The notes under the pieces: model-generated
Seen by the model: only the letters and a program-made list of their open reading frames with translations
Told to the model about the DNA's origin: nothing
The model's database searches: none
NCBI GenBank assembly: GCA_903951405.1
Contig: CAJBBV010000063.1
Location: 1-59,308, forward strand
Reading direction: 5' to 3'
Source of the DNA: an uncultured bacterium
GTDB lineage: Bacteria; Bacteroidota; Bacteroidia; Chitinophagales; Chitinophagaceae
Length of the DNA stretch: 59,308 nt
Shown here: positions 1 through 59,308 of the stretch, one piece after another
Layout of the letters: every line of letters begins with the position of its first letter
Position numbering within the stretch: the first letter of the stretch is position 1
Made by a program: the position numbers and the translations under genes

Positions 1-108
1 CTCGGCAATTGCTCTGGAAGCGGCTGGTCGTTCAACTCCCTTAAGATGCTGCAATTCAATTTTCATTTGCTCCAGCGTCTCTTTGGTTACGTAGATTATA
101 TCGCTCAT
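1..108 (-). CDS. greA: Transcription elongation factor GreA, N-terminal part (cut by window edge)
   Basis: Reverse-strand translation from ATG at 108: MSDIIYVTKETLEQMKIELQHLKGVERPAASRAIAE, a GreA N-terminus; not in the ORF track because truncated. Confidence 0.85.
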   Translation of the reverse strand, partial: MSDIIYVTKETLEQMKIELQHLKGVERPAASRAIAE

Positions 109-134
109 AAACTAATTTTTACATGCTTAACTTG

Positions 135-174
135 AAAAAAATAGCAACGCCTCAGAAAAATCTGAAGCGTTGCT
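135..174 (-). terminator. Rho-independent terminator downstream of the D-2-hydroxyacid dehydrogenase gene
   Basis: Inverted repeat AGCAACGC-C-TCAGA-AAAA-TCTGA-A-GCGTTGCT (143-174), followed on the minus strand by ATTTTTTT. Confidence 0.75.
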
Positions 175-204
175 GTAGTGCAAAAGTAATAAAAAAAATT
201 AAAA

Positions 205-1143
205 TCAATCCCTAGGCGGAAGATCCAGTTTTTCCAGGACAACATCAGCCATCTTTTCAAGCGCTTCATAGCTATACCCGCCAATATGAGGGGTTATAAT
301 TACGTTAGGCCGTTGAGTTAAGTTAGTGAGCATTGCTCGGTCGCTTGAGCCGAAGGACTTAATATTCTCATTTTCAAGAACATCCAGTCCAGCTCCACAA
401 ATCAACCCTTCATCAAGTGCTTCCATTAAATCAATTGTGTTCACTACCTTACCCCTACTCAGGTTCAGAAAGTAAGGTGATTTTTTACATTTTTTAAAAA
501 AAGATTGGCTGGCAAAATAATGTGTTTCCGCAGTTAATGGAACATGAAAACTGATTACATCAGCATGGTTCATAATTTCATCTAGGGAGACTTCCTGAAC
601 ACACCCCTCACTGAAGCCTGTTTTATACTTATCGTAAACTAATACACTCACATCAAAGACAGATAATAAATGAGCAAACCTACTACCCGTATTCCCATAG
701 CCAATGATGCCAACTTTTTTTCCCTTCAGTTCAGTACCTCTATTTTCATCACGCAACCAAACAAACTGCTTTACCTGTTCATTGGCTAATGAAATCTTAT
801 GCATCAACGACAATAAAATTCCCAGCGCATGTTCAGCAACAGCATTTCTATTTCCTTCCGGACTCGCTACACATTTTATACCCAGCGAAGAAGCATAGTT
901 CACATCGATCAGTTCCATGCCACTACCAAGCCTTCCAATCCATTTAAGCGATACAGCCTTGTCTAATATAGCTTTGTCAATTTTTAATCTCGTGGTCACA
1001 ATCATTCCAGAATACTCGCCAATAATGTTCATCAAGCCAGCATAGTCTATACTGTATTCTTCGTCTACATCGAATCCATAGGATTCTAAACGCTTACGGA
1101 GTAGCGGATGTGCATAAGCAGTAACAATTACCTTAGGCCTCAT
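205..1143 (-). CDS. D-2-hydroxyacid dehydrogenase (phosphoglycerate dehydrogenase-like)
   Basis: NAD-binding GKKVGIIGYGNTGSRFAHLL, RGKVVNT, TPHIGGYSYEA motifs; 4-bp ATGA overlap with upstream rsmA. Confidence 0.88.
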   Translation of the reverse strand: MRPKVIVTAYAHPLLRKRLESYGFDVDEEYSIDYAGLMNIIGEYSGMIVTTRLKIDKAILDKAVSLKWIGRLGSGMELIDVNYASSLGIKCVASPEGNRNAVAEHALGILLSLMHKISLANEQVKQFVWLRDENRGTELKGKKVGIIGYGNTGSRFAHLLSVFDVSVLVYDKYKTGFSEGCVQEVSLDEIMNHADVISFHVPLTAETHYFASQSFFKKCKKSPYFLNLSRGKVVNTIDLMEALDEGLICGAGLDVLENENIKSFGSSDRAMLTNLTQRPNVIITPHIGGYSYEALEKMADVVLEKLDLPPRD

Positions 1144-1892
1144 TGCATTTTATTCAGAAGGTTAACAAAATCCTGAACAGACAATTGTTCTGCCCGCTTA
1201 GTAAATATCTCCTCTTGCAGAATTTCTTTTTTAAAATAGGGCTTCAATGGATTTCTCAACTGCTTTCGTCGTTGTCCAAATGCCGTCTTAACAAGCATAA
1301 GAAATTTTTTAAAATTTTTGATTTCAAATGGATTCCCAATTCCGGTAAGGCGAATGACTCCACTTTTGACTTTTGGAGGAGGATCGAAACAACCCTCGCT
1401 TACATCAAACAAATATTCCGCTTTAAAAAAAGCTTGGGTAATCACACTTAAAATACCATAATCTTTTGAGCCAGGTAAGGCACAAATACGAATCGCCACT
1501 TCCTTTTGAAACATACCCACCATCACTTCAACCGAGTCTCTCCAATCGATTACTTTAAACACAATTTGAGTAGAAATATTATAGGGGAAATTACCAATCA
1601 TAGTAAAGGGCTCACTAAAAGGTAGTTCCGCATCTAAAATGCTGGCTTCGATAAGTCTGCCCTTAATTTCAGGAAAGCGATTTTCTAAATAAATGACCTT
1701 TTCTCGATCAATTTCAATGGCCTTAAAATCTATTTCCTTTATTTTCAACAGATGCGATGTTAACGCACCACCACCTGGACCAACCTCTAATAATCGAGTA
1801 AATGGATTCGCCTGAAGCGTCTCAACTATGCTTGCACATACCGTTTCGTCCTTTAAAAAGTGCTGTCCCAGTGATTTTTTGAGTGTATACAT
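1140..1892 (-). CDS. rsmA: 16S rRNA (adenine1518/1519-N6)-dimethyltransferase RsmA/KsgA
   Basis: KKSLGQHFLKD, LLEVGPGGGALT, GNFPYNIS motifs; start set at MYTLKKSLGQHF (1892) rather than the track's 1973. Confidence 0.95.
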   Translation of the reverse strand: MYTLKKSLGQHFLKDETVCASIVETLQANPFTRLLEVGPGGGALTSHLLKIKEIDFKAIEIDREKVIYLENRFPEIKGRLIEASILDAELPFSEPFTMIGNFPYNISTQIVFKVIDWRDSVEVMVGMFQKEVAIRICALPGSKDYGILSVITQAFFKAEYLFDVSEGCFDPPPKVKSGVIRLTGIGNPFEIKNFKKFLMLVKTAFGQRRKQLRNPLKPYFKKEILQEEIFTKRAEQLSVQDFVNLLNKMQ

Positions 1893-1961
1893 CCTATCCA
1901 AAATTAAGACAAAGATCCCCGTTTTCATTGTACCTTTATGGAACATTAGAAAAGAACGAAA

Positions 1962-3047
1962 ATGAGTGGACAAAAAAGACCTGTGATAGGCATTTCTGTG
2001 GGTGATTTAAATGGGATTGGTATTGAACTAATTATCAAGACCTTTTCAGATGGCCGTCTTATGGATTTTTGCACACCCATAGTTTTTGGATCTAGCAAAG
2101 CATTGAGCTACTATAGAAAACTGTTACCTGAGACAATTATTAATTATACAAGCATTAAAGAGATAACTAAGGCTATTCCCAAGCAATTGAACCTCTTTAG
2201 TGTATGGGAAGAAGACGTGGCTATTGAGCCTGGCCAGATGAACGAAATAGGCGGTAAGTATGGGGTGCTCTCCCTTCAGGCAGCCGTGAAAGCATTAAAG
2301 GATAAAACTATTGATGGACTAGTCACTGCACCACTTCATAAATTTACGATGCAAAGCAGTGATTTCAATTTCACTGGACATACACCTTACCTCCAAGAAG
2401 CCTTTCAAGCCGACGATGTATTGATGCTCATGATTGCCGAAAATATGCGGGTCGGTTTACTCACAGAACATATTGCTATTGGAGAAGTGGCAAAGCACAT
2501 TTCTAAAGAAAAAATCCTTAAAAAAATAAACCTGCTAAAAACCAGTTTGAAAAAAGATTTCGGCATAGATAAACCCAAAATAGCTGTTCTAGGGTTAAAT
2601 CCGCATGCTGGAGATGAAGGATTAGTAGGAAAGGAAGAAAAAGAAATCATTCGCCCAGCAGTATTAGAAGCTAAAAAACCTGACTGCATAGTAATGGGAC
2701 CATACAGTGCGGATGCTTTTTTTGCAAGAGGCAACCACGAAAAATTTGATGCTATTTTAGCCATGTATCATGACCAAGGCTTAATTCCTTTTAAGTCACT
2801 AGCCCTTGGCGAAGGAACTAATTTCACGGCAGGATTAAGCGCAATCAGAACATCGCCTGATCATGGAACAGCATTTGATATTGCAGGCAAGGGCATTGCA
2901 GATGAATCTTCATTCAGGGCAGCTATTTTTGCAGCTATTGATATTTTTGATACCCGAATGGGGTATGCTGAATTAAGAAAAAATCCAATGCGAAAAATGT
3001 CGGCACAAGTGGTTGCCAACGTTGAAGATGAACGAATAGAAGAATAA
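1962..3047 (+). CDS. pdxA: 4-hydroxythreonine-4-phosphate dehydrogenase PdxA
   Basis: PVIGISVGDLNGIGIELI, TAPLHK, GHTPYL, MYHDQGLIPFK, RTSPDHGTAFDIAGKG motifs. Confidence 0.95.
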   Translation: MSGQKRPVIGISVGDLNGIGIELIIKTFSDGRLMDFCTPIVFGSSKALSYYRKLLPETIINYTSIKEITKAIPKQLNLFSVWEEDVAIEPGQMNEIGGKYGVLSLQAAVKALKDKTIDGLVTAPLHKFTMQSSDFNFTGHTPYLQEAFQADDVLMLMIAENMRVGLLTEHIAIGEVAKHISKEKILKKINLLKTSLKKDFGIDKPKIAVLGLNPHAGDEGLVGKEEKEIIRPAVLEAKKPDCIVMGPYSADAFFARGNHEKFDAILAMYHDQGLIPFKSLALGEGTNFTAGLSAIRTSPDHGTAFDIAGKGIADESSFRAAIFAAIDIFDTRMGYAELRKNPMRKMSAQVVANVEDERIEE

Positions 3048-3077
3048 ACATTTTTTTATATTCATACTCTAAATCCA

Positions 3078-3857
3078 ATGAAAAGAATTTACTCATTTCT
3101 AATCTTCTTCTCATTAATTTTCACTTGCTCAAATGTGCTAATAGCACAAGATGAAACCTCTACGCGAAGTGAAAACCCAATTTTCAAAAAACACATACTG
3201 AAAGTAAATTTAACTGGAATTGCGTTGCGCAATTATGGTCTTCAGTTTGAGGAGGTTTTGAATAAAAGAATGTCGATTGCACTAGCATACAGAATGATGC
3301 CTAGTGGCAATATACCATTCAAAACATTCATCATTAATCAAAGTGGCAATTCTCAATCCGCAGGAAATGTACTAAATGCGTTGAAAATAGGAGGCTCTGC
3401 ATTAACAGCAGATTTGAAATTCTATCTTGGTAAAAAAGGATATGGACGTGGATTTTACATTTCCCCTTTTTATATGCATGAAACATTTAATGCAAAGGGA
3501 TTAAATTTCGATTATACTGATTTCAATAATCAAACTGCATCCGTTGACCTTTCAGGAAATCTTAGAGGAAATACGGTGGGATTAATGCTAGGGTCACAGT
3601 GGTTCATAGGAAAAAATCTTTGTATCGACTGGTGGATTATAGGACCTCATTATGGAACATCCCGTAGTGTATTCTCAGCTCGTACAAACTTTACCCTAGA
3701 CCAACTCGAACAAGAAAGTATTCGATCATCACTTGCAAGCTTTGATATGCCTCTAACAAAAGAAAGCTATAGTGTATCTGCAAACGAAATAAAATTAATG
3801 CTTGATGGCTCGTGGGCAGGCATTAGAGCAGGAATACAGTTTGGCTTTAGATTTTAG
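3078..3857 (+). CDS. Secreted/outer-membrane beta-barrel-like protein of unknown function
   Basis: Signal peptide and alternating hydrophobic strands ending in GIQFGFRF. Confidence 0.6.
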   Translation: MKRIYSFLIFFSLIFTCSNVLIAQDETSTRSENPIFKKHILKVNLTGIALRNYGLQFEEVLNKRMSIALAYRMMPSGNIPFKTFIINQSGNSQSAGNVLNALKIGGSALTADLKFYLGKKGYGRGFYISPFYMHETFNAKGLNFDYTDFNNQTASVDLSGNLRGNTVGLMLGSQWFIGKNLCIDWWIIGPHYGTSRSVFSARTNFTLDQLEQESIRSSLASFDMPLTKESYSVSANEIKLMLDGSWAGIRAGIQFGFRF

Positions 3858-3901
3858 TAATTCAAAAATCGATTACTCAAAGGCAGGCAATCTAACATGA
3901 A

Positions 3902-4573
3902 TTAGCCTTTATTGATTGTATATGAAGAATAAATCACCTCTATTCTCCCCTTATTGCCTAGTACTTTTTTAACTTCCTTTTTGTTACCAAAGCCTGATTC
4001 ATACTCAAGCGTCACTGCTTTGGGCAAGCTAAACTCTTTGGTGTTAAAAATCATTTTCACTCTATCTGGGAGCCCCCAATCGCTATACTTTCCATAATCA
4101 AGCTCAAGCTCATACGTCCCATTTTGTTTAGTAGTGGCTAGGGCTTTTTTAATCAACAGTTCCTTTTCATTTACATAAAGAGATAAAATAATTAAGTCGG
4201 ACGACTCTGCATTGGGCACTAGTTTAAGCACAACTAAAGATTCTCCCTTCCAATTAATATTACCACCTGGAATAACTATATAATTTCCTTCTAAAATCAG
4301 TGAATTCAAATTGACGCTCATTCCCCCTTTAGGAAGAATAGATACCCCACCTTCCTTTTTTATCTGAAATTGATCAGGATATTTATAGAAGATATTTACT
4401 TTAGAAATAGGCAGCTTCAGAAATGCTACATCTGTTTTTAATTGGGCAACTGCAGAATAGTCTTTCACCTTAGCTAATTTTTCTTTTAGCTTATTCATGA
4501 GCACATCACTAGATTGTGCACTCAGATTGGTGAATACGATAATAACAGTAAAAAATAGAAAAACCTTCTTCAT
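3902..4573 (-). CDS. LolA-like outer-membrane lipoprotein carrier family protein
   Basis: Signal peptide; LKEKLAKVKDYSAVAQLK..., FYKYPDQFQIKKEGG pattern typical of LolA-like folds. Confidence 0.55.
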   Translation of the reverse strand: MKKVFLFFTVIIVFTNLSAQSSDVLMNKLKEKLAKVKDYSAVAQLKTDVAFLKLPISKVNIFYKYPDQFQIKKEGGVSILPKGGMSVNLNSLILEGNYIVIPGGNINWKGESLVVLKLVPNAESSDLIILSLYVNEKELLIKKALATTKQNGTYELELDYGKYSDWGLPDRVKMIFNTKEFSLPKAVTLEYESGFGNKKEVKKVLGNKGRIEVIYSSYTINKG

Positions 4574-4640
4574 GAGCCACGTTAAGCCACGAAGTTACGC
4601 AATTGAGAACCTATTTAAAAATGTTCCCTTTGTGATCTAA

Positions 4641-5561
4641 TTATGGAAGAAATGAATCAGCGTCTCTGTATGCTTTGATTAGCGCTAATTCTCCTTCTTT
4701 GCCATCGATTGAGTTTCCATGTTCCATTCCTAGAATACCCTTATAGCCCTTGTTGTATAAATGCTTGAAGATATTTTTATAATTCACTTCCCCTGTTCCT
4801 GGCTCATTTCTATTCGGATTATCACCAATCTGCATGTATGCAATTTCCTCCCAACATCTATCAATATTAGCAATTAAATCCCCTTCATTTCGCTGCATGT
4901 GATACATATCAAACAGGATCTTACAACCAGAACTATTTACTGCTTTACAGATCAAATAAGTTTGGGTAGAATAGCGGAGAAAAAGATCAGGATTATCACT
5001 CAATGGTTCTAATACCATGACTAATCCATTGCGTTCAAGTATTTCGGCACCAGGTCTTAGTGCCTCAATCACATTTGCGGTTTGAATATCAATAGGCAAA
5101 GAACGATCCACATTTCCTGGAACAACAGTCATCCATTTTGCATTGCAGCGCTTGGCCACTTCAACAGCCGTTTTACAATCACGAACAACTATATCTTTAA
5201 ATTCCTGCTTACCGGTAGTTAAACTTAAGTTCCAATGCCAATTGTTTGTCGTTATCACAAATACCCCCATTTGCATACCAAGCTTTGCCAACGTATTGCC
5301 AATTCGTGTTTGTTCTGCAATACTTCTTCCCATCATCCCATTATCTTCAATCGAACGAAACCCTTGATCATAGGCAAACTTAATTTGGTCAACAAAATCT
5401 TTACCGGCATGCGAATCAAAACAACCATCGTGAAATGCATAATTGAGGTTAAATACTTTTTGTGCATTAGCTGCTTGAGCCTCTGCTGAGTAGCCACTCA
5501 TACCTGGAATTAGTGCTGCACCTGCAAGTGTTGTATTTTTCAGAAATCCTCTGCGTTGCAT
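4641..5561 (-). CDS. Tat-exported hydroxypyruvate isomerase-like / xylose isomerase-like TIM barrel protein
   Basis: Twin-arginine signal MQRRGFLKNTTLAGAALIPG; VLEPLSD, ILFDMYHMQ, GEVNYKNIF motifs. Confidence 0.82.
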   Translation of the reverse strand: MQRRGFLKNTTLAGAALIPGMSGYSAEAQAANAQKVFNLNYAFHDGCFDSHAGKDFVDQIKFAYDQGFRSIEDNGMMGRSIAEQTRIGNTLAKLGMQMGVFVITTNNWHWNLSLTTGKQEFKDIVVRDCKTAVEVAKRCNAKWMTVVPGNVDRSLPIDIQTANVIEALRPGAEILERNGLVMVLEPLSDNPDLFLRYSTQTYLICKAVNSSGCKILFDMYHMQRNEGDLIANIDRCWEEIAYMQIGDNPNRNEPGTGEVNYKNIFKHLYNKGYKGILGMEHGNSIDGKEGELALIKAYRDADSFLP

Positions 5562-5596
5562 TATCTTGAAATTTAGTTGATGAATAATTTGTTGCG

Positions 5597-6589
5597 TTGT
5601 ACAATTTACTTAAAATTGCATTAAATAAAATAGTATTGAAAAAATTAATTCCTGCAACGTTACTCTGCCTTTCTTTATTTGGATCAATAAAGACAATTGC
5701 ACAAGCTAATCCTGATCAAAAAATCGAGGTTGCCATTCCCAATTCAGATAAAAAAATCACATTAGTACCCATTCCTGAGGGTTCGTTTATCATGGGGAAT
5801 AGTGCTTCTAAAAACACAAACGAGAAACCATCAAAAAATGTGCATGTTTCTGCTTTTGAAATGAGTGCTTTTGAAATCACACATGATCAATTCAATATTT
5901 TCTATAGAGACGACAATACCTCACAAGGTTCAAAAGTGGATGCTGTAACAAGACCAACATCCCAGTATATTGATTTGAGCTGGAATATGGGGAAAGATGG
6001 AGGCTATCCTGTCAACAGCATGAGCGTGGATGGCGCAATGATGTTTTGTAGGTGGCTTTATAACAAAACTGGAATATTTTTTAGGCTGCCTACAGAAGCA
6101 GAATGGGAGTATGCTTGCCGGGCGGGAAGTAAAACAACCTACTTTTTTGGAAACGATCCTGCACAACTGAGCCAATATGCCTGGTTCAAATCCAATAGTA
6201 AGCTGAAATATCAAAAAGTAGGCCTAAAAAAACCAAATGCTTGGGGGCTCTATGATATGCTTGGGAATGTTGCTGAATGGACACTTGATCAATATGATCC
6301 TGCCTATTTTGCAAAATTAGGTGAAAATGCAAGCGACCCACTGATTACACCCTCTTCCAGATACCCTAGAAGTGTTCGAGGTGGCTCGTATATGGATGAT
6401 GCACCAAAACTCAGCGTAACCAACCGACAATTTTCAGAGGTAACTTGGAATAAAAGAGATCCCCAAATCCCCAAAAGCAGGTGGTGGTTAACCGATGGCG
6501 CTTTTGCCGGTTTTCGAATTGTAAAGCCATCTGCACAACCTTCTGCGGAAGATGCCGAAAAATTTTATAAATTGTATCTCGGTAACTAA
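5597..6589 (+). CDS. SUMF1/formylglycine-generating-enzyme-fold protein, secreted
   Basis: GSFIMGN, RLPTEAEWEYACRAGS, YDMLGNVAEWTLD, SVRGGSYMDD, AFAGFRIV motifs; N-terminal signal. Confidence 0.85.
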   Translation: MYNLLKIALNKIVLKKLIPATLLCLSLFGSIKTIAQANPDQKIEVAIPNSDKKITLVPIPEGSFIMGNSASKNTNEKPSKNVHVSAFEMSAFEITHDQFNIFYRDDNTSQGSKVDAVTRPTSQYIDLSWNMGKDGGYPVNSMSVDGAMMFCRWLYNKTGIFFRLPTEAEWEYACRAGSKTTYFFGNDPAQLSQYAWFKSNSKLKYQKVGLKKPNAWGLYDMLGNVAEWTLDQYDPAYFAKLGENASDPLITPSSRYPRSVRGGSYMDDAPKLSVTNRQFSEVTWNKRDPQIPKSRWWLTDGAFAGFRIVKPSAQPSAEDAEKFYKLYLGN

Positions 6590-6606
6590 TCATAAAACAA
6601 ACAACG

Positions 6607-7947
6607 ATGGCAAACAAACCTAAAACATCCCAGGCAACGCGCAGGGATTTCGTAAAACAATCTAGTCTTCTTGCAGGTGGTGCAATGGCAACGCCTATGC
6701 TCAGCAATCTCAATTTTTATTCCGGTTCTAGCGATGCGATCAAAATTGCATTGATTGGTTGCGGAGGAAGAGGCACTGGCGCTGCATTACAAGCCCTTCA
6801 GAGTAAACAAAATGTGAAGATTGTTGCTATGGCTGATGCGTTTAGAGATCGCCTTGACAGCTGCTATAAAAGCCTAACTGCAGAAGATCTTTCTGATGCA
6901 GGAATTAAAGGAAACTTCAAAGCAGTGGTAGATGTGCCTGAAGAAAGAAAATTTGTTGGCTTTGATGCATACAAAAACGCAATGGCGCATGCTGATGTAG
7001 TTATTCTTGCAACTCCTCCAGGCTTCAGACCTATCCATTTTGAAGAAGCTGTGAAACAAGGCAAACACATCTTCATGGAAAAGCCGGTAGCTACAGATCC
7101 AGCAGGGGTAAAACGAGTGCTTGCCGCCGCAGAAATAGCCAAAACTAAAAAATTAAATGTTGTGGTAGGTCTACAAAGACATTACCAGAATTCATATCGC
7201 GAGCTTTACAAACGAAAAGATATGATTGGTGATATCACTTCCGCTCAAGCTTGGTGGAATAATGATGGCGTTTGGGTTAAACCAAGAGAGACAGGACAAA
7301 CTGAAATGGAATATCAGATGCGCAACTGGTATTATTTCAATTGGCTTTGTGGAGATCACATCAATGAGCAACATATTCACAATATAGATGTCATTAACTG
7401 GTTTAAAGGCGGACATCCTGTGAAAGCCCAAGGTATGGGTGGCAGAGAAGTTAGAAAAGGAAAAGACTTTGGTGAAATATTTGACCACCATTATGTTGAA
7501 TTTCAATATGCAGATGGTTCGATTTTGAATAGTCAGTGTCGCCACATCAAAAACACCTCTGCAAAAGTGGATGAACTTATTGTTGGAACAAAAGGAAAAA
7601 TATATTGTGGTGATGCTAATATAAGAGACCACAAAGGAAAGATTATGTATCAGTTTGACCTTAAAGGAGAAAACAATGGTTATCAAACTGAACACGATGA
7701 GCTCTTTGAAGCCATAGCTAAAGGAATCTATAAATTTGCCAATGCAGAATATGGAGCACATAGTACCATGACATCAATCCTAGGAAGGATGGCTACATAT
7801 AGCGGACAAGTAGTTGAGTGGGACAAAGCACTGAATAGTGGATTGAATCTTCAGCCTTCTGCTTATACATGGGATACTCTTCCGCAATCATTGCCAGATG
7901 AGAATGGACTTTATAAAATTGCAGTGCCAGGGATTACTAACTACTAG
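6607..7947 (+). CDS. Gfo/Idh/MocA family oxidoreductase with Tat signal
   Basis: TRRDFVKQSSLLAGGA signal; IALIGCGGRGTGAALQAL, GKHIFMEKPVATDP motifs. Confidence 0.9.
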   Translation: MANKPKTSQATRRDFVKQSSLLAGGAMATPMLSNLNFYSGSSDAIKIALIGCGGRGTGAALQALQSKQNVKIVAMADAFRDRLDSCYKSLTAEDLSDAGIKGNFKAVVDVPEERKFVGFDAYKNAMAHADVVILATPPGFRPIHFEEAVKQGKHIFMEKPVATDPAGVKRVLAAAEIAKTKKLNVVVGLQRHYQNSYRELYKRKDMIGDITSAQAWWNNDGVWVKPRETGQTEMEYQMRNWYYFNWLCGDHINEQHIHNIDVINWFKGGHPVKAQGMGGREVRKGKDFGEIFDHHYVEFQYADGSILNSQCRHIKNTSAKVDELIVGTKGKIYCGDANIRDHKGKIMYQFDLKGENNGYQTEHDELFEAIAKGIYKFANAEYGAHSTMTSILGRMATYSGQVVEWDKALNSGLNLQPSAYTWDTLPQSLPDENGLYKIAVPGITNY

Positions 7948-7981
7948 TAGACCTCGTCACCAAGCTAATTTAACACTAATA

Positions 7982-8011
7982 AAAAGGCACGGAATCCATT
8001 CCGTGCCTTTT
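7982..8011. terminator. Bidirectional intrinsic terminator between convergent genes
   Basis: Perfect inverted repeat AAAAGGCACGGAAT-CC-ATTCCGTGCCTTTT flanked by A/T tracts. Confidence 0.85.
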
Positions 8012-8046
8012 GCATTTATTACTTTTTTTCAATCAAATAAAGGAGA

Positions 8047-9429
8047 TTACTTATCGGTTCTAAATAAGTTAACAGGTAAACCTTCGCTGCTAAATAGATT
8101 CGGGATAGCTGTATTGGTAAATCCAAATCGAACCGCCATAGGATCCTTAACTTCTTTATTCGATACTACAACTGTGTTTCCTTCAATCTTAACTTTGGCA
8201 GGTAAAAATTTGTGGTCTGAACCTGCAATATAAAACTCTGTAGCATCACCTCCTTTTGTCACCAATCCGGTTGGTACATTTTCGAAACTTATTCTAATCT
8301 TTCCTTTTTCTATAGTATGAGATTTATACATGGGATTTTTATAGCTCAATCCCTTTACCCCATAAGTTTCCGCAAGAGCCAAGTTTGCAAGTCGCTCTGA
8401 AACTTTTATTTTTTCTATTGGATGAATATTTTTTACATCATCCACTAAATCACTAATTACAACCATGCCAGTATTAGGATATGACAAAGATTTAGTTTGT
8501 GCTTCCCTAAGTAATGCACCATTAAGTTGATCATCTCCATAACTAAATGGAGCTATTTGTACGAAATAGAATGGAAATTCATTTCCCCACGACTTTCTCC
8601 AACTATTAATCATCGACGTAAATAATTTTTGATAGGCGTAATGGGTTCCTACATTACTTTCGCCCTGATACCATATGGCACCAGCAATTTTATAATTTAC
8701 AATTGGATAAATCATTGCATTGTAAATAAGTCCTGGCTTATTTGGCCACCAAGCCAATTCACCTAGCTTATCGGAAGCAGCCTTTAACTCTTGATCAGAC
8801 TCCACAATTTCTTTTGGCGTCCATACTTCTGCGGGTGTTCCACCCCAGTTGCTATTGATAAGGCCAACAGGAAATTTGGTTTTAGCATTCAATTGTTTTC
8901 CGAAAAAATAACCGACTGCACTGAAATGCAACATGTCTTCTGGATTGCAGACTACCCATTTACCACTCAAATCGTTTTGAGGTGTTTCAGAAGTAGATTT
9001 TGCAACATAGAAAAATCGAATGCCCCTATTCGTAGCGTTGGGAGATTCTGCCTTAGACTGAGGAAGACTCTGGTCTCCAGACCACTCCATATTGCTTTGC
9101 CCGCTGCAAACCCATACCTCACCTATCAACACATCTTCAATTAGAATCTCATTATCCCCTTTAATCTTAATCGAATAAGGGCCGCCCGCTTTAGGTGTAT
9201 TTATTTCTGTTAGCCATCGTGCCCCATTGTCACCATTAGTTTCATACGTAGTGGTGTCCCAACTAGTGGTAATAACAATTTTTTCAGCCGGAGAGCACCA
9301 ACCCCAAAGCTTGACTTTTGTATTTTGTTGCAGCACCATGTGTGACCCAATAATTGCTGGAAGTCTAACATCTGCAAATACTGAAATGAGGGAAAAAACA
9401 AACGTGAGTAATAAAATAGATTTTTTCAT
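8047..9429 (-). CDS. Sialate O-acetylesterase family protein (SGNH-like)
   Basis: LPAIIGSHMVLQQNTKVKLWGW, VWVCSGQSNMEWS, GAIWYQGESNVG, IHPIEK motifs. Confidence 0.92.
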   Translation of the reverse strand: MKKSILLLTFVFSLISVFADVRLPAIIGSHMVLQQNTKVKLWGWCSPAEKIVITTSWDTTTYETNGDNGARWLTEINTPKAGGPYSIKIKGDNEILIEDVLIGEVWVCSGQSNMEWSGDQSLPQSKAESPNATNRGIRFFYVAKSTSETPQNDLSGKWVVCNPEDMLHFSAVGYFFGKQLNAKTKFPVGLINSNWGGTPAEVWTPKEIVESDQELKAASDKLGELAWWPNKPGLIYNAMIYPIVNYKIAGAIWYQGESNVGTHYAYQKLFTSMINSWRKSWGNEFPFYFVQIAPFSYGDDQLNGALLREAQTKSLSYPNTGMVVISDLVDDVKNIHPIEKIKVSERLANLALAETYGVKGLSYKNPMYKSHTIEKGKIRISFENVPTGLVTKGGDATEFYIAGSDHKFLPAKVKIEGNTVVVSNKEVKDPMAVRFGFTNTAIPNLFSSEGLPVNLFRTDK

Positions 9430-9498
9430 GTAGCGAGTTTTACTAGTTGAATTTACTCTTTTTCAACAAACACAGAGCACCTATTCAATGCAATTATT

Positions 9499-10380
9499 TT
9501 AAGAAAGAATATCTTTCCTTTTGAAAACCCAAATAGAAGCCCACAGAAATCCTATAATATGTACTATTAAGACTCCTGCAGAAGAAAGCACTCCTGGCAG
9601 ATTTTCAATAGACCCTTTGATTTGTTCATTATTCGCATCTACTCTTATATCAAAAAATCCTTTCCACCCTAACATATGACTTGTAAAAAGATATGGCTTC
9701 ATGTGATTGAAAATGGGTAGATCAAGTGTGTTGATGATGGTAAAAACGATAATGATACTCATACTAGCCATAATCGGACCAATTGAATTCTCTGCAAAAA
9801 CACTTAGAAAAAAAGAAAGAGAAGCTACAGTTAACATTGCAACGATAGCAAATCCAAAAGCTGCTATATATCTCCACAATACGTCACTGGATAAGATTTG
9901 CGTAATCATATCACTTTTCAAAATCAACATATCATCAGCACCAAAAATCAAAACAGATATGCCAAGTGACCAAAATGCCATCCAAAGCAATAGTACTAAG
10001 GTATAGATTCCTGCAGCAGTAAACTTCGCCATTATCAGTACATTACGGCTAATGGGCTTAGTCAAAATCAGCCTCAATGTGCCAATGCTTGCCTCTCCTG
10101 AAATCATATCACCTGCCACCAATGAAACCAACAATGGAAGGTTTACTAATAATGTTTGAAGGATAATATAAGCCATTAAATAACCATTCAAAATTTTACC
10201 ATGCAATTCAAATGTATCAGTTAACGAACGTAGCCCAAACTCTAAATATGTTTCACCATCGGTATAGAAACCTAACTGAATTAATCCTACAACTATTGCC
10301 ACTACACTGAAAGCGATATAGGTTCTAGGATTCCTAAAAATCTTGTAAAGTTCTATAAACGTAATTCTACTATACTGCAT
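9499..10380 (-). CDS. ABC transporter permease (ABC-2 type)
   Basis: Six or more hydrophobic segments; overlaps the cognate ATPase gene. Confidence 0.85.
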   Translation of the reverse strand: MQYSRITFIELYKIFRNPRTYIAFSVVAIVVGLIQLGFYTDGETYLEFGLRSLTDTFELHGKILNGYLMAYIILQTLLVNLPLLVSLVAGDMISGEASIGTLRLILTKPISRNVLIMAKFTAAGIYTLVLLLWMAFWSLGISVLIFGADDMLILKSDMITQILSSDVLWRYIAAFGFAIVAMLTVASLSFFLSVFAENSIGPIMASMSIIIVFTIINTLDLPIFNHMKPYLFTSHMLGWKGFFDIRVDANNEQIKGSIENLPGVLSSAGVLIVHIIGFLWASIWVFKRKDILS

Positions 10381-11308
10381 GTTCAGAAGTTAAGGATAGG
10401 AAATAGGCTTCAAGGGAATTCACAGATTTTATTCCAATCAATCCTACACCATGGTCTACTAAATATTTAGTGAGGTCTTGAATATTTGCACGGTTGACTT
10501 CGATAATCAGTTTTTCTATTGAATTTCCTTTAAGTGAATCACTCCATGTTGATGCCCCTAAAATCAACTTAGCCTCTTCATTATTCAACGTTTCTATTTC
10601 AAGCTGAACTTTGCCAGGATTAAGTAAATCGGTTACCCTACCTTCTACAATTTTTTTTCCCTTATTAATAATCAACATACTGTCTGCTATTTGTTCTACT
10701 TCAGACAATAAGTGAGAAGAAACAACAACAGTTTTCTTCTTATCCCGGCTCAACATTAAAATGAGATTTCGGATATCCGTTATTCCTTGCGGATCAAGCC
10801 CATTTGTTGGCTCATCCAAAATAATTAAATCAGGATTATTTACCATGGCAATTGCTATACCCAATCGCTGCTTCATTCCCTGTGAATATTTCTTGACTTT
10901 GTCGTGTGCGCGAGACTCAAGTCCAACAACAGCCAACTGATTCATGATTTCATCACGACTCAATGACAGCCCTCCATACTTCGAGAATATTTTCATATTG
11001 TCGATAGCATTCAAGTATTTATATAAATCAGGCTTTTCAACCATCGCCCCTGTCTTGCTCAGAATATATTCTCTATCGTCTTGTAAAGATTTGCCGAAAA
11101 GTTTAATGGTACCATGAGTAGGCTTTATTAGAGATAAAATCATTCTAATGGTGGTAGACTTACCAGCCCCATTTTGGCCAAGAAATCCATATACTTCTCC
11201 AGCATTGACAGAAAAAGAAAGATTGTCAACAGAAGTAAAATTTCCAAATTGCTTGGTGAGTTGATCGACCTGAATATGCAAGTTTGTATGATTTATTGTA
11301 GTGCCCAA
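10370..11308 (-). CDS. ABC transporter ATP-binding protein
   Basis: Walker A GQNGAGKST, signature YSQGMKQRLGIA, Walker B LIILDEPTNGLDP. Confidence 0.95.
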   Translation of the reverse strand: MGTTINHTNLHIQVDQLTKQFGNFTSVDNLSFSVNAGEVYGFLGQNGAGKSTTIRMILSLIKPTHGTIKLFGKSLQDDREYILSKTGAMVEKPDLYKYLNAIDNMKIFSKYGGLSLSRDEIMNQLAVVGLESRAHDKVKKYSQGMKQRLGIAIAMVNNPDLIILDEPTNGLDPQGITDIRNLILMLSRDKKKTVVVSSHLLSEVEQIADSMLIINKGKKIVEGRVTDLLNPGKVQLEIETLNNEEAKLILGASTWSDSLKGNSIEKLIIEVNRANIQDLTKYLVDHGVGLIGIKSVNSLEAYFLSLTSEHAV

Positions 11309-11356
11309 AAATTCAACTTAAACCAATAAAGAATATTTTTTAGCTCGGTAATTTTG

Positions 11357-11386
11357 AAAAAATAAATCCGGATTAAAATAATCCGG
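11357..11386 (-). terminator. Intrinsic terminator after atpA
   Basis: TCCGGATTA-TT-TAATCCGGA-type hairpin (11367-11386), followed on the minus strand by TTTATTTTTTC. Confidence 0.75.
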
Positions 11387-11427
11387 ACTTATCGATTCTA
11401 TTTAGACTGCTAGTCTTGAATGCTAAC

Positions 11428-13005
11428 TTATTTATAGTGAGCCATCAATCCTTTTGCTAATTCAGTCATAGTTTTAAGTCCATCTTCAGGTAAATTTCCT
11501 TTCTTGAATTCTGCAAGTATCTCAGGATGCTTTGCTTCCATTTCCATGAGGAAATTTTCTTCGAATTCCTTAACCGATTTAACAGGAACATCTTTCAATA
11601 AGCCTTGCGTTCCAAGGTAAATAATGGCAACTTGCTTTTCAACAGATACTGGTTGATATTGTCCTTGCTTAAGAATCTCAACGTTACGAGCGCCTTTGTC
11701 AATTACTGACTTTGTAGCAGCATCTAGGTCACCACCAAACTTAGAGAACGCTTCAAGTTCACGGTATAATGCCTGATCCAGCTTAAGTGTTCCAGAAACT
11801 TTTTTCATTGACTTGATCTGAGCGTTACCACCAACGCGACTTACCGAAATACCCACGTTAATGGCAGGTCTAATACCTGCGTTAAACAAGTTTGATTCTA
11901 AGAATATCTGTCCATCTGTAATCGAAATTACGTTCGTTGGAATATATGCAGAAACGTCACCTGCTTGAGTTTCGATGATTGGCAACGCTGTTAGAGAACC
12001 TCCACCCTTTACTAAATGCTTGATAGACTCAGGCAAATCGTTCATTTTTGCGGCTACTTCATCTTTACTAATCACCTTTGCAGCTCTTTCTAACAAACGG
12101 CTATGCAAGTAAAATACGTCCCCAGGATAAGCTTCACGGCCTGGTGGTCGACGAAGCAATAGAGATACTTCACGGTATGCAACTGCTTGCTTAGATAAGT
12201 CATCATAAACAATCAATGCTGCATTTCCTGTATCACGAAGGAATTCTCCAATTGCTGCACCAGCAAATGGAGCAAAGAATTGAAGAGGCGCAGGATCTGC
12301 AGCAGGAGCAGCTACGATGATGGTATACTCCATAGCCCCATTATCTTCCAAGGTTTTCATTACCCCTGCGATAGTGGATGCTTTTTGTCCAATGGCTACA
12401 TAAATACAGTAAACAGGTTTTCCTGCTTTATAAAATTCTTTTTGGTTGATGATGGTGTCGATTGCAATGGCAGTCTTTCCTGTTTGACGGTCACCAATAA
12501 TCAACTCTCTTTGTCCACGGCCAATTGGAATCATTGCATCGATTGCTTTCAATCCGGTTTGCAATGGCTCTTTTACAGGTTCACGGAAAATAACACCTGG
12601 CGCTTTACGCTCTAGTGGCATTTCATAAAGATCACCTGCTATTGGGCCTTTTCCATCGATAGGCTCTCCAAGTGTATTGATTACGCGGCCAACCAAGCCC
12701 ATACCAGCCTTAATTGATGCGATCATACCGGTTCTCTTTACTTTTGAACCCTCTTTAACTCCTGCGCCAGAACCCATCAATACAACACCGACATTATCTT
12801 CTTCGAGGTTAAGTGCAATAGCTTTTACACCAGTTTCAAACTCTACAAGTTCTCCTGATTTCACTTTGTTTAATCCATAGATACGTGCGATTCCATCACC
12901 AACTTGCAATACTGTACCAACTTCCTCTAACTCAGCAGAGGTATTGAAGTTGCTTAATTGCTGACGTAAAATGGCTGATATTTCATCCGGCTTAATGTCT
13001 ATCAT
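11428..13005 (-). CDS. atpA: F-type ATP synthase subunit alpha
   Basis: [37 protein letters not shown] motifs. Confidence 0.98.
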
Positions 13006-13040
13006 AAATGCGTATTTAAATTGTATTCGATTTTTTGTTA

Positions 13041-13604
13041 TTAAATGATTTGCTTTACATACATGTTTTTAATAAACTGCTTTTTAATGTGTTGCAAATC
13101 GTGTTGTATACTAGCATCAAAAAGTTTATCCTCCACTTGTACAACCAAACCACCAAGTATTGAAGCATCAACGTGTTCTTTTAATTCAATTGTTTTATTT
13201 TTCAACATGACATTTTCCTGCAAAATATTAATCAATTCAGCTTTCATACCCTCTGTCATCGAAACTGCAGTAGTAAGTTCAACGATTTGAATTCCTTTAT
13301 GATTACGATACATTTCTAGAAATGCATCAAGGATTTCTTTAATGGCAACCGATCTACCTTTTGAGAAGACAAGCTTAAAAAATGAAGCAGTAAGTGGTTG
13401 AATGTGGCTAGCAAATATAGCATCAAACACACTGCTTTTTTTATCTCCTGCGATCACAGGTGAAACAAAAAAGATGTTAAGTTCAGAATGATTTACGTTA
13501 CTTATTGTATCCAAATCATTCTTGACCTCTTCTACCTTGCCTGTCTCGAGGGCTAGATCAAAGAGTGCTTTTGCGTATCGTTGTGCAACTTTAGTTTGAC
13601 GCAT
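13041..13604 (-). CDS. atpH: F-type ATP synthase subunit delta
   Basis: [12 protein letters not shown] start, [17 protein letters not shown] near C-terminus; position in atp cluster. Confidence 0.95.
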
Positions 13605-13609
13605 GTTGA

Positions 13610-14110
13610 TTATTTTCCAAACTGATGAAGTTCACCAGCCATCTGCTGAATATATTTTTCTTGCTCTGCTTTATTATCAAGCTGCCTGCGGATAACCTTT
13701 TCGGAAATTTCAATAACCATATTTCCTATCTGATTTTTAACATCAGTAAGAGCAGCCATTTTTTTAGTCTCAATTGCAGAATAGGCATCTGCAATTACTT
13801 TGGCTGCTTCCGCTTTAGCTTGCTCTTTAGCATCGCTGATCAATTTATCTTTGGTCTCTTTGGCTTCTTTGAGCATTTTGGTTCTCTCCTCTCGAGCCTG
13901 TACCATTAAAGCCTCATTCTCACTTTTCAATTGAACCATTTCGGCTTTTACCTTTTGAGCAGTTTCCAATGAATCAGCAATCCCTTTTTCGCGATCGTTT
14001 AGAGATTGAATAATAATTTTCCATGCAAACTTCTTCAAAATGAAGAAAACCAATAAGAACGCGATGAGCGTCCAAATCAATAAACCAATACCGGGTAATA
14101 ACAAATCCAT
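13610..14110 (-). CDS. atpF: F-type ATP synthase subunit b
   Basis: N-terminal TM plus long charged coiled coil; position in atp cluster. Confidence 0.95.
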   Translation of the reverse strand: MDLLLPGIGLLIWTLIAFLLVFFILKKFAWKIIIQSLNDREKGIADSLETAQKVKAEMVQLKSENEALMVQAREERTKMLKEAKETKDKLISDAKEQAKAEAAKVIADAYSAIETKKMAALTDVKNQIGNMVIEISEKVIRRQLDNKAEQEKYIQQMAGELHQFGK

Positions 14111-14140
14111 AGTCAGTATTTTGAATCAAATTTTTCAAAG

Positions 14141-14175
14141 AACTGCATCCTCCGCCCTGTGCTTTGGATGCAGTT
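14141..14175 (-). repeat. Inverted repeat / stem-loop in atpE-atpF spacer
   Basis: AACTGCATCC ... GGATGCAGTT, 10-bp perfect arms with 15-nt loop. Confidence 0.7.
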
Positions 14176-14183
14176 TAATTTTT

Positions 14184-14213
14184 CGATAATGATGCATTAA
14201 TGCATAATTATCG
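14184..14213. repeat. 30-bp near-perfect palindrome immediately 3' of atpE
   Basis: CGATAATGATGCATTAATGCATAATTATCG, one mismatched pair. Confidence 0.75.
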
Positions 14214-14228
14214 TGTGCACTGTAATGA

Positions 14229-15589
<1,361 letters not shown>

Positions 15590-15650
15590 ATTTTTTGCAA
15601 AGATAGGGATGCCTAGAGTAAAAACCTTGCAATCCTAAAAAAACTCGTTT

Positions 15651-17447
15651 TTAGTCCTTTTGGTCCTGCAAAATGTGCAGAAAAGCATAGGCCCCTTTGG
15701 ATTTAATAAGCTCTTCATGGGTGCCCGATTCCACTATTACGCCTTTGTCGAGCAAAAGGATTTGAGAAGCTTTCCTGATGGTAGACAATCTATGAGCTAT
15801 TATTATGGACGTTCGGCCTGCCGTCAATACTTCAATGGCATGTTGAATCATTTTTTCAGTATGGCTGTCAACCGAGGAAGTAGCTTCATCCAATACCAAA
15901 ATAGCAGGTTTAAACAAAAGCGCGCGCATAAAGGATAATAATTGCCTTTGCCCCATAGATAAGGTACCTCCTCTTTCCATGACATTATAATGGTATCCTT
16001 CGGGCAACTGCTCAATAAAGTCATGAATTCCAATCAGCTTTGCCGCCTCCTTTACCTCGTCTAAGGTAATAGTTGGATCACGAAGGGTGACATTTTCATA
16101 AACCGAACCCGAAAAAAGATAGACATCCTGCAGCACAACCCCAATTTGCCTTCTCAATGTATTTAGACCAAAGTCTTCTATACGCAGGTCATCAATGAAG
16201 ATGTTTCCCTCAGAATGCTGATACAAACGATTAATTAAGCTTATGATAGTGGACTTCCCACTTCCCGTATGCCCTACTATAGCCAGCGTCTGTCCTTGAG
16301 GAACACAAAAAGAGATGTCATTCAATACCGAAGTTCCCTCTATATAGCTGAAACCAACGTGTTGAAACTCTATTTTACCCTTAATCTTACGATCTACTGC
16401 CTTTGCATTATCCTCAATAAAATCTTGGTTTGCCAGAACCATCAATACCCGCTCTCCAGCAACCATTCCCATCTGAAGTACATTGAACTTATCGGCTATG
16501 ACCCGCAATGGCCGAAATAGCAAATTCAATAAAAGTATAAATGATACAATATTACCCGTAACATTTGCCGCTTCAAGTGGACTCAATTGATACGCGTTCC
16601 GGGCAGTAAACCAAACCAACAAGCCCATAGAAAAGGCAAGTATGATCTCAACAACAGGGAAAAAGACAGAATAGGCAAAAATCGCGCTGATATTTGCATC
16701 ACGGTGATGCTGATTGATCTTTTCAAATTGATTTTGCTCCTTTTTTTCAGCATTAAATGCCTGAATTACTTGCATACCTGAAATATGCTCCTGTACAAAC
16801 GCATTCAATGATGCGATGGCATTACGAACGCTGACAAACGATTTATTGACACTCTCTTTAAAAAAATAAGTGGCAACTAATAATAAGGGGAAAGGGATTA
16901 TGCAAACAATAGTCAATTGCCAATTGGTGTAAAACATAGCAGTCAAAATTGCCACAATAGAAAGCAGGTCTGCTACTATAGGAATAAAGCCTTCAGAAAA
17001 GATATCATTGATGGCTTCTATGTCATTAATTGTTCTCGTAGTCAGTGTACCAATTGGTGTCTTATCAAATTGACGCAAGTTCAAGGATAGAATTTTTTCA
17101 TAGACAGTCAACCGTATATCCTTTACAACACGATGTCCTAACCAAGAAGTTATATAGGTGAAGATGAAACGAAGTATGCTTTCAACTAGCAATACTAAAA
17201 TTTGAATTAAGGTAATAGACAATAAAAAATGCATGATAAGCTCTCCATTTGAACCTGGATCAGTACTAACACGATGGAGTGTTTTGTTGATTAAGAGTGG
17301 CCTAAGGGGAGCTAATAATGCCAGCATGATCGCTAGCAGAACTGACAAATAAAATTTTCCAGCATATGGCTTTGCAAATGAATAAATTCTTCGCAATAAT
17401 GTTAGATCAAATACTTTTTTTTTCTGACTTGCCTTTTCATTACTCAT
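15651..17447 (-). CDS. ABC exporter, fused permease/ATPase (MsbA/LmrA-like)
   Basis: TM domain plus VGHTGSGKSTI, LSMGQRQLLSFMRAL, ILVLDEATSSVD motifs. Confidence 0.93.
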   Translation of the reverse strand: MSNEKASQKKKVFDLTLLRRIYSFAKPYAGKFYLSVLLAIMLALLAPLRPLLINKTLHRVSTDPGSNGELIMHFLLSITLIQILVLLVESILRFIFTYITSWLGHRVVKDIRLTVYEKILSLNLRQFDKTPIGTLTTRTINDIEAINDIFSEGFIPIVADLLSIVAILTAMFYTNWQLTIVCIIPFPLLLVATYFFKESVNKSFVSVRNAIASLNAFVQEHISGMQVIQAFNAEKKEQNQFEKINQHHRDANISAIFAYSVFFPVVEIILAFSMGLLVWFTARNAYQLSPLEAANVTGNIVSFILLLNLLFRPLRVIADKFNVLQMGMVAGERVLMVLANQDFIEDNAKAVDRKIKGKIEFQHVGFSYIEGTSVLNDISFCVPQGQTLAIVGHTGSGKSTIISLINRLYQHSEGNIFIDDLRIEDFGLNTLRRQIGVVLQDVYLFSGSVYENVTLRDPTITLDEVKEAAKLIGIHDFIEQLPEGYHYNVMERGGTLSMGQRQLLSFMRALLFKPAILVLDEATSSVDSHTEKMIQHAIEVLTAGRTSIIIAHRLSTIRKASQILLLDKGVIVESGTHEELIKSKGAYAFLHILQDQKD

Positions 17448-17464
17448 ACCAACATCATTTCCAT

Positions 17465-19651
17465 TTAGTACATCTTATTTGAATATGCCTTAATGAATAA
17501 AGCACCTAAATTTTTATGAGGAGGGATATAATTATCAAAGCGCTCCTTTCCAAGTCCAGAAGAAAATTGCTTTTCGAGCTGACTCCACATGGCTACCCAA
17601 TCAACTGGTTCACCCCTTCTCAACGATTCATTAATTAACTTCAAAATTGGCTCGTTAACTAGCTTTGTGCCAACTTCTTTTGATGATACAATATGAGCTT
17701 GCGGGCACACCTCTAGAATTGCATTCAAGTTCTGAAACCCCCCGCAAGATCCTAATACAATGATTTTAGCTGTTGGAGGCATCTGACTAATAGTAGACTT
17801 CAAATGATAACTATGTCCTCGGTGGATTACTACAGTTGGAGACAGGTTCAACTCAGTAAGGTATGCAGATAAGGCTGATTGTGCTTTGGCGTCAGGATCA
17901 TCCGCTTTTGAATTATCAAGAGGAAGATTAGCAAAGATCCAAACTGGCTTTCCTGATAAAGACTTGATTTCAACCCATTGATCCCTCTCAATTATTTTCC
18001 ATTCATTTTTGCCATTAAACATCCCGAGAAAATTATTAAATGACTCTTTCCCATCTTTATCCCCATAGAAAAATACTTGCTGAATAACTCTCTCATTTGA
18101 ATCAGATAGGTCTCCATAATTCATTGTGTACACAGGTGGTATATGATACCGCTCTGAAAGTAGCCCGGTTTTATCATGCTCAGACTTAGTTAATAAATCC
18201 AATATGTCATAGATTAAAAGTCCTCGCTTATTATTATTTTTTGTTTGCAATAAAAGATTTCGTTCAATCTCAGCAATCACCAACTGTTTAGTGAGCGGGT
18301 CATTTATGCTACTATAAGAGTCGGCAACATCAACAGCATCTTCAAGATCAAATGTTTTTTCAAGCCCTCTAACAAACGACTTCATCAATAGGTTGGCAGA
18401 TAGGTCTGGCAAGGTTGATAAAAAATCATTCAACTTATTATAACTAGCTGCCATTTTAATAAATTTCCTAAATCGATCAAATCGAACCTGAAGAAGTAAC
18501 GTATCCCCTGCTCCATGACGAACTTTCGCCATCATCCTATTGTACACCCCAATATAACTTGATGTATATAGTATATCCTCTCCAGTAACGATGATATAAT
18601 AAAGCTCCTCAGCGGTTAACGGCTGAAGTACACGAAATCGAACAGCATCCACTTCATCATGCAATGCATTCACCTCGTTAATATAAAGCTCCTCTGCTTT
18701 TTTAGCTATCATTTCAATGACCTCACGATATAATACTGGCGTATCCTTTCTGCGCAGGGCATCCATGTATTCCATTTCAGTTTTAACCAATAACTGGTAA
18801 TACTTTAGTCCGTCGTCAGCCATTGAGCTGACTTTGTCATATTCAATATTCCCCTTAAGTATCGAATGCATAAATGGAAATATCAATCGCCCAGATTTAT
18901 CATCTGAAAGTCGAACCAATAATTGAACCACCGAATCATTGATTTGCCTCATTTTAATACCCAACGCTGAATTTCGTGCAGAAGCGTAATTATAGAACTG
19001 CTGAGGGTTCGTTCTAGAAGCACATATGATTAGGCTATCCGCATAAGGTTGCCCCAAATATGGATCGATAGTGAACAAGATTTTTTCAGGAAATTTTGCA
19101 GCATATTGCTTGTAAATAAATGCTTTTAGTTCAGTCAACCCATGTGAATCAAAAAAAATGGTATTGGCCCCAAAAAGGATCTCATTAACCTCATATGGAT
19201 AATTCATAGCAATCGACAACATAGAGCCGGATAATTCATCATATAGCATGGCTTCCTTAAAGGCATCATACAATAGAATGCCATAGCTCAAGTCAATCGT
19301 AGCATTATTGATAGCTCCCCTATACTTTTCAAGCCAAATTCTTATGCCTGTTAAATATTTAACTTTGCTTCGATGGTCTAATCCCTCATCCACTTCTATT
19401 ACCTTTTGGAGCTCATCAACCTGCCTGAAATAAATGTCACTTAGCAGTAATCCCAATTCAGCATCTAGGTTCAAGGTCAGAAATTTATTATGTAAGGGCG
19501 ATGGCCCACACAATAGCTCCTGCTGTACATCAATGTCGTCATGCAACTTCAGTCGTTTGATGTCTATAGATACCCTGCCTGTATCCTGCTCAGCCTGAAC
19601 CGAGGATAGTAAAAAGAGTACAAAAATGATAGTAGATAGAGTAAAACGCAT
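17465..19651 (-). CDS. Secreted protein of unknown function with C-terminal caspase-fold (clan CD)-like His/Cys signature
   Basis: Signal peptide MRFTLSTIIFVLFLLSSVQA; C-terminal PTVVIHRGHSYHLKSTISQMPPTAKIIVLGSCGG. Confidence 0.5.
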   Translation of the reverse strand: MRFTLSTIIFVLFLLSSVQAEQDTGRVSIDIKRLKLHDDIDVQQELLCGPSPLHNKFLTLNLDAELGLLLSDIYFRQVDELQKVIEVDEGLDHRSKVKYLTGIRIWLEKYRGAINNATIDLSYGILLYDAFKEAMLYDELSGSMLSIAMNYPYEVNEILFGANTIFFDSHGLTELKAFIYKQYAAKFPEKILFTIDPYLGQPYADSLIICASRTNPQQFYNYASARNSALGIKMRQINDSVVQLLVRLSDDKSGRLIFPFMHSILKGNIEYDKVSSMADDGLKYYQLLVKTEMEYMDALRRKDTPVLYREVIEMIAKKAEELYINEVNALHDEVDAVRFRVLQPLTAEELYYIIVTGEDILYTSSYIGVYNRMMAKVRHGAGDTLLLQVRFDRFRKFIKMAASYNKLNDFLSTLPDLSANLLMKSFVRGLEKTFDLEDAVDVADSYSSINDPLTKQLVIAEIERNLLLQTKNNNKRGLLIYDILDLLTKSEHDKTGLLSERYHIPPVYTMNYGDLSDSNERVIQQVFFYGDKDGKESFNNFLGMFNGKNEWKIIERDQWVEIKSLSGKPVWIFANLPLDNSKADDPDAKAQSALSAYLTELNLSPTVVIHRGHSYHLKSTISQMPPTAKIIVLGSCGGFQNLNAILEVCPQAHIVSSKEVGTKLVNEPILKLINESLRRGEPVDWVAMWSQLEKQFSSGLGKERFDNYIPPHKNLGALFIKAYSNKMY

Positions 19652-19807
19652 AATCTGGCTTAGGCAAAATTAGGATTAAATAAATAACCAAATAGACAAA
19701 CGCTTGTTTTGAGGTATTCGTACTTTTTCTTACTTAACAATTTAATAATCAAGAATGTATAGCTTATTCAATAACCTAGATTAATTTTACTTTACTAAAT
19801 TGTATCC

Positions 19808-20488
19808 ATGGGATCTGACAGTAAACGAATTTTGATTGCAGATGACGAACAGGATATTCTGGAGATCATGACCTATAATCTCCAACTTCATGGCTATGAA
19901 GTAGCGTGTGCAAAGGATGGAGATGAAGCAATTCAGAAGGCCAAAGACTTCAAACCGGAACTGATTATTCTAGATATCATGATGCCAAAAAAAAATGGCA
20001 TTGAAGTATGTAAAATACTTAGATCTCAGTCAATTTTTAACGATACTATCATCATATTTCTTACAGCCCTAAATGATGAATTGTCTCATGTTAAGGGACT
20101 AGAATTTGGGGCGGATGATTACATAAGCAAACCCATTTCCCCTAAAATACTTGTCTCAAAAGTAAATTCCCTTTTTAGAAGACTCACAAAATCGGATACA
20201 AGTAAAGTAATTGAAATTGGAGACGTAAAAATAGATCCAGATCAATACCTCGTTTACTATAAAGACGAACCAATAAGTTTGGCAAAAAAAGAATTTGAGC
20301 TAATCTCATACCTAGCCTCTAAGCCTGGTCGGGTATTTCTTAGAAATGAAATCCTCAATCAAATTTGGGGTAGTGAAGTGATTGTTGGCGATCGTACCAT
20401 AGACGTCCATGTAAGAAAAATAAGACAAAAGCTAGGCATTGACTGCATTACAACGGTAAAAGGTGTTGGGTACAAATTTGAACTTTAA
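19808..20488 (+). CDS. OmpR/PhoB-family DNA-binding response regulator
   Basis: Receiver IADDEQD...ILDIMMPKKNGIEVC...ISKPISP; winged helix GDRTIDVHVRKIRQKLG...TVKGVGYKFEL. Confidence 0.95.
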   Translation: MGSDSKRILIADDEQDILEIMTYNLQLHGYEVACAKDGDEAIQKAKDFKPELIILDIMMPKKNGIEVCKILRSQSIFNDTIIIFLTALNDELSHVKGLEFGADDYISKPISPKILVSKVNSLFRRLTKSDTSKVIEIGDVKIDPDQYLVYYKDEPISLAKKEFELISYLASKPGRVFLRNEILNQIWGSEVIVGDRTIDVHVRKIRQKLGIDCITTVKGVGYKFEL

Positions 20489-20533
20489 TTCGCTTTACCT
20501 TTTTTCGAGCAAAAGCATTTTGTACATTGCAGT

Positions 20534-21586
20534 ATGTTCGAAACTAAAAATTACACCCCAGTTCAGCTTGCATTGCTGAATGCACTTGTTATTTCATCCT
20601 GTGGATTTATAACCACTTTACTTTTTTCAAAAAACATAGTATTCACAATCCTTTTAACGATTCTTTTATTTGGTGTCAGTTTTTTACTAACTAGATTCCT
20701 GGTTAACAAATTTCTAAACAGAAAGATCAAATTAATTTATAAGTTCATTCACCAAACTAAGGCATCTAAAAGAGAAGAATTTTTCAAAAAAACTATCCTC
20801 CCTCAACAAAGTCTTGAAGAAGTTGGCGAAGAGGTATTGCTCTGGGCAGATCAACGCAAGAACGAGATGGAAATGCTCGAAAAAAATGAACTATTTAGAA
20901 AGGAATTTTTACAAAATCTTTCTCACGAATTCAAAACACCTGCGTTTGCTATTCAGGGCTATCTTGAAACATTAATTGCTGGTGCAATTGATGTTCCTGA
21001 AGTAAGCAAGAAATTTCTTGGGAAGGCATTTCAAAATACAGAGCGACTGATACATTTAATATCAGATTTAGACGAAATCACGAAATTAGAAAGTGGTAAA
21101 CAGGAGTTGTTCCTTCAACGCTTTATAATACAAGATTTAATTAATGAAGTGTTTGATTCACTTAGCTTCAAAGCTGAAGCAAAAAGCATAAGATGCTTCA
21201 TTAAGAAAGGCTGCGAACAACCTTTAACCGTTGAAGCGGATAAAGAAAAAATAAGGCAAGTACTTACTAATCTAATTGACAATGCCATCAAATATGGCAA
21301 TTCTGAGGGAAAAATCGAAGCAAGCATCTATCAAACAGATGATAAAAATTCGCTTATCGAATTAAGTGATGACGGAATCGGAATTGAAGAAGAACACCTA
21401 CCAAGGATATTTGAACGATTCTACAGAACAGATTATGGCAGGAGCAGAAATATTGGAGGTACAGGACTTGGATTGGCAATATGTAAGCATATTATAGAAG
21501 CCCATGGACAAATTATTCATGTAAGAAGTAAACCTGCTGTTGGCACCACCTTTGGATTTACCCTAAAAACCAAATTAGACAGCTAA
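20534..21586 (+). CDS. PhoR-like membrane sensor histidine kinase
   Basis: Two N-terminal TMs; H-box LSHEFKTPAFAIQGYLE, N-box LIDNAIKYG, DDGIGIEEEHLPRIFERFYRTD, GTGLGLAICKHI. Confidence 0.95.
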   Translation: MFETKNYTPVQLALLNALVISSCGFITTLLFSKNIVFTILLTILLFGVSFLLTRFLVNKFLNRKIKLIYKFIHQTKASKREEFFKKTILPQQSLEEVGEEVLLWADQRKNEMEMLEKNELFRKEFLQNLSHEFKTPAFAIQGYLETLIAGAIDVPEVSKKFLGKAFQNTERLIHLISDLDEITKLESGKQELFLQRFIIQDLINEVFDSLSFKAEAKSIRCFIKKGCEQPLTVEADKEKIRQVLTNLIDNAIKYGNSEGKIEASIYQTDDKNSLIELSDDGIGIEEEHLPRIFERFYRTDYGRSRNIGGTGLGLAICKHIIEAHGQIIHVRSKPAVGTTFGFTLKTKLDS

Positions 21587-21632
21587 CTTATTTTCAATTT
21601 GCTAAGACATCATTTGGAGTATTTTTAATTTA

Positions 21633-22877
21633 GTGCTAACTTATAAATTGAACTCCTCATATTACATGGCCTTTACACACTATATAGTTGTTATCTGCTT
21701 ACTATGCAGCCAGCTTATTGAGGCTAGATCCAAAACAACTTTTATAGACGACTCTATTCACATTGAATTCTTAGGAAAATCATATTCACTACCTCCTAGG
21801 GGCCAACTAGAACAATTTACGGGAGATATCAATGAAGCTGAAATTACTAAATATGCAAACCAAATTCATTCAAAAGAATTAGACTACATATGCCAATCTC
21901 TTTTATTAATCCAAAGAAAGGAGAACTTAGACGATTGGTTATACTATCAATTGGTTCGCAGAACAGCACAAGAGTGTATTCACAAAAAGGAAGACTATAT
22001 TGGATATACCATATTGAAATGGTATATCTTAAGTTATACAGGTTTTGAACCACTATTAAGTGTTTCTGAAAATAAATTACTTCTTTATATAAAGAGTGAT
22101 GACATCATATATAATCAACCGCTAAAAAGAATTGAGAATAAACAATATGTATGCCTAAACTACCATGATTACGGATTCAACGTAGATTTTAATTATGAAA
22201 AGTTTATCAATATAACAGGCATACTAATAGAGGGGGCACCGTTTACTTTCTTAGTTAAAACACTTCCAGATTTTGCTGATTCTACTTATAAAACCAAGCA
22301 GTTAATATTTCAATATAAAAAAAAGGCTGATCAAGTAAACATAAAATTAAATACAAATCTAAGTAGCTATTTTACTAATTACCCTGTAACAGAATATAAG
22401 AATCAATTTAATATTCCATTATCAAAGGAAACATACCAATCGCTTATTCCTGCGTTAAAAGAAAAGCTAATTAATTTTGACAAAAACAAAGGAGTGGAAT
22501 ACCTTATGTATTTCACTAGGCATGCTTTTATATTTGAAAGCGACACTGAAATATTTGGAAGAGAAAAGAGGCTTTCTCCAGAAGAAACCCTCTTATATGA
22601 AAAAAGTGACTGTGAAGACAGATCGGCACTTTTCTTTTTACTTGTAAAAGAAATATATGATCTCCCAATGATTGTGTTATCCACACCGCAACACGTTACC
22701 GTTGCCGTAAAACTTGATAAGCCATCCAAACATTCTATACTTTACGAAGGCAAACAATACACGATATGCGAACCAACGCCACAACGTAGGGAATTAAAAG
22801 TAGGCGAAGAAATATCAACCATTAGGAAGCAACATTTTACAGTTGAATTTGCATATGACCCTACAAGAAACAAATAA
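21633..22877 (+). CDS. Secreted protein with transglutaminase-like Cys/His signature
   Basis: ETLLYEKSDCEDRSALFFLLVKEIYDLPMIVL...PQHVTVAVKL (DCEDRS Cys codon 22611-22613; His codon 22692-22694); signal peptide after MAFTHY. Confidence 0.55.
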   Translation: MLTYKLNSSYYMAFTHYIVVICLLCSQLIEARSKTTFIDDSIHIEFLGKSYSLPPRGQLEQFTGDINEAEITKYANQIHSKELDYICQSLLLIQRKENLDDWLYYQLVRRTAQECIHKKEDYIGYTILKWYILSYTGFEPLLSVSENKLLLYIKSDDIIYNQPLKRIENKQYVCLNYHDYGFNVDFNYEKFINITGILIEGAPFTFLVKTLPDFADSTYKTKQLIFQYKKKADQVNIKLNTNLSSYFTNYPVTEYKNQFNIPLSKETYQSLIPALKEKLINFDKNKGVEYLMYFTRHAFIFESDTEIFGREKRLSPEETLLYEKSDCEDRSALFFLLVKEIYDLPMIVLSTPQHVTVAVKLDKPSKHSILYEGKQYTICEPTPQRRELKVGEEISTIRKQHFTVEFAYDPTRNK

Positions 22878-22892
22878 CGTATTTTATAAAAT

Positions 22893-22929
22893 ATAGTAAA
22901 AAAGAGACCGCCCCAAGAATGGGGCGGTC
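22893..22929 (-). terminator. Intrinsic terminator for the TIG-domain gene (minus strand)
   Basis: GACCGCCCC-loop-GGGGCGGTC, followed on the minus strand by TCTTTTTTAC; no T tract on the plus side. Confidence 0.75.
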
Positions 22930-23038
22930 GTTGAACTACTCTCTGATTTAAGTAAAAATCATTGATTTAAATTATTTGAATTGTATTACTAAAATGTTAC
23001 GTCAACATGAATAATTAATATACAATTCTCTACTCAGA

Positions 23039-24667
23039 TTAAAAGCCCCATCTCGCCCAACCACTAGTCCAATCAATTGAACCTATCGCACCTACAAAAG
23101 ATACTTTTTCGAAAAATGCATCAGTAAGCTTTGTAGGAGCAAAATCAGCACCAGATAATAAAATGGACCCACCTCCAGGATTTAAATTAGGAGCAAGATT
23201 ATTAAATGGATCAGTTAAACCTAAAGTAGATAGATCAGATACTTCAACTGTTCCCGTAGCGGCATATGTACTTTTAATCGTGGATAGATCATATACAGCA
23301 AAATTTGGAATAGTATACTTAGCATCAGCACTATAAAAATCTGCGGACGCAAAACTTGGCGTTTGATCATGAATGTAACAATGCTGTAACAAACTTGAAC
23401 CATTCAAGAAATAAGAAATAGTAGAATCTTCCTGAACTCGAAACGCTGCTTTTTTGGCACCGATAATAAGTGAATTAGCCAAGATAAATTGAGAACCTCT
23501 TCTCCAACGCATACCATATCCATAATCAGCAGACATTCCAGCAGCATTATTTGGTCCAATAGCCGAAAAATTAGACATAACAGGTGAAGTAATAGGTGTT
23601 CTTGAATAAGCTAATCCATTGGATGGACTCACATTATCAAATTCAAAGTTATTAGAAATGTCACCTGACGTTCCTTTTGGATCTGTGAATGTTGGATCTT
23701 TGATAGATATAGCAAATTGAATTTTACCACGGTATCCATCATCAAAGTCAAAATCATCATCAGCATTATTATATGCAATAATGTGCTTACAATTAACAGC
23801 TCCACCAAATATTTCGAATGCATCATCGTACCCCCTTGCTACCTGAACATAATCAATCTCCGTTCCACTGCCCACTCCATACAGAGAAAGACCATTCACT
23901 TCATCACCAGGATTCACAGCCTTCCCTGCATATTCAATGCGGACATACCTTAATATTCCAGAATTATCTGCATCATTGTTACCCCCAAAAGATTGGTAGT
24001 TTACATCAAGTCCACCTTCTATTACTTTGTGATTTCCATTAACTTTCCCATTCCCTGCAATAACCAATCCACCAAAATCACCTGGAGCTGGAGATGCGTC
24101 ATTTGAAGTGAATACAATCGGATTAGCCGCTGTACCTTCTGCTATTATTTTTGAACCTGGAGTGATAACTAGCACACCAGCCGAATCTTTATCAGAAACA
24201 ATTTTAGTACCTGCCTCAATTGTTAATATGGAGTTTGTAGTAACATAGACATACCCACGCAATCTATAAACAAAATCTTTTTTCCATGTTGTACTGGCAT
24301 TTATTATACCTCTAACATCAAACTGGGTTCCAGCACCAAAGAATGTAAATCCGGCTTTTTTTGCAGTGCCCCCTGGAGTAGTAACTGCTACATCGCCAGA
24401 AGCTCCGTTAGCAACAGTTGCAGTAATTGAAGTTGCACTTACCACAGTAAATGAAGCTGCAGCTGTTCCACCAAAGCTAACAGATGTAACATTAGTAAAT
24501 TCAGTACCTACAATAGTAATTACATCACCGCTAGCTCCCGATGTAGCAGAGATACTAGTAATAGTAGGTGCGGGAACTACTTCAGGAGGAGTAACTTCTT
24601 CTGTTTTTTTACAAGCAAAGGCACCGAATAGCATCAATGCAATACTAAAAATCCTTAAATTTTTCAT
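23039..24667 (-). CDS. IPT/TIG-domain lipoprotein
   Basis: Lipobox-like LFGAFACKK; TIG repeat PTITSISATSGASGDVITIVGTEFTNVTSVSFGGTAAASF. Confidence 0.8.
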   Translation of the reverse strand: MKNLRIFSIALMLFGAFACKKTEEVTPPEVVPAPTITSISATSGASGDVITIVGTEFTNVTSVSFGGTAAASFTVVSATSITATVANGASGDVAVTTPGGTAKKAGFTFFGAGTQFDVRGIINASTTWKKDFVYRLRGYVYVTTNSILTIEAGTKIVSDKDSAGVLVITPGSKIIAEGTAANPIVFTSNDASPAPGDFGGLVIAGNGKVNGNHKVIEGGLDVNYQSFGGNNDADNSGILRYVRIEYAGKAVNPGDEVNGLSLYGVGSGTEIDYVQVARGYDDAFEIFGGAVNCKHIIAYNNADDDFDFDDGYRGKIQFAISIKDPTFTDPKGTSGDISNNFEFDNVSPSNGLAYSRTPITSPVMSNFSAIGPNNAAGMSADYGYGMRWRRGSQFILANSLIIGAKKAAFRVQEDSTISYFLNGSSLLQHCYIHDQTPSFASADFYSADAKYTIPNFAVYDLSTIKSTYAATGTVEVSDLSTLGLTDPFNNLAPNLNPGGGSILLSGADFAPTKLTDAFFEKVSFVGAIGSIDWTSGWARWGF

Positions 24668-24700
24668 TTGACGTTTGTTTTGATTGTTGTTTATATTGAT

Positions 24701-27562
24701 TTATAAATTGACTTTAACTCCAACATTTACGCCAGTACCGAACTTCTGCGAATTGATATACTTATCCTTTGATGAATCGAAATAATTATTTGATGGTTGT
24801 GCATCGAACTTGTAAAACCAACGATAAGGTTGAGCCAACAAATCAACAACAGCAAATTTTAATTCCACCTTACCTTTAAATATCTTTTGTGTGAACTGAA
24901 AATCGATAAGATCTCTAGACATTTCATATATATTGAGGGCTCCACCTTCTACTGCACGATACTTTAATCTCGGACCAACTCTATTATAAAGTATACTTAA
25001 AGAAAGATTTTTTGCAGTACTATAACTCAAACTAGAATTGATTATATAAGGTGATTGTCCTTGAAGCGGAGTATTGACCTGATTTCCATTAAAGGTTACA
25101 GAGCCAAGCATATACGAGAGGTTTGTATAGAATGAAATGTCTTTGAAAAAATTTCCTCCTATAAAATCTAGTTTCTTTCTTAACTCAAATTCCGCTCCAT
25201 AGGTTGTGGCTTTTTCTGCATTCTGGAAAGACAAGACATCATTTCCAGCATTGATTTGCTCAATTGGATTTTTGAATGCCTTATAAAACAAACTGAATGA
25301 CATGATTTCACCAGACGATGGAAAACGTTCAATACGTATATCAGCGTTGTTCACAATAGCCCTTTTTAAACTAGGGTTACCGCGTACAACAACAAAATTA
25401 TCATAGTCAAATACGCTATAGCTAGCCAACTCACGGAACTCAGGTCTATTCACTGATTTAGAAACGGCAAATCTTAAATTCGTAGATTTCCCGATAGAAT
25501 AGGTAAGTAATGCAGAAGGAAGTACATCTAAATTATCGTTGTTAACCGTCGCCTGATTCTTCGCCGTCAATTGCTGCTTATATTTTTCAGCCCTAACACC
25601 ACTGGTAATTTTAAATTTCTCAGAAAATTTTCCATCATACAATAGATAACCAGCATTAAGTAATGCGTTAGCATTATAAGAAGTAGAGTTATTACCAATA
25701 GTAGCTAAGGTTATACCAAATGCATCAATATTTGCATCATTGAAAATAGTAGAGAACGAGGTTGCTTTCGTCTCTGCAATGGATACACCCCTAAAATTCA
25801 ATGAAGCATATCCAAGCGCATCTACAGTAGCTACTCTATCACGATAAAAATTCATTGATCCGAACTTCAGCTTTTGCTGAAATCCTTTATAGTTAAAATT
25901 GTATACGAGGTTAAACGCTGCATTGTAAATCTTTTCATCCAAGCTTGAAAAAATTCGACCTGCATTTCTAACTTCTGGTGAATTCTCATTACCAAGTTTC
26001 AAGTAGTAGCCACCCTTTTCATCATCCGGTGTTCGAAAGGATATAATTTTTTGATCAGGCTGATTTTTATAAGCCTCAGAGACAGAAGTAGACCAATCGA
26101 AATTCAATTTCTTATTCAATGAATGAGTACCATCAAAAACAACACTTGCCAAGCCAGAAGAAGTGACTTCAGCATTATAACTCTTGATCTCAAAACGAGA
26201 AGGAACATTACTCACATCATATCCATTGCGAAGCCCTAAGGCATTCGAATAATCGTTATTGAATAACCCCTTTAATGTGAATTTGCTCTTCCCCTTTGAA
26301 TATGCCAAGTTTACTAACCCCGCAAGATTATTTTTCTGTTCATATACTTTTGTAAAATTGTCATATAACAATTCCCCATCGAGCATATAATCAGATCGAT
26401 CTCTATCTGAAACTTTTCTTCCATTGCCATAACTTAACATATAGAGCATTCCAAGCTTAGCATTATTCTTCAACATGTATGAGTTCCCGCCACTAATACC
26501 AACACTTACGCTTGGCATAGATTGAATAAGCCCACCATATTTATAAGAGTTAGGAAATTGTTTTGTAATCTGTTGCTTAGTTGGATTGGGCAAAGCAATG
26601 AATGCCGATCCTCTATTCTTTACATAATCTGATGGCAACTTTCGCATCCCATCAAAAAATCCGAAATTATCGAACTGCCCATTAAAAGTTGATCCATAAA
26701 AATCTTTACCAGTAGTGAGTGAATTGGCCGTCGTAGAAACGGAAACCTCTGTAAATGCTTTTGAAGGATAATCCTTTGTTACAACCTTAACCAATCCACC
26801 AGAAAAGTCTCCGGGCAAATCAGCTGTTGGCGTCTTGTAGATTATCACATTATCGATTGCCGAAGCTGGTATGATATCAAATGAAAATGCTTTTTTATCA
26901 AGCTCTGTACTGGGAAGGATGTTATTGTTTAACATCGCAACATTATAGCGTTCATTCAATCCCCTGATGACTACAAACTTATTATCCTGCACAGAAACGC
27001 CAGAGACCCTTCTGATTACTTCTCCGGTGTTTTTATCTGGAGATTTGCGAATAGATTCTGCAGAAATACCATCCTGAATACTAGAACTGTTACGCTGCAT
27101 CAAATACAATGAAGCAACAGATTCTTTTTTACCAGACGACTTAACCACCACCTCCTGCATGTCCTTCATCTTTGGTGATAATGAAATGGTGATTCCATTA
27201 TCCGAATCAGGATTTACATCGGTAAGCAGCTTTCTATCAAATCCAGCAGATGATACTTCAATTTGATAGGTTTCATTTTGTTTCAGCTCAATAAGAAACT
27301 TCCCTTCTACATCAGTAAGGATATTACGGCCCCCAGGTATTAATTTAATGGTGGCACCTACTAAGGCAGATCGCGACTTACCGTCTATTACAGTTCCGGA
27401 AAATTTTACAGCCTTCTGTGCAAAAACTGACATTGATGAACAGAAGAGGGAAAAGGCAATAAGAGTAGTTCGAGATCCGCCACGCACCAATGAAAGCAGC
27501 TTTGCTACATTGGCTTTGTTTGATCTTTGATTGAACATGTTCGTGGCAGTTTGTTTCGCCAA
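24701..27562 (-). CDS. TonB-dependent outer-membrane receptor with N-terminal carboxypeptidase-regulatory-like domain
   Basis: GTVIDGKSRSALVGATIKL...; plug VIRRVSGVSVQDNKFVVIRGLNERYN; C-terminal beta barrel. Confidence 0.93.
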   Translation of the reverse strand: MAKQTATNMFNQRSNKANVAKLLSLVRGGSRTTLIAFSLFCSSMSVFAQKAVKFSGTVIDGKSRSALVGATIKLIPGGRNILTDVEGKFLIELKQNETYQIEVSSAGFDRKLLTDVNPDSDNGITISLSPKMKDMQEVVVKSSGKKESVASLYLMQRNSSSIQDGISAESIRKSPDKNTGEVIRRVSGVSVQDNKFVVIRGLNERYNVAMLNNNILPSTELDKKAFSFDIIPASAIDNVIIYKTPTADLPGDFSGGLVKVVTKDYPSKAFTEVSVSTTANSLTTGKDFYGSTFNGQFDNFGFFDGMRKLPSDYVKNRGSAFIALPNPTKQQITKQFPNSYKYGGLIQSMPSVSVGISGGNSYMLKNNAKLGMLYMLSYGNGRKVSDRDRSDYMLDGELLYDNFTKVYEQKNNLAGLVNLAYSKGKSKFTLKGLFNNDYSNALGLRNGYDVSNVPSRFEIKSYNAEVTSSGLASVVFDGTHSLNKKLNFDWSTSVSEAYKNQPDQKIISFRTPDDEKGGYYLKLGNENSPEVRNAGRIFSSLDEKIYNAAFNLVYNFNYKGFQQKLKFGSMNFYRDRVATVDALGYASLNFRGVSIAETKATSFSTIFNDANIDAFGITLATIGNNSTSYNANALLNAGYLLYDGKFSEKFKITSGVRAEKYKQQLTAKNQATVNNDNLDVLPSALLTYSIGKSTNLRFAVSKSVNRPEFRELASYSVFDYDNFVVVRGNPSLKRAIVNNADIRIERFPSSGEIMSFSLFYKAFKNPIEQINAGNDVLSFQNAEKATTYGAEFELRKKLDFIGGNFFKDISFYTNLSYMLGSVTFNGNQVNTPLQGQSPYIINSSLSYSTAKNLSLSILYNRVGPRLKYRAVEGGALNIYEMSRDLIDFQFTQKIFKGKVELKFAVVDLLAQPYRWFYKFDAQPSNNYFDSSKDKYINSQKFGTGVNVGVKVNL

Positions 27563-27645
27563 AAGTATCAGCCCAATATTAACAGAAGGTTACCTTTAAG
27601 AAACTTAAACGCTTTCTTGAAAATTTGTTGAAAAGCATAAACGGA

Positions 27646-27684
27646 CTTAATACAATCTTAATGTTAGGGGACAATTTTCTTAAC
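27646..27684. promoter_or_regulatory. 11-bp-phased CTTAAY repeats, candidate OmpR/PhoB-family operator
   Basis: CTTAAT at 27646, CTTAAT at 27657 (+11), CTTAAC at 27679 (+33). Confidence 0.4.
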
Positions 27685-27792
27685 AATTGAAATCGATATA
27701 GCACTCTCCAAATTGGTAAATACCCGGAATTTCTAGCACAGTCAATGCCTTCATTTAGGCTATATCAAATGTCAATCATGCCATTCACTGAG

Positions 27793-27821
27793 AAATTATG
27801 GCTAAATTTGCCATAAATTTG
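27793..27821 (+). promoter_or_regulatory. Inverted repeat containing TANNTTTG promoter-like -7 elements upstream of rfbA
   Basis: AAATTATGGC-TAAATTT-GCCATAAATT with TAAATTTG at 27803-27810 and 27814-27821. Confidence 0.4.
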
Positions 27822-27826
27822 AGAAT

Positions 27827-28696
27827 ATGAAAGGCATCATTTTAGCGGGAGGGTCTGGAACACGGTTGTACCCCATCACTTATGCTATCAGTAAACAGAT
27901 TATGCCTGTATACGACAAGCCGATGATTTATTACCCCCTCTCAACCCTAATGCTGGCAGGCATTAAAGATATTCTCATTATTTCAACTCCACATGACCTA
28001 CCCCAATTTGAAAAATTATTTGGCGATGGACATCATCTAGGATTGAATTTCACCTACAAAGTGCAAGAGGTTCCGAACGGACTAGCACAGGCATTTGTTA
28101 TCGGTGAAGATTTCATCGGAGATGATAGTTGTGCACTCGTCTTAGGAGATAATATTTTTTATGGAATGGGCCTTGGTAATACGCTTGAAAAAAACAGCAA
28201 CCCAAATGGCGGCATCGTCTATGCCTATCACGTAAGTGACCCTGAACGGTATGGGGTGGTTGAATTTGATGCTAACAAAAAAGCTATTTCAATTGAAGAA
28301 AAACCGACTCATCCCAAGAGTAGGTATGCTGTACCAGGACTCTACTTTTATGACAATGAAGTAGTTCAAATCGCAAAAAACATCAAGCCTTCGCCAAGAG
28401 GTGAATATGAAATAACAGACATCAACTTAGAATATTTAAAGCGTGATAAACTCAGCGTTTCAGTCTTAGATCGAGGAACAGCATGGCTTGATACTGGCAC
28501 CTTCGACTCGTTGATGCAGGCATCGCAATTTATTCAAGTAATTGAACAACGTCAAGGAATCAAAGTTGCCTGTATAGAAGAAATTGCATGGAGAAAAGGA
28601 TTTATAGACAAAGCACAATTGATTAAACTTGCAGAACCATTATTGAAAAGTGGCTACGGAACGTATATCATGGATATGCTAGAATCATCAAATTAA
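27827..28696 (+). CDS. rfbA: Glucose-1-phosphate thymidylyltransferase
   Basis: [42 protein letters not shown]. Confidence 0.97.
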
Positions 28697-28708
28697 ATGC
28701 TCAACCAA

Positions 28709-29767
28709 ATGAAAAAAATTCTCGTTACTGGCGGTTCAGGATATATCGGATCTCATACATTAGTGGACTTGATTGAACATGGATTTGACGTAGTCTCTGT
28801 AGATAATAATTCCAGGTCAACACCAACCATGCTTGACGGAGTTGAAAAAATTACTGGAAAAAAAATAAAGAATTATAAAGTAGACCTTTGTAATTATGAT
28901 GAGACCCACGCGATTTTTGAAGAAAACACAGATATCGTTGGCGTCATTCACTTTGCAGCATATAAAGCAGTTGGCGAATCAGTTGAAAAACCCATACTCT
29001 ATTTTCAGAACAACCTCGGTTCCCTCATAAACATCATGCGATGCATTGAAGAATTTAAGACCCCTTATTTTGTATTCTCTTCTTCTTGCACCGTATATGG
29101 AAATCCCGACAGTATTCCGGTAACAGAGCAAACACCACGAAAAAACGCTGAATCTCCATACGGACTAACAAAGCAAATGGGAGAACAAATGATAGAGGCA
29201 TTTGCTGCTGCTACGCGATTTACCAAATCTGTAATGCTCCGTTATTTCAATCCAGCAGGAGCTCACCCAACAGCACATATTGGAGAGCTTCCTATTGATA
29301 GACCACAAAACCTTACCCCGATTCTAACTCAAACGGCAATAGGCAAAATGGCAGGATTTACTGTATTCGGAAACGACTACGATACTCGTGATGGATCATG
29401 TATTCGTGATTTTATCCATGTCTGTGACCTAGCCAATGCGCACACAAAAGCATTGGAATTTCTTATTGCCAACAAAAACAACTCCTCCTGCGAAGTATTC
29501 AATTTAGGATCGGGTAATGGTATATCCGTTTTAGAAACGATTAAGGCATTTGAAAAAAGCACAGGCATTACACTTAATTATACTATTGGCCCTAGAAGAC
29601 CGGGAGATGTAATTGCGATATACGCCAATAATGATAAAGCAAAAGAACAATTACAGTGGATTCCTAAATATTCTTTGGAAGAAATTATGACATCTGCATG
29701 GAAGTGGGAACAGGTTATAGAAAAACTTCCTGTCCATCTCGAACTCAGAAGCCATAAATTAAATTAA
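28709..29767 (+). CDS. galE: UDP-glucose 4-epimerase
   Basis: MKKILVTGGSGYIGSHTLVDL, SSSCTVYGNP, YGLTK, RYFNPAGAHP; start set at internal Met. Confidence 0.95.
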   Translation: MKKILVTGGSGYIGSHTLVDLIEHGFDVVSVDNNSRSTPTMLDGVEKITGKKIKNYKVDLCNYDETHAIFEENTDIVGVIHFAAYKAVGESVEKPILYFQNNLGSLINIMRCIEEFKTPYFVFSSSCTVYGNPDSIPVTEQTPRKNAESPYGLTKQMGEQMIEAFAAATRFTKSVMLRYFNPAGAHPTAHIGELPIDRPQNLTPILTQTAIGKMAGFTVFGNDYDTRDGSCIRDFIHVCDLANAHTKALEFLIANKNNSSCEVFNLGSGNGISVLETIKAFEKSTGITLNYTIGPRRPGDVIAIYANNDKAKEQLQWIPKYSLEEIMTSAWKWEQVIEKLPVHLELRSHKLN

Positions 29768-29841
29768 TAAACGTTAAAAAAACCAAGATAGAGTTAAAAA
29801 TAAGGACCGTTTGATGTTACTTTGTAAAAAACAACTTTATC

Positions 29842-30804
29842 ATGCTTGATGCGATAGAAGTAACTGGTCAAAAAGATACACGAAGTGGATTTGGAGATGG
29901 TATATTCGAACTTGGACAAAAAAATCCAAATGTAGTAGCCCTCACAGCGGACTTAGCTGGTTCACTAAAATTAAATGCATTCATAAAAGCCTTTCCAGAA
30001 CGATTTATACAAGTAGGGATAGCAGAAGCCAACATGATTGGAATTGCTGCAGGACTTACCATTGGAGGAAAAATTCCTTACACTACCACATTTGCTAATT
30101 TCTCAACTGGAAGGGTATATGACCAAATAAGACAATCTGTTGCGTACTCCAATAAAAATGTCAAGATTTGTGCATCGCATGCTGGACTCACATTGGGTGA
30201 AGATGGTGCCACTCATCAAATCCTAGAAGATATAGGGTTAATGAAGATGCTTCCGGGTATGACAGTGATCGTGCCATGTGATTATAATCAAACCAAAGCC
30301 GCAACGATTGCAATAGCAGAATACCAAGGACCGGTTTATTTACGATTTGGTAGACCAGTTTGGCCAATTTTCACCGATCCGAATGAACCATTTATCGTTG
30401 GCAAGGCACAACATTTTTCAAGAGGAAATGACATCAGCATTTTCGCTTGCGGGCACCTTGTATGGAAAGCAATTGAAGCTGGAAGGATACTAAAAGAAAA
30501 AGGTATCCATGCCGAAATCATCAATATTCATACTATTAAGCCGTTAGATGTGGCTGCCGTTGTGGCCTCAATTCAGAAAACAGGGTGTGCAGTAACTGCA
30601 GAGGAACATAATGTGATTGGAGGATTAGGCGATAGCATTGCACAAGTAGCGGCGAAAGAATGCCCTATCCCAATTGAAATGATTGGTACTCAGGATACGT
30701 TTGGAGAAAGCGGAAAACCAACAGAATTGCTTAAAAAATATGGATTGGATACAGAATTCATAGTAGCCGCCGCTGAAAAAGCAATCTTGAGAAAAAAGGC
30801 CTAA
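29842..30804 (+). CDS. Transketolase, C-terminal subunit
   Basis: GIAEANMIGIAAGLTIGGKIPYTTTFANF, THQILEDIGLMKMLPGM, VTAEEHNVIGGLGDSIA. Confidence 0.93.
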   Translation: MLDAIEVTGQKDTRSGFGDGIFELGQKNPNVVALTADLAGSLKLNAFIKAFPERFIQVGIAEANMIGIAAGLTIGGKIPYTTTFANFSTGRVYDQIRQSVAYSNKNVKICASHAGLTLGEDGATHQILEDIGLMKMLPGMTVIVPCDYNQTKAATIAIAEYQGPVYLRFGRPVWPIFTDPNEPFIVGKAQHFSRGNDISIFACGHLVWKAIEAGRILKEKGIHAEIINIHTIKPLDVAAVVASIQKTGCAVTAEEHNVIGGLGDSIAQVAAKECPIPIEMIGTQDTFGESGKPTELLKKYGLDTEFIVAAAEKAILRKKA

Positions 30805-30837
30805 CGTTTTGCCTTTGCGATAAAGAATGCAGTTAAC

Positions 30838-31392
30838 ATGAATCCACAACATTCAGAAGACGAAGAATTAGTAGCGGGCTTTAAAGAGCCTAAAACCAAG
30901 GAATCAGCCTTCACCTCTATTGTAAAAAAGTACCAAGAAAGAATTTATTGGCAAATACGCAGACTAGTCATCAACCATGAAGACGCCAATGATGTAATGC
31001 AGAATGTATTCATTAAGGCTTGGAACGGGCTTGATAATTTCAGAGCAGAATCACAGCTTTTCACATGGCTTTACAGAATAGCTGTAAATGAAAGTCTATC
31101 CTTTTTGGATCAGCAAAAAAAGAGAAGCAATATTTCCATCGATGATTCAGGACTTCATCTCGAAGAAAAATTACAGAGTGAAAAAGATTTCGACTCAAAT
31201 AAGGCCGTTTGGAAACTCCAATTGGCTATTCAACAACTACCTGAAAAACAACGCATTGTATTCAATTTGAGGTATTTTGAGGAAATGGGCTACGAGGAAA
31301 TGAGCAAGATTTTGGAGACATCCGTTGGCGCTCTCAAGGCTAGCTATCATCATGCAGTTAAAAAAATAGAAGATTACATTTTAAATCATTAA
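30838..31392 (+). CDS. ECF-type RNA polymerase sigma factor
   Basis: Region 2 HEDANDVMQNVFIKAWNGLDNFRAESQLFTWLYRIAVNESL; region 4 PEKQRIVFNLRYFEEMGYEEMSKILETSVGALKASYHHAVKKI. Confidence 0.95.
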   Translation: MNPQHSEDEELVAGFKEPKTKESAFTSIVKKYQERIYWQIRRLVINHEDANDVMQNVFIKAWNGLDNFRAESQLFTWLYRIAVNESLSFLDQQKKRSNISIDDSGLHLEEKLQSEKDFDSNKAVWKLQLAIQQLPEKQRIVFNLRYFEEMGYEEMSKILETSVGALKASYHHAVKKIEDYILNH

Positions 31393-31423
31393 ACCAATTC
31401 CTCTAGCGGCGGTCAAACATGGG

Positions 31424-32125
31424 ATGAATTCATCAAAAACCATATTATCAGAAACACAAGCAATAAGTCAAGCTGTTGCTAACCTACCAAAAACGAATCC
31501 GTTTACCCTATCTCAAGAGTATTTTGAGCTTTTCTCCATCAACCTCCTAAGAACAATTCAACAATCCGAGCAAAAGGCATTAAGCACCCCAGAAAATTAC
31601 TTTTCCACCTTCCCAAGCAAATTGTTGGAAAAAATTAAAGAAGAGAATAGCACTGCAGAATTAGAGGAATTATCTCCAATTCTGGCTGGGATGCAAAAGC
31701 AAAACCCATTCTACGTCCCAGAAAACTACTTCGCAACGTTTAATGCCACCCCTAAAAAAGAGCAAACTATAATTCGTTCGGTATTTAGCTATAAAAGAAT
31801 CATACGCTACGCTGCTGCGGCTTGCATAACAGGGCTTCTCATTATTTCCTATACCTATAATCAACATAACGCCACAAGCCCACTAGCTGCCCAGCAAAAG
31901 AATTCGGCATCGGATCTTTCACTCGAATCAATAATAGGATACCTTGATGAGGTGGATGACGTTAAGGATGATAATGAAAATGATACCCCCATTACAGCAG
32001 AAAATAACTTGTTGGTTGACATCAATCAAGAAACAATCCGCCAGGTACTTCAAGAAATACCAGAAAACGATATCAAACAATTTATTGACCAAACTGGTTC
32101 AACAGAATATAAATCATTAAACTAA
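31424..32125 (+). CDS. Single-pass membrane protein, putative anti-sigma factor
   Basis: Directly downstream of ECF sigma; one TM (RIIRYAAAACITGLLIISYTY); cytosolic P-x-x-YF repeats. Confidence 0.5.
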   Translation: MNSSKTILSETQAISQAVANLPKTNPFTLSQEYFELFSINLLRTIQQSEQKALSTPENYFSTFPSKLLEKIKEENSTAELEELSPILAGMQKQNPFYVPENYFATFNATPKKEQTIIRSVFSYKRIIRYAAAACITGLLIISYTYNQHNATSPLAAQQKNSASDLSLESIIGYLDEVDDVKDDNENDTPITAENNLLVDINQETIRQVLQEIPENDIKQFIDQTGSTEYKSLN

Positions 32126-32143
32126 TCATAATAAATTCGAAAC

Positions 32144-32602
32144 ATGACAAAAATGGCTGAAATGAGATTAAAGATTTTACTGATATTACTCGTAGGTCTA
32201 AGCCTAGGAATATCAAGCCAAGCCCAAACAAACCGGATTGAAAGAGGTGAAAACAGGTCAGCCGACTTACGTAAAATCCAGGCTATGGAAATGGCATTTA
32301 TCACCAAAGAATTGAACCTGAACCCTGATGAAGCCCAAAAGTTTTGGCCAATATTCAATATGTACAGAAATGATATGAGGGGGATTGCTTTAGATAAAAA
32401 CAGCAGTGACCGACTTGAAAAACAGCAAAAACTGTTGGATATTAAGAAAAAATACAGGGATGATTTCACCAAGGTGATGACCCAAGACCGAGCAAATAAG
32501 GTTTTTGGCGCAGAAGATGAATTCAAGTCCTTGGTTAGGCGTGAATTTCAGAAAAGACAATCTGAAAAAGGACGATTTGAAGGTAGGAAAAAAGGATTTT
32601 GA
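32144..32602 (+). CDS. Periplasmic Spy/CpxP-like or ECF-sensor-like protein
   Basis: Signal peptide; helical FITKELNLNPDEAQKFWPIFNMYRNDMR. Confidence 0.6.
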   Translation: MTKMAEMRLKILLILLVGLSLGISSQAQTNRIERGENRSADLRKIQAMEMAFITKELNLNPDEAQKFWPIFNMYRNDMRGIALDKNSSDRLEKQQKLLDIKKKYRDDFTKVMTQDRANKVFGAEDEFKSLVRREFQKRQSEKGRFEGRKKGF

Positions 32603-32656
32603 TAATATTTTATAAAAAATGTACTTTTAACTCGGTGTTTTTCATAGGTTAGCAAC

Positions 32657-32690
32657 GGCTGGCTCTCTTTAGAGCTGGCCTCTTTTTTTT
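32657..32690 (+). terminator. Intrinsic terminator after the sigma cluster
   Basis: GGCTGGCTCT-CTTT-AGAGCTGGCC (two G-T wobbles) followed by TCTTTTTTTT. Confidence 0.85.
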
Positions 32691-32750
32691 ATACCCAGTA
32701 CCAGGAAGAAAAAAAGCAGCTTAATTGTATTAAGTATTTACACTTAACTA

Positions 32751-33527
32751 TTAACTAAGCTTAACTATCACCGAATCTCCTGACTCACCATATGTGGGAG
32801 TTTTGATATCATGATAGAATAAGAAAACCCATCCTTCTTTTATACCTAACTCCCACCACTGTGACCTAAGCTCCATTGCTTTTTTTCCATCAGAATCATA
32901 CTTTGCTACAAATTTTGTTTTCATTTGTTGAAGTTGAGGAGCTTCATCACCACCAAAAAAAACAATTTGATTGTTTTCAAAAATGGAAAACACTTGATGA
33001 AATGGTGAATGTCCTGCCGATATTTCAAATGCGATATACCCATCAATTAACCCCTTCTCTCCTTCCAATAAGATTACCTGCTCATTTTCCAATAAAGTCT
33101 CAAATGAAGTAGTATTATAAGAGGCACTATGGCCACTTAACGCAAATTCAATCTCTTTGCGATGGATATAATAGGTAGCATTTGGAAAAGCGAGTTTATC
33201 CTCATTTATCAAGGAATCATGCATAAATAAACCCCCAGCATGATCCTTATGAAGATGAGTCATCAAGACTTTGGTGACATCAGAGGGATAAAATCCATTC
33301 ATGGCTAAATTTTGATGTAACTGTAAAATACCTTGCCCATCCGTAAATCCCAACCCAGTATCCAATAACAAAACGTCCTTTTCAGTGATAACGAGAAAAG
33401 GTTGGATTTCAACCAATAGACTTCCTCTTGGTCGGCTTTGTAAATCATCAATGCTTGTTTGAAATGGCACGAATTCCTTCGTTTGATCTATGGTAAACGA
33501 ACCCTCTGAAAGTGGTATAATCTTCAT
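32751..33527 (-). CDS. MBL-fold metallo-hydrolase
   Basis: LLLDTGLGF, MTHLHKDHAGG (HxHxDH), SAGHSPFHQV. Confidence 0.9.
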   Translation of the reverse strand: MKIIPLSEGSFTIDQTKEFVPFQTSIDDLQSRPRGSLLVEIQPFLVITEKDVLLLDTGLGFTDGQGILQLHQNLAMNGFYPSDVTKVLMTHLHKDHAGGLFMHDSLINEDKLAFPNATYYIHRKEIEFALSGHSASYNTTSFETLLENEQVILLEGEKGLIDGYIAFEISAGHSPFHQVFSIFENNQIVFFGGDEAPQLQQMKTKFVAKYDSDGKKAMELRSQWWELGIKEGWVFLFYHDIKTPTYGESGDSVIVKLS

Positions 33528-33546
33528 ATTAAGAATATGTCTGGAA

Positions 33547-34884
33547 TTAACGCAAAATCATTTGACGATCTGCATCAAGTCGAATCAAAATAAATAATAA
33601 CACGGTAAATGTTATTTGAGCTGTTCCTCCATAACTCATGAAGGGTAAAGGAATCCCAATCACGGGGACTATCCCAATGGTCATTCCAACATTAATAAAG
33701 ACATGAAAAAATAAGACTGAGGCAACCCCATATGCATAACAACGACTAAATGAACTACGTTGCCGTTCAGCTATCCTGATAACACGAAAAATCATGAATA
33801 AATATAAAGCCAGCAATAGGAGACTTCCTATAAATCCAAATCCTTCACCAATAGTACAAAATATAAAATCAGTTCTCTGCTCTGGAACAAAATCATAACG
33901 GGTTTGCGTTCCCTTTAGTAAGCCCTTACCAAAGAAACCTCCAGAACCAATGGCAATCTTACTTTGTTTTACATTATAATTTCCTGCCTTCTTTTTTTCC
34001 TCTATTTTTTTTAAATCTTCCTCACTGATTGTTTTAGTATCTACTTGAAAATCTTTGCCTACAGTAGAATAGATTCGTTGAACCTGATATGGCTTAAGTA
34101 CATGATTAAAGAAATATGGAACAGCAAAACGTTGAACGCCTACACAAAAAGCCCAAATAGCAAAGACAACAAAAAATAATGATTTTCTTCTACTGATTTG
34201 ACGCTTGAATAAAAACACTACAAAGCCAGCGAGCAATGTTAAGCCAACCGCTAATATATCTTGGTCGATTAATAATGTTAATACAACCAACACTGCGAGG
34301 GAGAATCCAATAGATAAGAATGCAGAGGGTAAGCCTTCTCGATACATTACTAGAAAAAATGAAAAGTAAACCAAGGCCAATCCTGTTTCACTTTGCATTA
34401 TCGTAAGTATAGCCGGGATCAACACCAAAGACGCTGCGATAAACATAGTCTTTAGCTTGGATAGTGCAATATCCCTAGAGGAGAGGTATTTAGCTAATGC
34501 AAGATTTACAAATATCTTACACAATTCTGCCGGCTGTAATTGAAAAGAAGAAAATCGAATGATTGACTTTGTTCCCTTTACGTCCGTATGAAAAGGAAAT
34601 ACTAAAATCAACAAAATGATTCCAAAAACATAAAAAATATTTGCAGTAGCGGTATAAAACTTACTATCGGTTAATAAAATAAAAATGGCTAATACGGCAC
34701 TTATTAAAAAATATAAAGTTTGCCTACTATAGTCTGTAGTAAGCGATAAAAATCCATTTAATATATTTTCATCTCGATATGTTGTAGCAAAAATGCTAGC
34801 AATACCTGTCACCACAAGAATAACGTAAACCAGCACCAATGCCCAATCGACTCCCTTTGATATATCAAATGAATTGTTCTTCAT
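33547..34884 (-). CDS. rodA: Rod shape-determining protein RodA (SEDS)
   Basis: QLQPAELCKIFVNLALAKYL, QSKIAIGSGGFFGKGLLKGTQTRYDFVPEQRTDFIF, PLPFMSYGGT. Confidence 0.95.
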   Translation of the reverse strand: MKNNSFDISKGVDWALVLVYVILVVTGIASIFATTYRDENILNGFLSLTTDYSRQTLYFLISAVLAIFILLTDSKFYTATANIFYVFGIILLILVFPFHTDVKGTKSIIRFSSFQLQPAELCKIFVNLALAKYLSSRDIALSKLKTMFIAASLVLIPAILTIMQSETGLALVYFSFFLVMYREGLPSAFLSIGFSLAVLVVLTLLIDQDILAVGLTLLAGFVVFLFKRQISRRKSLFFVVFAIWAFCVGVQRFAVPYFFNHVLKPYQVQRIYSTVGKDFQVDTKTISEEDLKKIEEKKKAGNYNVKQSKIAIGSGGFFGKGLLKGTQTRYDFVPEQRTDFIFCTIGEGFGFIGSLLLLALYLFMIFRVIRIAERQRSSFSRCYAYGVASVLFFHVFINVGMTIGIVPVIGIPLPFMSYGGTAQITFTVLLFILIRLDADRQMILR

Positions 34885-36910
34885 GATCTGGTTTTAGTGC
34901 GTTTAAATGAAACGCTAAGATGATGCGCTCATGATTCTTTTTATCAAAAGGAGATAGAGGAAGGAATGCCTGCCTCCTTAGTAGATCGTTCCTTAATCGT
35001 TGCAATCGAAGTGAGTCCAATGCCGCTCGCTTTGCCTTTACTATAGGGAGAATAATTTCTTTACTCTCAATGCGTTCAACTTCCTTCCATCGTGCTTGAG
35101 ATAAAGTATCCTTAAGGTATTTTTCAACCATCAATGATGCCATAGGCCCAGCCCACGTTGACCCAAATCCCGCATTTTCAACAACTACGGCAACAGCAAT
35201 TTTAGGATTCTCCCTTGGTGCAAAACAAACAAACCAAGAATGGTTAGCCAATTTCTCTCGCTTTCCATAAATTATCCCATAGTTCTCTGCAGTACCAGTC
35301 TTACCAGACATCGCAATGCCTTCAATTCGTGCCCCACGAGCAGTACCGCTTTCAACAACATCCTGCATAGCCATTTGTACAATATTATATATGGTATCAG
35401 GAATGTTGGTGACGTTGTGCTTGATTTTATAGCGATTGAGTATGGTGTCGGATTCCCGAGGGTCATCAATTGACTTAACAAAATGGGGTATATAATAGTA
35501 CCCCTTATTAGCTATGATGGACATTAAATTAGCCATCTGCAATGGGGTAGCTTGCATTTCACCCTGACCAATTCCAAGAAAGACGTTGGTACAAGAGCTC
35601 CATGATTTATTATAAATTCTATTATAGAAACTCGTATCTGGAATATACCCACGGTCTTCACTAGGAAGATCAACTCCAAGTTTTACGCCAAGCCCAAATG
35701 AATTCATGTAGCGTTTCCATCTTAGATACCCGTTAACCGTGGTTCGCTCATTTGGATTATCAATTGCTAATCTATAAATATGAGAAAAATAACTATTGCA
35801 TGAATGAGCTAGTGCTAGTCGAAGATTTCCAGCATGCCCAGCAAACTTTTCTTCACAAGAAATTGGCCTTCTGCAACCAAGGTATGCACCACGACAATTA
35901 AGTCCAAAATTTGGCGTGATCACCCCTTCATCTAACGCAACTAATGCTTGAATGGGCTTAATGGTTGAACCAGGAGGATATTGCCCTTTTATTGCTCTAT
36001 TAAATAGGGGCCTTGAGGTATCTCTTAGCAGCCAGGAAAAATTATTCCTTCGTTGATTTCCAGTTAATTGATTCGGATCGTATGTTGGTCCACTTGCCAA
36101 AGCCAATATTCCACCTGTCTTAGGCTCAATTGCAACAATAGCACCGAGTTTATTTTTTAAAAGCCGTTCCGCAAGCACCTGTAAATCAATATCCATGTAT
36201 GTTCTCAGATTCCGTCCAGCTATAGCTATTGAATCAAATCGACCTTGTTCATATGGACCCACAATTCTATTTTTATTATCCTTGACCTGATATCGAACAC
36301 CGCGTTGACCCATAAGTATCGGCTCATAAAATCGTTCCAATCCACTCAGTCCCATATAATCACCAATCTGATAAAAAAAGTTTGTGCGTTTTAATATGGT
36401 TGAATCAACCTCTCCAACATAGCCAAGCACTTGTGCGGCTGCTTTGTACGGGTATGATCTAATGGGGCGTTCCTGAAGAAAAAAACCTGGCTCAAATCGA
36501 TAGATATTTTCTTGAAGCTGAACAAAGGTTTCAGTAGAAAGGGACGCCTCAAAAATAGAAGGCCTATACCGACCGTTTTTAATGATTGCCGATATAAGGC
36601 GATCTTTAAATTCAGGCATCTCAATTTTTAAAATGGCACAAACACCCTGCGTGTCTAATCCCTTAAGCTGTGTTGGCAAAATCATCAGATCATATGTCTG
36701 TGTATTTTCCAGAATTGATTTACCCTTTCGATCAAAAACAATTCCTCGTTCAGGGAAAATCACCTTTTTACTTACAGCATTATCAATGGCAAGAAGATCA
36801 TATTTTGACGAGGCTAGCTGCAGGAATAACAATCGAATGATAAGGATTGAAAAAGAGATGCCGATGATCAAGCGTATCACATTTTGTCTTGACTGATTGA
36901 TTGCTGGCAT
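34865..36910 (-). CDS. mrdA: Penicillin-binding protein 2
   Basis: YPPGSTIKP (SxxK), AHSCNSYF (SxN), MSGKTGTAENYG (KTG). Confidence 0.96.
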   Translation of the reverse strand: MPAINQSRQNVIRLIIGISFSILIIRLLFLQLASSKYDLLAIDNAVSKKVIFPERGIVFDRKGKSILENTQTYDLMILPTQLKGLDTQGVCAILKIEMPEFKDRLISAIIKNGRYRPSIFEASLSTETFVQLQENIYRFEPGFFLQERPIRSYPYKAAAQVLGYVGEVDSTILKRTNFFYQIGDYMGLSGLERFYEPILMGQRGVRYQVKDNKNRIVGPYEQGRFDSIAIAGRNLRTYMDIDLQVLAERLLKNKLGAIVAIEPKTGGILALASGPTYDPNQLTGNQRRNNFSWLLRDTSRPLFNRAIKGQYPPGSTIKPIQALVALDEGVITPNFGLNCRGAYLGCRRPISCEEKFAGHAGNLRLALAHSCNSYFSHIYRLAIDNPNERTTVNGYLRWKRYMNSFGLGVKLGVDLPSEDRGYIPDTSFYNRIYNKSWSSCTNVFLGIGQGEMQATPLQMANLMSIIANKGYYYIPHFVKSIDDPRESDTILNRYKIKHNVTNIPDTIYNIVQMAMQDVVESGTARGARIEGIAMSGKTGTAENYGIIYGKREKLANHSWFVCFAPRENPKIAVAVVVENAGFGSTWAGPMASLMVEKYLKDTLSQARWKEVERIESKEIILPIVKAKRAALDSLRLQRLRNDLLRRQAFLPLSPFDKKNHERIILAFHLNALKPDHEEQFI

Positions 36911-36952
36911 AGAATTAAAAGGGGGTTCTGTGCGAATTTACATCATGCAATG

Positions 36953-37474
36953 TTAACGTGTGCGTGTTTTTCTATGAACAAAAAGTTCTGCAATCAACAT
37001 GAGCAACAAACTAATCATTGATGTTCCAATTAACTTTCCAAAAAAATACAAAAAACTACCAAACTGAATCCACTCCAAAAGTATCAGATATCCATTATGC
37101 AAAATGGTTAGAAATAGAACATAGGTCGAATAAGGAAGTGATCCCATAGAAAATCGATTAGGCTCTTCATCACCCCATTCTGTAACTTCCTTTGGTAGAA
37201 GTAGGTTTATTACGTAAGGCCTCATATAGGCAATTAAGACGGCGGATGCAGTATGCAATCCTGGCGTCTTGTAGAACATGTCTACAATCATACCTACAAC
37301 AAATCCATAAAAAAGCAATGCCGCTCTTGACGTTTTAAATGGGAGCCAAAGAATCAATGCAAAATAAAAATAAGGAACAATAAATTGATGCAATGGCGGG
37401 ATCTTGCTCAGGATGAAAACCTGAATAAAAATGATTATGAAAAAGCGGATGCTATTTTGAATAATGTATCTCAC
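36953..37474 (-). CDS. mreD: Rod shape-determining protein MreD
   Basis: Polytopic membrane protein between mreC and mrdA. Confidence 0.85.
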   Translation of the reverse strand: MRYIIQNSIRFFIIIFIQVFILSKIPPLHQFIVPYFYFALILWLPFKTSRAALLFYGFVVGMIVDMFYKTPGLHTASAVLIAYMRPYVINLLLPKEVTEWGDEEPNRFSMGSLPYSTYVLFLTILHNGYLILLEWIQFGSFLYFFGKLIGTSMISLLLMLIAELFVHRKTRTR

Positions 37475-38319
37475 TCCTTAATTAATTTTCGTTTAAGCTC
37501 TTGCATTTCTTCCTCCAAGATATTTTTGACAACATATGCATGCTGAATTGAATAAAAGTCAGTAGAGGTTCTGACTTTTAAGATATAGGTATTTGTTTCT
37601 TGGTCTTGATCAACCTCTTCTACATACCCAATAGGCATCCCCGGTGGAAAACGATCTGAATATGGACTGGTAATCACGGTATCTCCTTTTTTAACATTAA
37701 CGGTTTTCGGTATTTTATTCAAACTCAGGATTGCCGGATCTTTACCATCCCAGCTTACCTCCCCAAGTCCACTCCCTTTTTTCATAACAGCAATGAGCTT
37801 CGACTGACGATGAAGCAGACTCATTACAATAGACATATTCTTACTTGTTCCAACAACAGTACCGATAATGCCATCAGTGCCTACTACCGCCATATTATTT
37901 GAAACTCCTTGATCGCTACCTCGATGAAGCATGATATAATTCTGTTGAAGAAAGACAGAATTACTAAGCACTTTTGCTGGCATATATTCGAATTGTCTGA
38001 CAACAGAAATTGAATCATTTTTTAATGTGTCAATAACAAAGGAGAAACTAGAATCAGCAACAATCAAACCTGATGGAAGACGAGAGAGAAGTGCGGCATT
38101 TTGCAATCGCAAAGACTGATTTTCTTTCTTTAACGAAAGATATTCCTCAACATTATTTAGTCTATCGAAAACTTTTCCTGACACTTCGCTCGAAAAAATA
38201 GTATAGATCGTGTTGTGGAACTTGTTGTAGGTAAAGAGCATATAAAGGGCTGTTCCCTGTAACAACAGAAAAAAAATCAGGACTGAATACCTCTTTAAAA
38301 AAAGAAAAACGTTACGCAT
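37471..38319 (-). CDS. mreC: Rod shape-determining protein MreC
   Basis: N-terminal TM, coiled coil, GTDGIIGTVVGTSKNMSIVMSLLHRQSKLIAVM. Confidence 0.95.
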   Translation of the reverse strand: MRNVFLFLKRYSVLIFFLLLQGTALYMLFTYNKFHNTIYTIFSSEVSGKVFDRLNNVEEYLSLKKENQSLRLQNAALLSRLPSGLIVADSSFSFVIDTLKNDSISVVRQFEYMPAKVLSNSVFLQQNYIMLHRGSDQGVSNNMAVVGTDGIIGTVVGTSKNMSIVMSLLHRQSKLIAVMKKGSGLGEVSWDGKDPAILSLNKIPKTVNVKKGDTVITSPYSDRFPPGMPIGYVEEVDQDQETNTYILKVRTSTDFYSIQHAYVVKNILEEEMQELKRKLIKE

Positions 38320-38356
38320 GAATGGCCTACTCCTTAGTTGTTTTAGGTGAGGCTAA

Positions 38357-39382
38357 TTATCGCATGATGAAAGGAAAATTCTGATAGTTCTTTAGCGCAA
38401 GACCTGTTCCACGCACTACACTTTTTAAAGGGTCTTCTGCAACATGAACAGGTAATTTAATCTTGAGTGAAAGACGCTTATCCAATCCTTTCAGCAATGC
38501 ACCACCTCCAGTTATGTATAACCCTCTTCTGTAAATATCTGCAGCCAATTCGGGCGGAGTTGTTTCCAAGGCTTTAAGTATAGCTTCCTCAATCTTAAAG
38601 ATTGATTTATCTAATGCTTCAGCAATTTCTTGATAGCTAACCATGATTTGCTTTGGTATACCGGTAACAAGATCTCGTCCGTTTACAGCCATATCATCAG
38701 GTGGATTATCTAAATCTTTCATTGCAGCACCAACGTGAATTTTAATTTGTTCGGCAGTTCTTTCGCCGATTAACAAACTATGATACCTTCTTAAGGCCTC
38801 CATGATGTCTGCAGTAAATTCATCACCGGCGATACGAATAGACTGATCGCAAACGATACCTGCTAGGGCGATAACTGTTATACCCGTAGTACCACCGCCA
38901 ATATCAATGATCATATTGCCAATAGGTTCGGTAACATCAATGCCAATACCAAGAGCGGCAGCCATTGGTTCGTGAATAAGATAAACTTCTTTCGCTCCAG
39001 CTTGTTCAGCGCTATCTCTAACGGCTCTTTTCTCAACTTCTGTAATACTAGAAGGAATACATATCATCATTTTCCAGCTAGGTGGGAAAAGTGGCTTCTT
39101 AGGATAAATAAGTTTTATCATTTCCCTAATCATCAATTCAGCCGCATTGAAATCGGCAATTACACCATCTTTCAATGGACGAACAGTGCGGATACTTTCA
39201 TGCGTCTTCTCATGCATGAGTAATGCTTTCTTCCCTACAGCCAATAAAATTTTAGGATTACTGCGGTCCAATGCTACGATAGATGGTTCATTCACAACAA
39301 TTTCGTCGTTATGAATAATCAGGGTATTTGCAGTACCCAAATCAATTGCTATATCTTGTGTAAACCATGTGAAAAGTCCCAT
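38357..39382 (-). CDS. mreB: Rod shape-determining actin-like protein MreB
   Basis: DIAIDLGTANTLI, VNEPSIVALD, DIGGGTTGITVIAL. Confidence 0.98.
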   Translation of the reverse strand: MGLFTWFTQDIAIDLGTANTLIIHNDEIVVNEPSIVALDRSNPKILLAVGKKALLMHEKTHESIRTVRPLKDGVIADFNAAELMIREMIKLIYPKKPLFPPSWKMMICIPSSITEVEKRAVRDSAEQAGAKEVYLIHEPMAAALGIGIDVTEPIGNMIIDIGGGTTGITVIALAGIVCDQSIRIAGDEFTADIMEALRRYHSLLIGERTAEQIKIHVGAAMKDLDNPPDDMAVNGRDLVTGIPKQIMVSYQEIAEALDKSIFKIEEAILKALETTPPELAADIYRRGLYITGGGALLKGLDKRLSLKIKLPVHVAEDPLKSVVRGTGLALKNYQNFPFIMR

Positions 39383-39491
39383 CAGTTCTGATTTGTTTTG
39401 ATGTTACAAAGTTGAAATAAAAAAAGGGATAAACAATCAATAATTTTAATAAGAATCAAGATAATAATGTTAAAGTGCTTTCCTAACAAAA

Positions 39492-40775
39492 CTATCCAAG
39501 AAACTCATACCCAATATCCTCTCTGAAATCCATCTTATCAAAATGTATAGATTGAATTTTAGTCAATGAAGTCGAAACTGCCTCTTGAATGGTACCCCCA
39601 TAGGACGTAATGGCTGCAACACGCCCACCATTGGTGTAATAACTACCCTCTCTTTCCATTGTTCCTGCATGAAATGCCATGGTTTGAACGCTTGAAGCTT
39701 CATCTAGCCCTGAAATTACCTTACCTTTTTCAAAATCACCTGGATACCCTCCACTTACCAACACCACAGTTGCTGCGGCACGCTTATCGGTTTCAACTAA
39801 CCCATTTTCCAGTTTACCATGAGCCATGGCTAAGAATAATTCAACCAAATCAGAAGTCAATCTAGGCATCACAACTTCTGTTTCCGGATCGCCCATTCTA
39901 CAATTGTATTCAATAACAAAAGGTTCGCCTTCCACCTTGATTAAACCAAAGAAAACAAATCCTTGATATATTAATCCTTCATCAGCGATTCCCTTGATCG
40001 TGGGCTCTACCACTTGTTTTATTACTTTATCCATGAACAGATCATCAGCAAAAGGAACCGGACTAACCGCCCCCATACCTCCGGTGTTTGGACCTGTATC
40101 TCCCTTTCCTATTCGTTTATAATCCTTAGCTTCTGGAAGCAAGACATACTTTTCCCCATCAGTGAGGGCAAAAACACTTAATTCTACGCCTGTCAGAAAT
40201 GATTCTACCACAACCCGTTCACCCGCTTTGCCAAAGAGAGATAGCTGAATCATCTCTTCAAAAGTATGCAACGCCTCATCATGGGTTTGTGCAATAACTA
40301 CCCCCTTCCCTGCTGCGAGTCCATCTGCCTTTAACACAATAGGTAGGGTATGGTTACGCAAATAACTGACACCTTCTTCAAAGCTTGATTTATTAAATTC
40401 ACGATAAGCAGCTGTTGGTATGCCATGTCGTTCCATGAAGGCTTTCGCAAAAGCCTTACTTCCCTCAAGTTGAGCACCAGCTGCAGAAGGTCCAACAACG
40501 ATGATCTTGCTTAATTCAATGTCTGATTTAAAATAATCAAAGATGCCATTTACAAGTGGGTCTTCAGGGCCGACAACCACCATTTGAATATTTTTTACTT
40601 TGCAAAAGGCCCCTATAGCCTCAAAATCATTCACTGTGATTGTAATATTCTCTCCAAATTGAGCGGTTCCGGGGTTTCCTGGAGCAATAAATAGCTTTTC
40701 ACAATGGGCACTTTTGCTGATTTTTTGGGCAAAAGCATGTTCTCTTCCTCCTGCACCTAATAGAAGTATATTCAT
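39492..40775 (-). CDS. purD: Phosphoribosylamine--glycine ligase
   Basis: MNILLLGAGGREHAFAQKI, PSAAGAQLEGSKAFAK, GDTGPNTGGMGAVSP, EYNCRMGDPETEVVMPRL. Confidence 0.98.
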   Translation of the reverse strand: MNILLLGAGGREHAFAQKISKSAHCEKLFIAPGNPGTAQFGENITITVNDFEAIGAFCKVKNIQMVVVGPEDPLVNGIFDYFKSDIELSKIIVVGPSAAGAQLEGSKAFAKAFMERHGIPTAAYREFNKSSFEEGVSYLRNHTLPIVLKADGLAAGKGVVIAQTHDEALHTFEEMIQLSLFGKAGERVVVESFLTGVELSVFALTDGEKYVLLPEAKDYKRIGKGDTGPNTGGMGAVSPVPFADDLFMDKVIKQVVEPTIKGIADEGLIYQGFVFFGLIKVEGEPFVIEYNCRMGDPETEVVMPRLTSDLVELFLAMAHGKLENGLVETDKRAAATVVLVSGGYPGDFEKGKVISGLDEASSVQTMAFHAGTMEREGSYYTNGGRVAAITSYGGTIQEAVSTSLTKIQSIHFDKMDFREDIGYEFLG

Positions 40776-40915
40776 AAAATAAAAAATTCAAATAAATTGG
40801 CTAAGTCCTTCTCCGCAAAGATACATATGCAGAAAAGAATAGAGAATTCTTTTGACAAGAAAACCCCGTTGAACTAAATTCCTTATTTTAGGTACCACAT
40901 CATAAAACTGAGCAC

Positions 40916-42622
40916 ATGAGCCAACATCAGAGCACTTCGCATCCAAAAGGATTATATATTCTGTTTACGACAGAAATGTGGGAAAGATTCAACTACTATG
41001 GAATGCGTGCCATATTTGTTCTTTTCATGACAAAAGCCATGTTGTTTGACAAAACCTTCGCCTCCAATTTATATGGCAGTTACACTAGCCTTAGCTACCT
41101 CACCCCACTAATTGGTGGATTCATGGCTGATCGATATTTAGGAAATAAGAGATCAATTATCATGGGTGGTTTAACTATGGCTATTGGTGAATTCATCTTG
41201 TTTTTTTGTGGGTCAACCTATGAAAGCAATCCATCTCTTTCTATGATGCTCTTTTTCTGTGGCCTCGGATTTATGATAGCAGGCAATGGATTTTTCAAGC
41301 CAAATATCTCCTCTATGGTAGGTCAATTATATCCTCCTGGAGATAGAAGAATCGATCCGGCCTACACCATATTTTATATGGGTATTAATGTGGGTGGTGC
41401 TCTGGGTCCGTTCCTTTGTGGAATTTTTGGTGATACTGGGAATCCTGCTGATTTCAAATGGGCTTTCCTAATAGCCGGCATAGGAATGCTGCTAAGTGTC
41501 ATAATCCAAAAAGTATTTCAAGACAAATACCTACTTGATCATACTGGTAAACAAATTGGAAACACTCCTGAAAAAACGACTAAAAACAGTATAAAACCAT
41601 TCATTATTGTTCTAGGCATGGCCCTTTTTTCAGGCCTTATGATTGCTTTGGTGTATGTAGATGCAAAAGTTTTTTCCTTTTTATTTTACCTGCTCATCGC
41701 ATCACTTTTATTAATCTTATTTATAATTTTTAGTGATAAAACCCTTTCCATCCTTGAAAAGAAAAAAATCGGCGTACTATTCATCGTATCTTTTTTTGTA
41801 ATCTTTTTCTGGAGTGCATTTGAACAAGGGGGTGCCTCACTAACCTTCTTTGCTGATGAACAAACAGACCGCTATGTCGGGCTACACATTCCCGTTTGGA
41901 TAGTTTATGCATTATCAATTGTGCTACTCATTTTCACCTACAAATTGTATAAAAAAGCTTCATCAAACCTCAGCGCCAATGATATTAAGCTTAGAAATAC
42001 CGTTTATTTTTTATTAGCCATGATGGGCTTAGGAATTTTATACATCAACTATTCCTTACTTACCAAAGGAAACCAAGACATACTATTTGAAGAAGTTCCG
42101 GCAAGTTTTTTCCAATCACTAAACTCTTTATTCGTCGTAAGTTTTGCACCCGTTTTTGCCTGGATTTGGCTTAAGCTAGGGAAATACGAACCTTCATCAC
42201 CTACAAAGATGGCATTGGGATTATTATTGCTTGCTTTAGGCTATCTGTGGATTGCTACAGGGGTTAAAGACGTACAACCAGGCATTAAAGTGGGAATGAT
42301 CTGGCTAACTGGTCTTTACATCTTGCATACATGGGGCGAACTTTGTCTTTCTCCCATAGGCATGTCATTATTCAATAAACTATCCCCATTAAAACTATCC
42401 TCACTGCTCATGGCTGTATGGTTTCTCGCTAATGCTTTCGCGAATAAGCTTGCCGGCAAGTTGAGTGCTTTATACCCAGACCAAGGAACTAGCACTTCAT
42501 TTATGGGATTTGAAATGCATAATATGTACGACTTCTTTTTACTCTTTGTTATACTTGCAGGAATAGCATCACTTATATTATTTTCGTTGACTAGCTGGTT
42601 ACAAAAAATGATGAAATCTTAA
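40916..42622 (+). CDS. POT-family (proton-coupled oligopeptide) MFS transporter
   Basis: TEMWERFNYYGMRAIFVLFM, GGFMADRYLG, GNGFFKPNISSMVGQLY, FYMGINVGGALGPFLCG. Confidence 0.95.
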   Translation: MSQHQSTSHPKGLYILFTTEMWERFNYYGMRAIFVLFMTKAMLFDKTFASNLYGSYTSLSYLTPLIGGFMADRYLGNKRSIIMGGLTMAIGEFILFFCGSTYESNPSLSMMLFFCGLGFMIAGNGFFKPNISSMVGQLYPPGDRRIDPAYTIFYMGINVGGALGPFLCGIFGDTGNPADFKWAFLIAGIGMLLSVIIQKVFQDKYLLDHTGKQIGNTPEKTTKNSIKPFIIVLGMALFSGLMIALVYVDAKVFSFLFYLLIASLLLILFIIFSDKTLSILEKKKIGVLFIVSFFVIFFWSAFEQGGASLTFFADEQTDRYVGLHIPVWIVYALSIVLLIFTYKLYKKASSNLSANDIKLRNTVYFLLAMMGLGILYINYSLLTKGNQDILFEEVPASFFQSLNSLFVVSFAPVFAWIWLKLGKYEPSSPTKMALGLLLLALGYLWIATGVKDVQPGIKVGMIWLTGLYILHTWGELCLSPIGMSLFNKLSPLKLSSLLMAVWFLANAFANKLAGKLSALYPDQGTSTSFMGFEMHNMYDFFLLFVILAGIASLILFSLTSWLQKMMKS

Positions 42623-42683
42623 TTTTATAATCTGATTTTCAAAAAAATACGAGTAGCTATATTTTGAATTTAATACCAAAACA

Positions 42684-43757
42684 ATGAAACTTAGAGCAAT
42701 CAAATTTGGTGCCCCGTTAAGTATTTTTATCCTCGCCTATTTTGCATTCACCAATACTGGATGGATTATATCAACACCAATGTTGTATGCCTTTGCCTTT
42801 ATTCCTTTGGTAGAATTAGTTTTACCGGCAAAAACAACTAACCTTAGCACAGCTGAGGAAGAAATGGCAAAGAAGGATAGACTTTATGATTATTGGCTTT
42901 ACTTAATTGTGCCGATCCAATATTGTTCATTGTACTTTTTTCTGCAATCTACTCAAGTAGCCTCATTAACATCCATTGAATTAATTGGTAGAATTTTTGT
43001 CATGGGATTGCTGTGTGGAACATTTGGAATCAATGTAGGTCATGAGCTGGGGCATAGAAAAAATCTATACGAAAGAAATTTAGCTAAAGCGTTACTGCTC
43101 TCTTCCTTATACATGCATTTTTATATTGAGCATAATCAAGGACACCACAAAAATGTTTCTACAAAAGAAGACCCAAGCAGTGCCAGACGTGGAGAGCCTA
43201 TTTATTTATTCTACTTCAGAACAATCATTCTTGGGTATTTTTCTGCTTGGAAAATAGCAGCCACAGACCAACGCAAGAAAAGCAGGCCAATCTTGCATTT
43301 CTCAAATCAAATGATCCAATTTCAATTCCTTCAACTCGTACTGGTATCTATTGTATTCATTCTATTTGGATGGAAAACCATGCTCTATTTTATAGCAGCT
43401 GCCTCTATCGGATTTCTATTACTTGAAACAGTTAACTACATTGAACATTATGGATTGGAAAGAGCAAAAAATAGTTCAGGTAATTACGAACGCACATTAC
43501 CTATACATAGCTGGAACAGCAATCATATTCTTGGAAGACTAATGCTTTTTGAATTATCAAGACATAGTGACCATCATTACATGGCAAGCCGAAAATATCA
43601 ATTACTAAGACATCATGAAAATGCTCCTCAAATGCCTACCGGATATCCAGGAATGATGATTCTATCTCTTATTCCGCCCATTTGGTTTAGCATTATGAAC
43701 AAAAGGATTGATGACTTTCGACTACACCATCAGGAAATTTTATCAGCTCCGAAATAA
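42684..43757 (+). CDS. alkB: Alkane 1-monooxygenase (AlkB-type membrane di-iron)
   Basis: HELGHRKN, HNQGHHKNV, NYIEHYGLERAK, SRHSDHHYMASRKYQLLR...PQMPTGYPGMM. Confidence 0.93.
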   Translation: MKLRAIKFGAPLSIFILAYFAFTNTGWIISTPMLYAFAFIPLVELVLPAKTTNLSTAEEEMAKKDRLYDYWLYLIVPIQYCSLYFFLQSTQVASLTSIELIGRIFVMGLLCGTFGINVGHELGHRKNLYERNLAKALLLSSLYMHFYIEHNQGHHKNVSTKEDPSSARRGEPIYLFYFRTIILGYFSAWKIAATDQRKKSRPILHFSNQMIQFQFLQLVLVSIVFILFGWKTMLYFIAAASIGFLLLETVNYIEHYGLERAKNSSGNYERTLPIHSWNSNHILGRLMLFELSRHSDHHYMASRKYQLLRHHENAPQMPTGYPGMMILSLIPPIWFSIMNKRIDDFRLHHQEILSAPK

Positions 43758-45001
43758 GGCCTTAATACTGAAGGAATTTCAATTCCATCCTGAGATTGGT
43801 TGTTCTCTAAAAGACTTGCAAGTATTCGTGGCAAGGCCAAAGAGCTCCCATTGAGAGAATGCAATAGTTCAGGCTTTCCCTGTTTATCTTTTGATCTGAT
43901 TTTAAGACGATTAGTCTGAAAGGCTTCAAAATTAGATACTGAGCTAACCTCTAGCCATCGTTGTTGTGCTGTACTATATACTTCGAAATCATATGTAAGT
44001 GCAGATGCAAAGCTCATATCACCTCCACATAAGCGTAAAATTCTATAAGGTAAGCCTAATGATTGTATTAGTTTTTCTACGTGACTAACCATTTCATCCA
44101 GAACTGCATAGCTATGTTCAGCTTCCGTTAAATAAACAATTTCTACTTTATCAAATTGATGCACTCTATTTAATCCACGAACATCTTTACCGAAGCTTCC
44201 AGCCTCTCGTCTAAAACAAGGTGTATAAGCAGTCATTTTGATAGGCAAATCAGCCTGAGCAATTATTTCATCGCGGTAAATATTTGTAATAGGCACTTCA
44301 GCTGTTGGTATTAGATAGAAGTTGTCTGCAGGCATGAAATACATTTGACCCTCTTTATCAGGAAGCTGACCCGTTCCGTATGCAGAAGCCTCATTAACCA
44401 TTAATGGCGGAAGGTATTCCACATAGCCTGCCGCTGTATTATAATCTAAAAAATATTGAATCAATGCTCTTTGCAGTTTTGCACCACGGCCCTTATACAA
44501 AGGGAATCCACTTCCAGTAATCTTAACCCCTGTCTGAAAATCAACCAAGTCATATTTCGTAATCAAATCCCAATGTGGAACAGCATCAGCATATAATACG
44601 GGTATCTTACCGGATGTACGAACAACTTCATTATGCTCAGCACTTGTACCATTTGGAACAATTTCTGCTGGAAGATTTGGCAAACGAACAAGAATTGAGT
44701 TAACCAACTTTTCGCAGTCAGCCAGCTCAGAAGCAATCTTATCAATACTTTCCTTCAATGCAGAAACTTCTACCTTCTTTGCCTCAGCTTCCTCTTTAAG
44801 TCCCTGCCCAACTAATATTCCAATGGCTTTGGAGGCAGCGTTTCGTTGAGCTAGTACCTCATCTGATTGAATCTGAAGTTTACGGCGCTGTTCATCCAAG
44901 GATATGATTTGATCCACCAACTCGAATTCAGAAAAATTTTTCTTTTTCAGACCAGCAATTACAATGTCCTTATTGTTTCGAATAAACCCAAGCTGAAGCA
45001 T
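43730..45001 (-). CDS. serS: Seryl-tRNA synthetase
   Basis: MLQLGFIRNNKD, LIPTAEVPITNIYRDEI, TPCFRREAGSFGKDVRGLNRVHQFDKVE; start set at MLQLG. Confidence 0.97.
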   Translation of the reverse strand: MLQLGFIRNNKDIVIAGLKKKNFSEFELVDQIISLDEQRRKLQIQSDEVLAQRNAASKAIGILVGQGLKEEAEAKKVEVSALKESIDKIASELADCEKLVNSILVRLPNLPAEIVPNGTSAEHNEVVRTSGKIPVLYADAVPHWDLITKYDLVDFQTGVKITGSGFPLYKGRGAKLQRALIQYFLDYNTAAGYVEYLPPLMVNEASAYGTGQLPDKEGQMYFMPADNFYLIPTAEVPITNIYRDEIIAQADLPIKMTAYTPCFRREAGSFGKDVRGLNRVHQFDKVEIVYLTEAEHSYAVLDEMVSHVEKLIQSLGLPYRILRLCGGDMSFASALTYDFEVYSTAQQRWLEVSSVSNFEAFQTNRLKIRSKDKQGKPELLHSLNGSSLALPRILASLLENNQSQDGIEIPSVLRPYFGADKIS

Positions 45002-45095
45002 ATTCCCTTTTTTTTGCAAAGATAGGCAAAGGACTTGAGTGAATTGAATAGCGGTAATCTAGCTTTGGATGAAATATCTTAATTAGCTTTGTTCC

Positions 45096-45440
45096 ATGAT
45101 GACGTCAGATGATTTGCAAGTAAGGTGGTGGAAGCTAGAACAAAAGCTTATGGATAAATTTGGCAAAAAGCCAGACCTAGAATCCATTCTTTTTTTAATT
45201 GGCGTTCAAGAGGTTGGGGGCGCCGGACATACCTTCACCAAGGAACAAAAACAAGATCTCATGCATGTTGCTGTTTGCACGATTCTTTCAACAAGTGGCT
45301 ATTATGAACATGAGGGTTGGGACGAAGATGGATGGCCGCATTTTAAACAGATCAAAGAAATTGGACAAATGGACCTTATGAAACAGGAGAATTTTATGAA
45401 AGACCATGTTCTGTTGTATTTTTCAAATCAGGAATTTTAA
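45096..45440 (+). CDS. Small conserved-looking protein of unknown function
   Basis: Uninterrupted ORF in its own intergenic slot; protein-like composition. Confidence 0.65.
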   Translation: MMTSDDLQVRWWKLEQKLMDKFGKKPDLESILFLIGVQEVGGAGHTFTKEQKQDLMHVAVCTILSTSGYYEHEGWDEDGWPHFKQIKEIGQMDLMKQENFMKDHVLLYFSNQEF

Positions 45441-45500
45441 CACCCCCTTCAAATCAACAAGAAACAATCTTCTTTCCCAGTAAATCAAGTATTTGAAAGA

Positions 45501-46847
45501 TTAGATTAATTCGTGAAATGCATTGTCCAAAATATTTACAGCCCTTTTTAATTCTTCTCTATTTATAATTAATGCAGGAGAAAGTTGAATGACATTTCCT
45601 CCAGAAACCTTGAAATTCATTCCATGCTTTAATGCATAGTACATTACTTTCTCTGCAAGATCACAATCCTTTTCCATAGTTCCTCTGTCGAAAACTAGTT
45701 CAATTGCCCACAATAGACCAATTCCTCTAACATCCCCAATGGCTGAATGACTATCGTATAACTTCATCAATTGCTCTTTCATGAACGCTTGATCAGATAT
45801 TACTTTTTCAATTATCTTATTGTCCTCTAAGAATTCCAACATAGCAAGCCCTGCAGCAGCCCCTAATGGATTTTTCTCAAATGTGTAATGACCGAGTGCG
45901 ATATCCGATGCGATATTATATTCCTCTTTAGTCACTATACCGGCCATAGGAATTATGCCAGCACCCATCCCTTTACCTAGGCAAACAATATCTGGCACAA
46001 TACCAAAATGTTCGAACGCAAACATGGCTCCAGTTCTTCCGAAGGCGATTGGAATTTCATCTAAAATCAAGAGCACTCCATATTGAGTACATATCTCCCT
46101 AATCCGCTTCCAGTATGATTTAGAAGAAACAATTACATCTGTATTCCTGACCGTTTCAGCAATAAACGCACCAATGCTTTTGTCATTTTTTAGAACTTCC
46201 TCTAGCTCATTAGCCTCGGCAAGACTATCCTGATTAGCGTTTACCCCTAGCGCGGTTTTAGGCTGTGAAATATTTATCGTATCGGGGAATTCCCCCATGT
46301 ATTTTTTAAACTGTTCTTCTCCTCCAGCCGCAATTGCATCTATTGAGGCCCCGTGAAATGAATCATGCAATGAAACAATCTTTTGCTTACCAGTGACCAC
46401 CCTTGCTAACTTAAGTGCCATACCGATTGCACTTGTACCACCAGGCGCATACAATAAACGATTCAGTTGAGGCGGAAAATAAGAGAGAAGCTTTTCTGAA
46501 AATTCAATAGAAATTGAGTTTGTATAACGACGAGGAGAAAATGGCAGTACATCCATTTGTGCCTTCACCTTGTTCATCACATACTCGTTTCGATAACCAA
46601 CTTGATGAACATTATTTCCATGGAAATCCATGATTTTATTTCCATGTAAATCCTCGAGGTAAATGCCATAGCATGCACTGATTACATTAAAACAAGGCGT
46701 AGACAATGACTGATGCATGAATATTTTTTCATCCTCAGCCAAAACCAATTTCGTTTCTTGATCTAATTTAGTAGTCCACCTTTTCCGTTCATCAGAAAAA
46801 TTAACATCCCCCTCAATACGAAGATTCAAATCTTGCATGTGTAACAA
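45501..46847 (-). CDS. PLP-dependent class III aminotransferase-like protein, possibly PbfA-like (1-hydroxy-2-aminoethylphosphonate lyase)
   Basis: FMHQSLSTPCFNVI...MDFHGNNVHQVGY, LLILDEIPIAFGRTGAMFA, CLGKGMGAGIIPMAGIV. Confidence 0.8.
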   Translation of the reverse strand: MLHMQDLNLRIEGDVNFSDERKRWTTKLDQETKLVLAEDEKIFMHQSLSTPCFNVISACYGIYLEDLHGNKIMDFHGNNVHQVGYRNEYVMNKVKAQMDVLPFSPRRYTNSISIEFSEKLLSYFPPQLNRLLYAPGGTSAIGMALKLARVVTGKQKIVSLHDSFHGASIDAIAAGGEEQFKKYMGEFPDTINISQPKTALGVNANQDSLAEANELEEVLKNDKSIGAFIAETVRNTDVIVSSKSYWKRIREICTQYGVLLILDEIPIAFGRTGAMFAFEHFGIVPDIVCLGKGMGAGIIPMAGIVTKEEYNIASDIALGHYTFEKNPLGAAAGLAMLEFLEDNKIIEKVISDQAFMKEQLMKLYDSHSAIGDVRGIGLLWAIELVFDRGTMEKDCDLAEKVMYYALKHGMNFKVSGGNVIQLSPALIINREELKRAVNILDNAFHELI

Positions 46848-47129
46848 TTTCTATTTATAAAAACTTTTAATATCTACATATAAAGTATGACTTGCTAACA
46901 GAATGACCTCTTTTATCATAGCAGATAAAATTTATCCTTAGATGCCAAAAGCGTTGTTCGCAAGTTTGAAAATCAAAGCCCCCAATGCATAAAATTACAT
47001 TTTTTATTGAAGTAGATTTGCCTTTGTATATCATAAGATTAGTGATTTTATTGAATAACAATACCCATTAGTAGGATTAGTGATTCAAGATGACAAAAAA
47101 ATCAGTAAACTTGCAAGAAAATTAAGCAC

Positions 47130-47510
47130 ATGAATTTTCCTGAACAATTGAAGTACACAAAAGAACATGAATGGATTGCGATAGAAGGAAACGTAGCAAC
47201 CGTTGGAATTACTGAGTTTGCACAAGGCGAATTAGGTGATATCATTTATGTTGATATTGACACCATAGGAAAGGAATTGAGTGCTGAAGTGGTTTTTGGA
47301 TCAGTTGAAGCGGTAAAAACAGTAAGTGATCTATTTTTACCTGTATCCGGAACATTAATCGAAAAAAATCCGCTGCTTGATAGTCAGCCAGAATTAGTCA
47401 ATAAAGACCCTTATGGAGATGGATGGATGATTAAAATGACAATCCAAGATCCATCCCAATTGGATTCACTATTAAGTGTTGAGGCCTACAAAGCGCTTAT
47501 TGGATCTTAA
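47130..47510 (+). CDS. gcvH: Glycine cleavage system H protein
   Basis: KYTKEHEWIAIEGNVATVGITEFAQGELGDIIYVD, FGSVEAVKTVSDLFLPVSG. Confidence 0.97.
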   Translation: MNFPEQLKYTKEHEWIAIEGNVATVGITEFAQGELGDIIYVDIDTIGKELSAEVVFGSVEAVKTVSDLFLPVSGTLIEKNPLLDSQPELVNKDPYGDGWMIKMTIQDPSQLDSLLSVEAYKALIGS

Positions 47511-47906
47511 ATGATACTTAAAATCTTAGGAAGCATCTGGCCTTCCATTGTATGGACGAGCATTATATTTCTATTGCTATCCATGTCAACCGATGGACTT
47601 GGAGGCAAAGGTCTTTTTGGTATTCCCGGGCTTGATAAAGTCATCCATTTCACCCTTTTTGGTGCGTTCGTGTTCTTATGGGGATCTTATTATTCAATAG
47701 ATAAAAAGTACTCCCCCTCTAGGTTATTATTGATTTTGATTCTCGTAGCCTCTCTTTATGGTTTGGGGATGGAATATTATCAACGTTATTTCACTAACCG
47801 CAGTTTTTCACTCTGGGATGCATTAGCTGATACAATTGGCTCGATTGCAGGAGCATGGGCAGTAAAAAAAAGCCCCTATGGAAATAGGGGCCGTAACCAA
47901 AACTAA
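47511..47906 (+). CDS. VanZ family membrane protein
   Basis: GLDKVIHFTLFGAFVFLW...GMEYYQRYFTNRSFSLWDALADTIGSIAGA. Confidence 0.85.
   Translation: MILKILGSIWPSIVWTSIIFLLLSMSTDGLGGKGLFGIPGLDKVIHFTLFGAFVFLWGSYYSIDKKYSPSRLLLILILVASLYGLGMEYYQRYFTNRSFSLWDALADTIGSIAGAWAVKKSPYGNRGRNQN
47864..47891 (-). terminator. Minus-strand intrinsic terminator embedded in the 3' end of the vanZ-like CDS
   Basis: Minus strand GCCCCTAT-TTCC-ATAGGGGC followed by TTTTTTTT. Confidence 0.75.
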
Positions 47907-48113
47907 CTGCTTATGAAAAAAATATGTGCTAACTACATGCCAGATATAAGGCTGTAGCTTCCTATGTTATGAACTTCTCCATCTCGTTGATAAAACTCAT
48001 CAAAAGAACTCTACACAATATATAGACGTTCAATCATGCATTATGACTGTTAAAGAGATAATAAAATCAGAAATTATTTTTTAGTAGGAAGGAATGAGTA
48101 ACTCAACGGGAGA

Positions 48114-49172
48114 TTACTGGGTTAGTTTGCTGGCATTTTCTGCAAATTGAAGCGCGTCAATCAATTCCCCTAAATTACCATTGAGGACATCTTGAATATT
48201 GTATAAAGTCATGCCAATTCGGTGGTCGGTCACCCTACCTTGAGGAAAATTATACGTACGAATTTTAGCTGATCGATCGCCTGTACTGACAAGGCTTTTA
48301 CGATGCCTAGAAATTTCATCCTCTTGTTTTCGAACTTGTTCTTCGTATAAACGAGTTCGAAGCATTTGCATCGCTTTTTCTCTATTACCAAGTTGTGTTC
48401 GTTCAGTTTGGCAGATAACAACCGTCCCTGTAAGGATATGGGTAAGCATTACCTTCGTTTCAACTTTATTTACATTCTGACCACCTGCACCACCACTTCT
48501 TGAGGTTTCCATTTTTACATCACTTTCCCGAATATCTAGATCAACTTCTTCTGCTTCCGGCATTACGGCAACTGTAGCAGCACTAGTATGCACGCGTCCG
48601 CTCGCCTCGGTATCAGGCACACGCTGAACTCGATGTACACCGCTTTCAAATTTCAAGGTGCCATATACTTCATCCCCCGTAACCTCGATTTGCACTTCTT
48701 TGTACCCACCCATGGTACCTTCATTTTCTGACAAGAGGGCAGTTTTCCAGCCTTTCCCTTCACAATATCGCAAGTACATCCTCATTAAATCTCCAGCAAA
48801 CAATGAAGCCTCATCTCCACCGGTTCCAGCCCTAATTTCTATGATTGCATTCTTTTCATCTTGCGGATCCTTAGGAATCAACATATTACGAATTTGCTTC
48901 TCCATGGTATCTTTTTGAAGATCCAAGTCAGCTGATTCTGCTTTAGCAAGTTCGCGCAACTCTTCATCATCACCCATAAGTGCCTCTCGGTTAAATTCCA
49001 AGTCTGACAATAACTTTTTGTAGGCTAAATAAGCCACAACAATTTTTTCTAGGCTTCGGTATTCCCTACTTGCTTGCTCAAATTTCTTGTTATTATTAAC
49101 AACCTCCGGATTGGTAAGGGCGACTGCTATATCATCGAATTTTGCCTTAATGGCTTCTAATTTGTCTAACAT
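48114..49172 (-). CDS. prfA: Peptide chain release factor 1
   Basis: [34 protein letters not shown] (GGQ), [15 protein letters not shown]; start set at [12 protein letters not shown]. Confidence 0.96.
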
Positions 49173-49242
49173 ATCGGAGAAGGTGGACAAGCGTCCAGTA
49201 TTAATCTGTAAATTTGATGGCAAAGTTACTCATTTTACCAAG

Positions 49243-50427
49243 ATGAAACACCTCAAATTTCAAGCAGAAAAGATATTCGATGGATTTGAATTGCTAGATG
49301 CCAATTATGTTTTGATTACAGACGCCGAAGGGAAGGTGATTGATATCGTTGATGAGACGATAGCAGGAGGTGATATTCAAACATTTAACGGCATCCTCAG
49401 TCCTGGTTTTATAAATGCCCACTGCCATCTTGAATTAAGCCATTTGAAGGATGTAATTCCACCTCATACCGGGCTAATTCCATTCTTATTGGATGTAGTG
49501 GGGAAGCGAGACTTTCCGATGGAGATTATATTGGATCGAATAAAAAACGCAGAAGCCGAAATGCTTGCAGACGGTATCGTTGCCGTTGGCGATATTGGGA
49601 ATACCGCAAACACACTTGAAACAAAACTAAAAAGCAGTATTAAGTGGAATAATTTTGTTGAAGTACTAAGTTTCAGTGATGAGCTCGCTAACAAAAATAT
49701 AGAGCACTATTCTACTGTACTCAATGAATTTGATGAAGGTGAAAAATCAACCAAACTTCAAGCCAATCACTTCATGACGGCTCTTGTTCCCCATGCGCCT
49801 TATACAATAAGTGACCTCACATTTAAGAATATCAATGAGCAAACAAAAGACAAAGTCATCTCCATGCACAATCAGGAAAATCCTGCAGAGGACGAACTGT
49901 ATATGACTGGAGGCGGAGAATATTTACCCTTTTTAAAAAAGTTCGGATTTGACAAAAGTCCTTTTCCAATAACCGGAAAGTCAGCCCTAAGATCCTGCTT
50001 ACCACATTTTACAAATGGACAACGGATCATTTTAGTTCACAATACATTTATACCTGAATCGGATATTGATTTTGCAGTCGAGTATGCAAAAGAGAATCTT
50101 AGCGGAGTCCATTTTTGCCTTTGTGTAAATGCAAATTTATACATAGAAAATAAAATGCCCCCCATTGCTATGCTAATGAAACATGGTGTAGATATTGTGC
50201 TTGGAACGGATAGCTATAGCAGCAATTGGCAACTTAGCATTGCAGCGGAGATTAGAACAATAAGAGAAAAACATCCTGAGATACCTCTTGAATTAATTCT
50301 TACATGGGCTACCAGCAACGGAGCTCGTGCCTTAGGAAGGAATGAAGAACTTGGAAGTTTTGAAAAAGGGAAAAAACCAGGTGTGATTCAACTTGATGCT
50401 AAATTAACTTCAAAAAGATTAATTTAA
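49243..50427 (+). CDS. Amidohydrolase family protein (chlorohydrolase/deaminase-like)
   Basis: [43 protein letters not shown]; start set at MKHLKF because the track ORF runs through prfA. Confidence 0.87.
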
Positions 50428-51168
50428 TTAATCTTCCAACACAGTTCTGATGACAGATAAAGAACGCATCACACCAAATGGTTGGATATGCAATTCATAA
50501 TATTCAATACAAGCATTCAATAATTCAAACCGCACTTGCCTGTTCAACTTAATCTGATCAAGTTCCTTAACCTGCATGGATCTTAGGAACAAAGAAATAC
50601 ATTCACTATAAGGCTCACATACTATTTGCTGATGTATCGGCATGGTAGAAACAAATTTTCCCTCGCGTAAGTCAATGATGCTACTTACGTTGTCATAATT
50701 ATCCATCATCCTAAAACCAAAAAAATGTGAAAGGTGCAACATGAAGAATATAGGAATATTTGCTGTTTGATAATTTGTACTTTTATCTAACCCGACTAAA
50801 ATGTCTTCCAAAAAATAAAATAATTCCGGATGAGGGTCTGGTTGGCGTAAACATTTTTGCAGTATCTCAATCATAAAAAGCATGACAGAGTTTTTCCTGA
50901 CATCGGCAAACAGCGATTCATAATAGACCGCTTGCTTACATTCCTTGATATGCTGTAATGCATTTCGATCATTATGATATACGGTCATATCTAGGATATT
51001 GCCCACTTGCAATTGAGCAGCAGAAAAGCTAGCAGACTTTTTTGCAGACCTTACCCCCTTGACCATATACTGCTGTACGCCAAACAATTCCGTAAATGCA
51101 GAAACAACTAACGATGTTTCGCCATACTTTACGGTTCGAATGATAATTCCTTTTGTTTGATGTAGCAC
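50428..51168 (-). CDS. recO: DNA repair protein RecO
   Basis: MLHQTKGIIIRTVKYGETSLVVSAFTELFGVQQYMVKGVRSAKK. Confidence 0.92.
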   Translation of the reverse strand: MLHQTKGIIIRTVKYGETSLVVSAFTELFGVQQYMVKGVRSAKKSASFSAAQLQVGNILDMTVYHNDRNALQHIKECKQAVYYESLFADVRKNSVMLFMIEILQKCLRQPDPHPELFYFLEDILVGLDKSTNYQTANIPIFFMLHLSHFFGFRMMDNYDNVSSIIDLREGKFVSTMPIHQQIVCEPYSECISLFLRSMQVKELDQIKLNRQVRFELLNACIEYYELHIQPFGVMRSLSVIRTVLED

Positions 51169-51174
51169 AGTTAG

Positions 51175-53460
51175 TTATTTTATAAAAAATATTTTTGTTG
51201 CTAATTGTTCCGTGTTGCTTTCGTTGGAAATAAAAATAAGGTAAGCACCACTTGTTATTTTTTCCCCTTTATAGTTTCGGCCATTCCAAACTGCTTGTCC
51301 ACCCAATGACCTTGTCTGGAAAACAAGCCTACCATCAAGCTCCGTAATCTTTACCCATGAATTTTCAGGGACACCTTTTACAGCAATAACGCCAGCATAC
51401 CCAGAGGGTACAGGATTTGGAAAAACAATAACCTTCTGTTTAACAACATCGGGTTCAATAGCCGTTCCTCTAAATGAACATATACCCCAATCAGTCAAAA
51501 AAAACACCTCACCATTTTCTTTATTCAATACGATGTGGTGAACTACATCACTCAATAAAGGACTATTATTTTTGGTAAAACGGTAAATCACTTTTTGGCC
51601 ATCTGCAGAAATTAGCCAAACACCATGATGCGTTGCGATCCATTTCCTATCAGCACCATCAACCGCAATATCATATACGGGCTCTTCGCCAAATAAAAGT
51701 CCTGCATACGCATCTTGCTGCACAATAGGCAATGATGCCTCACAATCTGTAGTATTAAAAATATTATCTCCACATTGAATAATTCCAACACCCCTATCTG
51801 TTCCAACCCACAGAAATCCATTTCTATCTGACGCAATACTTAATACAGTTGAAGATGGTAAATTCCCGTTCCCCTTTCCTTGTCGAAAATACCTCCATCG
51901 ATCGTCATTTGTCTGATCCAATGTTCCAGCATCATCGAAACAAAACAATCCATTCCCTTTAGGTGAAACAATCCATTTATAAGATGACGCATCCACTATT
52001 ACTTTACTAACAGCATTATCAGCATGTTGGAAGGGAATATTAAAAGTTTTCCAAGCACCATCGGGCTTCTTCACCAACAATTGGTTTGATGCGCCATAAT
52101 TAGTGACCCAAATATTACTTTCTTGATCGGAACAGACTCCACCCACTAAATAAGAGCCCTGAAGTAGTGAGGACGGGGATATTGGACTGTTCTGTTTATA
52201 TACATTTACCTTCGATTGATTAAGGCTTGCCAAACCGCCACCAAATGATCCCAAAAAAACATCTCCTGATGAAGGATCTCCTGCTAATGAAATAATATCT
52301 GGCAACGAATCCAATTCAGCATTTGTTTGATTGTTATATGTAGACCACTTACTCCCATCAAACTGGAACACACTTCCTTTAGTTGACTTCCCTTGCCAAT
52401 CTTGACTAACAGATCCTGCGCTTGCCCAAATAGTGTTATTAAAGTAAATGGCTTCACCAGTGGCAATGTCGACGGGCGAGGAAGGATTATTCACTTGTAC
52501 ATTTCTTCCTTCAAAGCGAAGAAGTCCTTGTACACGATCCGCAACCCATAGCACTCCATCCGCTTCTTTACAATCCAATGGTGCAGAAAGATTAGCACTA
52601 TACAATGTGTGAGTAGAGTCATTAGAACTAGTAAAAATCTCTATACCTGATTGGTCTTGATCAGTTTGAAACATGAATAATTTATGGTTACTCATGCGCA
52701 ATTTGCTAATTGGCTTGCTTGAAGCATAGAACAAGGACCATATGCCAGAACGTTTTATAAAAATAGAATCCCCTTTCTGAGCAATCAAATGATTGTCCCA
52801 GACTAACAGATCATCATACTTACCTGCAGAAAGTATCGCATCAACTTCCGTACTCCAGGCGCCAATGCCATTCATAGTTGATGAATTAAAACTTGCTTTT
52901 TTCAAACCATGTTCAGTTGCGGCATACACAACGTCTTCTAACACAGATACCTGGTATACTTTTTCGTCTTGACTCGTTTGCCCAGTGCGGTAGGTCTCTT
53001 TGATTTCATTTTTTGCTGGATTAATTACGATGATCCCCAAATTAGAAGACAAGTAGATGTAATCTCCTATCCAGGCCACATTATTGATTGTTTTATCAGA
53101 TGATGTCTTCTTCAGTAAAATATCTGGAATATTGCTCACCAAATCATCATCAATGATGTCCACATTTGAATTTGTGTAGACAACACAAACTCGATTTGAT
53201 GATGGGTCTTTGCCAAGAACTTTCAACCCAATATCTGACAAGCCATTCACTTTTGTTTTTCTCTGAAACTCATTATTCGTTTGATCGTAGGTAAATATAC
53301 CAAATGGAGTAGCAGCAAACACCTCATTAGAAATGAGCTCAACATGTATTACATTCCTATTGGGCACATGATCTCTCCATTGCCCTATGGGAGGTATTGA
53401 CTGCGCTTGAATTGATGCTATGCTAGCCCATAGATAAAACAGAAAAGAGACCAACTTCAT
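51175..53460 (-). CDS. porZ: Two-component-propeller protein with T9SS type A sorting domain, PorZ-like
   Basis: IGQWRDHVPNRNVIHVE N-terminus, propeller repeats, C-terminal VFPNPVPSGYAGVIAVKG...GAYLIFI. Confidence 0.7.
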   Translation of the reverse strand: MKLVSFLFYLWASIASIQAQSIPPIGQWRDHVPNRNVIHVELISNEVFAATPFGIFTYDQTNNEFQRKTKVNGLSDIGLKVLGKDPSSNRVCVVYTNSNVDIIDDDLVSNIPDILLKKTSSDKTINNVAWIGDYIYLSSNLGIIVINPAKNEIKETYRTGQTSQDEKVYQVSVLEDVVYAATEHGLKKASFNSSTMNGIGAWSTEVDAILSAGKYDDLLVWDNHLIAQKGDSIFIKRSGIWSLFYASSKPISKLRMSNHKLFMFQTDQDQSGIEIFTSSNDSTHTLYSANLSAPLDCKEADGVLWVADRVQGLLRFEGRNVQVNNPSSPVDIATGEAIYFNNTIWASAGSVSQDWQGKSTKGSVFQFDGSKWSTYNNQTNAELDSLPDIISLAGDPSSGDVFLGSFGGGLASLNQSKVNVYKQNSPISPSSLLQGSYLVGGVCSDQESNIWVTNYGASNQLLVKKPDGAWKTFNIPFQHADNAVSKVIVDASSYKWIVSPKGNGLFCFDDAGTLDQTNDDRWRYFRQGKGNGNLPSSTVLSIASDRNGFLWVGTDRGVGIIQCGDNIFNTTDCEASLPIVQQDAYAGLLFGEEPVYDIAVDGADRKWIATHHGVWLISADGQKVIYRFTKNNSPLLSDVVHHIVLNKENGEVFFLTDWGICSFRGTAIEPDVVKQKVIVFPNPVPSGYAGVIAVKGVPENSWVKITELDGRLVFQTRSLGGQAVWNGRNYKGEKITSGAYLIFISNESNTEQLATKIFFIK

Positions 53461-53556
53461 ATGACAAAAGTAGCGAAATCATGGTGCCTATGGGTAAATG
53501 GAAAAAGTTTGAAAGGGAGCGAGTTAAATTTCTTTCCTTTGTAGGAAATTTATACT

Positions 53557-55908
53557 ATGTGGCAAGCACTTGGTAAGGCAGTCCTTAAGTACAGAATACA
53601 GCTAATAATTGCAACTGTAATCATAACGATATTACTAGCCTACCAAGCTAGTAAAGTTGAATTAAGTTATGAATTCTCTAGGGCTATCCCAACCAACAAC
53701 CCAAAGTATATTGCATACTTAGATTTTAAGAAAAAATTTGGCGAAGATGGCAACCTCCTAACTATTGGATTTATTACGAACCACCTTTTTAAAGTGAAAG
53801 ACTTTAATACACTTTCATCTTTTCAAGAAAGGCTAAAAAAGATTGAAGGAGTTGAAGATATAATTGGAATTCCTGGTGCAATTACTTTACACAAAAATGA
53901 TAGTACTGAAAAACTTGATGCGATTAGAATATTCCCCACAAGAGTAGAAGACCAAAAAACGCTTGATAGCCTTAAGGATGTTTTTTATTCCCTTCCCTTC
54001 TATAAAGGAATACTATATAATCCAGAAACCAAAGCCTATTTACTAGGAGTAAGAATTAATAAAAAAATACTGAACTCAAAAGCAAGAGAAAAAGTTGTTT
54101 CTGCTATTGAAGCAGAAGCAAAGCTATTTCAAAAAGAAACCAACTATGAACTCCATTTAAGCGGGCTTCCATTAATTAGAAATAACGTTGCAGTAAGAAT
54201 TGCCAAGGAAATGCAATGGTTTCTTTTAGGTTCAATTTTACTGTCTGCGCTAATACTATTCATTTTTTTCAGGTCCCTAAGTACAACGCTACTTTCTTTG
54301 TCTGTAGTTATTGTAGGAGTGATATATAGTCTTGCAACTATACATATATTAGGCTTTCGCATCACATTGCTCAATGCATTAATCCCACCTTTAGTTGTTG
54401 TAATTGGTATTCCAAATTGTATTTACTTTATAAACAAATACCATACTTCATTTCTCAGGACAGGCAATAAAACAAAGGCTTTAGAAGAAATGATTGGGAA
54501 AATGGGGGTAGTCACCCTTTTTTGTAATATTAGTGCAGCCGTAGGTTTTGCCGTTTTTTCCATAACTAAAAGTGCCATACTACGAGAATTCGGTATTGTA
54601 GCTGGCATCAATATCATGGCATTGTTTTTCATTTCATTAGTGATGATTCCAATTGCCTTATTCTACATGAAAGAACCTCAAAAAAAACATACAGCATACT
54701 TAGATAATAAATGGATTATTAGTGTACTCACAAATATAGAAGGCTGGGTCTTTTCCCATAAAAAAACAATATATGCCTCCACCATTATTCTTGTAGCCTT
54801 TTCTGTTGCAGGAATAATGCGTTTAAGAACTGAAGCGTTTATTGTTGACGACCTACCAAAGAAAGACCCGATATATGCTGACCTTAAATTTTTTGAATCA
54901 AACTTTAGAGGTATTATGCCTTTAGAAATTTTAATCGATGCAAAAAAGAAGAATGGTATTGCAGGATCACGATCACTCGCAATATTTGATCAAGTTTCTA
55001 GATATAGTGCAATTATAGCATCAAAGCCTGAAATGGCTAGGCCATTATCACTTGCAGAGGGATTAAAATTTGCTAGACAAGGATTCTATGACGGAGATAG
55101 CAACAATTATTCAATGCCCAATGCGTTTGATGGAGCATTTATGGCAGATTACCTTAAAGCGAAAAAAGGAGTTAAAGAAAGTGATGGCTCTCTTCAAAAA
55201 CTAATGTCTGCGTTTATTGATAGCAATAGACAAGTAACCAGAATAAGTGTTAACATGGCAGATGTAGGAAGTAAAAGAATGCCTGAGCTGATTGACACCT
55301 TAGCACATGAAGCGACTACAATTTTCGATACAAGTAAAGTCAACATAACTTTTACCGGGACAAGCATTACATTTTTAGAAGGCAGTAGATTTATTATAAA
55401 AGGGTTGAAAGAGAGTATATTTTGGGCATTTTTACTGATATCCCTTTGCATGCTTTATCTCTTCAGATCACTCCGTGTACTAGTATGTTCACTTATACCA
55501 AATTTGATTCCACTCATCATGACAGCTGGCCTCATGGGGTGGGTTGGAATTGCCATAAAGCCTTCAACAGTTCTTGTATTCAGCGTTGCGCTGGGAATTG
55601 CAATAGATATCACTATTCGATTTCTAGTGAATTTCAAACAAGAACTGCCAAGATTTAATGGTGATGTTAATCAAACTGTCGTTCAAACGATTAGGGAAAC
55701 CGGAATAAGCATTGTGTATACATCACTTGTTTTGGTTGCAGGCTTTGTGATATTTGTATTCAGTGGCTTTGGAAGTACCCAAGCACTAGGATGGCTAACC
55801 TCCTTCACTCTTTTAACAGCAACAATAACAAACTTAGTGTTGCTTCCCGTATTGTTACTGCAAATTAGCAAAAGGAAGAAAATAAATGCGAATCTAGAGA
55901 GCCAATAA
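53557..55908 (+). CDS. RND/MMPL-family transporter
   Basis: Two sets of TM helices flanking large periplasmic loops; 783 aa. Confidence 0.9.
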   Translation: MWQALGKAVLKYRIQLIIATVIITILLAYQASKVELSYEFSRAIPTNNPKYIAYLDFKKKFGEDGNLLTIGFITNHLFKVKDFNTLSSFQERLKKIEGVEDIIGIPGAITLHKNDSTEKLDAIRIFPTRVEDQKTLDSLKDVFYSLPFYKGILYNPETKAYLLGVRINKKILNSKAREKVVSAIEAEAKLFQKETNYELHLSGLPLIRNNVAVRIAKEMQWFLLGSILLSALILFIFFRSLSTTLLSLSVVIVGVIYSLATIHILGFRITLLNALIPPLVVVIGIPNCIYFINKYHTSFLRTGNKTKALEEMIGKMGVVTLFCNISAAVGFAVFSITKSAILREFGIVAGINIMALFFISLVMIPIALFYMKEPQKKHTAYLDNKWIISVLTNIEGWVFSHKKTIYASTIILVAFSVAGIMRLRTEAFIVDDLPKKDPIYADLKFFESNFRGIMPLEILIDAKKKNGIAGSRSLAIFDQVSRYSAIIASKPEMARPLSLAEGLKFARQGFYDGDSNNYSMPNAFDGAFMADYLKAKKGVKESDGSLQKLMSAFIDSNRQVTRISVNMADVGSKRMPELIDTLAHEATTIFDTSKVNITFTGTSITFLEGSRFIIKGLKESIFWAFLLISLCMLYLFRSLRVLVCSLIPNLIPLIMTAGLMGWVGIAIKPSTVLVFSVALGIAIDITIRFLVNFKQELPRFNGDVNQTVVQTIRETGISIVYTSLVLVAGFVIFVFSGFGSTQALGWLTSFTLLTATITNLVLLPVLLLQISKRKKINANLESQ

Positions 55909-55946
55909 GGTCATCTCAACAGACATTAACGAAGTTATGAAGGTGC

Positions 55947-57074
55947 CTATTTCAAGACACTTCTCAGCTTGTCTTGCAATGCACTTCCTCTCAATTCTTT
56001 TGCTATGATAATACCGTTAGGGTCTATCAAAACATTGAATGGGATTCCTTCAATCTTATATAATGGAACAACCTCACTATCCCAGTATTTCAAGTCACTG
56101 ACTTGCGCCCAATCTAATTTATCATTTTTAATGGCCTTTAACCATGGTTCCTTTTCCTTATCTAAGGAAACGCCTAGAATCACAAAATTTTTATCCTTAA
56201 AGTTCTGATAAGCTTGAACAACATTAGGATTTTCCATCCTACAGGGCCTGCACCAGCTTGCCCAAAAATCAACTAAAACATATTTACCACGAAGTGATTT
56301 TAATTCAATCATATTGCCATCCACATCTGGTAAACTAAAATCCGGAGCAGGCTTCCCCACCAATTCGGATTCCATTTTTACATTAGACATGCTTTTATAC
56401 AGTTCGGAAAACTTATAAATTCTTGGTGAGTTTGGAAACCGAGAACTCAATCCATCAACAACTGGAAGTATCAGCGTATCGTTAACGTTATTTCTTGCCA
56501 TGGTAAGTGCATACAAAGCTACTGCAGGAGTTGGTGTAGTACGTGCGACATCAACTAAATACATTCCGGTTTCCTCTACTATTTTCATGTAGGTCTGCTC
56601 AGCACGCACCCTTCCACTATCATTTGCGGTTCCTAACGACTGAACTACACCACGAATTGAATCTATTGAACCAATTCTGTCATTGAATCCAATCAAAAGA
56701 GATTTTAAATCTTTACTTCCAGATGAATTAACGATATATAAATCAGGTTTTTTAATATCAATACTCAAGGTAATTTCATCTTGGTCGGGCACAATAAAAA
56801 AACCACCCTGATCTTTCTGGAAACGCAACCTGTATAATGCTTCTGAATCTTTTTTACCCCCTCTCAATTCACCGTGTCCATTTTCTTTATCGATTAATAC
56901 AGAATCAAAAACTGTTGGAGCAACCCCGTCAAGTTCAACCAAATCTAAGTAGACATATTGCTTAGCGGACCCATTTACAATATCCACCTTTACTTTTATA
57001 TTATTATCCTTATCCTTACATCCAAGAATTGAGATAAAGAATAAAGCCAGAGGAATGAAAATTAAATTTTTCAT
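55947..57074 (-). CDS. TlpA-like thioredoxin-fold lipoprotein with N-terminal DUF4369-like domain
   Basis: Lipobox SILGCKD; VLVDFWASWCRPCRMENP. Confidence 0.92.
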   Translation of the reverse strand: MKNLIFIPLALFFISILGCKDKDNNIKVKVDIVNGSAKQYVYLDLVELDGVAPTVFDSVLIDKENGHGELRGGKKDSEALYRLRFQKDQGGFFIVPDQDEITLSIDIKKPDLYIVNSSGSKDLKSLLIGFNDRIGSIDSIRGVVQSLGTANDSGRVRAEQTYMKIVEETGMYLVDVARTTPTPAVALYALTMARNNVNDTLILPVVDGLSSRFPNSPRIYKFSELYKSMSNVKMESELVGKPAPDFSLPDVDGNMIELKSLRGKYVLVDFWASWCRPCRMENPNVVQAYQNFKDKNFVILGVSLDKEKEPWLKAIKNDKLDWAQVSDLKYWDSEVVPLYKIEGIPFNVLIDPNGIIIAKELRGSALQDKLRSVLK

Positions 57075-57079
57075 ATGTA

Positions 57080-58537
57080 TTATTTTTTATTTAAAAATTC
57101 AGTTAGTAACTCAGTTGCGATACGAGGATCGGCCTTACCCTTTGATACTTTCTTAACCTCTCCTACAAAAAGCCCGATTAATCCCTTCTTCCCTTTTCTA
57201 AATTCCTCTACTTTTTCTGGCATTGAATTCAAAACTTGTTCAACCCAGGCAATTATTTCATCGGAGTCAGCATCTTGAATTAAATTTTGTTGCGTTGCAA
57301 TTTTTAACGCATCTGCGTTCTCCTTTCCATAAAGTTGTGGTAAAATTTCTTGAGCTGCAATGGAAAAAGCAATCTTACCCTCTGCAACTAATGAAAGTAA
57401 ACCATCCCACTGAGATGCACTTATGTCTACAGCATCCCACCTCAATTCATTGGTATTAAGATGCGACCGAACTGGACCTAGAAAAAAATTAGCAAGCAAC
57501 TTTTTATGAGTAGTTCCTGCAGCGATTTGTTCAAACAGATCACTTAACGACTTCTCATCTACCAGTTGGGACGCATCATATTCCGTTAATCCTAAATCAT
57601 GGATATAATGAGTAATTCGCTGCTGAGGCAAACTAGGTAACTTGTTTTTGATTGCTTCTATAAATGAGTCTGTAAAATGAAAAGGGGCCAAATCTGGCTC
57701 TGGGAAATATCGATAATCTTCAGCATCCTCCTTTGTTCTGATAGCAAAAGTAGTCCCCGCATCTGCATCATAACTACGAGTTTGCTGAATAATAGATTCG
57801 CCACTTTCTGTAATGCCAACAAGCCGTTCAATTTCAATTTCAATAGCATGTTTTACGTGCTTAATTGAATTTAGATTTTTTACTTCTACCCGTGTCCCTA
57901 ACTTCTGATCTCCTTTTAAGCGAATTGAAATATTTGCATCGCATCTCAAGCTTCCTTCTTCCATATTGCCATCACATATTCCAATCCATCGAACAAGCTT
58001 TCTTACTTGAGTAACATATGCAGCAGCCTCTTCTGAAGAATGAATAACCGGTTCTGTAACAATTTCTATCAATGGAACACCTGCGCGATTATAATCAAGT
58101 AAAGTGAACTCGTCGTGCTGATCATGTATGCTTTTCCCAGCATCCTCTTCTAGATGTATTCTAGTAAGTAGTATATCTTTATTCCCAGCTGATGTTTTAA
58201 TGGAAACAAATCCACCAGAACAAATTGGTGTAGTATGTTGAGAAATCTGATACCCTTTTGGCAGGTCTGGATAGAAATAATTTTTCCGAGCGAAGTAATT
58301 GTATTTAGCAATGTCTGCATGACAAACCAAACCCATTCTGATTGCATACTCAATAGCCTTCCGATTCATTTTAGGGAGCGTACCAGGATGACCAAGTGTA
58401 ATGGCACTCACATGCGTATTCGGTGAAGCACCAAATGAATTAGCATCAGCTGCAAATAATTTACTTTGAGTTTGAAGTTGCACATGCACCTCAAGACCAA
58501 TAACCGCTTCATATTTTGATAATACATCCACTGACAT
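57080..58537 (-). CDS. gatB: Aspartyl/glutamyl-tRNA(Asn/Gln) amidotransferase subunit B
   Basis: YEAVIGLEVHVQLQTQSKLFAAD, GYQISQHTTPIC, LLDYNRAGVPLIEIVTEP; start set at MSVDVL. Confidence 0.96.
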   Translation of the reverse strand: MSVDVLSKYEAVIGLEVHVQLQTQSKLFAADANSFGASPNTHVSAITLGHPGTLPKMNRKAIEYAIRMGLVCHADIAKYNYFARKNYFYPDLPKGYQISQHTTPICSGGFVSIKTSAGNKDILLTRIHLEEDAGKSIHDQHDEFTLLDYNRAGVPLIEIVTEPVIHSSEEAAAYVTQVRKLVRWIGICDGNMEEGSLRCDANISIRLKGDQKLGTRVEVKNLNSIKHVKHAIEIEIERLVGITESGESIIQQTRSYDADAGTTFAIRTKEDAEDYRYFPEPDLAPFHFTDSFIEAIKNKLPSLPQQRITHYIHDLGLTEYDASQLVDEKSLSDLFEQIAAGTTHKKLLANFFLGPVRSHLNTNELRWDAVDISASQWDGLLSLVAEGKIAFSIAAQEILPQLYGKENADALKIATQQNLIQDADSDEIIAWVEQVLNSMPEKVEEFRKGKKGLIGLFVGEVKKVSKGKADPRIATELLTEFLNKK

Positions 58538-58606
58538 CAACCCTATATTTTGTTGCAATTTACCCAAAGAAATTTTAAACACGAACGAGAAAACCTAGAC
58601 AAAAGA

Positions 58607-59206
58607 CTAAGAAAGTACTTTACGCACAGCCTGGATAGCTAGTTGCAACCCGTCGGGATTTTGGCCACCTGCTGTTGCCAATACCCTTTGACCACCTCCA
58701 CCGCCTTTGATAGCCGTAGCTACATGAGACTTAATTAGCGAAATTGCATCTAGACTATTATCAGCTGATAAATTATCTGAAATCCCTATTGCCACATGAG
58801 GCTTTCCAGCATTAATTGTACCTAGCATTACAACTGTTTTTGAAAACCCATTACGCAAATCATTACATAATTTTTTAAGCATTTCAGGAGAAGAAACATC
58901 TATAATATCTGATATAAAATTAATTCCCTTGATCTGCTCAGCTTTGACTAACAAGTCTTTTTGTAAAAAAGCAAGCAGCTTGAATTCTGTCTGCTCAAGT
59001 AGTTTTTTTAATACCGCAGTCTCGTCAAGTTGCTGTTCAATGGCTTTAACTATATCATGTGGATTTTTTAAGGCAACTTGAACTTTTTTCAATAAAGCCT
59101 GGATTTCTGCATTTTTGATGTCTGCCGCTTGGCCACAAATCGACTCAATTCTCCTAACCCCTGCAGCGATTCCTGATTCAGTGACTATCATAAAATACCC
59201 CAATTC
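58607..59206 (-). CDS. alaS: Alanyl-tRNA synthetase, C-terminal fragment (5' part absent, joined to leuC-like sequence)
   Basis: [23 protein letters not shown]...[32 protein letters not shown]; the ATG at 59245 lies in non-alaS sequence. Confidence 0.9.
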
Positions 59207-59307
59207 CCGTTGATAGGAAGAACTTGCGCAGGGTTTGTTCCCCAACTGACATGTGGAGACAATGTTGATGCATCGATAACAACTTCAACATCAAACTTTG
59301 CGCCATC
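59206..59307 (-). pseudogene. leuC: Fragment of 3-isopropylmalate dehydratase large subunit
   Basis: Minus-strand frame [34 protein letters not shown] matches the LeuC FDxxVxxxxxxxSPxVxWGTNPxQV segment, then breaks into NWGIL-stop. Confidence 0.8.
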
Positions 59308-59308
59308 A

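Follow-up and report, generated by a model that had tools for sequence, protein, structure and literature searches.

We have found that a gene of an uncultured member of the Chitinophagaceae, located at positions 17465..19651 on the minus strand of the window (the whole stretch of 59,308 nucleotides that was analysed), codes for a secreted protein of 728 amino acids that is the founding sequence of an unnamed family. This protein is reasonably likely to be a periplasmic cysteine peptidase resembling those of clan CD. This probable peptidase is carried, with conserved synteny, by almost all Chitinophagaceae genomes, and yet it has neither a family name nor an assigned function. If active, it would add to the caspase-type clan a new family, found in two phyla, whose His-Cys spacing is the shortest that we measured, and would extend this clan into a housekeeping role at the cell envelope.

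The gene is real and subjected to purifying selection. The open reading frame has an ATG start and numerous homologs, and its comparison with an 89% identical copy in locus L043 gave a dS of 0.86 and a dN of 0.054, i.e., a dN/dS of ~0.06. An earlier note made from the sequence had described a secreted protein of this length with a signal peptide, and both the frame and the hydrophobic N-terminus were confirmed. The first 20 residues (19592..19651, minus strand) read by eye (MRFTLSTIIFVLFLLSSVQA-EQD) as a Sec-type signal peptide with cleavage after VQA and no lipobox Cys. Similar hydrophobic stretches are found at the N-terminus of most full-length homologs. The protein would be exported via the Sec pathway and is probably periplasmic.

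The source genome carries one copy of the gene. Relatives were detected in 380 of 399 Chitinophagaceae genomes, representing 102 of 104 genera, and in 128 of the 299 genomes sampled from the order Chitinophagales. A phylum-wide sample of 396 genomes gave 14 matches, all of them Chitinophagaceae. The second phylum was reached by a search of plasmid proteins, where four records of Azospirillum (Alphaproteobacteria), all annotated as hypothetical, matched with E values from 3e-23 to 7e-30, being only ~20% identical overall. Plasmid homologs of this genus are located at L340:4729-6624, L341:4381-6597 and L342:4573-6597, the last two in a common neighbourhood with ethanolamine ammonia-lyase, LysE and GGDEF genes. 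No relative was found in the phages or viral contigs searched, and no family of Pfam, NCBIfam, PADLOC, PHROGs or the PDB sequences accounts for the protein. The PDB sequence profile search returned chance matches only, including designed helical proteins and EF-hands. An EF-hand was rejected, as the DxDG stretch of the protein does not have ligand position 1, and a defence system was also rejected, there being no PADLOC match.

The region of interest is the C-terminal domain, residues 513-728 (17468..18115, minus strand), as delimited by the homolog alignment and an AlphaFold model. The earlier note had left the N-terminal ~550 residues unrecognised; it is true that no known family matches before the catalytic-type domain, but this domain starts at about residue 513-520 and not at 550. 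The putative dyad region reads TVVIHRGHSYHL...TAKIIVLGSCGGF, with a His motif H610-R-G-H613-S614 (17810..17824, minus strand) after strand 5 and a Cys motif G634-S-C636-G-G (17738..17752, minus strand) after strand 6. Both motifs, HRGHS and GSCGG, are identical in the Azospirillum homologs. Twelve positions (D531, D533, H610, R611, G612, S614, G634, C636, G637, N666, W685 and W689) were invariant in the 247 homologs compared, while H613, S635 and G534 were each retained in 244 and N575 in 241. His and Cys were 23 residues apart in all 242 homologs fitting the search pattern. The codons given previously for them (17813-17815 for His613 and 17744-17746 for Cys636), and the distance of 23 residues, matched exactly, and the non-conservation in homologs that would have counted against the pair was not observed. 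With C636 in 247/247, H613 in 244/247 and the spacing fixed, the His/Cys pair is not due to chance.

Other conserved segments of the domain, all on the minus strand, are strand 1 with its loop VFFYGDKDG (residues 523-534, 18050..18085), strand 4 with its loop VWIFANLP (residues 570-577, 17921..17944) and a C-terminal YIPPHKN motif (residues 708-714, 17510..17530) for which model confidence is low. The loop SSKEVG after strand 7 (residues 656-661, 17669..17686) is, by covariation, a candidate substrate-pocket loop.

The exceptions at position 613 bear on a very improbable reading in which the protein is a pseudo-enzyme, with a structural or signalling role, that keeps the dyad for the stability of the fold. 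Three diverged copies, L038:2474-5266, L293 and L294, belonging to families other than Chitinophagaceae, have HRGY or HRGL and no H613 while retaining H610 and C636, and may themselves be pseudo-enzymes. However, such losses appear only in rare diverged copies, and both residues are present together in 244 of 247 sequences that are otherwise very diverged.

Conservation bears as well on what we consider a far-fetched pair of alternatives, a nucleophile-elbow hydrolase (class I amidotransferase/DJ-1 or alpha/beta-hydrolase) or a HAD phosphatase. The elbow pattern is G-x-C-x-G, which G634-S-C-G-G638 fits, and HAD motif I starts with DxD, so that D531-K-D533-G after strand 1 fits its first half. 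Nevertheless, Cys/Ser enzymes with an elbow require a His downstream of the nucleophile, and no His following C636 is conserved to 90% or more (at position 712, just 143 of the 247 homologs have His). The acidic residues of HAD motif IV are absent, and neither type of enzyme is matched by a Pfam family or appears among the top structural matches.

The fold and the placement of His and Cys on their strands are predicted by the model together with covariation. The AlphaFold model of residues 500-728, built with an alignment of five sequences, had a pLDDT of 75.6 and a pTM of 0.79 (pLDDT <50 for residues 709-728) and shows alternating alpha/beta structure, so that the absence of a caspase-like alpha/beta sandwich, which would have spoken against the original proposal, did not occur in the prediction. 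Its seven strands span residues 522-527, 551-555, 559-564, 570-575, 607-610, 630-633 and 653-656, with helices between them, and His613 and Cys636 directly follow the successive strands 607-610 and 630-633. Mean-field covariation over the 247 homologs (effective number 150; p-values against random segment pairs, uncorrected for multiple testing) supported a parallel arrangement for strands 5-6 (p=0.006), 1-5 (p=0.021) and 6-7 (p=0.033), and an antiparallel one for 2-3 and 3-4 (p=0.004 each), although the latter two score in the parallel sense too, as hairpins can. The pairing of strands 1 and 4 was not significant (p=0.146) and is suggestive only. Other pairings at about 0.05 or below were 1-6 antiparallel (0.035) and 2-4 parallel (0.050). 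The parallel signal between strands 5 and 6 indicates that the His strand adjoins the Cys strand, in agreement with the layout first proposed.

On this basis the sheet is probably mostly parallel, with the order 2-3-4-1-5(His)-6(Cys)-7, and five parallel strands (4, 1, 5, 6 and 7) are plausible. The predicted order is that of the caspase core, 2-1-3-4-5, with a hairpin added, an extra strand pair located between helix 1 and the equivalent of caspase strand 2 that gives a GTPase-like order at that edge. The domain model, whose last 20 residues have a pLDDT <50, does not show the antiparallel caspase strand 6. The strongest covarying pair of the domain was E659-N707 (z=9.5), linking the loop of strand 7 to the C-terminal motif, and other pairs among the strongest tie the strand-7 loop to those of strands 4 and 5. 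S537 (loop of strand 1), N580-D585 (strand 4), H616 (strand 5), S657-E659 (strand 7) and R704-N707 (C-terminal motif) covaried together, which fits a single active-site edge.

The same predicted edge could in principle hold a metal, and the protein would then be a metal-dependent hydrolase or a metal-binding protein on a Rossmann-like scaffold, with D531, D533, H610, H613 and C636 as ligands instead of a dyad. We regard this as quite unlikely. Like the Cys, both Asp residues and H610 never vary, H610 is better conserved than H613 and outlasts it in the three diverged copies, and H-x-x-H and D-x-D at the C-terminal edge of the sheet could make a metal site. On the other hand, the model places H610 within the end of its strand (607-610) and H613 on the loop, the conservation of S614, G634, S635, G637 and G638 around the Cys resembles a nucleophile loop, and no metallohydrolase family was matched.

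A cysteine peptidase of clan CD type shares several features with this domain. The definition of the clan places the catalytic His and Cys where the counterparts of caspase strands 3 and 4 have their C-terminal ends (PMC4357240). Here the order is also His and then Cys (H613 in 244/247, C636 in 247/247), and the AlphaFold model and covariation predict each of them at the C-terminal end of its strand, the two strands being parallel and adjacent. The pattern of a hydrophobic strand followed by x-x-G-H and a hydrophobic strand followed by S-C-G is also the same, as is the invariant Asp on the loop of strand 1, where caspase-3 and MALT1 read P1. There are also differences. A His-Gly motif is a feature of the clan (Fig. 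1 legend, PMC12445089), whereas here Ser614 follows His613 in 247/247 homologs and the Gly is found before the His. Two residues before the Cys there is Gly and not Asp, an extra beta-hairpin precedes the equivalent of caspase strand 2, and profile matches were not significant. The spacing of 23 is, as had been noticed before, short for the clan, since we measured 34-35 residues in C25, 40-51 in CHAT, 42-57 in C14 and 46-49 in C11 (canonical members, other C11 rows not being reliably parsed). Published values are 46 for PmC11 (PMC4850288), 46 for YabG (PMC12445089) and 49 for MARTX-CPD (PMC4357240). Because the His-Gly feature is missing and structural similarity is unproven, we have not filed the protein in any family.

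Foldseek, which had been proposed as a check for clan CD, put GIMAP/Ras GTPases first (TM ~0.35) and did not rank caspases. The best 50 PDB matches of the domain model were mostly GTPases, with GIMAP2, Roco and NFeoB on top at TMq 0.31-0.36, and no clan CD entry was among them. The GTPases probably rank first because Ras-like GTPases share the same layout of edge strands. In the two Foldseek best-50 lists a single protein bore a clan CD name, a viral C11-related one at rank 46 (TMq 0.44). An unnamed viral protein, BFVD A0A1P8DJ94, matched the domain model with a Foldseek probability of 1.00, a TMq of 0.43 and an rmsd of 4.8 over 194 columns, superposing on it better than the GTPases do. A Ras/GIMAP GTPase as such was rejected, as there is no P-loop GxxxxGK[ST] (the loop reads GDKDGKES, with D531 and D533 invariant and K535 variable) and no GTPase Pfam match.

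The earlier note likened the His/Cys layout to that of caspases, gingipains and CHAT. The domain matched none of the Pfam models of CHAT (PF12770), C11 (PF03415), C25 (PF01364) or C14 (PF00656), and its hhalign comparisons with C11, C14, C25 and CHAT were not significant, by a method too weak to place the family, as C25 against C14 or CHAT goes likewise undetected. The CHAT score was 21.5, the highest of 12 shuffles being 19.1; this alignment pairs the Cys strand, the helix and the next strand, and C636 falls on the catalytic Cys. The C14 score was 19.3 against a shuffle maximum of 15.7, with C636 on the catalytic Cys in part. These Cys-on-Cys alignments only hint at a relationship.

The GTPase-like topology raises the alternative of a separate lineage of cysteine hydrolases with a GTPase-like strand order, in which the His and Cys arose by convergence and not from clan CD. 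This seems unlikely to us, even though Foldseek favours the Ras/GIMAP topology, the hairpin precedes the strand adjoining strand 1, HS takes the place of HG, the spacing is 23 and the profile matches are not significant. A His strand and a Cys strand that are parallel and adjacent form the signature of clan CD (PMC4357240), additional antiparallel strands are found at that edge in PmC11 and related domains too (PMC4850288) and the best CHAT alignment sets Cys on Cys. Put in the wider form of a core gene of the Chitinophagaceae with a cysteine-hydrolase domain of its own lineage, with GTPase-like order, an HRGHS/GSCGG site 23 residues apart and no descent from clan CD, the proposal is likewise unlikely, and the clan CD-like peptidase is the reading that we follow below.

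Among the individual families, CHAT (including TPR-CHAT) has a comparable architecture of a helical N-terminal half and a C-terminal peptidase-type domain, and its best alignment sets the strand-and-Cys stretch around SAKIVVLGSCGGY against the CHAT stretch AELVVLSACQTG. Unlike CHAT, our protein is below CHAT detection, has a spacing of 23 instead of 40-51, is not TPR by Pfam and is exported. The clostripains (C11) have exported members as well, one C11-related viral protein being the match at Foldseek rank 46, and DxDG after strand 1 resembles the YMxxDNxLE start of C11. They differ in the spacing (46-49 in canonical members), in the profile, which did not match, and in the Asp two residues before the Cys, which here is the invariant Gly634. 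In L312 and in loci L328-L337, from another family of the phylum, we have found short proteins with weak Peptidase_C11 matches; GHE replaces GHG in L312, and C11-like proteins may thus not all have His-Gly.

Separase (C50) consists of a long helical solenoid followed by a compact caspase-like C-terminal domain, and its His-Cys spacing is also short, ~26. It is, however, eukaryotic, cytosolic and nuclear, and keeps HG. Separase was absent from the Pfam families shown for 32 members of our family and from those of the window protein. The C25 peptidases (gingipain/PorU) are exported clan CD peptidases of Bacteroidota, with spacings of 34-35 against 23 and without a profile match to our domain. 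The source genome has one C25 copy, a different gene on another contig. No type IX sorting-domain model matched the 728-residue protein.

The catalysis, specificity, substrate and role that we infer for a clan CD-like peptidase would be as follows. In a compact C-terminal domain of ~215 residues, Cys636, at the C-terminal end of strand 6, would be activated by His613, which occupies the corresponding end of strand 5, and would cut a peptide bond. D531 and D533 lie on the strand-1 loop that presumably corresponds to the chain position of Arg64 in caspase-3 and Asp365 in MALT1, from which a basic P1 (Arg or Lys) is predicted as the likeliest specificity. Those two residues take part in the recognition of P1 (PMC4626109).

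The N-terminal half contains a helical module, residues 181-445 (18317..19111, minus strand), that may hold or present a partner or substrate, acting as a docking module. Its helices come from a low-confidence AlphaFold model of the full-length protein without alignment (pLDDT 36). An HMM of the module found it twice in 22 of the 30 sequences of at least 830 aa, and a single copy in each of the 217 shorter matching sequences. Several other families of the order often have two genes, one long (~1000-1100 aa) and one short (~700 aa), which in many genomes lie side by side. Such tandem pairs are found at L031:2011-7293, L032:883-6201 and L038:2474-7268, the long protein usually having two helical modules, and they provide a natural test of the role of the module.

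The neighbourhood of the gene is conserved. At 17 bases downstream, in a probable operon, a MsbA-like ABC exporter is found (15651..17447, minus strand; 452 bits to TIGR02203, under the cutoff of 602), an arrangement shared by 45 of 120 loci, and the ATP synthase genes come after it in the window. On the other side there is a divergent PhoB-like response regulator (19808..20488, plus strand), divergent in 64 of the 120 loci, followed by its partner, a PhoR/PnpS-like histidine kinase (20534..21586, plus strand). In a genome with two copies of the gene (L074, L077) the regulator pair adjoins one copy and the exporter the other. Outside Chitinophagaceae, no recurrent gene neighbour was found. This synteny hints at a functional linkage with the 728-residue protein, the alternative being a general conservation of synteny. 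The conserved exporter and the divergent PhoBR-like system suggest a housekeeping role at the envelope, for example in processing or quality control, and not a toxin or defence function. In one genus (L070) we saw by eye that a PhoU-like (DUF47-type) gene and a gene for a PiT-like phosphate transporter come next after the regulator/kinase pair, which links the pair to phosphate.

Further along the window, at 21633-22877, a secreted-looking protein of 414 aa is encoded that had no Pfam or NCBIfam match and whose KSDCEDRS...TPQHVTVAV resembles a transglutaminase-type Cys/His core.
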